Assembly (NCBI GenBank): GCA_947453415.1
Contig: CANGGG010000018.1
Coordinates: 1 to 43,434 of the forward strand
DNA: 43,434 nucleotides
Source of the DNA: Bacteroidota bacterium
GTDB lineage: Bacteria > Bacteroidota > Bacteroidia > UKL13-3
Reading direction: 5' to 3'
Part shown: piece by piece, positions 1 to 43,434 of the stretch
Layout: each line of letters starts with the position of its first letter
Position numbering within the stretch: position 1 is the stretch's first letter
Notes under the pieces: model-generated
What the model was told of the DNA's origin: nothing
What the model saw: the letters and a program-made list of their open reading frames with translations, nothing else
Databases searched by the model: none
Translations under genes and position numbers: made by a program

Positions 1-740
1 ACGCTCACTTCCATGGCATTTAAATTTGCAATCCGCATCATTTCAGTTCCTGCCATTTGCGATGTTCCAACCACGCGTTCTCCTTTTTCTACTTTTAAAC
101 TTGAAACTATTCCACTTACAGGAGCAAATATTTCGGTTCTGGTCAAATTCTTTTTGCTTTCTTTTAAACTGGCTTCAAAACTTTTTACGGTAAATTCAGC
201 ACCAATAACGTTTTGTTTGATGGCATCAACTTCGGCTTTGGCGTTTTTATAACTAGAAGTAGCCGTTTCTATTTCGGCTTCACTGATTAACTTTTGATCT
301 GCCATTTTTTTGGATCTATTGTATTGTTTTTCTATTTCAGCAAATCGAGCTTCAGCTTGTGTTAATCGTGCTTTAGTAGTTGCTGAATTTGCTTTTGCAT
401 TGCTTAACGAAGCACTACTTCTGTCCAATGCCGATGCATATAATTCTGGATCTATTCGGGCTAATAACTGACCAACAGTTACCGAGTCACCTTCTTTTAC
501 ATATAATTCTCTGATCTCGCCACTTACGTCCGAACTAATTTTTACTTCCGTTTCAGGTTGAATTTTCCCATTGGCACTTACTGTTTCTATCACCGTTTTT
601 ATTTCGGCTACAGCCATACTAACCCTGGTTTCGTCTTTGCCACCAAACCAGCCTTTTTTCTTTCCAACTACTGCTATAATGATTAATATTACAACTGCTA
701 CACCAAGCCAAATGAATAGTTTATTGTTTAATTTTTTCAT
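1..740 (-). CDS. Efflux RND/ABC transporter periplasmic adaptor (HlyD/MacA family), 3' end beyond window
   Basis: Open frame on the minus strand from ATG at 740 to the window edge (246 codons, no stop), so the C-terminal part is missing. One N-terminal membrane anchor (residues about 8-26) is followed by the first half of a lipoyl/barrel-sandwich domain (KISSDVSGEI at about 65, then VKEGDSVTVGQLLARIDPE). A long Lys/Glu/Ala-rich coiled-coil hairpin follows (about 105-195), then the second lipoyl half (FAPVSGIVSSLKVEKGERVV). This is the classic order of membrane-fusion proteins that bridge an inner-membrane pump to a TolC-like outer-membrane channel in the periplasm. The phrase ending in MMRIANLNAMEV resembles MacA-type adaptors, so the partner is more likely an ABC permease, but the partner gene lies outside the window. 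Family is confident; pump type is inferred. Confidence 0.88.
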   Translation of the reverse strand, partial: MKKLNNKLFIWLGVAVVILIIIAVVGKKKGWFGGKDETRVSMAVAEIKTVIETVSANGKIQPETEVKISSDVSGEIRELYVKEGDSVTVGQLLARIDPELYASALDRSSASLSNAKANSATTKARLTQAEARFAEIEKQYNRSKKMADQKLISEAEIETATSSYKNAKAEVDAIKQNVIGAEFTVKSFEASLKESKKNLTRTEIFAPVSGIVSSLKVEKGERVVGTSQMAGTEMMRIANLNAMEVS

Positions 741-1000
741 GAATTATTTATTTAAAAAAAGCCACCAGTTTCCATACCAATGAAGGCCGAAAATTACATT
801 TATTTTATTATAATATTTATTACCTAAATACTATTTTTATAAACGGTACAAAATGTTGGAATTTAAAGGGATTTTGGTAGGTGAGGAAATAATTTACTAT
901 TTAAAGTTTTGACGTAAAACGTCATTAAAATAAATTTGATGGAGATGCAATAATGAAAGTGGTGGATTTATAAAAAGTAAAAATAAATAACAACTAATGA

Positions 1001-1411
1001 TTAATCCCAAGGACTTTTAGGCTTTTCTTCATCCCAAGGACTTGTATTACTGTTGTTATTATTATTAGAGTTGTCAATATAAATTTCAATTTTTTTATCA
1101 AATTCCCAACAGTAAAAAGCCATTGGAATTAAATAAACAGTAATTACCGCAACTGCAAATTTTAAACTATTGAAATCTCTCGAAATTGTTTCTTTTGCAA
1201 TAATTTTTCCTTTTACATCTTTTATTTCAATTGTTTTTTTTTGAGGCATTCCAGACCTTTGTATTTTTATTTTATCATTGGTCATTCCTTTGTATTGATT
1301 ATCAATAAAAACTGAATACGGACGACTGTTACCAGTTACTTTAATCAACGAAGTACCGCAGGAAGAAAGTAAAATTAAAAATACAGAAAAATATATAAGT
1401 TTAGTTTTCAT
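1001..1411 (-). CDS. Small putative lipoprotein of unknown function
   Basis: A 136-residue protein with a lipoprotein signal: hydrophobic stretch followed by the lipobox LLSSC (Cys18). The mature part begins with a segment about residues 23-75 that reads like a short PEGA-type beta domain (VTGNSRPYSVFIDNQYKG). A hydrophobic segment lies around residues 87-103 (AVAVITVYLIPMAFYCW). The tail is Asn-rich and carries two copies of SPWD, one at the very C-terminus. Its ATG overlaps the stop of the upstream gene (TAATG at 1409-1413), so the two are probably translationally coupled and work together at the cell envelope. No specific function is recognised. Confidence 0.7.
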   Translation of the reverse strand: MKTKLIYFSVFLILLSSCGTSLIKVTGNSRPYSVFIDNQYKGMTNDKIKIQRSGMPQKKTIEIKDVKGKIIAKETISRDFNSLKFAVAVITVYLIPMAFYCWEFDKKIEIYIDNSNNNNNSNTSPWDEEKPKSPWD

Positions 1412-2442
1412 TATCTTCTAAATAATATTTCCAAGCGCATTAAAATACCAGTAGATGTACCATAGTTTTTTTGATTATAATTACTACTTAATGGATCGTA
1501 ATAAGATCCTTTTACATCATAAAACCCTTGCATTAAATTGGCTGATAAACGAACAGAAACTGAAGAGGTTCTGTTAAAAATATAACCACCACCAGCTAAT
1601 ACCATAATGCCATAGCCGGAAGCTGTTGAACTGTAATAATAGGATTGATTATTGTTACTAATTTCAAAACTTGTTCTGCTTAAAGAAGCGCCTCCACCCA
1701 CAAAAGCAGTATTACTTTTTTTAGACAATGGTTTGTTCATTTCCAAGGCTAAACTTAACATATCATAATTTGAGTTAAAACACCAAGATGGCTTGATATC
1801 AAAAATATAATCACGTGCATCAAAACTCCAAGCCAAACTAAGCCCAGATAGTTGTGCAGAATTGTTAAAATCAAAACCATGCATTAAAAGTGGCATGGCA
1901 CATAAGCCAATTCCAAAGTTATTATTGCTTTCTTTTTGTTTTAATTGTTGAGTTTCTTGATTGGTAACTGAATAAATATCATCTGATGTAGTAGCTTTAT
2001 TTTCTGTTCCTATATTTTGACCTATTCTTTGTAAAATAGGGTCTAAATCATCTGGTGTAAAAGCTTTTAATTGGTCGAACCAAACTTTTTTACCTGTTTC
2101 AGTTTCAAATAAATTGATGTTTACAATTACGTTTTCACCTAATCGGTTTAAAGATCCAATGATATAATACATGGCTTTTATTTCTCTTGCCTTTGCAATG
2201 ATAGATGCATTTTGATCGTTATAATTAACAGAAGTATCGTTTGCATCTTGCATAATTACTTGGTACTTATTTGCACTTTCAATATAATTTTTAAGCAATC
2301 GAGTACTAGAATATTGGAAATCTTTTTTCAAATTTATGGTTTCAAGCAGCGGGAGATAAACTTTTGTTTGTGCATTAATATTAAAAAAACAAAGTATTAT
2401 TAAGCTCAATAAAAGCGTGAATCTCAAAGTATTTCTATACAT
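1411..2442 (-). CDS. Secreted protein: N-terminal TolB/GNA1162-like domain plus C-terminal outer-membrane beta-barrel-like region
   Basis: A 343-residue protein with a Sec signal peptide ending in FFNINAQ. The first half of the mature chain (KVYLPLL..., then YQVIMQDANDTS and YYIIGSLNRLGENVIVNINLFETETGKKVW) resembles the curli/TolB-like N-domain fold that detects or assembles at the outer membrane. After a polar linker (ETQQLKQKESNNN), the rest alternates aromatic and small residues, with Gly-rich turns, and ends in LEILFRR, as expected of a small beta-barrel. An in-frame ATG exists at 2466, but a perfect -7 box covers 2464-2471, so the ATG at 2442, directly before the signal peptide, is the better start. 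Overlaps the downstream lipoprotein gene by one base. Confidence 0.72.
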   Translation of the reverse strand: MYRNTLRFTLLLSLIILCFFNINAQTKVYLPLLETINLKKDFQYSSTRLLKNYIESANKYQVIMQDANDTSVNYNDQNASIIAKAREIKAMYYIIGSLNRLGENVIVNINLFETETGKKVWFDQLKAFTPDDLDPILQRIGQNIGTENKATTSDDIYSVTNQETQQLKQKESNNNFGIGLCAMPLLMHGFDFNNSAQLSGLSLAWSFDARDYIFDIKPSWCFNSNYDMLSLALEMNKPLSKKSNTAFVGGGASLSRTSFEISNNNQSYYYSSTASGYGIMVLAGGGYIFNRTSSVSVRLSANLMQGFYDVKGSYYDPLSSNYNQKNYGTSTGILMRLEILFRR

Positions 2443-2463
2443 GATTTTTATATTTTTAAAAAA

Positions 2464-2471
2464 CAAATATA
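2464..2471 (-). promoter_or_regulatory. -7 promoter element TATATTTG for the 2442-1001 gene pair
   Basis: Minus strand reads TATATTTG, a perfect match to the Bacteroidota -7 consensus TAnnTTTG, ending 21 nt before the ATG at 2442. No TTTG is found at the expected -33 position; that stretch is instead a 19-nt tandem duplication. This element decides the start codon of the adjacent gene. Confidence 0.5.
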
Positions 2472-2475
2472 AAAA

Positions 2476-2520
2476 TAATTTTCGTATTAAAATATAATTT
2501 TCGTATTAAAATATAATTTT
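2476..2520. repeat. 19-nt tandem duplication upstream of the -7 box
   Basis: Unit TAATTTTCGTATTAAAATA occurs at 2476-2494 and again, identically, at 2495-2513, followed by a partial third copy (2514-2520). It occupies the -10 to -60 zone upstream of the promoter for the gene starting at 2442. It may be slippage or a duplicated regulator site. Confidence 0.7.
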
Positions 2521-2646
2521 ATCTTAAAAAAAATGAAATTAATTGGCATTTCAATTGACCAAATCAAACTTTCCCCAATTATTATATTATCGAATGATAC
2601 TTTTTGTAAAATTTTGAAGAATAATGATTCATCTATCAGTAAAGGT

Positions 2647-2751
2647 AAGTCCTGCATTTGCAGGATTGGGGGTGGAAGTCGCGCCATGCGTGATGATACG
2701 ACCTCCATTTTATTGTTTTTTTTAAAATAAAAAAAGCCTAACATTACTGTT
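2647..2751 (-). repeat. tRNA-Pro-derived repeat, copy R1 (diverged)
   Basis: A 105-nt unit beginning (plus strand) AAGTCCTGC and ending ACATTACTGTT. It carries a CCTGC/GCAGG hairpin, then the block GGGGGTGGAAGTCGCGCC, then GATGATACGACCTCC, then an A/T-rich tail with AAAAAAAGCC. It is the most diverged copy: the central hairpin is TCGCGC-CAT-GCGTGA instead of TCACGC-CTC-GCGTGA, so the loop changed while the stem is kept through one G:T pair. Homology to the 3' half of the nearby tRNA-Pro is clear in ACGACCTCCA and GGTGG. Confidence 0.85.
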
Positions 2752-2811
2752 AAGTCCTGCATTTGCAGAATCGGGGTGGCAGTCACGCCTCGCGTGATAC
2801 GATCTCCAACT
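2752..2811 (-). repeat. tRNA-Pro-derived repeat, copy R2 (truncated at the GIY-YIG gene)
   Basis: Starts AAGTCCTGC exactly 105 nt after R1 starts and keeps the hairpin CTGC/GCAG, the tRNA-like block TCGGGGTGGCAG and the hairpin TCACGCCTCGCGTGA. It then stops after ATACGATCTCCAAC, right at the stop codon of the GIY-YIG gene (2812). The A/T-rich tail present in the other copies is absent, so the gene abuts or interrupts this copy. Confidence 0.85.
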
Positions 2812-3057
2812 TTAAATAATCTTTTTGTCTTGTAAAAATCTTTTTGCACCGCGACCTTTAATTTCTTTTTCCAAAATCCGAGCCTCACTAATTGAATTTA
2901 CTTCAAAAGAATAAATAAATTCCCAAGGAATTCCTTTTGAGGTAAAAGTACTAATTCCAGCATTGTGTTGTTCCAATCTTATGATTATGTTTTCAGTAAA
3001 ACCAGTATAATATTTGTTCAGTTTTGAACTAAAAATAATGTAAACAAAATACTTCAT
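2812..3057 (-). CDS. Small GIY-YIG family nuclease embedded in a tRNA-derived repeat array
   Basis: An 81-residue single-domain protein, the usual length for stand-alone GIY-YIG (UPF0213/YhbQ-like) proteins. The signature is complete: V5-Y6-I7, then Y17-T18-G19, the Arg at position 27 (RLEQHN), and the acidic residue in ARILEKEIKG (Glu63) that is expected to hold the metal. Family members cut DNA through a single metal ion; free-standing ones are found in mobile introns, repair proteins and many small proteins of unknown role. The gene lies between copies R2 and R3 of the repeats and is in the same orientation as the tRNA genes. Its stop codon is directly followed by the hairpin-bearing part of R2. 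The function in this organism is unknown; a link to the repeats is inferred from position. Confidence 0.85.
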   Translation of the reverse strand: MKYFVYIIFSSKLNKYYTGFTENIIIRLEQHNAGISTFTSKGIPWEFIYSFEVNSISEARILEKEIKGRGAKRFLQDKKII

Positions 3058-3096
3058 GAAATATTTATTTGTTAAAGTTAAATCTTAATTTTATAG

Positions 3097-3178
3097 ATTC
3101 GGGGTGGCCGTCACGCCTCGCGTGATACGACCTCCATTTTATTGTTTTTTAAAATAAAAAAAACCCAACATTACTGTT
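3097..3178 (-). repeat. tRNA-Pro-derived repeat, copy R3 (head missing)
   Basis: Begins within the element at ATTCGGGGTGGCC and continues through TCACGCCTCGCGTGATACGACCTCC, the A/T-rich tail and ACATTACTGTT. The CCTGC/GCAGG hairpin that starts the other copies is missing and replaced by unrelated A/T-rich leader of the GIY-YIG gene. R2 lacks its tail and R3 lacks its head, so together they look like one interrupted copy or two copies joined to a cassette. Confidence 0.85.
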
Positions 3179-3283
3179 AAGTCCTGCTTTTGCAGGGTCG
3201 GGGGTGGCAGTCACGCCTCGCGTGATGATACGACCTCCATTTTATTGTTTTTTTTAAAATAAAAAAAGCCCAACATTACTGTT
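3179..3283 (-). repeat. tRNA-Pro-derived repeat, copy R4 (full length, 105 nt)
   Basis: Complete unit in plus-strand order: CCTGC-TTTT-GCAGG hairpin, GGTCGGGGGTGGCAG (acceptor/T-stem-like), TCACGCCTCGCGTGA hairpin, GATGATACGACCTCCA, A/T-rich tail, AAAAAAAGCCCAACATTACTG. It is nearly identical to R5 except for a 3-nt duplication (GATGAT versus GAT), which R1 shares. Confidence 0.9.
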
Positions 3284-3373
3284 AAGTCCTGCTTTTGCAG
3301 GGTCGGGGGTGGCAGTCACGCCTCGCGTGATACGACCTCCATTTTATTGTTTTTTTTAAAATAAAAAAAGCCC
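3284..3373 (-). repeat. tRNA-Pro-derived repeat, copy R5 (joins the real tRNA-Pro terminator)
   Basis: Starts AAGTCCTGC 105 nt after R4 and carries the same blocks. Its tail (ATTTTATTGTTTTTTTTAAA, then AAAAAAAGCCC) is the same sequence that forms the poly-U tract and descending stem of the tRNA-Pro terminator. On the minus strand the array therefore reads tRNA-Pro, terminator, then repeated (tRNA 3' half plus terminator tail) units, as if this segment had been tandemly duplicated. Confidence 0.88.
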
Positions 3374-3393
3374 AAGTCTTTTGAACTTGAGCT
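3361..3393 (-). terminator. Intrinsic terminator of the tRNA-Ser/tRNA-Pro operon
   Basis: On the minus strand AGCTCAAGT pairs with ACTTGGGCT (one wobble pair) around a 7-nt loop, followed by seven or more T residues (3362-3368). It lies 15 nt downstream of the tRNA-Pro 3' end. Confidence 0.85.
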
Positions 3394-3407
3394 TTTGCCT
3401 GTAAAAG

Positions 3408-3481
3408 TCGGGGTGGCAGGATTCGAACCTACGACCTCCACATCCCAAATGTGGCGCGATACCAGGCTACGCTACACCCCG
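3408..3481 (-). tRNA. tRNA-Pro, anticodon TGG
   Basis: A 74-nt cloverleaf on the minus strand: acceptor CGGGGTG/CACCCCG, D-stem GCG/CGC with loop TAGCCTGGTAT, anticodon stem CCACA/TGTGG with loop TTTGGGA (anticodon TGG, reading CCA and other Pro codons), and T-arm GTAGG-TTCGAAT-CCTGC. The discriminator base is A at 3408. CCA is not encoded. It is the second gene of an operon behind tRNA-Ser and the likely parent of the repeats at 2647-3373. Confidence 0.97.
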
Positions 3482-3548
3482 TTTGCAAGTTTTTCAAAAG
3501 TGCTAAATTTTTGAACTAAGCATTACTACTCGCCCTTAAAAGATTATG

Positions 3549-3637
3549 CGGTGAGAGAGAGATTCGAACTCTCGATACACTTTGACGCGTATGTCGGTTT
3601 AGCAAACCGGTGGTTTCAGCCGCTCACCCATCTCACC
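3549..3637 (-). tRNA. tRNA-Ser, anticodon GCT
   Basis: An 89-nt class II tRNA on the minus strand: acceptor GGTGAGA/TCTCACC, discriminator G (3549), anticodon loop TTGCTAA giving anticodon GCT (AGC/AGU codons), a long variable arm, and T-arm GAGAG-TTCGAAT-CTCTC. CCA is not encoded. It is 67 nt upstream of tRNA-Pro and probably co-transcribed with it. Confidence 0.96.
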
Positions 3638-3659
3638 AATTGCTTTTTAAAAGGGAGTG

Positions 3660-3690
3660 CAAATGTAGCATTCTGAAGCAAACAACAAAA
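3660..3690 (-). promoter_or_regulatory. Promoter of the tRNA-Ser/tRNA-Pro operon
   Basis: The minus strand has TTTTG (3690-3686), an 18-nt spacer and TACATTTG (3667-3660), matching the Bacteroidota TTTG / TAnnTTTG promoter pattern. Transcription would begin about 15 nt before the tRNA-Ser 5' end. Confidence 0.65.
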
Positions 3691-3871
3691 CTTTTCTTTC
3701 ATTTTTATAAAATAATTTTTTAAATGTTTTTATATGATATAGTTATCAAATAAAAAGGCTTTGAATACTAGTTAGTTATAATAACAATTGTGTAAAATTA
3801 ATATTTAATAGTTTTTCAATAATAATATGCAGTAAAATTGTTCGTTAATTAGCAAAAAATAAACTTTAGTC

Positions 3872-6475
3872 ATGGCAAAAGATAAAGTAATCAATTATAA
3901 ATATCGCGACTTAAAAATATTTGGTAGTACTGAATGGTTAGCGAATAACGAAAAAAAATATAGACAAGTTTATGATCTTTCTGAATGCACATTTATTTAT
4001 TGTGAACTTTCGTTTTTTAATAAATTATTTGATGAAAAAGAATGGGACGTAAAAATAAGTTTAAAGTGTGTAAAGCTAGATGACAGTTCAGAAATTTGTA
4101 CGCTTACTGCTGATAGAACTATAAAAAAAGACGAAAATATTGTATACATAAGAGAAGGATGGGGCGTAAAAAGTTCTGGTACTTTTTGGAAAAAAGGAAG
4201 TTACCGTTGGGAAGCTTGGGTAGATGGGGTTTTTATAGCGGAAAAAGCATTTTATATTTTAGACTTAGGCGTTGTTACAGAAACCGAAAACCCCTATTTT
4301 AATATAAAAACCAATAAACTTTACGAAGCAACTGAAACCAATATTCCAAAAGCAGAACGTAATTATTTGAGTGCTTTTGACACCAAGGAAACAAGGTATG
4401 TTTGGCTTGAAATGGTGGCGGAAAATTTAGTAAAAGGGGAAGAAAAATGGCCTTGTGAATTAATTTTTAATTTTAAAACCCGTTCGGGTCAATTAAAAGG
4501 CTCTGTTGAAAAACTATTTTTTGTAGATCCAATTGAACCATCGTTTGAATGTAGCATTGGTTGGGGCAATGATTTAAAAGGAACTTGGGGTTTAGATTAT
4601 TATACCATTGAGGTTATTTTTATGGACCAATTGGTAGCTAGCATTTTGTTTGACGTAGGAAACGAATTTTTAGTGGAACAAAAAATAAAGGAAATAAAAA
4701 CTAAAACCAAACAAACTATCAAAGTAATTGAGGCAGAAACAACTCCTGAGAATATTGAAAATATTATGCAGGAGCTTGATCATTTAATTGGGCTTGATTC
4801 AATAAAAAAGAAAATAAAAGAATACACCACTTATTTAAATTTTTTAAAAATAAGGAAAGAAAAAGGCTTTGATGATTCTGAAAAAATAAACTTACACGCG
4901 ATTTTTACAGGTAATCCAGGAACGGGAAAAACTACTGTTGCCAAAATGCTTGGCAAAATATATTTGCAACTTGGTTTGTTAAGTAAAGGACATGTAATAG
5001 AAGCCGATAGAAGTGATTTGGTAGCAGAATATATTGGCCAAACGGCTCCAAAAACCAAGGAAATTATTAAACGTGCAAAAGGGGGTATTTTATTCATAGA
5101 TGAGGCTTATGCTTTGGCACGCAAAAACGATGACAGCAAGGATTTTGGTAAAGAAGCCATTGAAATTTTACTGAAAGAAATGAGCGATGGTGATGGCGAT
5201 ATAGCAATTATTGCCGCAGGCTATCCCGATGAAATGAATAACTTTTTAGAAAGTAATCCTGGAATGAAAAGTAGGTTTCAAATGTTTTACGATTTCCCAG
5301 ATTATTTGCCTAAAGAATTACTTTTAATTGCTGAATATTCAACTCAAAAAAGAGGTATCAAATTCAATGAATTTTCAAAGGAATTGATGTTCAAAAAACT
5401 GATTGACGCATACAGAGACAGAGACAGAATGTTTGGAAATGCGCGTTATGTAAATAACTTAATTGACGAATGTAAAATGAATATGGGCTTGCGATTAATG
5501 CAATCGCCAAACCCTAGCGAATTGAGTAATGATATACTAAGTACAATAGAAACAGTAGACATTGAAAAAGTATTTGGTATCAAACATCAATCAATTACAG
5601 ATATTCCAATAGACGAAGAATTATTGTCTTCATCGCTTCAAGTTTTACATAGTTTAATAGGATTAAATAAGGTAAAAAATGAAATAGACGAATTGGTAAA
5701 ATTAGTCCGTTTTTATAGAGAAATAGGCAAAGACGTTCGTCAATCATTTTCGTTACATACTGTTTTTACTGGAAATCCTGGAACGGGTAAAACCACCGTG
5801 GCGCGTATTTTAGCACAAATTTATAAAGCCTTAGGAATTTTAGAAAGAGGAAATTTGGTAGAATGCGATAGACAAGATTTAGTGGGTGGATTTGTGGGAC
5901 AAACTGCATTAAAAACCAACGCAGTTTTGAACAAAGCAATGGGTGGTGTTTTATTTATTGACGAAGCATATGCATTAAGTGAGGGTGGTGAAAATGATTT
6001 TGGCAAAGAAGCGGTGGAAACTATTTTGAAAAAAATGGAAGATGTTAGAGGTGATATGATTGTAATTGTAGCCGGCTACACTGATAACATGAAGCGCTTT
6101 TTGGAAAGCAATCCTGGTTTAAACAGTAGGTTCGACAGAGAAATGCAGTTTGAAGATTATGATGCTTTGCAATTACATGAAATAGCTATAAAAATGCTGG
6201 CCAACAATGCCATTAAACCAACTGAGCAGGCATCAAATCACTTAAAAGCATACAGTGAAACGATGTATAAAACCAGAAATAAATTTTTTGGAAATGCACG
6301 AAGTATTAGAAAAGTGGTAGAAGAAGCCATTAAAAATCAACACTTACGATTAGCAAAAATTCCTGCAGCTGAACGATCTTCAGAAATGATTTTTGAATTG
6401 GTTTTGGACGATGTTATAGAATTTAAAATTGATACCATTGTTCCTGAAGCAAGAAAATCGATAGGATTTAATTAA
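3872..6475 (+). CDS. Tandem-domain AAA+ ATPase (CbxX/CfxQ/SpoVK type) with a duplicated N-terminal domain
   Basis: 867 residues. The C-terminal two thirds hold two AAA+ modules of the CbxX/CfxQ family. Module 1 has Walker A GNPGTGKT at 347-354 and Walker B LFIDEA (D410-E411); module 2 has Walker A at 634-641 and Walker B with D697-E698. Both have sensor-1-like AGYPDEM/AGYTDNM and an Arg-finger region ESNPG-(x)2-SRF, so both look able to hydrolyse ATP. The first 285 residues are not a known AAA part: they contain two similar ~95-residue beta-rich halves (about 38-130 and 168-262), each ending in a GWG...G(T)(F/W)...YxxE(A/V) pattern. A basic/helical linker (KIKEIKTKTKQTIK) joins it to the ATPase. 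Relatives remodel protein complexes (Rubisco activase CbbX, type VII secretion EccA, SpoVK). The client here is unknown; the neighbours give no clue. Confidence 0.88.
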   Translation: MAKDKVINYKYRDLKIFGSTEWLANNEKKYRQVYDLSECTFIYCELSFFNKLFDEKEWDVKISLKCVKLDDSSEICTLTADRTIKKDENIVYIREGWGVKSSGTFWKKGSYRWEAWVDGVFIAEKAFYILDLGVVTETENPYFNIKTNKLYEATETNIPKAERNYLSAFDTKETRYVWLEMVAENLVKGEEKWPCELIFNFKTRSGQLKGSVEKLFFVDPIEPSFECSIGWGNDLKGTWGLDYYTIEVIFMDQLVASILFDVGNEFLVEQKIKEIKTKTKQTIKVIEAETTPENIENIMQELDHLIGLDSIKKKIKEYTTYLNFLKIRKEKGFDDSEKINLHAIFTGNPGTGKTTVAKMLGKIYLQLGLLSKGHVIEADRSDLVAEYIGQTAPKTKEIIKRAKGGILFIDEAYALARKNDDSKDFGKEAIEILLKEMSDGDGDIAIIAAGYPDEMNNFLESNPGMKSRFQMFYDFPDYLPKELLLIAEYSTQKRGIKFNEFSKELMFKKLIDAYRDRDRMFGNARYVNNLIDECKMNMGLRLMQSPNPSELSNDILSTIETVDIEKVFGIKHQSITDIPIDEELLSSSLQVLHSLIGLNKVKNEIDELVKLVRFYREIGKDVRQSFSLHTVFTGNPGTGKTTVARILAQIYKALGILERGNLVECDRQDLVGGFVGQTALKTNAVLNKAMGGVLFIDEAYALSEGGENDFGKEAVETILKKMEDVRGDMIVIVAGYTDNMKRFLESNPGLNSRFDREMQFEDYDALQLHEIAIKMLANNAIKPTEQASNHLKAYSETMYKTRNKFFGNARSIRKVVEEAIKNQHLRLAKIPAAERSSEMIFELVLDDVIEFKIDTIVPEARKSIGFN

Positions 6476-6481
6476 TACAAA

Positions 6482-6512
6482 CCGATGCTTTCGCTTTGAG
6501 CGAAGGCATCGG
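6482..6512. other. Perfect 14-bp stem-loop without a U-tract
   Basis: CCGATGCTTTCGCT pairs along its full length with AGCGAAGGCATCGG (one T:G pair) around a TTG loop, 6 nt after the AAA+ stop codon. It is GC-rich for this window and not followed by T residues, so it is not a standard terminator. It could be an mRNA 3'-end stabiliser or a copy of a dispersed palindrome. Confidence 0.65.
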
Positions 6513-6599
6513 TAACGCTTCAAGGAATATGTATTACTGTGATTTCATTTTCCTAAAATTTTAAAACATAAAATAGGTAAATTTTTTAAAATAATCACT

Positions 6600-6607
6600 T
6601 ACTTTTG
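6600..6607 (+). promoter_or_regulatory. -7 promoter element TACTTTTG of purF
   Basis: Perfect TAnnTTTG match ending 11 nt before the purF ATG, implying a leader of only about 7 nt. No TTTG is present at the usual -33 distance. Confidence 0.45.
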
Positions 6608-6618
6608 CTCATATTTTT

Positions 6619-8514
6619 ATGAGTGATTCAATCAAACACGAGTGCGGAATAGCCCTTATTCGCCTGCTTAAACCAATGAGTTTTTACCAAGAAAAATATG
6701 GTTCAGCTCTTTATGGCTTAAAGCGTCTTTATCTTTTAATGGAAAAACAACAAAACCGTGGCCAAGATGGTGCGGGTGTTGGAACCATAAAAATTAACGT
6801 AAAACCTGGCGAAAATTACATCAACCGCCAAAGAGCAAATGGCAGCAACGCCATTGCTGAAATATTTGAAAAAGTAAATAAAAAAATTACCAAAGCTGGC
6901 ACCAAAGAACAGTTAAACGATACGGATTATTTACGTTCACATGTTCCTTTTATGGGCGAGTTATTATTAGGTCATTTGCGTTATGGAACTCATGGCGGAA
7001 ACAGCGTAGACCTATGCCATCCATTTATTCGTGAAAACAATTGGATGAGCCGAAACTTAATGCTTGCTGGTAACTTTAATTTAACCAATGTAGATGAACT
7101 TTTTGACGTGTTAGTTGGCCTTGGTCAGCACCCAAGCGAAAGAGCAGATACCGTTACCATGTTGGAAAAATTTGGACATTTTATTGATGAAGAAAACCAA
7201 AGACTTTTTACCCGTTATAAAATAGAAGGACACAGCAATCAACATATTTCAAATATGATAGCTGAAGAATTAAACGTAGAAAATATTTTAAAACGATCGC
7301 TTCGCGATGCAGATGGAGGTTATGTTATGGCTGGTTTAATTGGCCATGGCGATGCTTTTGTTGTGAGGGATCCAAACGGTATTCGTCCTTGTTTTTATTA
7401 TTGTGACGATGAAATAGCTGTAGTAACAAGTGAACGTCCTGCTATTCAAACTGGGTTCAATATTCCAGTGAGAGATATCAAAGAATTAGGACGTGGAAAT
7501 GCATTAATTATTAAACGTAACGGAACCATTAGCGAAGTAAATATAATTCCTCCAGGCGAAAACAAAAGTTGTTCATTTGAACGCATTTATTTTAGCCGTG
7601 GAAACGATAAAGACATTTACAAAGAACGCAAGCAATTGGGATATTTATTGGCTAATAAAATTATGCAAGCAGTAAATAATGATTTTGAAAACACAGTTTT
7701 TAGTTTTATTCCAAATACTGCTGCTGTTTCGTTTTACGGAATGATAGACGGAATCAATGATTTATTAAATATTCATAAAATAGAACAAATAAAAAAAATT
7801 GGTTCTGAAATAAACGAAGCACAACTTAAAACCATTTTAGCAGTTCACCCTCGCAGGGAAAGAGTAGCTGTAAAAGATGCAAAACTGCGTACTTTTATTA
7901 CCAACGATAATAACCGCGAAGACATGGTAGCTCACGTTTACGATGTTACTTATGGAATAGTAAAAAACCATGAAGACACGCTTGTAGTTATTGACGATTC
8001 AATTGTTCGTGGTACAACTTTAAAAACATCTATTCTTAGAATTTTAGATAGACTACATCCTAAAAAAATAATTATTGTTTCATCTGCTCCGCAAATTCGT
8101 TACCCTGATTGTTACGGAATAGATATGAGTAAGTTAAAAGATTTTGTTGCCTTTCAGGCAATGATTGCGCTGATTAAAGAACGTAAATTAGAAAACAAAA
8201 TTGACGAAGTTTACAAAAAATGTAAAGCGCAAGAACATTTACCAAAAGAAGAAATGAAAAACTATTTGAAAGATTTATATTCATTGTTTACCGATGAAGA
8301 AATTTCTGCTCAAATATCTATTATAGTTACACCACCCGAAATTACGGCAAGTGTTCAAGTAATTTATCAAAGCATAGAAAACTTACATATTGCATGTCCA
8401 AACCATCATGGCGATTGGTATTTTAGTGGAAACTACCCAACTCCGGGAGGAAATAAAGTAGTGAATAAAGCATTTATGAATTATTACGAAGGCAGCGATG
8501 CGAGGGCTTATTAA
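6619..8514 (+). CDS. purF: Amidophosphoribosyltransferase, long Bacteroidota form
   Basis: 631 residues. First step of purine synthesis: transfers glutamine-derived ammonia to PRPP to give phosphoribosylamine. The N-terminal class II amidotransferase domain has its nucleophile at Cys9 in HECGIA, so a short propeptide would be removed. NRGQDGAG (about 46-53) and the LRYGTHGG segment are further family motifs. The C-terminal phosphoribosyltransferase domain holds the PRPP loop VVIDDSIVRGTT (456-467). The protein is about 130-150 residues longer than classical PurF, through extra segments inside the amidotransferase domain (about 65-105, with KPGENYINRQRANGSN) and near the C-terminus. A long form like this is common in Bacteroidota. 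The start is fixed by the Cys position and the promoter just upstream. A strong bidirectional terminator follows. Confidence 0.88.
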   Translation: MSDSIKHECGIALIRLLKPMSFYQEKYGSALYGLKRLYLLMEKQQNRGQDGAGVGTIKINVKPGENYINRQRANGSNAIAEIFEKVNKKITKAGTKEQLNDTDYLRSHVPFMGELLLGHLRYGTHGGNSVDLCHPFIRENNWMSRNLMLAGNFNLTNVDELFDVLVGLGQHPSERADTVTMLEKFGHFIDEENQRLFTRYKIEGHSNQHISNMIAEELNVENILKRSLRDADGGYVMAGLIGHGDAFVVRDPNGIRPCFYYCDDEIAVVTSERPAIQTGFNIPVRDIKELGRGNALIIKRNGTISEVNIIPPGENKSCSFERIYFSRGNDKDIYKERKQLGYLLANKIMQAVNNDFENTVFSFIPNTAAVSFYGMIDGINDLLNIHKIEQIKKIGSEINEAQLKTILAVHPRRERVAVKDAKLRTFITNDNNREDMVAHVYDVTYGIVKNHEDTLVVIDDSIVRGTTLKTSILRILDRLHPKKIIIVSSAPQIRYPDCYGIDMSKLKDFVAFQAMIALIKERKLENKIDEVYKKCKAQEHLPKEEMKNYLKDLYSLFTDEEISAQISIIVTPPEITASVQVIYQSIENLHIACPNHHGDWYFSGNYPTPGGNKVVNKAFMNYYEGSDARAY

Positions 8515-8517
8515 TTC

Positions 8518-8572
8518 ATATATTTAAACATAAAAAAACTGCAATTGCAGTTTTTTTTATGTTTAAATATAT
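8518..8572. terminator. Bidirectional terminator between purF and the MazG-like gene
   Basis: Very long palindrome with arms of about 27 nt. The core ACTGCAATTGCAGT is flanked by A7 and T8, and outside these by TATTTAAACAT/ATGTTTAAATA, with a single-base bulge. The poly-A/poly-T flanks serve as U-tracts in both directions. It starts 4 nt after the purF stop. Confidence 0.85.
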
Positions 8573-8651
8573 TTGTCCAAGGTTGATGTCCCCACCAATC
8601 CTTCTGTAGTTAGCAATTAGCGTTTGTATTTGTATTTCGTGCTTTAAAATA

Positions 8652-8960
8652 TTATTCTCTAATATGGTTTACCACTCCATCATCATTGGGCTTTCCCCAT
8701 TTTCTGTTAAAGTTTATTTCCATTTTCTCGTCTATTGCTTTGCAAATATCTTCATAGCTCATGCCATCGGAGGCAGCGGCACCAAATAATAAAATAAAAC
8801 AATCGGCAAATTCCATTCTTTTGTTTACGCTATTGTTTTTCAAATCAGAAACTAGTTCTTCCATTTCCTCAGATAAGTGAGCCATTTTAGATAAAGCAGT
8901 TGCTTTTTTAAATGTTTCATTTTGCCAATTAGTAATGCTATCAAACTGTTCTTTTTTCAT
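8652..8960 (-). CDS. MazG-like NTP pyrophosphohydrolase (DUF550/dATP-dGTP diphosphohydrolase type)
   Basis: 102 residues, all helical. The metal-binding pattern of all-alpha NTP pyrophosphatases is present: E31-E32-x-E34-E35 (SEEMEEL) in one helix and E50-x-x-D53 (MEFADCFILLFGAA) in the next. The C-terminal end INFNRKWGKPNDDGVV is typical of the DUF550-like group. Such enzymes split nucleoside triphosphates to monophosphate and pyrophosphate, cleaning the nucleotide pool. It lies 9 nt downstream of gldH on the same strand, so is probably in the same transcript. The exact substrate cannot be read from sequence. Confidence 0.82.
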   Translation of the reverse strand: MKKEQFDSITNWQNETFKKATALSKMAHLSEEMEELVSDLKNNSVNKRMEFADCFILLFGAAASDGMSYEDICKAIDEKMEINFNRKWGKPNDDGVVNHIRE

Positions 8961-8969
8961 TTTCTTTTC

Positions 8970-9470
8970 TTACCAAGCTTTGGATTCTGGAGTCCAAAAT
9001 TCAACTCGAACACCAGCGCTTACAACGTTTTCCAAAATATCATCACGCATATTTTGCTCTAAACTATAAGTATAAATTCCTGTTTGTTTAAATTTTATAC
9101 GCGGTTTGTATTGTAATTGATATGCATGAATATCGCCTAAACCTTTTCCTTGCCATTTTCCTCTGTCATCGGCTAATATAAACTCCACTCTTTCTTTAGT
9201 AACAGTTTTATCGGGTAAAGTTTCATGAACCCACATAAATAAATTACTGTATTTGTAGTCACCATTAATACGCAAATTGATAATTACATTGCAATATTTA
9301 TTGGTATCTTTTATGTTTATATCAAAGTTAATTGGCGCTTTAAAATCCCATTTATATTCAGCAATTTCTTTGTTTTCGTCAAAAATTGGCGCATTGCCGC
9401 AGGCTCCAAAACAAAATGAAACCAACACAAATACTAAAATTGAAAGAATATGTTTACTCCTTTTTATCAT
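8970..9470 (-). CDS. gldH: Gliding motility lipoprotein GldH
   Basis: 166 residues from ATG at 9470. Lipoprotein signal with FCFGAC lipobox, Cys about position 24. The body matches GldH: FDINIKDTNKYCNVIINLRINGDYKYSNLFMWV, broken here as FDINIKDTNKY ... RINGDYKYSNLF, then LADDRGKWQGKGLGDIHAYQ and a final GVRVEFW. GldH is a periplasm-facing lipoprotein needed for gliding and stable type IX secretion in Bacteroidota, which fits the two secreted giants in this window. A frame extends upstream to 9584, but that part lies in the ricT gene and lacks a signal. The chosen start overlaps ricT's end by 17 nt, suggesting coupled translation. Confidence 0.85.
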   Translation of the reverse strand: MIKRSKHILSILVFVLVSFCFGACGNAPIFDENKEIAEYKWDFKAPINFDINIKDTNKYCNVIINLRINGDYKYSNLFMWVHETLPDKTVTKERVEFILADDRGKWQGKGLGDIHAYQLQYKPRIKFKQTGIYTYSLEQNMRDDILENVVSAGVRVEFWTPESKAW

Positions 9471-10872
9471 CTGGCTTTGGTAAATTAGGTTTATTTCTAT
9501 TATTCCTGTTTTTATTAAACTTAGGTTTATTATTTTGATTAGGGTTTGCAGTATTATTTTCCAAAGGCTTGTTTTCATTAGCATTCACATTAGCCTTTGG
9601 TTGCATTTGATTGGGATTTGCTGGTCTAGTGTTTGGATTATTATTTACTGGTTTTGTATTTGGATTATTATTTACTGGTCTTGGTGTTTGTGGTTGTCTG
9701 TTCTGATTTGGATTATTTCCTTGCACCGCATTTGTGTTTGGTTTATTATTTTTATTGCGGTTATTTTTATTGTTATTATTTCGTTTTTTATTATCATCCA
9801 AACGAGTCAAACTATCCATTCCCATATCGTTTTTAAAGTCAAGTTCTATTACTTTCTTTAATTCAACTTTGGGTTTAATTACCAATTCTGGTTTTATGCC
9901 ATCTCTGTTTTGACTAATGTATTCTTTGGCTTTTTCTACACTTAACTCTAACCAATCACCATTTGCTTCGCCCATTGGCGCAAAAAATAAGATGCGTTTT
10001 AAAATATCAATTTTCACTTGTTTATAGCGCAAGTCACCAGCAAATTCAATGATATTATTGTCTTTTTCAGGAAAATCTTTTAACGACTCTTGGTACACAT
10101 CTAACTCAAAGTTCAAGCAGCATTTTAATTTACCACATTGCCCCGAAAGTTTTAACTGATTAATGGATAAATTTTGATAACGGGCAGCATTGATATGAAC
10201 CATTTTAAAATCGGTAAGCCAAGTACTGCAGCAAAGTTCTCGTCCGCAACTACCAATGGCACCAAGCCTTCCCGCTTCTTGGCGGTAGCCAATTTGTTTC
10301 ATTTCTACACGAACTTTAAACTCATCGGCTAGTTTTTTTATCAATTCTCTAAAATCAACCCTGTCTTCGGCTGTGTAATAAAAAATAGCTTTTCGTTTAT
10401 CGCCTTGGTATTCTACATCGCTTAATTTCATGTTTAAACCTAACTCCAAAGCATGGGTTCTGGCCTTAAACATGGTAGGAATTTCTAATTCTTTATTTTC
10501 CTTGTGCTTTGCAATGTCAGTGTCGTTTGCCCTGCGAATAATTTTACGAATATGCGTACTTTCAGGAGTTAAGCCTACCTTCTTTAATTGTAGTTTTACT
10601 AATTCTCCTTTTAAATTTACTTTACCAAAATCATAACCATTTTCTAATTCTACAATTACAAAATCGCCATTAGTTATATCCAAATTATTATTCCTAAAGT
10701 ACTCTTTTCTTGTACCTTTAAAACTTACTTCTACTACATCAAAAGGTTTGGTGTGAGGTGGCATTACCAAATCACTTAACCAATCGTATGTATTTAATTT
10801 ATTGCAACCACCTGTGCTACAACCTCCGCTAGAGCAGCCACCTGTGCTACATCCTCCGCTTGAACATCCCAT
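9454..10872 (-). CDS. ricT: PSP1-domain protein RicT (YaaT-like), with Cys-repeat N-terminus and Asn-rich tail
   Basis: 472 residues, against about 275 in Bacillus RicT. The PSP1 core spans about 60-260 and keeps the paired cysteines C209, C214-C215 (GSCGRELCC) and C246, C251-C252 (GQCGKLKCC), which in RicT help bind iron-sulfur clusters in the RicAFT complex linked to RNA maturation. The first 23 residues are a repeat of GCSSG/GCSTG with cysteines at 3, 8, 13, 18 and 23. Residues about 361-472 are a disordered tail of Asn, Pro, Gln and Lys with a duplicated NNNPNT(K/R)P. Located between holB and gldH; ricT next to holB is a widespread arrangement. Family confident, metal role of the extra Cys repeat inferred. 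Confidence 0.88.
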   Translation of the reverse strand: MGCSSGGCSTGGCSSGGCSTGGCNKLNTYDWLSDLVMPPHTKPFDVVEVSFKGTRKEYFRNNNLDITNGDFVIVELENGYDFGKVNLKGELVKLQLKKVGLTPESTHIRKIIRRANDTDIAKHKENKELEIPTMFKARTHALELGLNMKLSDVEYQGDKRKAIFYYTAEDRVDFRELIKKLADEFKVRVEMKQIGYRQEAGRLGAIGSCGRELCCSTWLTDFKMVHINAARYQNLSINQLKLSGQCGKLKCCLNFELDVYQESLKDFPEKDNNIIEFAGDLRYKQVKIDILKRILFFAPMGEANGDWLELSVEKAKEYISQNRDGIKPELVIKPKVELKKVIELDFKNDMGMDSLTRLDDNKKRNNNNKNNRNKNNKPNTNAVQGNNPNQNRQPQTPRPVNNNPNTKPVNNNPNTRPANPNQMQPKANVNANENKPLENNTANPNQNNKPKFNKNRNNRNKPNLPKPDDKKE

Positions 10873-10934
10873 TTATTATTTATATATTTTAAATAATTGA
10901 ACTTTAAAAAATTTAGTTTTAGGGCATAATTTAA

Positions 10935-10965
10935 CAATAATAAAAACCCTGAATTATATTACAAA
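10935..10965 (-). promoter_or_regulatory. Promoter of the ricT-gldH-mazG cluster
   Basis: Minus strand: TTTG (10965-10962), a 19-nt spacer and TATTATTG (10942-10935), one base off the TAnnTTTG consensus. It is located between holB and ricT, about 60 nt before the ricT start. Confidence 0.5.
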
Positions 10966-10982
10966 TATTGCTATTAAATAAC

Positions 10983-12125
10983 TTATTTTTTAATTGTTGC
11001 TATTTGTAATTGTTTGCCAATATACATAGAAAGATTTAAATACATAATTTTTACACTTGCATTTCTCTCCACATGAAAAATTGCTTCGTCAATTGCGGTG
11101 GTTATCAATGCTAAATTATTTGGTGTAAAAACTACGCTGAATTGATTTAAAAAAGCTAATTCTTCTGGTGAATTTTTCCTTAATGAAGGATGACCAAATT
11201 TGTAAATAAATGCAGACCGAATCATTTGACTGCTGTATGTTAAAAAACTTTTTACTTGCTCACGACCAACCGTTGAAAGCTTTTCAATTAAAGCAGTTAA
11301 CTCATCTGTTTGTCCTGCTTGCGAAGCTTTGTTATAAGTAAATGATTTACGCATCCATTCAATAAATAAGTTCAAATAATCGCCATGTTCAATGTTTATT
11401 AAACTCAATGCTAAATTATAATTTCCACTTACCAACCTTGCAATTGCCTGCGCCTTATTACTTTCTATTTGATGGTTTTGAATTAAATCATTGAATATAT
11501 CTTCATCTAAAACCTGTGGAACTTTTATTAATTGTGCCCTCGATAAAATGGTAGCAATTACTTTTTCACTGTCATTGGCCACTAAAATAATCAAGGTATT
11601 TTCAGGTGGTTCTTCCAAAAGTTTTAAAATAATATTGCCTTCAGTTTTCATGTATTCGGGCATCCAAATAATTAAGGTTTTAAACTTTGCTTCGTATGCT
11701 TTTAGACTTAGTTTTCTGATGATATCTCTGCACTCTTCGGCAGTTATATTTCCTTGTTTGTTTCCAGCATTATCTAACTGACAAATCCAATCAAAATCGT
11801 TCATGTAAGGATTTTCGAGTAGTGCTTCTCTAAATTCCGACAATACATCAATGCTTAATTTGGTTGGTGATATAGTAGGAAATGTAAAATGTAAATCGGG
11901 GTGAATGTATTTTTGATATTTTACACAGCTAGAACAAGTTCCACAACTATCGGTTTCTTGTTGATTTAAACAATTTACATATTGTGCATACGCAATGGCC
12001 AAAGCTAAATTTCCACTTCCTTCTGCTCCTAAAAACAGCTGAGCGTGGCTTATTCGCCCATCTCTTGTGGTTTGTATTAGTTTGTTAATTAAGGTTTTTT
12101 GTCCTACAATATTTTTAAATTGCAT
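10983..12125 (-). CDS. holB: DNA polymerase III delta' subunit
   Basis: 380 residues, normal for the family. Clamp-loader subunit: an AAA+-like fold with FKNIVGQ start, ISHAQLFLGAEGSGN (the P-loop lysine is replaced by Asn, as expected for the non-hydrolysing delta' subunit) and the zinc module with C52, C61, C64 and C67 (SCGTCSSC). Later motifs EAKFKTLIIWMPE, LLKLLEEPPENT and LSRAQ are typical. It works with delta, tau/gamma and the beta clamp at the replication fork. Divergent from the threonine aldolase gene across a 168-nt spacer and upstream of ricT. Confidence 0.9.
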   Translation of the reverse strand: MQFKNIVGQKTLINKLIQTTRDGRISHAQLFLGAEGSGNLALAIAYAQYVNCLNQQETDSCGTCSSCVKYQKYIHPDLHFTFPTISPTKLSIDVLSEFREALLENPYMNDFDWICQLDNAGNKQGNITAEECRDIIRKLSLKAYEAKFKTLIIWMPEYMKTEGNIILKLLEEPPENTLIILVANDSEKVIATILSRAQLIKVPQVLDEDIFNDLIQNHQIESNKAQAIARLVSGNYNLALSLINIEHGDYLNLFIEWMRKSFTYNKASQAGQTDELTALIEKLSTVGREQVKSFLTYSSQMIRSAFIYKFGHPSLRKNSPEELAFLNQFSVVFTPNNLALITTAIDEAIFHVERNASVKIMYLNLSMYIGKQLQIATIKK

Positions 12126-12293
12126 AGTGGCAAATAACTAAAAAAAAACGAGCAAAGCAAAGCACTTTTTTGGAAGAAAATAATTTTTGAAAACAGGTTT
12201 TCACACTCAAAATTTATGCGAATAATTAGGAATATAATTTTACCAAATTCATAAAAAATAATTTAATTGCTATGCAATAAATAAGTAATTATT

Positions 12294-13334
12294 ATGATAG
12301 ACTTAAGAAGCGATACCGTTACCAAACCAAGTGCGGCCATGATGGATGCCATGATGGAAGCCAAAGTTGGGGATGATGTTTTTGGGGAAGATCCTACAGT
12401 AAACGAATTGCAAAACTTTGCAGCCAATATGTTTGGTATGGAAGCAGCGTTGTTTTGTGCCAGCGGAACCATGACCAATCAAATTGCCATTAAATTACAT
12501 ACGCAACCCAGCGATGAAGTAATTTGTGATAAACTTTCGCATGTATATTTATACGAAGGAGGCGGAATTGGCTATAATTCGGGATGTTCTACTCGCTTAT
12601 TAGAAGGAAATTATGGACGATTTACGGCTGAACAAGTCCAAGAAAATATAAACGATAAAAACAATATTCATTTTCCAATTAGCAAATTAGTTTGCATTGA
12701 AAACACCGTAAATAAAGGGGGTGGCGTATGTTGGGACATTGATGAAATGATAAAAATTAAAGGTGTTTGTGAAAACAACGAGATGGCTTTGCACTTAGAT
12801 GGAGCAAGACTTTTTAATGCATTGGTTGCCAAAAACCAATCTGCTTTAAAATACGGACAATTATTTGATACCATTTCTATTTGTTTGAGCAAAGGATTAG
12901 GCGCTCCAGTAGGTTCATTGCTGCTTGGCAGTAAAAAAAATATAACCAAAGCCATCAGAATTAGAAAAATAATGGGGGGTGGAATGCGTCAAGCAGGCTT
13001 TATAGCCGCTGCAGGTTTGTATGCTTTGCAAAATAATATTGATAGGTTAACCATAGACCATGAACGAGCAAATATTTTGGCAAATGTTTTACAAACGTGC
13101 AACTTTGTGGAAAGTATTTACCCAGTTGAAACCAATATTGTAATATTTAAAATAAACCCAAATGAATTAAGCACCAATCATTTTATTGAATTTTTAAAAA
13201 ATAATGAAATAAATGCGGTAAGTATGGGTAATAATTTGATTAGGTTTGTTTTACATTTGAATATAACAGCAACTGAATTTGAATTTTTAATAAATAAAAT
13301 AAAACAAATAAACATTAGCAACCCAATTCTTTGA
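12294..13334 (+). CDS. ltaE: Low-specificity L-threonine aldolase
   Basis: 346 residues, the usual size. A fold-type I PLP enzyme that splits threonine (and allo-threonine) to glycine and acetaldehyde. Visible hallmarks: start [48 protein letters not shown] (Asp binding the cofactor ring) and the PLP lysine K200 in [12 protein letters not shown], followed by MGGGMRQAG. Followed after 36 nt by a small WG-repeat gene. Beta-eliminating lyases are related, but the N-terminal motif and spacing fit threonine aldolase best. Confidence 0.9.
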
Positions 13335-13370
13335 TTTTAAAAAACTATTTAGCATATTCGCCCTCCTTAT

Positions 13371-13784
13371 ATGAAAAAAATAATCCTATTAATTACCATA
13401 TTCTCCTTAGCATTTATTTACAGTGAAGCTCAAACTAGGAAAAAAGCCGTTGCTAAAGGTTATGATGCCATATATCCATTTATTAAGGGTAAGGCTAAAG
13501 TTTTAAAAAACGGAAAACTTGGTTTCATTAACATGGAAGGCGAAGAGTTTATACCCTGCAAATATGAAGAAATATTTCCTTTTGAGGGCGGCAGAGCAAA
13601 AGTACTTAGAGAAGCAAAATACGGATTTATCAACGAACAAGGAGAAGAAATAATTGAATGTAAATTTAGTTTTATTGGTCCTTTTAAAAACGGAAGAGCT
13701 GTAGTAAGATTGAATGGTAAACTTGAAATTATAGATACTGAAGGTACTGTAATTACCGAGGGCAATCATGGTGCTACGCAGTAA
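13371..13784 (+). CDS. Small secreted WG-repeat protein
   Basis: 137 residues with a Sec signal (IYSEAQ cleavage region near residue 21). The mature part has about three WG/KWG-type beta repeats of ~23 residues: YPFIKGKAKVLKNGKLGFIN, then FPFEGGRAKVLREAKYGFIN, then GPFKNGRAVVRLNGKLEIID, linked by EGEEFIPCKYEEI-like turns. WG repeats build small beta-folds in secreted or surface proteins; their ligands are mostly unknown. No anchor or enzymatic residues are seen. A weak TTTG at 13331-13334 with 19-nt spacing to CATATTCG may be its promoter. Confidence 0.8.
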   Translation: MKKIILLITIFSLAFIYSEAQTRKKAVAKGYDAIYPFIKGKAKVLKNGKLGFINMEGEEFIPCKYEEIFPFEGGRAKVLREAKYGFINEQGEEIIECKFSFIGPFKNGRAVVRLNGKLEIIDTEGTVITEGNHGATQ

Positions 13785-13828
13785 ATTTTATAATCCTAGT
13801 CACAAAACAGAAATATTCGATTAGTTTT

Positions 13829-13859
13829 TTTGCATCAATCAAAACAATTACTAATTTCG
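13829..13859 (+). promoter_or_regulatory. Promoter of the citrate synthase gene
   Basis: TTTG (13829-13832), a spacer of exactly 19 nt, then TAATTTCG (13852-13859), one base off TAnnTTTG. Leader of about 50 nt to the ATG at 13912. Confidence 0.55.
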
Positions 13860-13911
13860 AACAGTTAATAAAAAAAGATAACTGCAAAGCAGTTTATACT
13901 ACAATATAAAA

Positions 13912-15228
13912 ATGAGTAATTTAAAGACAAAATTTGCTGAAAAAGCATTACCCTTAGCAGTAGAAATTAGAAACTTTGTAAAAGAAAACGGTGACGTTAT
14001 ATTAGGTAATTGTACCGTTGAAGATGTTTATCATGGACAAAAAGGTATTATTGGATTATTAACTGAAACTTCTTTATTAGACTCAAATGAAGGAATTCGT
14101 TTTAGGGGTTATACCATACCAGAATTAAGGGAATTATTACCAAAAGTTCCAGGCGGAACAGAGCCACTTCCTGAAGGATTGTTTTATTTAATGCTTATTG
14201 GTGAGTTACCAACTTACGAAGATGTATTAGATATACAAGCAAATTGGGCTGCAAGAGCAAATGTTCCCGCACACGTATTTGCTGCATTAGATGCAATGCC
14301 AATTACAACGCATCCTATGACTCAGTTTGCTATTGCAATTAATGCATTACAAACAGATTCAGTTTTTGCAAAAGCATATAAAGAAGGAATCAATAAAAAA
14401 GATTATTGGGATTATACCTATGAAGACGTTTGTACTTTATTAGCTCGTATTCCAATAGTAGCAGCATATATTTATAGAAGAACATACAAAAACAATGACC
14501 ATATAGCATCAGATCCAAAATTAGATTGGGCCGCAAATTTTGCTCATATGTTAGGATATGATCAAAATGAATTTTATAAATTAATGCGTTTGTATTTGGT
14601 TATTCATGCTGACCATGAAGGTGGAAATGTTTCTGCACATACTACTCATCTGGTGGGTTCAACATTAGCAGATCCTTATTTAAGCTTTGCAGCTTCTATG
14701 AACGGACTTGCGGGTCCTTTACACGGATTAGCAAACCAAGAAGTAGTTCGTTGGATCAAAGACATGCAACAAGAAATTGGAGAAGATCCAAATGAAGAAC
14801 AAATTGCATCTTATATTCAACAAACATTAACAAACGGAAAAGTTGTTCCAGGATATGGACATGCAGTATTGCGTAAAACTGATCCAAGATTTACAGCACA
14901 ACAAGAATTTGCAAAAACTTATATGCCAGATGACAAATTGGTAAATATAGTTTGGAAAATATATAAAGTGGCTCCGCCAATTTTAGAAAATACAGGTAAA
15001 ATTAAAAATCCTTGGCCAAATGTAGATGCACATTCTGGCGCATTATTATTACATTATGGTTTTGCAGAATACGAATTTTACACTGTTTTATTTGGCGTAA
15101 GTAGGGCATTAGGAGTAATGGCTTCATTACTTTGGGATAGGGCATTAGGATTACCTTTAGAAAGACCAAAATCGGTAACTTATGAATGGTTAAAAGCTAC
15201 AGTAGCTTCTAAAAAAGCAAATGTTTAA
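13912..15228 (+). CDS. gltA: Citrate synthase, mitochondrial-like type
   Basis: 438 residues. Condenses oxaloacetate and acetyl-CoA at the entry of the TCA cycle. The protein resembles eukaryotic mitochondrial citrate synthase much more than the usual bacterial hexameric type: DHEGGNVSAHTTHLVGS, then DPYLSFAASMNGLAGPLHGLA, VVPGYGHAVLRKTDPR, KNPWPNVDAHSG and YTVLFGVSRALG. The catalytic triad is complete at H271, H317 and D372, each three residues before the numbering of the pig enzyme (274, 320, 375). Similar dimeric enzymes are known from some Bacteroidota. Single gene unit with its own promoter and a strong terminator. Function certain; subtype from recalled sequence. Confidence 0.93.
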   Translation: MSNLKTKFAEKALPLAVEIRNFVKENGDVILGNCTVEDVYHGQKGIIGLLTETSLLDSNEGIRFRGYTIPELRELLPKVPGGTEPLPEGLFYLMLIGELPTYEDVLDIQANWAARANVPAHVFAALDAMPITTHPMTQFAIAINALQTDSVFAKAYKEGINKKDYWDYTYEDVCTLLARIPIVAAYIYRRTYKNNDHIASDPKLDWAANFAHMLGYDQNEFYKLMRLYLVIHADHEGGNVSAHTTHLVGSTLADPYLSFAASMNGLAGPLHGLANQEVVRWIKDMQQEIGEDPNEEQIASYIQQTLTNGKVVPGYGHAVLRKTDPRFTAQQEFAKTYMPDDKLVNIVWKIYKVAPPILENTGKIKNPWPNVDAHSGALLLHYGFAEYEFYTVLFGVSRALGVMASLLWDRALGLPLERPKSVTYEWLKATVASKKANV

Positions 15229-15241
15229 AATATATAAAATC

Positions 15242-15278
15242 AAAAAAGCCTCATTCTAAATTAGAATGAGGCTTTTTT
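15242..15278. terminator. Bidirectional terminator between gltA and the convergent membrane-protein gene
   Basis: A6, then GCCTCATTCTAA pairing perfectly with TTAGAATGAGGC, then T6. It works for gltA (plus) and for the gene ending at 15299 (minus). Confidence 0.92.
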
Positions 15279-15298
15279 AGTTTAAAAAATGAAGAAAA

Positions 15299-16117
15299 TT
15301 AGTTTTCGTTTCTATTTCTAATTACTAAAGGGAACGCCAATTTAGGAATGAAATTAGCTAATATAGAGACAAGTGAATACATGTAATTATAAACTGAAAG
15401 GCTAACATATAATACGGCTAAACCCGCAATTACATTCACAAATGAACTTGCAACAATAACAATATCTGAGGCATACCAAATAAAATCATTGCCAAAAGAT
15501 TGGCTTGCTGTTAATTTAAATGATGTAAATGATTGCAAAGCATTAGCAATTACGTCAAGTCTTAACGAAACTAAAATATTTGATAAAGTATTAATTGGGA
15601 ATGAATATAAACCTCCTAAAATTTCTAAAATAGGATCGCTTGAAGAAGATAAAAGTAAATCAGAATCTAATAAAAAACATAAAGATAAATTTACAGAATA
15701 AATAATTCCTAAAACCGCCATTACTTCGCCAAAAATTCTAATGTTAGTAGTAACGAAATCTTTAAAAATAAATTCAATCATTCCATTATGTGAACCACCA
15801 AGAGTTTCTCCTTTTGATTTAATAATGTGTGCAATTGGAAAAGCAGAATAAGCCATTAAAATTAATGTAACTACACTTCCAATTTTACCAACAATAGTAA
15901 CTGCGGGATTTCCAAAATGTGCTAATGCAGTATTTAATAAACCCCATTCCATAGTTAGAAATACAACCAAAGCTGCAACCTGATAAATTAATTTAACATA
16001 ACTGCGAATCCCATCTTGTGAATCAAAAGAATCAATTGTTGAATTCAATTTTGCATTTAATACTTTTTGATTCACCATTTGGGGGAAATCAATAATTTGA
16101 TTAAAAATTTGTTTCAT
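15299..16117 (-). CDS. Integral membrane protein of unknown function
   Basis: 272 residues from ATG at 16117. The family is not recognised. After a polar N-terminus of about 40 residues there are four to five hydrophobic segments: about 45-65 (YQVAALVVFLTMEWGLL), 75-95 (TIVGKIGSVVTLILMAYSAF), 130-152 (GEVMAVLGIIYSVNLSLCFLL), a weaker Ser/Ile-rich region at about 165-190, and 220-255 (IVIVASSFVNVIAGLAVLYV). Short polar loops include SKGETLGGSHNG. No catalytic motif is visible. It is convergent with gltA and shares its terminator; a long gene-free leader lies upstream. It could be a small channel or an envelope accessory protein, but nothing in the sequence shows this. Confidence 0.72.
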   Translation of the reverse strand: MKQIFNQIIDFPQMVNQKVLNAKLNSTIDSFDSQDGIRSYVKLIYQVAALVVFLTMEWGLLNTALAHFGNPAVTIVGKIGSVVTLILMAYSAFPIAHIIKSKGETLGGSHNGMIEFIFKDFVTTNIRIFGEVMAVLGIIYSVNLSLCFLLDSDLLLSSSSDPILEILGGLYSFPINTLSNILVSLRLDVIANALQSFTSFKLTASQSFGNDFIWYASDIVIVASSFVNVIAGLAVLYVSLSVYNYMYSLVSILANFIPKLAFPLVIRNRNEN

Positions 16118-16608
16118 GGTTTGTTGTTTTTTAGTTTTCTTACTCTTATGGCCTTTCAGATATCGCCCCGTTTTTATAGAGTTCTCTGGACTTCTCTTAA
16201 AATTTTAAAATAGTAAAATACATTTATATGATAAATGTTTTATTTTATGAATACAAATTTATTTTTTTTGATAAATAAAAAATATGTAAGTGAATTTACT
16301 TTTGCACCAAATACTTATTTTTAATCAAAAAAAAGAGGATATATTAAAAATTTAAGGGGCTAATTATCATTTATTTAATTATATTAAATGAAAATAATTA
16401 AATAAAATGATAAAGATTTTTATGAGTAATTAATAGGTTTTACCTAATTAAATGAAGATCATTTAAAATGGAAAAAGTATGTTTTGAAAAGAAAAAGAAA
16501 AAGTTTGAAATTAAAATTTAAAATGTTAATAATTTTTAATTTTTAATAGTTTATATAACTAAGATTTAAACAAATAAGTGGAATTGATTCTGAAAAAAAA
16601 TATCAAAA
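16118..16608. other. 491-nt gene-free region with clustered inverted repeats
   Basis: No credible coding frame on either strand. The part nearest the gene at 16117 (about 16150-16200) is relatively GC-rich (ATCGCCCCG, TCTCTGGACTTCTC) and would lie in that gene's mRNA leader. From 16364 there is a run of A/T-rich hairpins: TTATCATTTATTTAATTA (16364-16381) pairs with 16395-16413 with one bulged base; TAATAGGT pairs with ACCTAATTA around 16430-16450; TTAAATGA-AGA-TCATTTAA lies at 16448-16466. No known riboswitch class is recognised and no promoter fits the consensus well. Confidence 0.5.
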
Positions 16609-17334
16609 CTAATAAACTACTCTAGTTAAAAACAAACCATGTGCTGGAACAGACATTCCAGCTTCTGAACGGTTTTTACTTGCTATTATTTCCTCTAGTT
16701 GGGTTAAATCTATATTTTGTAATCCAACTTGAATTAAAGTGCCTACAATGGCCCTAACCATGTTTCTAAGAAATCGATTGGCTTTAATGGTGAAAACTAA
16801 TAATTCACCATCTTGTTTCCAATAAGCTTCCATCAAATTACAATTAAAATTATTTACTTGCGTATGTACTTTACTAAAACATTCAAAATTGGTATGAGTT
16901 AAAAGCAATTGACATGCTTGATTCATTAAATCAATGTCGACAGAAGTAGGATTATACCAAGAAAATTCATTTAAAAAAGGATTGGGTTGAGTAGCAATTA
17001 CATATTCATATTCACGCCATTTAGCATCGAAACGGGCATTAAAAGAATCATGGATTGGATTTATATTTTTAATTGCAATATCTTTAGATGTTATCCTATT
17101 TAATTTATAAACTAAATTAGGAGTATCTAATAATTCATGAAAGTCAAAATGGGCAAAAAACTGTTTGGCATGAACACCTGTATCTGTTCTCCCACAGCCA
17201 AGCGTTTCAATAGGATTTTTAAGTAAAATAAACAATTTTTCTTCTAATTCTTGTTGAACGGTTCTTGCATTTAATTGCTTTTGCCATCCGTGAAAATTAG
17301 TACCATTATAGGCCAATTCAATAATATACCTCAT
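16609..17334 (-). CDS. truA: tRNA pseudouridine synthase A
   Basis: 241 residues, normal length. Converts uridines 38-40 in the anticodon stem-loop of tRNAs to pseudouridine. The start RYIIELAYNGTNFHGWQKQ is typical, and the catalytic aspartate is D51 in GCGRTDTGVHA. Later motifs FNARFDAKWREYEY, FLRNMVRAIVGTL and SEAGMSVPAHGLFL match the family. Single minus-strand gene; its upstream side has the terminator of neither neighbour but lies just beyond the palindrome at 17363-17396. Confidence 0.95.
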   Translation of the reverse strand: MRYIIELAYNGTNFHGWQKQLNARTVQQELEEKLFILLKNPIETLGCGRTDTGVHAKQFFAHFDFHELLDTPNLVYKLNRITSKDIAIKNINPIHDSFNARFDAKWREYEYVIATQPNPFLNEFSWYNPTSVDIDLMNQACQLLLTHTNFECFSKVHTQVNNFNCNLMEAYWKQDGELLVFTIKANRFLRNMVRAIVGTLIQVGLQNIDLTQLEEIIASKNRSEAGMSVPAHGLFLTRVVY

Positions 17335-17362
17335 TGTTTAAATACGATCCTCTATACATAAA

Positions 17363-17396
17363 CAAACCCCAAAAGACTTAAGTCTTTTGGGGTTTG
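17363..17396 (-). terminator. Palindromic terminator after the giant surface-protein gene
   Basis: A perfect 34-nt palindrome: CAAACCCCAAAAGACTT followed by its exact reverse complement. It lies 24 nt downstream of the stop of the 2919-residue gene on the minus strand, with a modest TTTATG tract after it. Confidence 0.7.
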
Positions 17397-17419
17397 AATA
17401 ATTTATTTATTAATAAAAT

Positions 17420-20400
17420 TTATTGTTTAACCAATGATTTAACAATCATATCGTCACCAATTTGAACTTTAACAATATAAGTACCTGCTGCAGTAAAATT
17501 ATTTGAAGCTAATTCAAATTCATGTTTTCCGCTAGCTACATTATTATGAGTTGTAGTAGAAATTACTCTTCCTAATATATCTGTAATAGTTATAGTAATG
17601 TCTTCAGTTTTAGTTAAACTCAAACCTATTACTGTGTTATTAGCAAAAGGATTAGGATAAGCAGATAAGTTAAACTTACTAGCTAACTCTTCACCAGCAC
17701 TAACACCTACATCTACTTTAACTGTATCTTGGTAATTAACAACACAGCCTTCAGCAGTAGTAACTTGCATTCTAACGGTGAATATACCACTTTTGTTATA
17801 AGTAAAATCAGCAACACGTTGCATTGTAGTAGTACTATCAGCATCTCCATAATTCCATAAATATTGGTTCATATCAGATGATAAATCAGAAGGTGTTAAT
17901 ACTTTACGGTTATTCACTGTAAACTTACCTGGTATTGGGAATGATTGTTTAGTGAAAGTAATGATAGGTTTAGCAACAACTGTAATTGTTCCCGATTTTG
18001 TATCGATACAACCATCAGAAGTAGCAGAAATACTCCAGTTGTAAACACCAGCATCAGGATAAACATTAGATGAATTACATGCACCACTACTTTGACCATT
18101 ACCAAATACCCATGCACAAATAATACCTGAACCACTTGAAGCAAAAGATTTACTCGTAAATGTTACAACATTACCTTGACAAACTTTATCAGTTGTAACA
18201 CCCGTTTTAATAGTACCACCTAATTCAGCAACAGCAACTGGAGCTGTTTTAACTTCTACATTTTTAGTTACTGAATCTTTACATCCAAATAATTTATTAT
18301 AAGCAACTAACTTAACAATAAATGGATCTCCGCTGTTATTATTTAAATAACGATGTTTAGGGTCTTGACGTAAATCTTCACCACTGTTATCACCTAAATC
18401 CCAAATATAACCAGCATTTTGAATACCTGCACCATAAGTAGTTTGGTTATTAAATGTTGTTGAGTCATTAGTACAAGCACTAGTAAACAAGAAATCAGGA
18501 CGAGGAGTTTCATATACTGTTACTAATCTAGAAGTAGAATCTTCACAACCAGCAGCAGAAACTAAACGTAAACGAACGGTTACATTTCCACTGTTTGCAA
18601 ATTTAATTTGGAAAGTATTTGATTGACGAGTTTCACCAGTACTAAATGACCAATACCAACCTAATCTATCAGTATTTGAGATAGTTGAACTATCAGTGTA
18701 AGGCATGTATTGACCTTGACAATGGCTAGTTACATAAAATTTAGCTTTAGGTTTAGCATATGAAGGGAAAATTTTGTTATTAATAGCAAAACAACCATTT
18801 GAACTACTTGTAACTCTTAAAGCTACATTATAGTTTGTATCTGCTTTGTTAAAACCAAAAGTAGTTACAGGAGTTGTTCTATAAATATTTCCTGGGAAAG
18901 TCCATAAATAATTCAATCCAGCTGCTTGATTAGTTACTGTAAAATAAGTTGAATCATTTTGACAAACAATAGCGGTAGAACTAACAGTATATGCAGCATT
19001 TGGAGCCTGTAAAACTGTAATTAATCTAGATACAGTATCAGATAATCCTAATGCTGAGGTAGCACGTAAAGTAACTCTATAAGAACCTGCAGTATTCCAA
19101 ATTTTATTTGGATTTGCAAAAGTAGAAGTGGTATTGTCACCAAAAGTCCATAACCAAGTTACACCTGCTTGTGGTCCTTGATTAACTATAAAATTTAATC
19201 CAGTACCTGTACAAGCTGTATCAGCTCTTGGTCCTGTAACAAAACCATAAGCTACTGGGTTATTTACTTTAATATAACGATATACAGTTGTATCGCAGTT
19301 AGTAGGTAAGAAACGAATAGTTGTTTTTAAAACAAATAAACTATCACCTTCAGCAATTGTTGGTGTAAATGAAACTTTAGCATTTGTTGAAGTTGTAGGA
19401 GCTGTTATTGTAACGTTAGTAGCAGGAGTATTTCCATAAACAGTTTTAACAGATGTATTAATTAATGTCCAATTGGTGCCATAACTAGCATTTGTATAAT
19501 AACTAGTTGGGGTTAATATTTCATATCTTAAAGTGTTATTATATTTAACAGCATCTGGTTTATTTAAATCACCGTCATTTGCTGCTCCATTAAATGCTCC
19601 TGGAGTTAAATCAGGTATTATATAACCACCTGCTGCCACAATCGGACGAGTAAAACGATTAATTACAGTAGTAAAACTACCTGGTAAATTATTACTACAA
19701 TAGTTTGGCTGAACAGAAGAAGAAGGAGCTTGATAAGTTCCAGAACCATAGTTAATAGCAGAAATAACATAATTTAAAGTATCAACTTGACGGTTTTTAA
19801 ATCTTAAAGTTAAATTACCCATATTACCAGTAGCTGAATCCAAAGTTCCAACTCCATTACCAGAAGCATCTAATTCAATGGCTCTGTATACATAACGGTA
19901 ATCAGTATTAGGTACAGTAATAGTTACAGGTTGGTTTAAATTACAAATTGTTGAAACCACACCAGTAGGAACTTGACTTTGATTATCGTCTATAATTTGA
20001 ATACTATCAATTAATATATTATTACCTAAACCAGCACTAAATGCATCAAATTGGAAACTGTAATTGTTTCCTGGAGTTCTGTATTCAGTTAAACAAGCTT
20101 CATAAGTAAACCAATCTGGATAAGCAGAAAGTGAATTAGGTCTAACCGCAACTTTAATTACAGGGCCTTGGAAGCCATTGATTAAAACTGTAACATTTAC
20201 TGAATCTCTTCTTGTAACATTATTATTACTTTGAGAGAAACGGAAACGTAAAATTGGTCTTTGTAAAACACTTAAATTAAAACAAGGAGAAATTAACCTA
20301 GCTGAGGCACCAGCTGCCAATGTAGCAGCGGGGAAAACAGCACACTTAATACCATTTTCTACAGGTTGAGAAGGATTAATAGACGAACCGAAAGCAGCTG

Positions 20401-23400
20401 TATTCCAATTTGCAGCAAGCGTTAACGATTGAGTTGACCAACCTTTTAAACCATCTTCAAAGTTCATGGTATAAGGATAAGTAGCAATACCAGTAGATAA
20501 AGTATCCCAAGCTTTTACAACAGGATTTGGATATAGTCCATTATTACCTGCAATATCAGAAGCAGTAATTTTATACTCAATAATACCACCTGATGCAAAA
20601 GCAGAAGCAGGGAAACTATAAGTTCTAACTAAGAAACCATTACTATTAGTGCTAGATGAAGTAGAAGAACTTGGTAAATTAATTTGAGAACCACCATTTA
20701 CTCTATAAGTTAATACATCACCAGTATAATTTTTATCTACTACAATAAAACTAATTGAAGGGAAAGTAGCATTTAAACAAACAACAGTATTTGCAGGAAT
20801 CACACGAGGTAAAACACTATCAATATTGTTTCCACCAGTATATTCATGAGCTCCCATTGAAGGACTTAAACTATTTCTAGTATTAGAAATAACGTCTGTA
20901 GTTACACCAATTACAGGAGTACCCGCACCGTAAATAACTGAATTAGTTAAAGCAGGAATAAATAAATCTAAATCACTGGTAAAAGGAACTGTAAAGTTAG
21001 TACTATACAAATCACCACCAGTGAATTTGTTTATATTATCCCAACCATTAAATAAGTTTTCAGTACCAATTGCATTTGTTGTTAATTGATTATTGGTAGC
21101 ATTAGTAGCATTACATAAGTAATTGTTATTTTCAGATAATGAAAAAGCACTTAACAAACTACTTACTTGTACCGCACTTGCTCTTACACCATTTAAAATA
21201 GAAGTACCACCTAATTTATTAGAGAATAAATTATTTGACATTTTAAATCCAGATTTCAATAATAATGAAGTTGAATTTAAAGCAAACTTATCAGCTATTG
21301 CTAAACAAGCTGTTCTACCAGCTGTAACTGTATTTGCAGTTCCTAAGTTTATAGAATTATAGTAAATTCCAATATTAGGATCAGAGTATGGATTTGTTGG
21401 AGATGCATCAATTGCAATTCCATAAACACCACTCATTAAAGTAGCTGAGCCAGTAGCAGATATTCCAGAAATCATGTTATTAGTAATTCTAGTACTATTA
21501 GTAACATTACCTGCATCAGCTCCAAAATTGATATAAATACCATAAGCAGCACTACCACTTACAGTTGAGCTAATATTTTTAATGATGTTAGCATCAATGA
21601 TGTTAGCAGAATCTAAAATTGTATTTGAACCAACAATAGTTCCTAATTCAATTCCTCTAGGGTTTGAAAAAGTAATCATGTTGTTTTGTATTTTATTTTG
21701 TTTAATGTTTGCTCTGTATTGACCTACACAAAAAATTGCAGCAGCATTATTAATACCACCAAAATAATTAGTTGCAACGGTTCCTCCTGGAGCATTATTG
21801 CCGCCAATTACATTATTTAAAATTGAAGTAGTAACATCTCCTTGGCCTCTTACACCATTTCCTCTTAAATAAATACCATATTGACATCCACCAATAAAGT
21901 TATTTGAGAATGAATTATTGTTATTTCCACCTAAACCAGCACCATTTGAAGGAGTAGCAGTAATACCACCCATATAAATAGCAGCAAAAGTATTGATAGC
22001 CGTTGTTGAAGAATTTCCAATTAAATTACAATTATTTACAAAATTATTTGAAGTAGAAAGGCTCGTAGCAAAAATTGAACTTTGGCCACCTAAAATATCA
22101 ATTATTTTATAAGAAGATGAATTCATAATACTAGGCATTACAATTGTTAAATCTCTTGTAGTAGTTCCATTATTAGAACCATCAAAACCAAAATAACTTG
22201 AACTTGTAAATCTAATTAAGCTTGAATTTGCTGCAGGAGCAGTTAAAACCGTAGTAAATTTAATGGTATCTTGACGACCAGCAGCAACAGTTACAATAAC
22301 TGGAACTGTAGAAGAAGCAGAAGGGTAATCAAAAACTGTAATTGGAGTAACAAAAGTATCTGTTTCACCAACATATCCACTGCTTAAAGCTAAACGAACA
22401 GGATTTGAACCCGAAAATGCTAAACCAACACCAAATGCATTTAAGTAATTTACTGCTGAACGCAATGTTTTAAATGAACCGGTGTTTGCACTAGCTAATA
22501 CAGGATAATTATCCACACCATTAATTTGATAAGTGGCATTAGGTTGTAAAGGTGTGTTTATTAAATTCAATTTTACAGCACCCATTTGAGGTCCTAATGA
22601 TCTAGTTGCACCATAAATATCAATAAGTACTAATGATACAGAAGCACCTGCAGTATATCTAGAACCAGCAGTTACCGCATTTAAATCTGGTAAAGTATCA
22701 GATAAAAATTTAGTTGGAAAATTAAATGAACTTAAATCTGCAGTAGTTCCAGTGAACTGACGTAAAGTATTAATGTTCATTCTAGTTGGAACTGTTGTTG
22801 ATGGAGTAGCCATCAAAATATTATTAGTAGCAGTAGGATTATTTCCAGAAACAAAATAAGAATTGAAATCTGATGCTGGAATAGAGAATACTGGATTTAA
22901 AGCAAATGGATTAGTTGGCGAAATTGAAATTACAGAATACATAGTACCTGCTGTGTTTCTATTAGCTGTTACACCAAAAATATTATTTACACTTGATATA
23001 CCACCTCTAATAGATGAACCCATAAATAATGCTGAGATAGAACTATTTGCTGCTAAAATATTATTACCAGTCATGTTTATAGTATTATTCGACATGGTGA
23101 TTAAATCAGCAGATGTATATATATTAACAGTAGATGCATCTATTAAAATACCTGTTGGATTTAATAAACTTGCTGGTGAGCCGGTACCCGAACCAATAGC
23201 AAGTATATTTGAAATGAAATTATTTGCAAAGAAATAACTTCTTGCTCCAGTAGGTGCAGTAAAATAAGCTCTAATTCCAATTGCACTTTGACCACTAACT
23301 GTAACTAAATTATAAATAAAGTTTTTAGTTACTGTTACATCAAAATTTGGATATTTAGCAGAAACTTCAGCCACTTCAATTCCCCTAAATCCATTAGATA

Positions 23401-26179
23401 ATGAAGTAGTTGGTAAAGTATTTCTAACAATATTTGAATCAATTACTGTTGCTTCAATACCTTGAACATAAATACCAGCTTGATTGGCTGCACCACCAAT
23501 AAATGTAGTTGGTAAACTGCCATTTGGAGCTGTAGAACCACCAATAATATTACCAACCATTTTTAAATTAGCAATTCTAAATGATGGAACACCTGAGGCT
23601 GTGCCTTTAAAATCTGGCGCAGTTCCTGCAAGATTTGCCGCTGAACCTAAAACAACAATACCACTTCTTACACCTTGAATTAAATTATTATTGAAGTTAA
23701 TATTTTTATTATCAATAGTTCTCAAAGTATCGTTTCCAGCAGGAATAGCATTAGTTATAGGGAAACCATAATAAATACCTGCATATGTGTTAATAGCTGT
23801 TGTTGAAGTATTACCTAAAATGTTTACATTTTTGATGGTAATATTTTGACAAGGAACATCTGTAGGAACTATACCAATAACACGTGCATTATTTGTTACT
23901 GATTGGCCTCTAAACATAAATGTTAAGTTTCTAACATTAGGTCCAGTACTAGTTAAACCATCAACTATTACATTTTTTGCACCCATAAATCTTAAAATAG
24001 AGGTGTTCGCCATGTTTTGAGTATTTGGAGCCCAGATGGTATCTACAACACCAACATTTGGTCTTATTACTACATTTAATGAAGGATCAGAACCTGGATA
24101 ATCAATGATTGCTGGAATCCAACCAGTTTCTCTAGCATAACCTGAAGAAATACGAAGTGTTACATTGTTTTGATTTCCAACAATTCCATAAGAATTTAAA
24201 TGGGTAATTGCTTCAGCTAAATCTTTAAAACTTCCTGTGTTAGGTGTAGAAGCTACTGGAGGACTAGAAAAACCATCAATATTATATGTTATACCACCAC
24301 GTAAAGCAGTAGGAATATCAATTGAATCTCCTAACCATTGATGACAACCAATTGAAGTAAATCTACCTAAACCTGTTCTCGGATTTCCAAAAATATCATC
24401 ACTTACTTTATTAACTAATGCGTTATAAACAGCAATGCTGAATTGATTTAAAGTGGTTAATGCATAACCTCTATTGAAAGTTCTATGAGAAAAACCACTT
24501 GCTACTGACCATAAGGTATCACTAGTAGTTGGTGGATTAACAGCAAAACTGTTGGTATCTGAAGGACAATAAGTAACATAGCTTTTTACAGTTGAAACAT
24601 TTGTTAAAACGTTATTTCTATTTAAACCAGCTACAAAAGTATATCCACCACCAAATGTGTTAGCAAAATAATTATTAAAATTTGAGAAAGCAAAAGGATT
24701 AACATTACTTGCTGCAACTATGATAGCATAGTTTTGATAACCTGCTAAATTACCAAATGTAGTAAAACCATCACCTTTTGTTCTGCTTAATTTGTTTACA
24801 AATGAATTATTCATCATGGTTATACCACCTAAGGTAGTACTACTTGTTACCAAACAAGCTGAAATTGAATTTGAAGCTATTGTATCACCAGTTAAATTAA
24901 CTGAATTAAATAAAACTTCTAAACCAACATTTGAAGTTGCCACGTCTATTAATATACCAGCAGTGTATGTTCCCATACTTCCAAATGCATTCGCACCATT
25001 TAAAGTTGCTATTTTAGCAATTGAATTATTTGCAATTAATATATTTCTGGGTGCAGTGGGAACTCCTAAACTTAATCTAATTCCAGACACACCTTGACTC
25101 ACAGCATTTGAAAAAATACCATAAATTTGATTTTTTACAACTCTAATATTTGAATCCAATGCAATAGCGCCTGTTCCATCTAATCTTATTCCGGAAAAAT
25201 TACCATTAACCGAAGCAACACTTAGTGGTAAAGCGTTTCTAATAATATTACCAGAAACTGTAGAGTTAGAAACTGTATTTAAATAAATACCTGAAAGATT
25301 TGAAGTTGTTCCTCCAATACAAGCTGAATTAGCAGCATTAATTGGGTTGCTATAATTACCTATTATATTGTTAATAATATTAACTCCTGTATCTTGAGAA
25401 GGAAATAATGTAGTACTTGAAGCAAATCCTCTATGTGAAATACCATTTTGAACAGCCATAATTAAATTATTTACATAACTAATATTATAGTTTGTTCCTA
25501 CTAAAGCTGGTGCAGTGTTTGAAGCTGTTCCGCCAAAATAAACACCTGCATATGTATTTATAGTAGTTCCAACAGAATTACCAACGATAATACAATTTTT
25601 AACACCAACATTTCTTAATCTATTTGCAGCGGCAGGAATAAAGTCAATAACTTTAGCAGTTGTAGCATTTGAAGTTGCCATGTTAAACGTTATATTTCTT
25701 TGTCCTGATGTTCCACTTCCATCTATTGTAAAATCTGTACTTCCAAAAACTCTAAATAAACTTCCATTTGCAGCTATTGTAGCTGTTGATGAAATCACAA
25801 AGTTTAAACCAGCAGCTGGTTTTAAAACAATTGGTCTTGTTGAACTCATGTTTGGGTAACCAGCACCTGTTCCTTGACCAACTTGAATAGGCGAAGGTTC
25901 AACTCCAGAATAACCAGATGATAATAATATAGTAACAGTACCTGGTGCTAATGTAACATCAATACCATTAGTATTTAAATAAGTAATGGCACCAGCATTT
26001 CCAGTACCCATCAGGTTCACAAATGTATCTACAGGAGCAACTAAATCTGCTTGTCCGTTAACAACATAAGTTTTACCACCTGCAAAACCTTGGGCAAAAG
26101 CACTACTAGCTGTTAACCCAATAAATACAACTAAGAATAAACTTAGTTTAGCGTAAAAATTAGTAAATTTTGATTTCAT
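17420..26179 (-). CDS. Giant type IX-secreted surface protein: three beta-helix modules, jelly roll-like region, PKD-like domains, sorting domain
   Basis: 2919 residues. Sec signal peptide (1-29, ending SSAFAQ). Three homologous modules of about 580 residues (about 30-620, 627-1210 and 1215-1775) each begin with Y-x-(I/V)-(D/N)-G, then SF(K)xL or similar, a LNxxG(I/V) segment and LSSGY/ISSGY, followed by Asn- and Gly-rich right-handed parallel beta-helix turns rich in NN-(I/F)-I and G-(I/V)-Y. Residues about 1903-2065 (NFEDGLKGW to ILIDSIQII) look like a MAM-type jelly roll. Five or more PKD-like domains follow (about 2308-2800; WLWTFGDNTTS, YIWDLGDNSGE, YLWNYGDADST). The type IX C-terminal domain starts near 2835 (SAYPNPFANNT, LGRVIST, GTYIVKV). 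Likely a cell-surface or shed adhesin; ligand unknown. Own promoter and terminator, so monocistronic. Confidence 0.9.
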   Translation of the reverse strand: MKSKFTNFYAKLSLFLVVFIGLTASSAFAQGFAGGKTYVVNGQADLVAPVDTFVNLMGTGNAGAITYLNTNGIDVTLAPGTVTILLSSGYSGVEPSPIQVGQGTGAGYPNMSSTRPIVLKPAAGLNFVISSTATIAANGSLFRVFGSTDFTIDGSGTSGQRNITFNMATSNATTAKVIDFIPAAANRLRNVGVKNCIIVGNSVGTTINTYAGVYFGGTASNTAPALVGTNYNISYVNNLIMAVQNGISHRGFASSTTLFPSQDTGVNIINNIIGNYSNPINAANSACIGGTTSNLSGIYLNTVSNSTVSGNIIRNALPLSVASVNGNFSGIRLDGTGAIALDSNIRVVKNQIYGIFSNAVSQGVSGIRLSLGVPTAPRNILIANNSIAKIATLNGANAFGSMGTYTAGILIDVATSNVGLEVLFNSVNLTGDTIASNSISACLVTSSTTLGGITMMNNSFVNKLSRTKGDGFTTFGNLAGYQNYAIIVAASNVNPFAFSNFNNYFANTFGGGYTFVAGLNRNNVLTNVSTVKSYVTYCPSDTNSFAVNPPTTSDTLWSVASGFSHRTFNRGYALTTLNQFSIAVYNALVNKVSDDIFGNPRTGLGRFTSIGCHQWLGDSIDIPTALRGGITYNIDGFSSPPVASTPNTGSFKDLAEAITHLNSYGIVGNQNNVTLRISSGYARETGWIPAIIDYPGSDPSLNVVIRPNVGVVDTIWAPNTQNMANTSILRFMGAKNVIVDGLTSTGPNVRNLTFMFRGQSVTNNARVIGIVPTDVPCQNITIKNVNILGNTSTTAINTYAGIYYGFPITNAIPAGNDTLRTIDNKNINFNNNLIQGVRSGIVVLGSAANLAGTAPDFKGTASGVPSFRIANLKMVGNIIGGSTAPNGSLPTTFIGGAANQAGIYVQGIEATVIDSNIVRNTLPTTSLSNGFRGIEVAEVSAKYPNFDVTVTKNFIYNLVTVSGQSAIGIRAYFTAPTGARSYFFANNFISNILAIGSGTGSPASLLNPTGILIDASTVNIYTSADLITMSNNTINMTGNNILAANSSISALFMGSSIRGGISSVNNIFGVTANRNTAGTMYSVISISPTNPFALNPVFSIPASDFNSYFVSGNNPTATNNILMATPSTTVPTRMNINTLRQFTGTTADLSSFNFPTKFLSDTLPDLNAVTAGSRYTAGASVSLVLIDIYGATRSLGPQMGAVKLNLINTPLQPNATYQINGVDNYPVLASANTGSFKTLRSAVNYLNAFGVGLAFSGSNPVRLALSSGYVGETDTFVTPITVFDYPSASSTVPVIVTVAAGRQDTIKFTTVLTAPAANSSLIRFTSSSYFGFDGSNNGTTTRDLTIVMPSIMNSSSYKIIDILGGQSSIFATSLSTSNNFVNNCNLIGNSSTTAINTFAAIYMGGITATPSNGAGLGGNNNNSFSNNFIGGCQYGIYLRGNGVRGQGDVTTSILNNVIGGNNAPGGTVATNYFGGINNAAAIFCVGQYRANIKQNKIQNNMITFSNPRGIELGTIVGSNTILDSANIIDANIIKNISSTVSGSAAYGIYINFGADAGNVTNSTRITNNMISGISATGSATLMSGVYGIAIDASPTNPYSDPNIGIYYNSINLGTANTVTAGRTACLAIADKFALNSTSLLLKSGFKMSNNLFSNKLGGTSILNGVRASAVQVSSLLSAFSLSENNNYLCNATNATNNQLTTNAIGTENLFNGWDNINKFTGGDLYSTNFTVPFTSDLDLFIPALTNSVIYGAGTPVIGVTTDVISNTRNSLSPSMGAHEYTGGNNIDSVLPRVIPANTVVCLNATFPSISFIVVDKNYTGDVLTYRVNGGSQINLPSSSTSSSTNSNGFLVRTYSFPASAFASGGIIEYKITASDIAGNNGLYPNPVVKAWDTLSTGIATYPYTMNFEDGLKGWSTQSLTLAANWNTAAFGSSINPSQPVENGIKCAVFPAATLAAGASARLISPCFNLSVLQRPILRFRFSQSNNNVTRRDSVNVTVLINGFQGPVIKVAVRPNSLSAYPDWFTYEACLTEYRTPGNNYSFQFDAFSAGLGNNILIDSIQIIDDNQSQVPTGVVSTICNLNQPVTITVPNTDYRYVYRAIELDASGNGVGTLDSATGNMGNLTLRFKNRQVDTLNYVISAINYGSGTYQAPSSSVQPNYCSNNLPGSFTTVINRFTRPIVAAGGYIIPDLTPGAFNGAANDGDLNKPDAVKYNNTLRYEILTPTSYYTNASYGTNWTLINTSVKTVYGNTPATNVTITAPTTSTNAKVSFTPTIAEGDSLFVLKTTIRFLPTNCDTTVYRYIKVNNPVAYGFVTGPRADTACTGTGLNFIVNQGPQAGVTWLWTFGDNTTSTFANPNKIWNTAGSYRVTLRATSALGLSDTVSRLITVLQAPNAAYTVSSTAIVCQNDSTYFTVTNQAAGLNYLWTFPGNIYRTTPVTTFGFNKADTNYNVALRVTSSSNGCFAINNKIFPSYAKPKAKFYVTSHCQGQYMPYTDSSTISNTDRLGWYWSFSTGETRQSNTFQIKFANSGNVTVRLRLVSAAGCEDSTSRLVTVYETPRPDFLFTSACTNDSTTFNNQTTYGAGIQNAGYIWDLGDNSGEDLRQDPKHRYLNNNSGDPFIVKLVAYNKLFGCKDSVTKNVEVKTAPVAVAELGGTIKTGVTTDKVCQGNVVTFTSKSFASSGSGIICAWVFGNGQSSGACNSSNVYPDAGVYNWSISATSDGCIDTKSGTITVVAKPIITFTKQSFPIPGKFTVNNRKVLTPSDLSSDMNQYLWNYGDADSTTTMQRVADFTYNKSGIFTVRMQVTTAEGCVVNYQDTVKVDVGVSAGEELASKFNLSAYPNPFANNTVIGLSLTKTEDITITITDILGRVISTTTHNNVASGKHEFELASNNFTAAGTYIVKVQIGDDMIVKSLVKQ

Positions 26180-26220
26180 ATATTCTTTTTTTTGTTTAGT
26201 TTTTTAAATATTTGAGTTAG

Positions 26221-26251
26221 CTAAAATAGATACTTAGTTTAAAAAAGCAAA
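26221..26251 (-). promoter_or_regulatory. Promoter of the giant surface-protein gene
   Basis: Minus strand: TTTG (26251-26248), exactly 19 nt, then TATTTTAG (26228-26221), one base off TAnnTTTG. The leader is about 40 nt. The TTTG box lies in a small palindrome GCAAATGTTTGC. Confidence 0.55.
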
Positions 26252-26277
26252 CATTTGCACAATAAATTAACATTTTT

Positions 26278-27798
26278 TTATTTTTTATATTGATAATAAA
26301 CCTTTTGTGGTTTTTCTTTTTCTCTCCAAACAAACCCTCTTAGTCTTAATTCTTCGGGTTTAAGTTCATCAAGCGGATAAAATAATCCTTCAGGATTTGT
26401 GATAAAAACACCTTTACTTATTTTTTTATTTAAAAAATAAAATTCCATTTCACTGCAATCAACTTTGTTAATTCCTATGTAATTTACACTGTCTTCTTTG
26501 GCATAATATATACTTTGACCATTGCCATAAACACGCAAATATTTGATAGTGGAACTGTCTAAATAACCCTTCATGTTTTTACCTTTTACTTGATTATAAT
26601 GAGGTCCTTTTTCGTTCGAAATTAAGAACGAATTACTACGTAAATCAAAGGAATCAAGCTTATTGTTGTTAATGTAAAAATGTATTGTATCAGCAGTAAT
26701 TTGATTCACGCCATTCCAAATAATAGGTGACGAAAACATAGATAAAGTAGAATCAGATTTTTTGTAAATTAAACTATCGCATACACCTTGAATATCCGAC
26801 ATGAAAATTTTTACTTTATGGTATGCTTTAATGGCCTCTTTTTGTTTTAATTTTTTATCGGCTTGTAACAAAAAAATACTGTCAGCATATAAAAACAAAC
26901 TGTCGTTTTGGTCCATGATCATTAATGCATAAGGATTTTGTGTAACAAAAGTTTTTTTAGTTTTACCATTGGTAATTCCATAATTTCCATACAATTTTAT
27001 TTTTTGAATAGAATCATACAATTCAATATTATTAAATGCTTTTCCAATATTATTTTTTCTGTCATAAAATAAACTATCCGCTTTTAGTATTTTATTTTCA
27101 GTATAAAGTACCGCATTTTTACTAAACTGACTCACTTCTTTTTTAGTATCGTACCAACCATTTTCACAAGTTATTTTATCTTTTTTTCCTTCAATAGCAG
27201 TTGAACCATAAAAATAAGAAGTTTTGGAAATGGTATTATACATAAGCGTATCACTTTTCATGGTATATTCAGGATTAATTAATACCACATTTTTTTTGAA
27301 GAAAAAGTTTCGAGTTCTACTGTAATAATATCCAAACTGACTTTTCAAATTATTTTTATCACTTATAATCGTTGCGTTATTTAAATAAAAACCAACATTG
27401 TTTTCCATATCAAAATTAAGTTGATTGGTGGTTAAAGTCATTGATTTATCATACATTTTCACATTTCCTTCCATGTATGCTTGCTTTGAATTTCCTTCAT
27501 ATTTCAGGTAATCTCCTTCCATACGAATGCTATCGTTATGATTAATTCTAACATTGCTATACGCTTTTACCGTATTTGAATCATCATATAAAATGGCAGA
27601 ATCGCAATACATCAATGTGTTTTCTTGTTTTAATTTTACATTCCCAATTAATTTTTTGGAATTGCCAAACTGTGTAACTTGGCCTTCAAACAAATCGGCA
27701 CCTAAAATCTCTACTCTACTTTTTTGTTGAGCATTTACTACTTGAACTAATGTTATAAAAACAATAAGGTATTTAAATCTTTTGGCAAAATATTGCAT
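26278..27798 (-). CDS. OstA-like/LptA-family periplasmic protein
   Basis: 506 residues with a signal peptide (VVNAQQ). The body is a long series of short beta-strands of the OstA/LptA type: LFEGQVTQFGNSKKLIGNVKL near the N-terminus, then repeated patterns of the kind LMYCDSAILYD and TMKSDTLMYN (MYxDS or similar, about every 20-25 residues). LptA/OstA proteins carry lipopolysaccharide across the periplasm; this Bacteroidota version is longer and may combine LptA-like repeats. Divergent from tilS across 104 nt. The -7 box lies 4 nt before the ATG, so the mRNA may have no leader. Confidence 0.8.
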   Translation of the reverse strand: MQYFAKRFKYLIVFITLVQVVNAQQKSRVEILGADLFEGQVTQFGNSKKLIGNVKLKQENTLMYCDSAILYDDSNTVKAYSNVRINHNDSIRMEGDYLKYEGNSKQAYMEGNVKMYDKSMTLTTNQLNFDMENNVGFYLNNATIISDKNNLKSQFGYYYSRTRNFFFKKNVVLINPEYTMKSDTLMYNTISKTSYFYGSTAIEGKKDKITCENGWYDTKKEVSQFSKNAVLYTENKILKADSLFYDRKNNIGKAFNNIELYDSIQKIKLYGNYGITNGKTKKTFVTQNPYALMIMDQNDSLFLYADSIFLLQADKKLKQKEAIKAYHKVKIFMSDIQGVCDSLIYKKSDSTLSMFSSPIIWNGVNQITADTIHFYINNNKLDSFDLRSNSFLISNEKGPHYNQVKGKNMKGYLDSSTIKYLRVYGNGQSIYYAKEDSVNYIGINKVDCSEMEFYFLNKKISKGVFITNPEGLFYPLDELKPEELRLRGFVWREKEKPQKVYYQYKK

Positions 27799-27802
27799 GG
27801 GT

Positions 27803-27810
27803 CAAAACTA
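27803..27810 (-). promoter_or_regulatory. -7 element TAGTTTTG of the OstA-like gene
   Basis: Perfect TAnnTTTG on the minus strand; only ACCC separates it from the ATG at 27798. In Bacteroidota promoters transcription starts about 4 nt after this box, that is at or next to the start codon. Confidence 0.5.
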
Positions 27811-27891
27811 TTAAATTTTTAATTACAGCATACATATAATGTTATTTAATGCAAAATTATTTGTAAAATTACACCATAAATTATTCCAAGT

Positions 27892-27899
27892 TATTTTTG
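27892..27899 (+). promoter_or_regulatory. -7 element TATTTTTG of tilS
   Basis: Perfect TAnnTTTG with only TCA between it and the tilS ATG at 27903, again pointing to leaderless transcription. It also rules out the upstream in-frame TTG (27897), which lies inside the box. Confidence 0.5.
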
Positions 27900-27902
27900 T
27901 CA

Positions 27903-29222
27903 ATGCTAATTTCGTTTAAAAAATTTATAGAAAGCAACCAATTATTTCAAAATTCCGATAAAATTTTGTTGACTATCAGTGGTGGAATAGATTCAATGGT
28001 AATGCTTGATTTATTTATAAAATCAAACACTAAAATTGCTGTGGCACATTGTAATTTTGGGTTGCGGAGCAATGAAAGTGATGGAGATGAAAGGCTAGTT
28101 TTTGACACCTGTAAAAAAAATAATATTGAATTTTTTACTATAAAATTTAATACAAAATCATTTGCTGAAGAAAATAAAATTTCAATTCAAATGGCTGCTC
28201 GCCAATTAAGGTATGACTGGTTTAATAAAATTGCTTTGGAAAATAATTGCCAATTTATTGCCACCGCACACCACCAAAACGATGTAGCTGAAACCATGCT
28301 CATTAATATAACACGAGGAACTGGAATGAGTGGTTTGCACGGAATTTTACCCAAAAAAAATAACATTATAAGGCCATTATTATTTAGCAATAAAGCTGAA
28401 ATTACTCATTATGCCAATGAACATAATATTGATTTTAGGGAAGACAGTAGCAATAAAAAAGACGATTATTGGCGCAATAAAATAAGGCATTTAGTGATTC
28501 CAAAACTAGAAGAACTAAACACCAACGCAGTAAATAATTTTTATTTACTTAGCAAAAAAATTAGTACTGATGAAATATTGCTCAATGAAAGAATCAATGA
28601 ACTGAAAAGCCAGTTTGTAAAAACTAGCAATAACTTAGTTTATATAAACTTAGAAATTATGCAGCATGCTGCTGTAACTAGCTTACTTTTCAGTATTTTG
28701 AGCGAATACAACATGAACGAAACAGCCGTTTTGCAAATAATAGAAAACCATCAAAATAATAGTGGAATTATATTTGAAAGTGAAACCCACGAAGCATTAA
28801 TAGACAGAGAATTTATTATTATTCGTGAACGAAAAACAGATGAATTTCATCAAACATTTTTGATTGGTAAAACCATTCAAAAAATGAAAACACCTATAGG
28901 TGAAATTAGCTTTGAAATAATGAATGAAAAACCAAGTATTTTTTCAAAAGATTTTTTATACTTAAACATAGAAAAAACTGGCAATGAATTTATTATTCAA
29001 ACTTGGCAGCATGGCATGCGTTTTAAACCACTTGGAATGAATGGAAATAAGCTTGTTAGCGATTATTTAATAGATAAAAAAATTAATGTTTTTGAGAAGC
29101 AAAAATGTATGGTTTTAGTAAGTAAAAGAACCAATGAAATTGTAGCATTAATTCCCTATCAAATTAGTAACGATTATAAGCTAGGAAAAGATTCGAAAAG
29201 TGTTTTGAAAATTAGCTTTTAG
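27903..29222 (+). CDS. tilS: tRNA(Ile)-lysidine synthetase
   Basis: 439 residues from the ATG at 27903. Attaches lysine to C34 of the tRNA-Ile that reads AUA, using ATP. The PP-loop signature is ISGGIDSMVML near residues 26-36, followed by VAHCNFGLR, the AARQLRYDW helix and ATAHHQNDVAET; the C-terminal half (ETGNEFIIQTWQHGMRFKPLGMNG..KLVSDYLIDKKI, broken here for length) matches the TilS C-domain. The protein is complete. A TTG six bases upstream is possible but lies in the -7 box. The neighbour on the other side is the OstA-like gene, a pairing commonly seen in this phylum. Confidence 0.92.
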   Translation: MLISFKKFIESNQLFQNSDKILLTISGGIDSMVMLDLFIKSNTKIAVAHCNFGLRSNESDGDERLVFDTCKKNNIEFFTIKFNTKSFAEENKISIQMAARQLRYDWFNKIALENNCQFIATAHHQNDVAETMLINITRGTGMSGLHGILPKKNNIIRPLLFSNKAEITHYANEHNIDFREDSSNKKDDYWRNKIRHLVIPKLEELNTNAVNNFYLLSKKISTDEILLNERINELKSQFVKTSNNLVYINLEIMQHAAVTSLLFSILSEYNMNETAVLQIIENHQNNSGIIFESETHEALIDREFIIIRERKTDEFHQTFLIGKTIQKMKTPIGEISFEIMNEKPSIFSKDFLYLNIEKTGNEFIIQTWQHGMRFKPLGMNGNKLVSDYLIDKKINVFEKQKCMVLVSKRTNEIVALIPYQISNDYKLGKDSKSVLKISF

Positions 29223-29259
29223 TTCTCTCCAAGAACAGAAGAAATGTAATTTTAATTCC

Positions 29260-29535
29260 TTATAGTCTTCCGTTATGTGCTAACATACCCTCTTTGGTAG
29301 CCAAATAACTATAAGCATTCATGTCGTCAGAATCATAAATAAAGCTTTTCAAATAATCTTGTTTTTCTTCGTCAAAACGCATGGCAACCACATATTTTTT
29401 AGCAATCAAATGCTTTAAGCAATCTGCTACTATTTTGCGTGGAGCAGCGACTTCCTCTAATATTTTTTCAAAAGGTTCTACAAAGTATAAAACATCTAAA
29501 ATGTCGTAATCTATTTGGCTTAATTCGTAATTCAT
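29260..29535 (-). CDS. Small protein, possibly winged-helix-like, downstream of a glycosyltransferase
   Basis: 91 residues from ATG at 29535 (MNYELSQIDYDIL). A longer frame reaches 29595 but overlaps the glycosyltransferase gene, which stops at 29540-29542, and has no conserved look. The order LSQIDYDILDVLYFV, then FEKILEEVAAPRKIVADCLKHLIAKKYVVAMRF could form a three-helix plus wing fold like MarR or FaeA proteins. It ends YLATKEGMLAHNGRL. With a gap of only 4 nt it is in the same operon as the glycosyltransferase, so a role linked to envelope glycan synthesis is possible. The family is not securely recognised. Confidence 0.65.
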   Translation of the reverse strand: MNYELSQIDYDILDVLYFVEPFEKILEEVAAPRKIVADCLKHLIAKKYVVAMRFDEEKQDYLKSFIYDSDDMNAYSYLATKEGMLAHNGRL

Positions 29536-29539
29536 ATTA

Positions 29540-30670
29540 TTAGTGATGGGTTCTTTCCTTCCATTTATAAGTTGCAAAATTAGCCCAAATACCAATAATT
29601 ATTACATAAATAATATGAAATATTTCGGCAATAGGAAGCAATAAAATAAACGTTTTTTTATTATAAAATTTAAGCATGGTAAATAAAAACAAACCTTCTA
29701 TAAACATTTTAAAAAGCAATTGATTGAATGCCAATTGCAAGTCTATAAATACGTTTAAAACCATGCTCACATTATAAAAATAAGCCATCACCAATATTAA
29801 AGTAATGTATCTGTTTTCATATTTAGTACTTTTACTTACCCAACGTTTTCGCTGTTCAGTTAACTGTGCTAAAGTTCCGTTTGCACCAGTTTCCACAATG
29901 GCATTTTTATCAAATAAAAACTTTACTTGGTTAGGATATTTTTTAAATATTTTATGCATTAAAAACTCGTCATCACCAGTCATAATATGTTCATTATCGG
30001 TGTAGCCATTTACTTCAAAAAACACTTGCTTTTCAAATATTAAATTTGCTGCACTGCACATGTTTGGATTTTTTAATTCCATGGCGGCAGCCCCTACTCC
30101 TACTAAACCTGCAAACTCTAATGCTTGTAGTTTTTCGAAAATGTTTTTTGCTTTAAACTCCACCGGAGCATATATTAATTTTGAAGCTGAAATATTGATA
30201 AAATCATTGATGCTTTGTAACCATAAATTTCCTCTTACACAATCGGCATCAGTTAAAACAATATAATCAAAAATGGCATCATTAATTCCTTTGGTAATGG
30301 CTTGTTTTTTATTGTAAATATTATCAAAATTTGCCAAGTCAATAATTGAAATTTTGAATGATGAATGATGAATTTTGAATTGATTTACAACCTCCAAAGT
30401 TTTGTCGGTTGAATGGTCATTAATTACTATAATTTCAAACTTGGTTATATCAAATTTTTGATTAGTTATTGAAGCCAAACATTTACCTATAAAATGTTCT
30501 TCATTGCGAGCAGCAATAACAATGGAAAAAGTATTTAAATTACTTGATTTAGCTAATGTTTCCGACTTTTTTGTTCGGTAAATAATTGCTAATAATCCAA
30601 CATAGAAAAAGGCAATTAAAATAAAATAACCAGCGGTTAAAGCGTATGAAAAATAAGTCCAAAAAATCAT
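29540..30670 (-). CDS. Membrane-associated family 2 glycosyltransferase
   Basis: 376 residues. An N-terminal hydrophobic helix (about 8-30) precedes a GT-A domain: SIVIAARNEEHFIGKCL, then FEIIVINDHSTDKT, the metal-binding VLTDADC, GDDEFLMHKIF and the QRKRWVSK motif typical of processive or membrane GT2 enzymes. Three to four C-terminal membrane helices follow (about 290-365). It transfers a sugar from a nucleotide donor onto a lipid or polymer acceptor at the inner membrane. The ATG overlaps the stop of the upstream AglD-like gene by 4 nt (ATGA). An insertion HHSSF between two FKI motifs, at about residues 103-112, comes from a microrepeat. Confidence 0.88.
   Translation of the reverse strand: MIFWTYFSYALTAGYFILIAFFYVGLLAIIYRTKKSETLAKSSNLNTFSIVIAARNEEHFIGKCLASITNQKFDITKFEIIVINDHSTDKTLEVVNQFKIHHSSFKISIIDLANFDNIYNKKQAITKGINDAIFDYIVLTDADCVRGNLWLQSINDFINISASKLIYAPVEFKAKNIFEKLQALEFAGLVGVGAAAMELKNPNMCSAANLIFEKQVFFEVNGYTDNEHIMTGDDEFLMHKIFKKYPNQVKFLFDKNAIVETGANGTLAQLTEQRKRWVSKSTKYENRYITLILVMAYFYNVSMVLNVFIDLQLAFNQLLFKMFIEGLFLFTMLKFYNKKTFILLLPIAEIFHIIYVIIIGIWANFATYKWKERTHH
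30349..30382. repeat. Palindromic microrepeat inside the glycosyltransferase gene
   Basis: AATTTTGAATGATGAATGATGAATTTTGAATT (broken as AATTTTGAATGATG and AATGATGAATTTTGAATT) is a near-palindromic stretch of TGAATGA units coding for FKIHHSSFKI. It is inserted in a surface loop between the nucleotide-binding strands of the glycosyltransferase, and it is low in complexity compared with its surroundings. Confidence 0.55.
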
Positions 30671-31647
30671 TTAGAAAAACGGTGTTTTAAAATAAAAATT
30701 AGCCCAAAAAGTGAGGGAATCATCATATTAATAATCCAAAGAGAGTATGCAGCAAGCAAAACACCTAATTCAATGCTTTTATCAAAATTACCGAGTTCCT
30801 CAAAAACAAAAATTGCGGCAGCACCGCGCAAACCAATATCTAACAGAATAAAACTTGGCACCACAGATTGAATACAAAACACGGCAACTACACCTATAAA
30901 ACTATTTACTAAGCCAATATGAACTCCAAAAAACTGCAATAACAACATGTATTGAACCATAAAAACGGTGTAACGAATGATTGAAAAAAGCAAAACTTTT
31001 GTTAACTGAGTTTTTGAATATGATTTAAAAACAATGATATATTTTTCAATTTTACTAAAAAATTTTGTGCGACTTAATATGTTATACAATATATCAATTC
31101 TTATATAAGCAATAATTGCAAAAGCATGTATGAAAAAAAATACTAAAGCTATTTGCTTCCAATAAATATAAACGTAATAATCGGCTTTAGCGGTAAAGGC
31201 CAAAAGTGCGTACATTCCAAAAATAGCGGTAACTAAAACCTGCGCAGTATGTCCAATAACGGTAATTAACGAGCCTTTTATTTTATTTAAAGTTTGCAAG
31301 TGAATGACTCTTCCGGCAAAATCGCCAATTTGATTTGGCGTAATAATGCTTAGTGTAACTCCCGATAAAACCGCTTTTAACGAGTTACGAAAACTTATTT
31401 TTTCAAATTGATTAATCAATAAATGCCATTTGGCGGTTTCTAATCCCCAATTTGCAAAAAGCAGCAAAATAGCCAGCAAAAGGAACAAAGAATTTTGGAA
31501 TGAAAAGTTGAATTGAAACTGAATAAATTTTTTATCTATTTGATAAGCAACCAATAATTTATAAAGAATAAACGCAATGGTAAAAACTGCTAAAGCAATT
31601 TTTAAATAAGTAATCCATTTTTTATGTGTTTGCCAAAACTGTTTCAA
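30667..31647 (-). CDS. AglD/MprF-like integral membrane protein (lysylphosphatidylglycerol synthase TM region, UPF0104)
   Basis: 326 residues with about eight membrane helices. The motif GVTLSIITPNQIGDFAGR near residues 95-112 is the conserved core of this family, which includes the flippase half of MprF and putative lipid-linked sugar flippases or transferases. The starting codon is TTG at 31647: no ATG is available between it and an upstream in-frame stop. It overlaps the glycosyltransferase gene by 4 nt, so the two probably act in one pathway of lipid-linked glycan synthesis or transfer. Family confident; substrate unknown. Confidence 0.82.
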   Translation of the reverse strand: MKQFWQTHKKWITYLKIALAVFTIAFILYKLLVAYQIDKKFIQFQFNFSFQNSLFLLLAILLLFANWGLETAKWHLLINQFEKISFRNSLKAVLSGVTLSIITPNQIGDFAGRVIHLQTLNKIKGSLITVIGHTAQVLVTAIFGMYALLAFTAKADYYVYIYWKQIALVFFFIHAFAIIAYIRIDILYNILSRTKFFSKIEKYIIVFKSYSKTQLTKVLLFSIIRYTVFMVQYMLLLQFFGVHIGLVNSFIGVVAVFCIQSVVPSFILLDIGLRGAAAIFVFEELGNFDKSIELGVLLAAYSLWIINMMIPSLFGLIFILKHRFSK

Positions 31648-31712
31648 GCCAATATTTTGCCTTTAAGTTGTGCAATTTATATAATTTTATTGGTTTGCTT
31701 TTGTTTTAAAAT

Positions 31713-31720
31713 TATATTTG
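31713..31720 (+). promoter_or_regulatory. -7 element TATATTTG for the membrane-protein/ruvC transcript
   Basis: Perfect TAnnTTTG, 18 nt before the ATG at 31739; a TTTG lies 15 nt upstream (31694-31697), closer than the usual 19. It rules out the upstream TTG start at 31718, which overlaps the box. Confidence 0.5.
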
Positions 31721-31738
31721 AGTTTTTTAAAAACAAAA

Positions 31739-32134
31739 ATGGGTTTTATATTTTATCTATTATCAGGATTTGCTATTATGTTAATTGCAAGAGTTTGGCA
31801 ACAAAAATCAATTGAACAACTTAACAGCGAACACAAAGCAATATTAATTGGCCTTTTTAGCAAACGAAATAATTTAAATTTATACATCAGTTTGGGTACT
31901 ATGGTTATTTTTATCATCATTATTTTAATGGATTTAATAGCTATTCGTTTGGCGTTATTGGGTTTTGCTTTAAGCAACGTTTTATCTTTGGCTATACCAA
32001 TGAATATGAACTACAACAAACTTTTGAAAGCAAATTTTCCGATTGAATTTACCAATAATTATTTAATGACTTCGGCATTACGAATTATTGGAACCATTGT
32101 CATTTTTTCATATTTGTTTTTTGAGCCAAATTAA
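31739..32134 (+). CDS. Small membrane protein of unknown function
   Basis: 131 residues from ATG at 31739 (MGFIFYLLSGF). Three to four hydrophobic helices: about 3-20, 45-70 (TMVIFIIIILMDLIAIRL), 70-90 and 108-128 (LRIIGTIVIFSYLFF), with a polar segment RVWQQKSIEQLNSEHKA between the first two. No family is recognised. It lies divergent from the AglD-like gene and directly upstream of ruvC, whose most conservative start is 2 nt after this gene's stop. Confidence 0.6.
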   Translation: MGFIFYLLSGFAIMLIARVWQQKSIEQLNSEHKAILIGLFSKRNNLNLYISLGTMVIFIIIILMDLIAIRLALLGFALSNVLSLAIPMNMNYNKLLKANFPIEFTNNYLMTSALRIIGTIVIFSYLFFEPN

Positions 32135-32135
32135 C

Positions 32136-32741
32136 TTGGAAATTTTACCAGAAATAAAAGAATTTGACCGCATTATTTTAGGAATAGATCCTGGAACTTT
32201 GGTAATGGGTTATGGAATCATTGGAATTACTAAAAAGCAAGTATCATTAATTACATTAGGTGTTTTGCACTTAGAAAAATACGATGATTATGCCATGAAA
32301 TTAAAGAAAATATTTGAGCGAACAGTTGGATTAATTGATGAATTTAAACCAGACGAATTAGCCATTGAAGCACCTTTTTATGGTAAAAATGTTCAGTCGA
32401 TGTTAAAACTAGGAAGAGCGCAAGGTGTTGCTATTGCTGGCGCCATGAGCCGTGAGTTAGCAGTAAATGAATATGCTCCAAAAAAAATTAAACAATCAAT
32501 TACGGGAAATGGAAATGCTACCAAAGAACAGGTTTCGGGAATGCTGCAGCATATTTTAAAGTTCCAACACGACTCTAAATTTTTAGATGCCACCGATGGA
32601 TTAGCGGCTGCTTATTGCCATTATATGCAAAAAAATTTAGGCATTGCAACTGCAAAAACCAAAGCAAAAATTCCTGCAAAAAAGAAAGCCACCAGTTGGG
32701 ATAGTTTTGTAAGTAATAATCCTAGTAAAATTAAGAAATAA
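32136..32741 (+). CDS. ruvC: Holliday junction resolvase RuvC
   Basis: 201 residues from the TTG at 32136 (E-I-L-P-E-I-K-E-F-D then RIILGIDPGT). It resolves four-way recombination junctions with RuvAB. The acidic catalytic set is present: Asp in GIDPGT, Glu in AIEAPFYGKN, and the final acidic pair in LDATDGLAAA. An ATG at 32088 would add 16 residues (MEPLSFFHICF...) encoded inside the previous gene; these look like out-of-frame code, so TTG is preferred, though ATG cannot be excluded. After the family end (about residue 165) there is a basic tail rich in Lys and Ala (KTKAKIPAKKKATSWDSF), possibly DNA-binding. Confidence 0.92.
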   Translation: MEILPEIKEFDRIILGIDPGTLVMGYGIIGITKKQVSLITLGVLHLEKYDDYAMKLKKIFERTVGLIDEFKPDELAIEAPFYGKNVQSMLKLGRAQGVAIAGAMSRELAVNEYAPKKIKQSITGNGNATKEQVSGMLQHILKFQHDSKFLDATDGLAAAYCHYMQKNLGIATAKTKAKIPAKKKATSWDSFVSNNPSKIKK

Positions 32742-32769
32742 AAACCTTTATTTGCTATTGAAAATAAAA

Positions 32770-34581
32770 ATGAAATTCGCTTATAAATTAATACTTTTTC
32801 TATTGTTTTTTGCCTTTGGCAATGACATTGCTGCGCAAAACAACGAAGAAAAATTAGCTGCTCAATTTTTCTCGAATGCGGAGTACGATAAAGCCGCTGA
32901 TTTGTATGAAAAACTACTCAATAAAAATCTTACGTCTTTTTACTTTTACGATAATTTATTGCAGTCGTACATTAAGCTTAAACGCTTTGATGATGCGGAA
33001 AGTTTATGTAAAAAAATGTACCGAAAGTTAAATTCTGCTTATTACATGGTAGATATTGGATACATTAATAAATTAAGCAACAAGCCGGAAAAAGCCATTA
33101 AGCAGTTTGATGAAGTTATAAAAAAAACCATTCCTAATCAGGATAAAATAAACGAAGCTGCCAATGCTTTTGAAAAACGCAACGAAACAGAATATGCAAT
33201 AAAAAGCTATATAAATGGACGAAAATTATTGGGCTATATCAGCGTATTTAATAATGAATTAGCAGCACTTTATGCCAAAACCAAACAAACCCAATTAATG
33301 ATTGACGAATATTTGGGAAGTGTGGAACAAAGTCCAATAATTAGTGAGGAAGTGCAAGGTTTGTTACAAAATAATATTCAACAAAATTCAGACTTTGAGT
33401 TACTGAAAAATTCATTGATTCGTAAAATAAAAAGCAATCCAAATACCGATGTTTTTTACGAAATGTTGATTTGGTTTTATGTGCAACGAAAAGACTTTGA
33501 CAATGCCTTAATTCAAGCAAAAGCAATAGACAAACGCTTAAAAGAAGAAGGCCGAAAAATGATGGATTTGGGTTATTTGGCCATTAGTAATGAAAAATAT
33601 GATGCCGCCATTCGCTTGTTCAATGAAGTTGTAATTTTAGGGAATACCAAAGCTTATTACCTTTCGGCAAAACTAGGAATTTTAGAAGCCAATAATAAAA
33701 AATTATTAAGTAATTCAAACCTCAGTTTAATTGATTTACAAAATTTAGAAAAAACCTATATTTCATTTTTAGCAGAAAACGGAAAAACGAATTATACGGC
33801 TCAAAGTATGCGCGATTTGGGTAAATTATATGCATATTACTTGAACGATATTGATAAAGCAATTGACATTTACAACAATATTTTAGCGTTACCAGGAACT
33901 GATAATTTTTTTAAAGCTGAATGCAAATTAGACTTAGGCGATTTATATGTAATAAAAGGTCAAGAATGGGATGCAATGCTGCTTTACGGACAAGTAGACA
34001 AGGAGTTTTTAGAGCATCCTTTTGGGCAAGAAGCTAAGTTTAGAAATGCAAAATTGAGTTTTTATTTAGGTGAATTTGAATGGGCAAAAGCCCAATTAGA
34101 CATTTTGAAAACTGCTACCACACAATTGATAGCAAATAATGCGTTAGAACTTTCATTATTAATACAGGACAATACAGTGGATTCAAACGAAGATGCGCTC
34201 AAACTATTTGCAAAAGCCGATTTAGATTATCAGCAAAACAAGTTCGCAGCAGCATTTAAGTTATTAGATTCCATTGCAATATTGTTTCCAAAACATGCTT
34301 TAAGTGACGACATTGCATTTAAAAAAGCACAGGTTTACACCAAACAAAAGAAATTTGATGAAGCCATTCTTCAATATAATATTGTTATCAATGAACATGG
34401 AAGCGATATTTTAGGTGATAATGCATTGCTCAATTTAGCAATTATTTACGATAAAAATTTAAACAATGCCGAAGAAGCAAAAAAGCAATACGAAAAATTT
34501 ATTGAAAATTACGGAAGCAGTATTTTTATCAACGAGGTTAGAAAAAGATACCGCCAATTAAGAGGCGATTTAATCAATTAA
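32770..34581 (+). CDS. Secreted TPR-repeat protein
   Basis: 603 residues from ATG at 32770. It has a signal peptide (LFFAFGNDIAAQ), so it acts in the periplasm or at the outer membrane. The whole mature chain is helical repeats: FFSNAEYDKAADLYEKLL near the start, IAISNEKYDAAIRLFNEVV-like repeat in the middle, and VYTKQKKFDEAILQYNIVI near the end, all TPR/Sel1-like. An in-frame TTG at 32752 is less likely. It follows ruvC by 28 nt and precedes the DUF4286 gene by 5 nt, so the run is probably one transcript. TPR proteins of this kind serve as scaffolds for envelope machines; the partner is unknown. Confidence 0.82.
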   Translation: MKFAYKLILFLLFFAFGNDIAAQNNEEKLAAQFFSNAEYDKAADLYEKLLNKNLTSFYFYDNLLQSYIKLKRFDDAESLCKKMYRKLNSAYYMVDIGYINKLSNKPEKAIKQFDEVIKKTIPNQDKINEAANAFEKRNETEYAIKSYINGRKLLGYISVFNNELAALYAKTKQTQLMIDEYLGSVEQSPIISEEVQGLLQNNIQQNSDFELLKNSLIRKIKSNPNTDVFYEMLIWFYVQRKDFDNALIQAKAIDKRLKEEGRKMMDLGYLAISNEKYDAAIRLFNEVVILGNTKAYYLSAKLGILEANNKKLLSNSNLSLIDLQNLEKTYISFLAENGKTNYTAQSMRDLGKLYAYYLNDIDKAIDIYNNILALPGTDNFFKAECKLDLGDLYVIKGQEWDAMLLYGQVDKEFLEHPFGQEAKFRNAKLSFYLGEFEWAKAQLDILKTATTQLIANNALELSLLIQDNTVDSNEDALKLFAKADLDYQQNKFAAAFKLLDSIAILFPKHALSDDIAFKKAQVYTKQKKFDEAILQYNIVINEHGSDILGDNALLNLAIIYDKNLNNAEEAKKQYEKFIENYGSSIFINEVRKRYRQLRGDLIN

Positions 34582-34586
34582 AAAAA

Positions 34587-34892
34587 ATGATAGTATATAA
34601 CGTAACCATTAATTTAGAACCAAATATTCACGAAGAATGGGTTAAATGGATGAAAGAAAAGCACCTTTCAGATGTAATGGCAACAGGCATGTTCACTTCT
34701 TTTAGGTTTTTAAAATTGCTAAGCAAACAGGAAGATGAAGTAGGTGAAACTTACGCCATTCAATATTTTGCTGAAACAATGGAACATTACAATAGATACA
34801 TGGAAGAATTTGCACCAGCTTTACAAAAAGATGGTAGAGATTTATTTGGGGAACAGTTTTATGCCTTTAGAACATTGCTGGAAGAAGCATAA
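34587..34892 (+). CDS. DUF4286 family protein
   Basis: 101 residues, matching the usual length of DUF4286 (a ferredoxin-like/dimeric alpha-beta barrel type protein of unknown function in Bacteroidota). Recognisable parts: MIVYNVTINLEPNIHEEWVKWM, then HLSDVMATGMFTSFRFLKL, TYAIQYFAETMEHYNRYM and a C-terminal GEQFYAFRTLLE. No catalytic residues are evident. Directly follows the TPR gene (5 nt gap). Confidence 0.82.
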   Translation: MIVYNVTINLEPNIHEEWVKWMKEKHLSDVMATGMFTSFRFLKLLSKQEDEVGETYAIQYFAETMEHYNRYMEEFAPALQKDGRDLFGEQFYAFRTLLEEA

Positions 34893-34970
34893 GGAAGGTC
34901 TGCAAAAAAAGTCCAATTTCTTGTCACACATTAAAAATCATTTAATAATTTTTCTTTAAAACAAAAAACT

Positions 34971-35966
34971 ATGAAAGCAATTATTCCTGTAGCAGGCATT
35001 GGCACTCGTTTAAGGCCACATACGCATACGCAACCAAAGGCATTAATTCCAATTGCTGGTAAGCCAATTATAGCTCATATTGTTGACAGTTTAATAGAAG
35101 CTGGTGTCAATGAGTTTGTGTTTATTATTGGATATTTAGGAGATAAAATTGAAGAATATATTCAAAAGAATTATCCTTCAATTACTGCTAGTTTTATTAT
35201 TCAAACTACCGGAAAAGGAGTTGGACATGCCATTTGGCTGGCAAAAGAAAATATTTTGCAGAATAACAGTGAAATATTAATTGTTTTTGGGGATACCATT
35301 GCTGATGTTGATTTGAAAAAAATTATTGCTGAGCCATATAATTTATTAGGAATAAAAAAAGTAGAAGATCCACGACAGTTTGGAGTTGCCGAGATTGACA
35401 AAGATGGAAATATTGTAAAAATGGTAGAAAAACCATCCATTCCAGTTTCTAATTTAGCATTGGTAGGAATTTATAAAATAAAAGACAGTCACGCACTTTT
35501 TGAAGCGTTAGACAGCAATATTAGTCAGAAAAAAACCACGCATAACGAATACACTTTAACCGATGCCTTAATGAGCATGATTCATAGTGGTTATAAATTT
35601 AAAAGTTTTGACGTGGCCAATTGGTACGACTGTGGTAAAAAAGATATTTTATTAGAAACAAATTCTATTTTATTAAAGCGTTTGAATTATGATACTACAA
35701 AATACAAATTTGAAAATACTATTATTATTCCGCCTGTATTTATTGGGAATGGCTGTAAAATTTCAAATTGTATCATAGGCCCAAATGTATCAATTGGCGA
35801 TGAAGCAATTTTGAATTATTGTATTTTAAAAGAAAGTATCATTGGGCCCTTTTCTCAAATAGAATATGCTATTTTAGAAAAATCGTTGATAGGAAATGAC
35901 GCCACTTTATGCGGCAATAAACAAAGTTTAAATATTGGCGATAGCACAGAAATAAATTTTGGGTAA
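34971..35966 (+). CDS. Sugar-phosphate nucleotidyltransferase (GlmU/RmlA-like)
   Basis: 331 residues. The N-terminal Rossmann-like nucleotidyltransferase domain starts IPVAGIGTRLRPHT (G-x-G-T-R loop) and PKALIPIAGKP, with the metal-binding aspartate in IVFGDTIADVD. Residues about 240-325 form a left-handed beta-helix of hexapeptide repeats (CKISNCIIGPNVSIGD, IIGPFSQIEYAILEKSLIG). Such proteins make NDP-sugars such as dTDP-glucose or GDP-mannose from a sugar 1-phosphate, with the helix adding trimerisation or acetyltransfer. The exact sugar cannot be told. It lies before a polysaccharide flippase, fitting surface-glycan synthesis. Confidence 0.87.
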   Translation: MKAIIPVAGIGTRLRPHTHTQPKALIPIAGKPIIAHIVDSLIEAGVNEFVFIIGYLGDKIEEYIQKNYPSITASFIIQTTGKGVGHAIWLAKENILQNNSEILIVFGDTIADVDLKKIIAEPYNLLGIKKVEDPRQFGVAEIDKDGNIVKMVEKPSIPVSNLALVGIYKIKDSHALFEALDSNISQKKTTHNEYTLTDALMSMIHSGYKFKSFDVANWYDCGKKDILLETNSILLKRLNYDTTKYKFENTIIIPPVFIGNGCKISNCIIGPNVSIGDEAILNYCILKESIIGPFSQIEYAILEKSLIGNDATLCGNKQSLNIGDSTEINFG

Positions 35967-36038
35967 ATATTATAAATTTCAAACAAAAATAAATTATTGG
36001 CTAAATTATTGCTAAAAGCAAAATAAATACCACAGAAA

Positions 36039-37349
36039 TTGACAAAGAAAAACAACAATTACATTAATAATAGCATTTGGATTTTAGCTGAAAAAGCTTC
36101 TAGAATAATTTCAGGGATATTAGTAGGTGTGCTAGTAGCAAGGTTTTTGGGAAAAGAACAATTTGGAATTATAAGTTATGCATTAAGTGTTATAAGTATT
36201 TTTACTGTTTTTTCTACTTTAGGTTTAGATGGCATTGTGGTAAGAGAATTAATTACCGAAAAAAAGAAAAAATATGACATCATTGGAACCACTTTTTGGT
36301 TACGTTTCATTGGCTCATTTTTGGTTGTTATTGCTTCCACTTATTACTCTTTTATGCGCGATCCTAGTGATAGAACTTGGATTGTATTTTTAGTTTCAAT
36401 TGCAGTCGTTTTTCAGTCATTTAGTGTCATTGATTTTTACTTTCAATCGGAGGTAAAAGGTAAGTATAACGCCATTACACAAATAATTACTTTAATCATT
36501 TCAGCTATTGTAAAACTAGTACTAATTTACTTTGAAGCACCTTTAAGTTGGTTTGCAAGCATGGTTATGTTAGAAGCAATTCTTACGGCTATCAATCAAC
36601 TTATTTTTTACAAACAAAACCAACAGGAAGTTAGCAAATGGAAATTCAGTTTGAGCGAAGCCAAAAGATTACTTTCACATTCATGGCCAATTATTATTTC
36701 TGCATTTATGCAAATGATTTACCAGCAAGCCGACAAAATTTTAATAGCTCGATACTTGCAAGACATGGGAATGGTTGGTCAATATTCGGCCGCAACAAGA
36801 ATCAGTGAAGCTTCATTCTTTATTCCTGTAGCACTTTCGGCCGCATTGTTTCCTGGAATTATTAATAACAGAGAAAATAAACCTTTACAGTTAAAACGCT
36901 TAACACAAATATATTCTTTAATGATTTGGAGTGCTTTGATTATATCAATTGGTGGTTATTTATTAGGCGATTGGGTGATTGGGTTTTTATATAAAGATGG
37001 ATTTCCATTAGCTCCTGAAATATTCAAAATTCATATTTGGATTACCATTCCAGTATTTTTTGGCACGGCATGGGGTTCATGGCTATTGGCTTTAAACAAA
37101 CAAAAACTAATTACCATTTACCAAGTTTTGGTGCTCATATTTATATTAGCTTTAGAAATGTATATGATTCCAAAATATGGTATAAAAGGAGCAGCATACA
37201 GTGTTGTTTTCTCCTATTTATTAAGTTTATTAGCCATCATATTTGTATACAAACCCAAAGAATCGGCCATGCTTTTCATTTCAGCATTGAACCCAAAAAA
37301 TCTTTTTGATGTTTATAAATATTGGAAAGAAATGAAAAGTTTAAAGTAA
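36039..37349 (+). CDS. Oligosaccharide/polysaccharide flippase (Wzx/MATE superfamily)
   Basis: 436 residues with 12-14 membrane helices. The start region LAEKASRIISGILVGVLVARFLG and FGIISYALSVISIFTVFSTLGLDGIVVREL is the hallmark of the Wzx-like export family, which flips undecaprenyl-linked glycans across the inner membrane. The first codon is TTG at 36039 (T-K-K-N-N-N follows); no ATG lies near the correct N-terminus. It follows the nucleotidyltransferase by 72 nt. An A/T hairpin overlaps its stop codon. Confidence 0.88.
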   Translation: MTKKNNNYINNSIWILAEKASRIISGILVGVLVARFLGKEQFGIISYALSVISIFTVFSTLGLDGIVVRELITEKKKKYDIIGTTFWLRFIGSFLVVIASTYYSFMRDPSDRTWIVFLVSIAVVFQSFSVIDFYFQSEVKGKYNAITQIITLIISAIVKLVLIYFEAPLSWFASMVMLEAILTAINQLIFYKQNQQEVSKWKFSLSEAKRLLSHSWPIIISAFMQMIYQQADKILIARYLQDMGMVGQYSAATRISEASFFIPVALSAALFPGIINNRENKPLQLKRLTQIYSLMIWSALIISIGGYLLGDWVIGFLYKDGFPLAPEIFKIHIWITIPVFFGTAWGSWLLALNKQKLITIYQVLVLIFILALEMYMIPKYGIKGAAYSVVFSYLLSLLAIIFVYKPKESAMLFISALNPKNLFDVYKYWKEMKSLK

Positions 37350-37364
37350 TAAAAACTTTAAACT
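37338..37364. terminator. Possible bidirectional terminator at the flippase/purM convergence
   Basis: AGTTTAAAGT pairs perfectly with ACTTTAAACT across a 7-nt loop. It overlaps the flippase stop codon and lies just beyond the end of purM. The stem is A/T-rich and only the minus side has a T-rich follow-up (TTTTCATTT), so this is tentative. Confidence 0.4.
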
Positions 37365-37369
37365 AGTAT

Positions 37370-38533
37370 TTAATAAATAAACTCACCGTGAGCTGTTTTT
37401 ACAAGCAATTCATTTTTTTCAGCAGCTTCTACTCTTCCAATTATTTGTGCAGGAATTTGGTATTTATTTGCTAAGGTAATTAAGCCTTCGGCAGTTTTTT
37501 CATCAGTATAAAACTCCAATAAATTTCCCATATTAAACACTTTATACATTTCGTGCCATTCACTGTTGCTTTGGCTTTGAATCATGCTAAACAATGGCGG
37601 AGTTTTAAAAAGATTATCTTTAATAATTTTAACGTTTTTTACAAAATGTAAAACCTTTGTTTGTCCGCCACCCGTGCAATGAACCATGCCATCAATTTTA
37701 TCAAAATAGTTTTCAAAAACTTCCTTAATAATTGGGCTAAAAGTTCTGGTTGGTGAAAGTATCATTTTACCAACGTTTAAAGGATTATCGGAAATTTGCT
37801 CACTTAATTTTAAACCACCAGTATATACCAAATCATCTGGAACTTGTGGGTCAAAACTTTCACTAAATTTTTTGTAAAATGACGACAAAACATCATGACG
37901 GGCCATGGTTAAACCATTACTACCCATACCTGCATTGTATTCTTTTTCGTAAGTAGTTTGCCCAAAACTAGCAAAGCCCACAATTACATTTCCTGCTTTT
38001 ACGTTATGATTTGAAATAATTTTACTTTTTTCAATTCGTGCTGTAACGGTTGAATCTACAATAATGGTTCTTACTAAATCGCCCACATCGGCAGTTTCGC
38101 CACCCGTAGAATGAATATTTATTCCATGTGATTGAAGCATAGCCACAAACTCTTCTGTTCCTTCAATAATGGCTTGAATAACCTCACCAGGAATTAAGTT
38201 TTTATTACGTCCAATAGTTGATGAAAGTATAATTTTATCGAAAGCACCAACGCATAACAAATCGTTTAAATTCATTACAATGGCATCTTGCGCAATTCCT
38301 TTCCAAACTGATAAATCGCCCGTTTCTTTCCAATACAAATATGCTAAACTCGATTTTGTTCCAGCACCATCGGCATGCATGATATTGCAAAAATTTTCAT
38401 TGCCACCCAAATAATCAGGAACTATTTTACAAAAAGCTTGGGGAAACAATCCTTTATCCATGTTTTTAATAGCTGCGTGAACATCTTCTTTTTGCGATGA
38501 AACGCCACGTTTCATGTATTTATCGTTGGTCAT
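37370..38533 (-). CDS. purM: Phosphoribosylformylglycinamidine cyclo-ligase, Bacteroidota long form
   Basis: 387 residues from ATG at 38533 (MTNDKYMKRGVSSQKEDV), longer than the ~345 of enterobacterial PurM. It closes the imidazole ring of AIR in purine synthesis, using ATP. Matching parts: YMKRGVSSQKED, IMHADGAGTKSSLAY, DAIVMNLNDLLCVGA, the GGETADVGDLV segment and GFASFGQTTYE. It would act downstream of PurF (6619-8514) in the same pathway, although the genes are 29 kb apart. A frame reaches 38554, but the sequence before 38533 is not typical of the family. Confidence 0.83.
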   Translation of the reverse strand: MTNDKYMKRGVSSQKEDVHAAIKNMDKGLFPQAFCKIVPDYLGGNENFCNIMHADGAGTKSSLAYLYWKETGDLSVWKGIAQDAIVMNLNDLLCVGAFDKIILSSTIGRNKNLIPGEVIQAIIEGTEEFVAMLQSHGINIHSTGGETADVGDLVRTIIVDSTVTARIEKSKIISNHNVKAGNVIVGFASFGQTTYEKEYNAGMGSNGLTMARHDVLSSFYKKFSESFDPQVPDDLVYTGGLKLSEQISDNPLNVGKMILSPTRTFSPIIKEVFENYFDKIDGMVHCTGGGQTKVLHFVKNVKIIKDNLFKTPPLFSMIQSQSNSEWHEMYKVFNMGNLLEFYTDEKTAEGLITLANKYQIPAQIIGRVEAAEKNELLVKTAHGEFIY

Positions 38534-38707
38534 TTTGAAAAAATTAGGAAACAATTTTAAAGCTTCAAAGATGCTTAAATTATTTTATTTTTTGGATAAA
38601 AAAAGGAAAGTCCGATTTAACAGGCTTGTTTTTGGAATAAATATTACTAATAAGTCTTCAAGTTTGTTAATATCATTAGGCTTAAATGTTATGAAATAGT
38701 AATGCAA

Positions 38708-38737
38708 TTGGAATTTATATTTTTTCTGTTATTTTTG
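38708..38737 (+). promoter_or_regulatory. Promoter of the secreted metalloprotease gene
   Basis: TTG (38708-38710), a spacer of exactly 19 nt and TATTTTTG (38730-38737), a perfect -7 box. The ATG at 38746 is 9 nt after the box, so the leader is only about 5 nt. Confidence 0.6.
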
Positions 38738-38745
38738 TATAAATC

Positions 38746-41700
38746 ATGAAAAAACATTTAATAATCATTGCTTTACTTATAATTTTAAGTAATATAAATT
38801 ATAATGTATCGGCTCAAAGTCAATATTGGACAGACGTGCAATCTGTTTCAATCAATGAACAAGACCGTCAAATTATTCCTGTAAAATACAGAACTTTAAA
38901 ACTTGAACTAATAGATTTAAAGAAATTACTTTCAAAAACTGTAAATGAATTTAGCGCAGCTGCAAAAGACAGTAAAATAATTATTGAATTACCATTGCCA
39001 GACGGTGGAATGAGTCGTTTTTATGTTTATAGTTCATCAATAATGGAAAAGCCTTTGGCAGATAATTTTCCTCAAATTCAAACTTTTTCTTGTCAAGGAA
39101 TTGACGATTTGCATGCAAGTGCAAGAATAGATTATACCGAAAAAGGATTTCATGGAATGGTGCTTTCAGCAAATGGTTGTTATTTTATTGATCCTTATGC
39201 CAAAAACAATTTGGATTACTATATTTCGTATTACAAAAAAGATTTTACCACAAAAAAAGTGTTGTTGGAAGAAGGTGTTTTAAGAAATCCGACAATAATT
39301 GCTCCGCCACCTCTAAAAAAAACATCAAACAACACGCAAACAAACAGCGGAAACGCAGCAAATAGATCGAACGGAACTCAGTTATATACTTACAGAATTG
39401 CTATTGCTGCCACTGGTGAATATTCAGCTTATCAGGGCGGAACAGTTGCTTTAGCGCTTTCGGCACAAGTAACTTCGCTCAATAGAGTGATTGCAGTTTA
39501 TAGAAAAGAATTAGCCATCAATTTAATTTTAGTGTCTAATAATGCAAATATTATTTACCTAAACGCTAGCACCGATCCATATACAAACACCAATGGAAGT
39601 ACCATGTTGGGGCAAAATCAAACAACTTTAACAAGTGTAATTGGTAGTTCAAATTACGATATTGGACATGTGTTTAGTACTGGTGGCGGAGGAATAGCCA
39701 TGATGGGTTCGGTGGGTGTAACAAGCTTAAAAGCACAAGGAGTTACAGGTTCAAGCGCACCAGTTGGCGATCCTTTTGACATTGATTACGTTTGTCATGA
39801 AATGGGACATCAGTTTGGTGCTAATCATTCATTTAATGGAAGTACTGGTTCGTGCGGAGGAGGAAATAGAAACACTTCAACTGCTTATGAACCAGGAAGC
39901 GGAAGTACAATTATGGCGTATGCTGGAATTTGTTCTCCTCAAGATTTGCAATTGCATAGCGATCCTTATTTTCATACTTCAAATTTTGATGAAATTATCA
40001 CTAATATTACCACGGGTTCTACCGGAAGTTCGGGTTGTGCGGTTATAACTTCTACGGGAAATACTCCACCTGTGGCAAGTGTTGGAACCACAACTTTTAC
40101 CATTCCTAAAAGTACACCTTTTACCCTAACAGGTTCTGCAACAGATTCCAATGGCGATACTTTAAGTTATTATTGGGAACAGTTTGATTTAGGTTCTACC
40201 TCAGCTCCAGCAACACCATTAACAGTTGGACCAAGATTTCGTTCCTATTCACCAACTACAACTCCAAGCAGAATTATTCCAAACTATGCTGATTTATTAG
40301 CAGGCACCACACCAATTGGAGAAATACTTCCAACTGCTGCGCAAACAGCAAAATTTAGATTTACAGCCAGAGATAATCGTAGTGTTGGCGGTGGGGTAAA
40401 TTATGATGTAAATTATTGTACAGTTACTTTTGCTTCTGTAGGCCCATTTTCTGTTAATAGTCCAACTATTGTAGCTCAAAATTCAAATTATACACTTACA
40501 TGGAATGTAAATAGCACTCATTTAAGTCCCATCAATTGTTCGTTAGTAAAAATATCATTGTCGTTAGACGGTGGCTTAACATTTCCAACTGTTTTAGCGG
40601 CAAGTACTGCAAATGACGGAACCGAAAGCTTAGCAATTCCAAATATTTCAAGTAGCAATGCAAGATTTAAAATAGAAGCCATTGGTAATATTTTCTTTAA
40701 CATAAGTAATGTTTTTATCATTGGTGCTGTTCCTGCTCCTACCATTATTTCCTTTGTACCTACTATTGGTTTTCCTGGCGATACAATATTAATTACAGGT
40801 ACTGGATTAGCGGGAGTGGCTACTGTAACATTTGGTGCCGTTTCGGCAACAGGTTTTATTATTAATTCTAACACATCTATTTCGGCAGTAGTTGGAGCAG
40901 GTGCAACAGGTGCTGTTCAAGTTACATCGGCAAGTGGAACAGCTTCGTTAAATGGATTTACATTAGGTGATTCTACTATTGGCATTTTCAAAAACATTGG
41001 AACTGGAACTACAACAAATACTAGCACTACATATCCTGCTCCTTATGGAAATTATTTTGGAGGTGCACGTCATCAAATGATTTATTTGGCAAGTGAGCTT
41101 ACTGCTCAAGGATTGTCAGCAGGATTAATTAGCCAATTTGGATTTAACGTAGCTACATTAATTGCTGGGCCACTGAATGGATTTACTTTAAAAATTGGAA
41201 CTACTACTTCGGCTACATTAAGTGCATTAGCTGCAACCGGACTCAATACTGTATTTACTACAACTGCTTATTCTGGCACAACAGGTTGGAACATGCACAG
41301 TTTTTCTACTCCTTTTTTATGGGATGGAACTTCAAATATTATTATTGAAACCTGTTTTAATAACAATAATACAGGAACAACAGGAAATACCGCTACTTAT
41401 TTAACCACAGGATTTACCTCCGGAACTTGCCGTTATTATAATGCCGACAACACCGCAACTGTTTGTACCGGAACCACTTCTACAGCTTCTACTAGTCGCC
41501 CAAATGGAAGATTATTTGTAACTAAAAAACCTACCGTAGGCGCAACTAATATTTTATTTACAAATATAACTAATACCAGTGTTACGCTTACATTTACAAA
41601 AGGAAATGGAGGAAAAAGAATTGTAGTTTGCCGTCCAACAAGCGCCACTGCTATGCCGCCTATTAACTTAAGTAATTACATTTCCAATGCTGTTTTTGGA

Positions 41701-42432
41701 TTAGCAAATACTACTGGCACAAATAATTATGTAGTGTATAACGGAAGTGGAAATACTTTAAACGTAAGTGGACTTAACCTACTTACTTCCTACACTTTTA
41801 CAATATATGAATACAATGGTGCTGCGGGAAATACTATTTACCAAACTATTGGCACAAGCGGAGCTGTTTCTACTTTGCCAGTAACCTGGCAATCATTTAA
41901 TGCTAATAGAATTTCACATGCTGTATTGTTAAATTGGGTTACTGCTAACGAAATTAATAACAACTATTTTGAAGTAGAAAGATTAACAGGAAATGTGGCA
42001 TTAGCAACTAATAATTGGCAATCGATTGGTACTGTTAAAGGAAACGGAAATACCAACACTACAAGCAAATATTCATTTACAGACAAACAACTTGCCGCTG
42101 AAAACAGTGCTTATTACAGAATTAAGCAAGTAGATTTTGATGGAAAAACCAGTTTTTCAAAAACTGTTTATATTGCTGCTAAACAAACCGAAAACCAAAG
42201 TTTTTTAGTAAAACCAAATCCTAGTGAAGGAAAGTTTACAGTAGTTTACAATACTTCAAATAATGCTGGATTTACCATTTCAGTTTATAATTTATTAGGC
42301 TTGGAAGTTTGGCATCAATTAAGCAATAACATAGAAACCAATATAGACTTAAGTAATTTACCTAAAGGATTATATACGGTAATAATTAACGATGCTGATA
42401 AAACTAAAAGTAATATTTTGCTACTGCAATAA
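38746..42432 (+). CDS. Type IX-secreted zinc metalloprotease (reprolysin-like) with IPT and sorting domains
   Basis: 1228 residues. Sec signal (NYNVSAQ). A propeptide-like region is followed by a metzincin catalytic domain (about 215-430) with HEMGHQFGANH at 351-361 (three zinc-binding His and the catalytic Glu) and IMAYAGICSPQDLQ as a candidate Met-turn downstream. Then come a PKD/cadherin-like part (about 442-540), an IPT/TIG domain (about 663-740; TITGTGLAG-like), a second beta-rich region with T/S/N-rich low complexity (to about 1045), a fibronectin-like segment (VLLNWVTANEINNNYFEVER) and the type IX sorting domain (about 1150-1228; VKPNPSEGKF, LPKGLYTVII). It is probably exported to the cell surface or medium and degrades protein. 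Own promoter with a very short leader. Confidence 0.9.
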   Translation: MKKHLIIIALLIILSNINYNVSAQSQYWTDVQSVSINEQDRQIIPVKYRTLKLELIDLKKLLSKTVNEFSAAAKDSKIIIELPLPDGGMSRFYVYSSSIMEKPLADNFPQIQTFSCQGIDDLHASARIDYTEKGFHGMVLSANGCYFIDPYAKNNLDYYISYYKKDFTTKKVLLEEGVLRNPTIIAPPPLKKTSNNTQTNSGNAANRSNGTQLYTYRIAIAATGEYSAYQGGTVALALSAQVTSLNRVIAVYRKELAINLILVSNNANIIYLNASTDPYTNTNGSTMLGQNQTTLTSVIGSSNYDIGHVFSTGGGGIAMMGSVGVTSLKAQGVTGSSAPVGDPFDIDYVCHEMGHQFGANHSFNGSTGSCGGGNRNTSTAYEPGSGSTIMAYAGICSPQDLQLHSDPYFHTSNFDEIITNITTGSTGSSGCAVITSTGNTPPVASVGTTTFTIPKSTPFTLTGSATDSNGDTLSYYWEQFDLGSTSAPATPLTVGPRFRSYSPTTTPSRIIPNYADLLAGTTPIGEILPTAAQTAKFRFTARDNRSVGGGVNYDVNYCTVTFASVGPFSVNSPTIVAQNSNYTLTWNVNSTHLSPINCSLVKISLSLDGGLTFPTVLAASTANDGTESLAIPNISSSNARFKIEAIGNIFFNISNVFIIGAVPAPTIISFVPTIGFPGDTILITGTGLAGVATVTFGAVSATGFIINSNTSISAVVGAGATGAVQVTSASGTASLNGFTLGDSTIGIFKNIGTGTTTNTSTTYPAPYGNYFGGARHQMIYLASELTAQGLSAGLISQFGFNVATLIAGPLNGFTLKIGTTTSATLSALAATGLNTVFTTTAYSGTTGWNMHSFSTPFLWDGTSNIIIETCFNNNNTGTTGNTATYLTTGFTSGTCRYYNADNTATVCTGTTSTASTSRPNGRLFVTKKPTVGATNILFTNITNTSVTLTFTKGNGGKRIVVCRPTSATAMPPINLSNYISNAVFGLANTTGTNNYVVYNGSGNTLNVSGLNLLTSYTFTIYEYNGAAGNTIYQTIGTSGAVSTLPVTWQSFNANRISHAVLLNWVTANEINNNYFEVERLTGNVALATNNWQSIGTVKGNGNTNTTSKYSFTDKQLAAENSAYYRIKQVDFDGKTSFSKTVYIAAKQTENQSFLVKPNPSEGKFTVVYNTSNNAGFTISVYNLLGLEVWHQLSNNIETNIDLSNLPKGLYTVIINDADKTKSNILLLQ

Positions 42433-42490
42433 AATTACTTTTGGGTTTAAAAAATTGTTATAAAAAAGGAAAGTGAGTTTTATATAAATT

Positions 42491-43024
42491 TTATAATTTA
42501 AAAACTATTGGAAGAGTATAATAAACTCTTACAGGTTTTCCATTTTGTTTTCCTGGCACCCATTTCGGCATTGATTTTATTAAACGAATTACTTCTTCAT
42601 CACAACCAAATCCTAATTTTCTTAGGATATCAGTATTTGATATTGTGCCATCTTTTTCAACAACAAATCTTACAACCACCCTTCCTTCAATATTATTTTC
42701 TTTTGCTAATTTTGGGTAAAGAATATTCTTACTCAAAAATTTACTTAATTCTATATCACCCCCAACAAATTCTGGCATAATTTCGGCTTCAATAAATATT
42801 TCTAACGAGTCGTTTTCATTTGAAGGGTCTTCAATTAATATTTCATTTGAATTTTCAATAGTGCCTAGTTCTAATTCTTTAACAGGTTTTTTTTCTGCAT
42901 TTTTCTTTTTGGTAGTGTCGCTAACATTTACCAATATTTGAACTGAATTGGTTTTAAAAACTAACTGATCAGCATAACTTGTACTTCCCAAAACTAAAAA
43001 CATAAAAAGATAAGATAATTTCAT
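42491..43024 (-). CDS. TonB C-terminal domain protein (energy transducer type)
   Basis: 177 residues with a signal-peptide-like N-terminus (LFMFLVLGSTSYADQ) in place of a longer membrane anchor. A short acidic/Lys linker follows, and then a TonB C-terminal domain: MPEFVGGDIELSKFLSKNI, YPKLAKENNIEGRVVVRFVV, GTISNTDILRKLGFGCDEE and VPGKQNGKPVRVYYTLPI. Such domains bind the TonB box of outer-membrane receptors. The gene follows a lipoprotein gene by 8 nt and is presumably in its operon. If the N-terminus is cleaved it is a secreted domain, and the ExbB/D partner role would not apply. Confidence 0.85.
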   Translation of the reverse strand: MKLSYLFMFLVLGSTSYADQLVFKTNSVQILVNVSDTTKKKNAEKKPVKELELGTIENSNEILIEDPSNENDSLEIFIEAEIMPEFVGGDIELSKFLSKNILYPKLAKENNIEGRVVVRFVVEKDGTISNTDILRKLGFGCDEEVIRLIKSMPKWVPGKQNGKPVRVYYTLPIVFKL

Positions 43025-43032
43025 CGTGTGAT

Positions 43033-43434
43033 TTATTTATTGCGCAATATAGTATCATTTTTAAAATCTGGTACTACCAAACCCATGGTATGAATTATGT
43101 TTTTTTCTAATTTTGGCAAAGTATCTATTTGGTTTATTTTCACTTTCCCTTTTATTGTTTCATGTATTATAGGTTCCAAAATAATGGTGTCACCCATGAT
43201 TGGGTTTTCAGCCGGAACTCCCATTGTTACTGGTTCAGGATAAGCCACTTCTCCCTGTGTTGTTAAAAAATCTACTGGATGTTTAACTTGATGTACCGGT
43301 TTTACTACCATTTTTCCAAGCACTAATTCTTCTGTTGTATCTATCTCCTTAGTTAAACTATCAACTACTTCTATTTTCTCAATAGTTGTATTGTTTCCAT
43401 TATTATCAGTACAACTAAAAAGCGTGGTTCCAAA
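43033..43434 (-). CDS. Putative lipoprotein, 5' end beyond window
   Basis: Open on the minus strand from the window edge to a stop at 43033 (133 codons visible). The visible N-terminus reads FGTTLFSCTDNNGN, which fits the end of a lipoprotein signal (lipobox LFSC, with Cys as the lipid site), so only about 10-15 residues should be missing. A GTG at 43323 could be an internal start but sits after this signal. The rest is Thr-, Glu- and Pro-rich: EPVTMGVPAENPIMGDTII and HTMGLVVPDF. No domain is recognised. Coupled with the TonB-domain gene by an 8-nt spacer, suggesting an envelope role. Confidence 0.65.
   Translation of the reverse strand, partial: FGTTLFSCTDNNGNNTTIEKIEVVDSLTKEIDTTEELVLGKMVVKPVHQVKHPVDFLTTQGEVAYPEPVTMGVPAENPIMGDTIILEPIIHETIKGKVKINQIDTLPKLEKNIIHTMGLVVPDFKNDTILRNK

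Follow-up and report, generated by a model that had tools for sequence, protein, structure and literature searches.

An array of five tRNA fragments beside a tRNA-Pro gene, found in a 43,434-nt stretch of Bacteroidota DNA (contig CANGGG010000018.1; hereafter the window), is probably a homing-endonuclease element composed of a minimal GIY-YIG nuclease gene and pieces of the tRNA gene that it exploits. The combination of an enzyme with broken tRNA copies appears to be a type of selfish element, so far undescribed, that lives on essential genes; among the literature matches listed, consulted as titles and abstract openings and with subscription journals and preprints outside the scope, no description of a tRNA-linked GIY-YIG and relic arrangement in cellular genomes was found. 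The layout is recurrent: an intact tRNA gene and its terminator are followed by a GIY-YIG gene and then by a tRNA relic in which a palindrome has taken the place of one arm (D, anticodon or T); a 5′ relic is often present upstream as well. Our interpretation rests on the GIY-YIG gene within the array, its invariant catalytic residues and its constrained evolution, on the tRNA linkage and relic counts in three genome sets and their absence from a control clade, on the clustering of tRNA identity and of the palindrome-bearing arm on the nuclease tree, and on the empty, relic-only and nuclease-bearing states of one locus across a genus together with a tandem array in another genome.

On the minus strand of the window, the order is tRNA-Ser(gct), tRNA-Pro(tgg), three tRNA-like units, an open reading frame of 81 residues and two further units (Table 1). 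The initial annotation had recognised five minus-strand repeats derived from the 3′ half of the adjoining tRNA-Pro, with the T-arm exchanged for another hairpin. Colinear blocks and above-shuffle alignment scores bear out this derivation, and the exchange is evident as TCACGC-nnn-GCGTGA in place of GGTTCGAATC; the intact GIY-YIG gene between units 3 and 4 had been overlooked. The tRNA-Pro itself is a normal gene and the sole tRNA-Pro among the 29 tRNA matches of its own draft assembly. The part of it copied in units R1 to R5 starts at the anticodon stem and runs through to the 3′ end. Every unit has TGGAGGTCGTA, or a version with one change, as the 3′ strand of that stem; each carries TGGAG(G/A)TCGTA followed by the palindrome that replaces the T-arm; and the acceptor stem is represented in all of them by its 3′ strand CTGCCACCCCGA, exactly or with few changes. 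The substitute is TCACGC-GAG-GCGTGA in R1 to R4 and a decayed form of it in R5. The terminator, which had been described as part of each repeat, is found in copies with one-base differences after R1, R2 and R4 only. The palindrome blocks follow one another at steps of 104, 328, 100 and 105 nt, the 328-nt step containing the nuclease gene.

Table 1 Features of the tRNA-Pro array in the window
Feature	Position	Strand	Description
tRNA-Ser(gct)	3548..3637	-	Upstream neighbour of tRNA-Pro; no relics; same neighbour in nine genus genomes
tRNA-Pro(tgg), intact	3407..3481	-	Parent and supposed target of the relics; ARAGORN, Rfam RF00005 66 bits
GATTCGAAC, T-loop of tRNA-Pro as read on the plus strand	3420..3428	+	Fits SegB motif RAWTSGAAC; missing from the five relics
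Relic R1	3303..3341	-	Anticodon-stem 3′ strand, palindrome 3330-3316 for the T-arm, acceptor 3′ strand; terminator-like copy then to about 3256
Relic R2	3198..3239	-	Palindrome 3225-3211; then terminator-like copy
Relic R3	3099..3136	-	Palindrome 3125-3111; 41 nt ahead of nuclease start codon; no terminator copy
GIY-YIG endonuclease gene, 81 aa	2812..3057	-	Pfam PF01541, E 2.7e-13; between R3 and R4
Relic R4	2771..2808	-	Palindrome 2797-2783; 3 nt past nuclease stop codon; then terminator-like copy
Relic R5	2666..2707	-	Decayed palindrome 2693-2679; no terminator copy

When tRNA-Pro was aligned locally to its own downstream flank, the best score was 29.5, with a maximum of 23.0 in 200 shuffles, and the tRNA trace in the flank of the window nuclease scored 31.5, where the best of four shuffles reached 23.4. 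With no more than 10-12-nt blocks left, these scores are modest; the colinear relics in three relatives (G002, G004 and G008; truncated in G001) are stronger evidence than the window scores. The nuclease gene lies 349 nt from tRNA-Pro with three relics between them, indicating that it is not a fresh insertion, which counts against the homing interpretation. A match to Rfam RF04351 on the plus strand of tRNA-Ser was dismissed, as it falls below the gathering score and overlaps the tRNA.

The GIY-YIG domain is the only domain found in the window protein (50.4 bits to the Pfam family, whose curated cut-off is 22.6). Residues Y6, Y17, G19, R27, H31, E63 and K67 are invariant in all 14 aligned family members and include the Tyr, Tyr-x-Gly, Arg and Glu of the domain, which we take to be catalytic. 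The dN/dS ratio is 0.22 between the window nuclease and its G008 orthologue and 0.13-0.28 in all seven pairs computed; the nuclease is under purifying selection. The nearest solved structure by sequence is that of the UPF0213 protein BH0048 (1zg2, E 0.0039), a small GIY-YIG protein and a weak match that is uninformative on function. We rejected a phage or plasmid vector for the window nuclease, since phages and plasmids yielded no match to the protein, and IMG/VR no confirmed relative. Among other members of the family, one linked to tRNA-Val had no phage match and one linked to tRNA-Met matched two Staphylococcus phage records at 36% identity; two IMG/VR contigs matched over 34 residues.

The tRNA-Ser/tRNA-Pro stretch was matched in nine of ten genomes of the genus, and the nine loci differ in what flanks tRNA-Pro. 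No relic was seen at three of them, which are empty (G003, G005 and G009), three carry relics only (G001, G004 and G006) and three contain the nuclease (G000, G002 and G008). Of the nuclease-free loci with relics, that of G004 holds one, that of G001 a truncated one, and that of G006 a 5′ relic upstream of tRNA-Pro in which the D-loop is replaced by ATCCCGATAGCTATCGGGAT. The order in G008 is relic, nuclease, relic, relic. The simplest form is that of G002, whose locus was read as two parts, each at a contig end: tRNA-Pro and its terminator, a nuclease that starts directly past the T run, and a single relic whose terminator is nearly identical. These varied states indicate gain and loss of both nuclease and relics beside a tRNA that is itself conserved, and such sporadic presence at an otherwise conserved locus, here across nine genomes of a genus, is a mark of homing endonuclease genes.

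The association extends well beyond this locus. A search with the window protein gave matches in 39 of 58 genomes, its own included, and 126 GIY-YIG reading frames were extracted by script from loci fetched out of the 58. Forty-nine of these frames begin at most 150 nt 3′ of a tRNA gene on the same strand, and the tRNAs span nine amino-acid types (Ala, Arg, Asn, Asp, Leu, Met, Phe, Pro and Val). A relic was called with other tRNA genes masked, where the score exceeded the maximum of 200 shuffles and was at least 24. By this measure, 30 of the 41 frames that could be tested have a relic of the linked tRNA downstream of the nuclease, 17 of 47 have one upstream of the tRNA, and 35 of 49 have one in either place. 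Here and in the other counts of this set, each frame of an array was counted singly, so the figures are not independent events. The other 14 linked frames, some of them cut off by contig ends, have no relic by score, which speaks against a homing element. Few differences separate the relic blocks from the intact tRNA, which is not visibly recoded. In 7 of the 17 upstream relics (L013, L032, L010, L090, L081, L056 and L112) the last aligned block ends in the T-loop, at tRNA position 57-60, and in downstream relics the first aligned tRNA position ranges from 1 to 61.

A tree was built from 107 proteins out of the 126 frames, with rows shorter than 65 residues and repeated proteins left out; it rests on a short alignment and leaves many forks open. 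One clade of 37 rows (support 99/96), the control clade, has no tRNA link, compared with 41 of the 70 other rows that do, and the control cases that were read (L004 and L060) adjoin other repeats. When the 300-nt flanks were scored for tRNA-derived sequence at a threshold of at least 34 (the largest shuffled best being 31.7; four frames shorter than 40 residues were left out), none of the 38 control-clade frames had any, compared with 23 of the 35 other frames that had not been linked to a tRNA. The remaining 12 of those 35, the window's own among them at 31.5, show no trace above threshold and count against the homing interpretation. The identity of the linked tRNA clusters on the tree, requiring 30 changes where the shuffled mean is 40.1 and none of 200 shuffles was as low. 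Near rows share a target across families (Asn in f1, f6 and f20; Val in f14 and f22; Leu(caa) in f1 and f4), and the Ala and Met targets each occur in more than one place on the tree. The arm that is replaced by the palindrome is also clustered on a nuclease tree of 30 rows, where it takes 7 changes against a mean of 12.1 in 200 shuffles, none of which was as low.

A profile of 14 family members matched 95 of 148 Bacteroidota genomes, which is only an upper figure for the tRNA-linked kind because the profile also catches relatives of the control type. Among the best 30 loci listed by profile score, two of which had been seen before, 19 have a tRNA at most 150 nt upstream of the nuclease and three have the mirror order, with a tRNA at most 16 nt downstream; 20 of these 22 loci carry relics. 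The remaining eight comprise six loci with an upstream tRNA at a distance of 154 to 646 nt and two at contig starts. This set adds the tRNA types Lys, Thr and Ser. Scanning the contigs of named genomes with the window protein alone as query, we found a tRNA at most 150 nt upstream in 10 of 16 loci (two of these being G008 and G002 again) and a downstream relic in 7 of 9 loci tested. Two intact tRNA copies precede the nuclease in Draconibacterium orientale FH5T (tRNA-Asp) and in Carboxylicivirga sp. A043 (tRNA-Phe). A Peregrinibacteria locus (L213) reads 5′ relic, nuclease, intact tRNA-Asp and 3′ relic, both relics bearing, by eye, the same palindrome, and a Moranbacteria locus (L220) has tRNA-Val relics with TCCCGAGTACTCGGGA on both sides. 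The layout is common to Bacteroidota and some Patescibacteria.

A long array was read in G029, where 11 units of 80 nt, each the 5′ part of tRNA-Asn with its D-loop replaced by a palindrome, precede one intact tRNA-Asn. Past it lie eight nuclease genes spaced at about 410 nt, and behind each of them come a 3′ part of tRNA-Asn and a terminator; in these relics the T-loop is replaced, by seven identical palindromes and one variant. Strict one-to-one nesting would not predict 11 upstream and eight downstream units, a point against the homing interpretation. Multiple nuclease copies are also present in G018 (three, one with an in-frame stop) and G032 (two). Relics beside other tRNA genes, a possibility that the initial annotation had raised, do exist in the window's own genome, where clear relics adjoin five of 29 tRNA genes: Pro, Arg-tct, Ala-ggc and two with a CAT anticodon. 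At Arg-tct, Ala-ggc and one CAT tRNA the contigs hold relics and no GIY-YIG match, the tRNA-Arg relics forming a nuclease-free array. Weak scores at two tRNA-Thr genes of this genome (21.9 and 18.2) were not counted as relics, because masking lowers the shuffle maxima.

Palindromes are a frequent component of the relics. A palindrome of at least 6 bp is present in 21 of 30 downstream relics and in 20 of 315 control windows, which were fixed at 70 nt and are compared with relics of varying length; that the script found none in the other nine relics counts against a homing element. The position of the palindrome recurs exactly, between tRNA positions 36 and 47 at six tRNA-Met loci (L010, L034, L091, L097, L099 and L114) and between positions 57 and 62 at four others (L080, L035, L110 and L135), several of these loci sharing one genus. 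The arm that the palindrome replaces is lost from the relics but retained in the intact tRNA. Of 58 distinct relic palindromes, 23 start with TCCCG; the TCACGC form of the window is one base off TCCCGC.

In detail, a homing element could work as follows. The nuclease would cut the tRNA gene in one arm, in the window presumably the T-arm of tRNA-Pro. Repair by homologous recombination with an element-bearing allele, a step suggested by the layout, the empty sites and the minimal form in G002, would copy the nuclease gene along with the 3′ end of the tRNA and its terminator, restoring a complete tRNA and leaving the displaced 3′ part downstream as a relic. The palindrome that replaces the target arm in relics may serve to remove the recognition site. 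Re-cutting of the restored tRNA, or recombination between relics, would enlarge the arrays of relics and nucleases, and nuclease copies may then be lost while the relics stay, leaving orphans such as those seen here. A seat on an essential tRNA gene would favour persistence. Cutting in a loop, restoring repair and repetition of the two would together account for the relics, the arrays, the orphan relics and the clusters of targets. This scheme does not explain where the palindrome comes from and how it is written, how a protein of about 80 residues finds its target, or how the intact tRNA is spared; as that tRNA is not visibly recoded when compared with the relics, the nuclease should be capable of cutting its own element, which argues against the scheme.

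The palindromes invite a different explanation, in which they are themselves mobile units. REP and BIME palindromes, which are mobilised with RAYT (TnpA_REP) transposases, combine dispersed short palindromes with a linked nuclease gene for a Y1 HUH enzyme. By analogy, the nuclease here would act on palindromes that insert into any hairpin loop, and the tRNA relics would be tolerated landing places beside the nuclease gene. Indeed, TCCCGAT-n-ATCGGGA occurs 15 times in the window's own genome and up to 138 times in a relative, with 0 or 1 occurrences of the reversed control per genome, and TCACGC-n-GCGTGA occurs 20 times in the own genome and 61 times in G002. The same palindromes are also found outside tRNA relics, some of the TCACGC type within other repeated hairpins, which also weakens the homing interpretation. 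CCG in the 5′ arm, present in 49 of the 58 relic palindromes and 15 of 134 control palindromes, also speaks for mobile palindromes, and the palindrome count tracks the number of GIY-YIG matches over the 58 genomes (Spearman 0.52; 0.56 without the own genus), figures that ignore relatedness and include the control clade. Taken alone, however, palindrome mobility gives no account of the duplicated tRNA parts and terminators, of a nuclease beside an intact tRNA, or of the clustering of tRNA identity on the nuclease tree, and palindromes are present in genomes with no GIY-YIG match (11 in G003, 21 in G005). Unlike REP systems, moreover, the linked enzyme matches PF01541 and not TnpA_REP, the palindromes sit in tRNA arms, and tRNA sequence is part of the element. 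We consider this explanation unlikely.

Homing might instead be replaced by addiction, with the nuclease destroying the tRNA genes of element-free cells or DNA, the element supplying an intact tRNA and its loss being lethal. The intact tRNA within or beside the element, the single tRNA-Pro found in the draft genome and the relics disarmed at one arm would all suit such a cleave-and-rescue device. The immunity of the rescue copy would be unexplained, however, given that the intact tRNA is not visibly recoded, and neither the two side-by-side intact copies in Draconibacterium and Carboxylicivirga nor the relics without nuclease fit it. We regard addiction by itself as quite improbable. A broader proposal combines rescue with homing: selfish elements found throughout the phylum, in lineages specialised for particular tRNAs, would carry or restore an essential tRNA while their minimal nuclease cuts that tRNA gene elsewhere, and the nuclease or the repair would write a conserved palindrome of the TCCCG...CGGGA type into the cut arm of the displaced copies, immunising them. 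Such a natural home-and-rescue drive with a scar, shared by Bacteroidota and Patescibacteria, may exist, and we put it forward tentatively, as a proposal that we would on balance bet against.

Two explanations dispense with a selfish nuclease. Replication slippage could have duplicated tRNA regions that then decayed neutrally, the nuclease link being secondary, as the short tandem periods (80, about 105 and 410 nt) and the nuclease-free array at tRNA-Arg might suggest; the confinement of the association to part of the GIY-YIG tree, the exact recurrence of palindrome positions and the purifying selection on the nuclease leave this a very slim chance. Slimmer still is the chance that an ordinary tyrosine-integrase element left the duplicated ends with the GIY-YIG gene as a passenger. 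Such elements use the 3′ part of a tRNA gene, keep the tRNA functional and leave a 3′ fragment downstream, and a restored tRNA 3′ end with a fragment beyond it is the classic outcome of integration. The second suggestion of the initial annotation, that duplicated ends had been left by a mobile element using the tRNA, came near our preferred reading, except that the gene in the array is a GIY-YIG nuclease and not an integrase. No integrase-size reading frame is present in the window array, where the longest non-flanking one (133 residues) runs through the repeats, and the 410-nt units of G029 contain a nuclease and a relic only. The varying first aligned position of downstream relics, the 5′ relics, the palindromes in the relics and the tandem nuclease-relic arrays also set the arrangement apart from integrase elements. 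The first suggestion of the initial annotation, a dispersed family like the tRNA-derived SINEs of eukaryotes, was rejected: the window repeat does derive from a tRNA, but it is local and bears no sign of retroposition, and a search of its genome with the 105-nt unit found no further copy, the two other matches being 23 nt of AT-rich sequence and 49 nt that cover the tRNA-Pro terminator.

If the array is a homing element, its best-studied analogue in tRNA-gene cutting and tandem amplification, the cutting here being our proposal, is SegB, a free-standing homing endonuclease of phages T4 and T6. According to the part of the SegB study drawn on here (PMC13096335), SegB of phage T6 cuts within tRNA genes, at sites enriched for RAWTSGAAC (23/83); tandem amplification of tRNA-Tyr with segB needs SegB activity and phage recombination genes; and segB homologues lie near tRNAs in phage genomes and occur, with or without a tRNA link, in phages that include those of Bacteroidota. 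Both enzymes have a PF01541 GIY-YIG domain, and segB too sits between tRNA genes. On the opposite strand, RAWTSGAAC corresponds to the tRNA T-loop and is near universal among tRNAs, so the occurrence of GATTCGAAC in tRNA-Pro gives no independent support. Unlike the phage-borne SegB of 221 residues, the window nuclease is chromosomal, has 81 residues and belongs to a family with same-target clades, and palindrome-bearing tRNA relics are not reported for SegB in that part of the study (PMC13096335). Clear full-length homology was not found in the comparison of SegB with the nuclease family, where hhalign aligned 26 columns (probability 10, E 0.003). As judged by sequence, SegB is not a close homologue, and the likeness is one of working and not of membership.

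If the homing interpretation is correct, tRNA genes across a bacterial phylum would be a habitat of nuclease-borne selfish elements, a chromosomal counterpart of SegB-driven tRNA amplification. This would account for many short genes of the GIY-YIG type in the genomes of Bacteroidota, as well as for many of their tRNA fragments and palindromes, and would provide very small candidate site-specific nucleases. It would also make it possible to test how an essential gene can host a homing element that does not recode it.

The order of the small GIY-YIG nuclease gene and the intact tRNA is mirrored at L213, L216, L223, L242, L248, L257, L120 and L145, where the nuclease gene lies directly upstream, rather than downstream, of the tRNA. 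At two further nuclease loci, L059 and L006, the stop codon of the nuclease gene is provided by tRNA relic sequence, which at L059 also encodes the last residues of the nuclease. In annotations of such proteins, the C-terminal tail can thus consist of translated tRNA sequence.

In the window's own genome, locus L184 (G000:C57) harbors several 5′ relics of tRNA-Arg, arranged in tandem upstream of tRNA-Arg tct. Most of these relics have the D-arm replaced by a palindrome of the window's type and the anticodon arm by a different palindrome. The L184 contig contained no GIY-YIG match. Both dispersed palindrome types, TCACGC..GCGTGA and TCCCGAT..ATCGGGA, are also found within other repeats (L165, L164, L153 and others), as exemplified by cgtcattgcga[palindrome]gtggcaatctc.

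Other genes of the window
Feature	Window position	Domains	Remarks
867-aa protein	3872-6475	two AAA ATPase domains and lid domains	transcription directed away from the tRNA pair
2919-aa protein	17420-26179	PKD domains and C-terminal secretion-system sorting domain	

The small GIY-YIG genes of the 37-row clade are related to the tRNA-linked genes but lack the tRNA link. Reading of two of their loci, L060 (G030:C60) and L004 (G000:C43), revealed that the genes there sit amid other dispersed repeats, TGTCATTTCGAGCG... and TCACCCTGAGCCTGTCGAAGGG.... The 37-row clade may be tied to those repeats in parallel to the association of the tRNA clades with their tRNAs.
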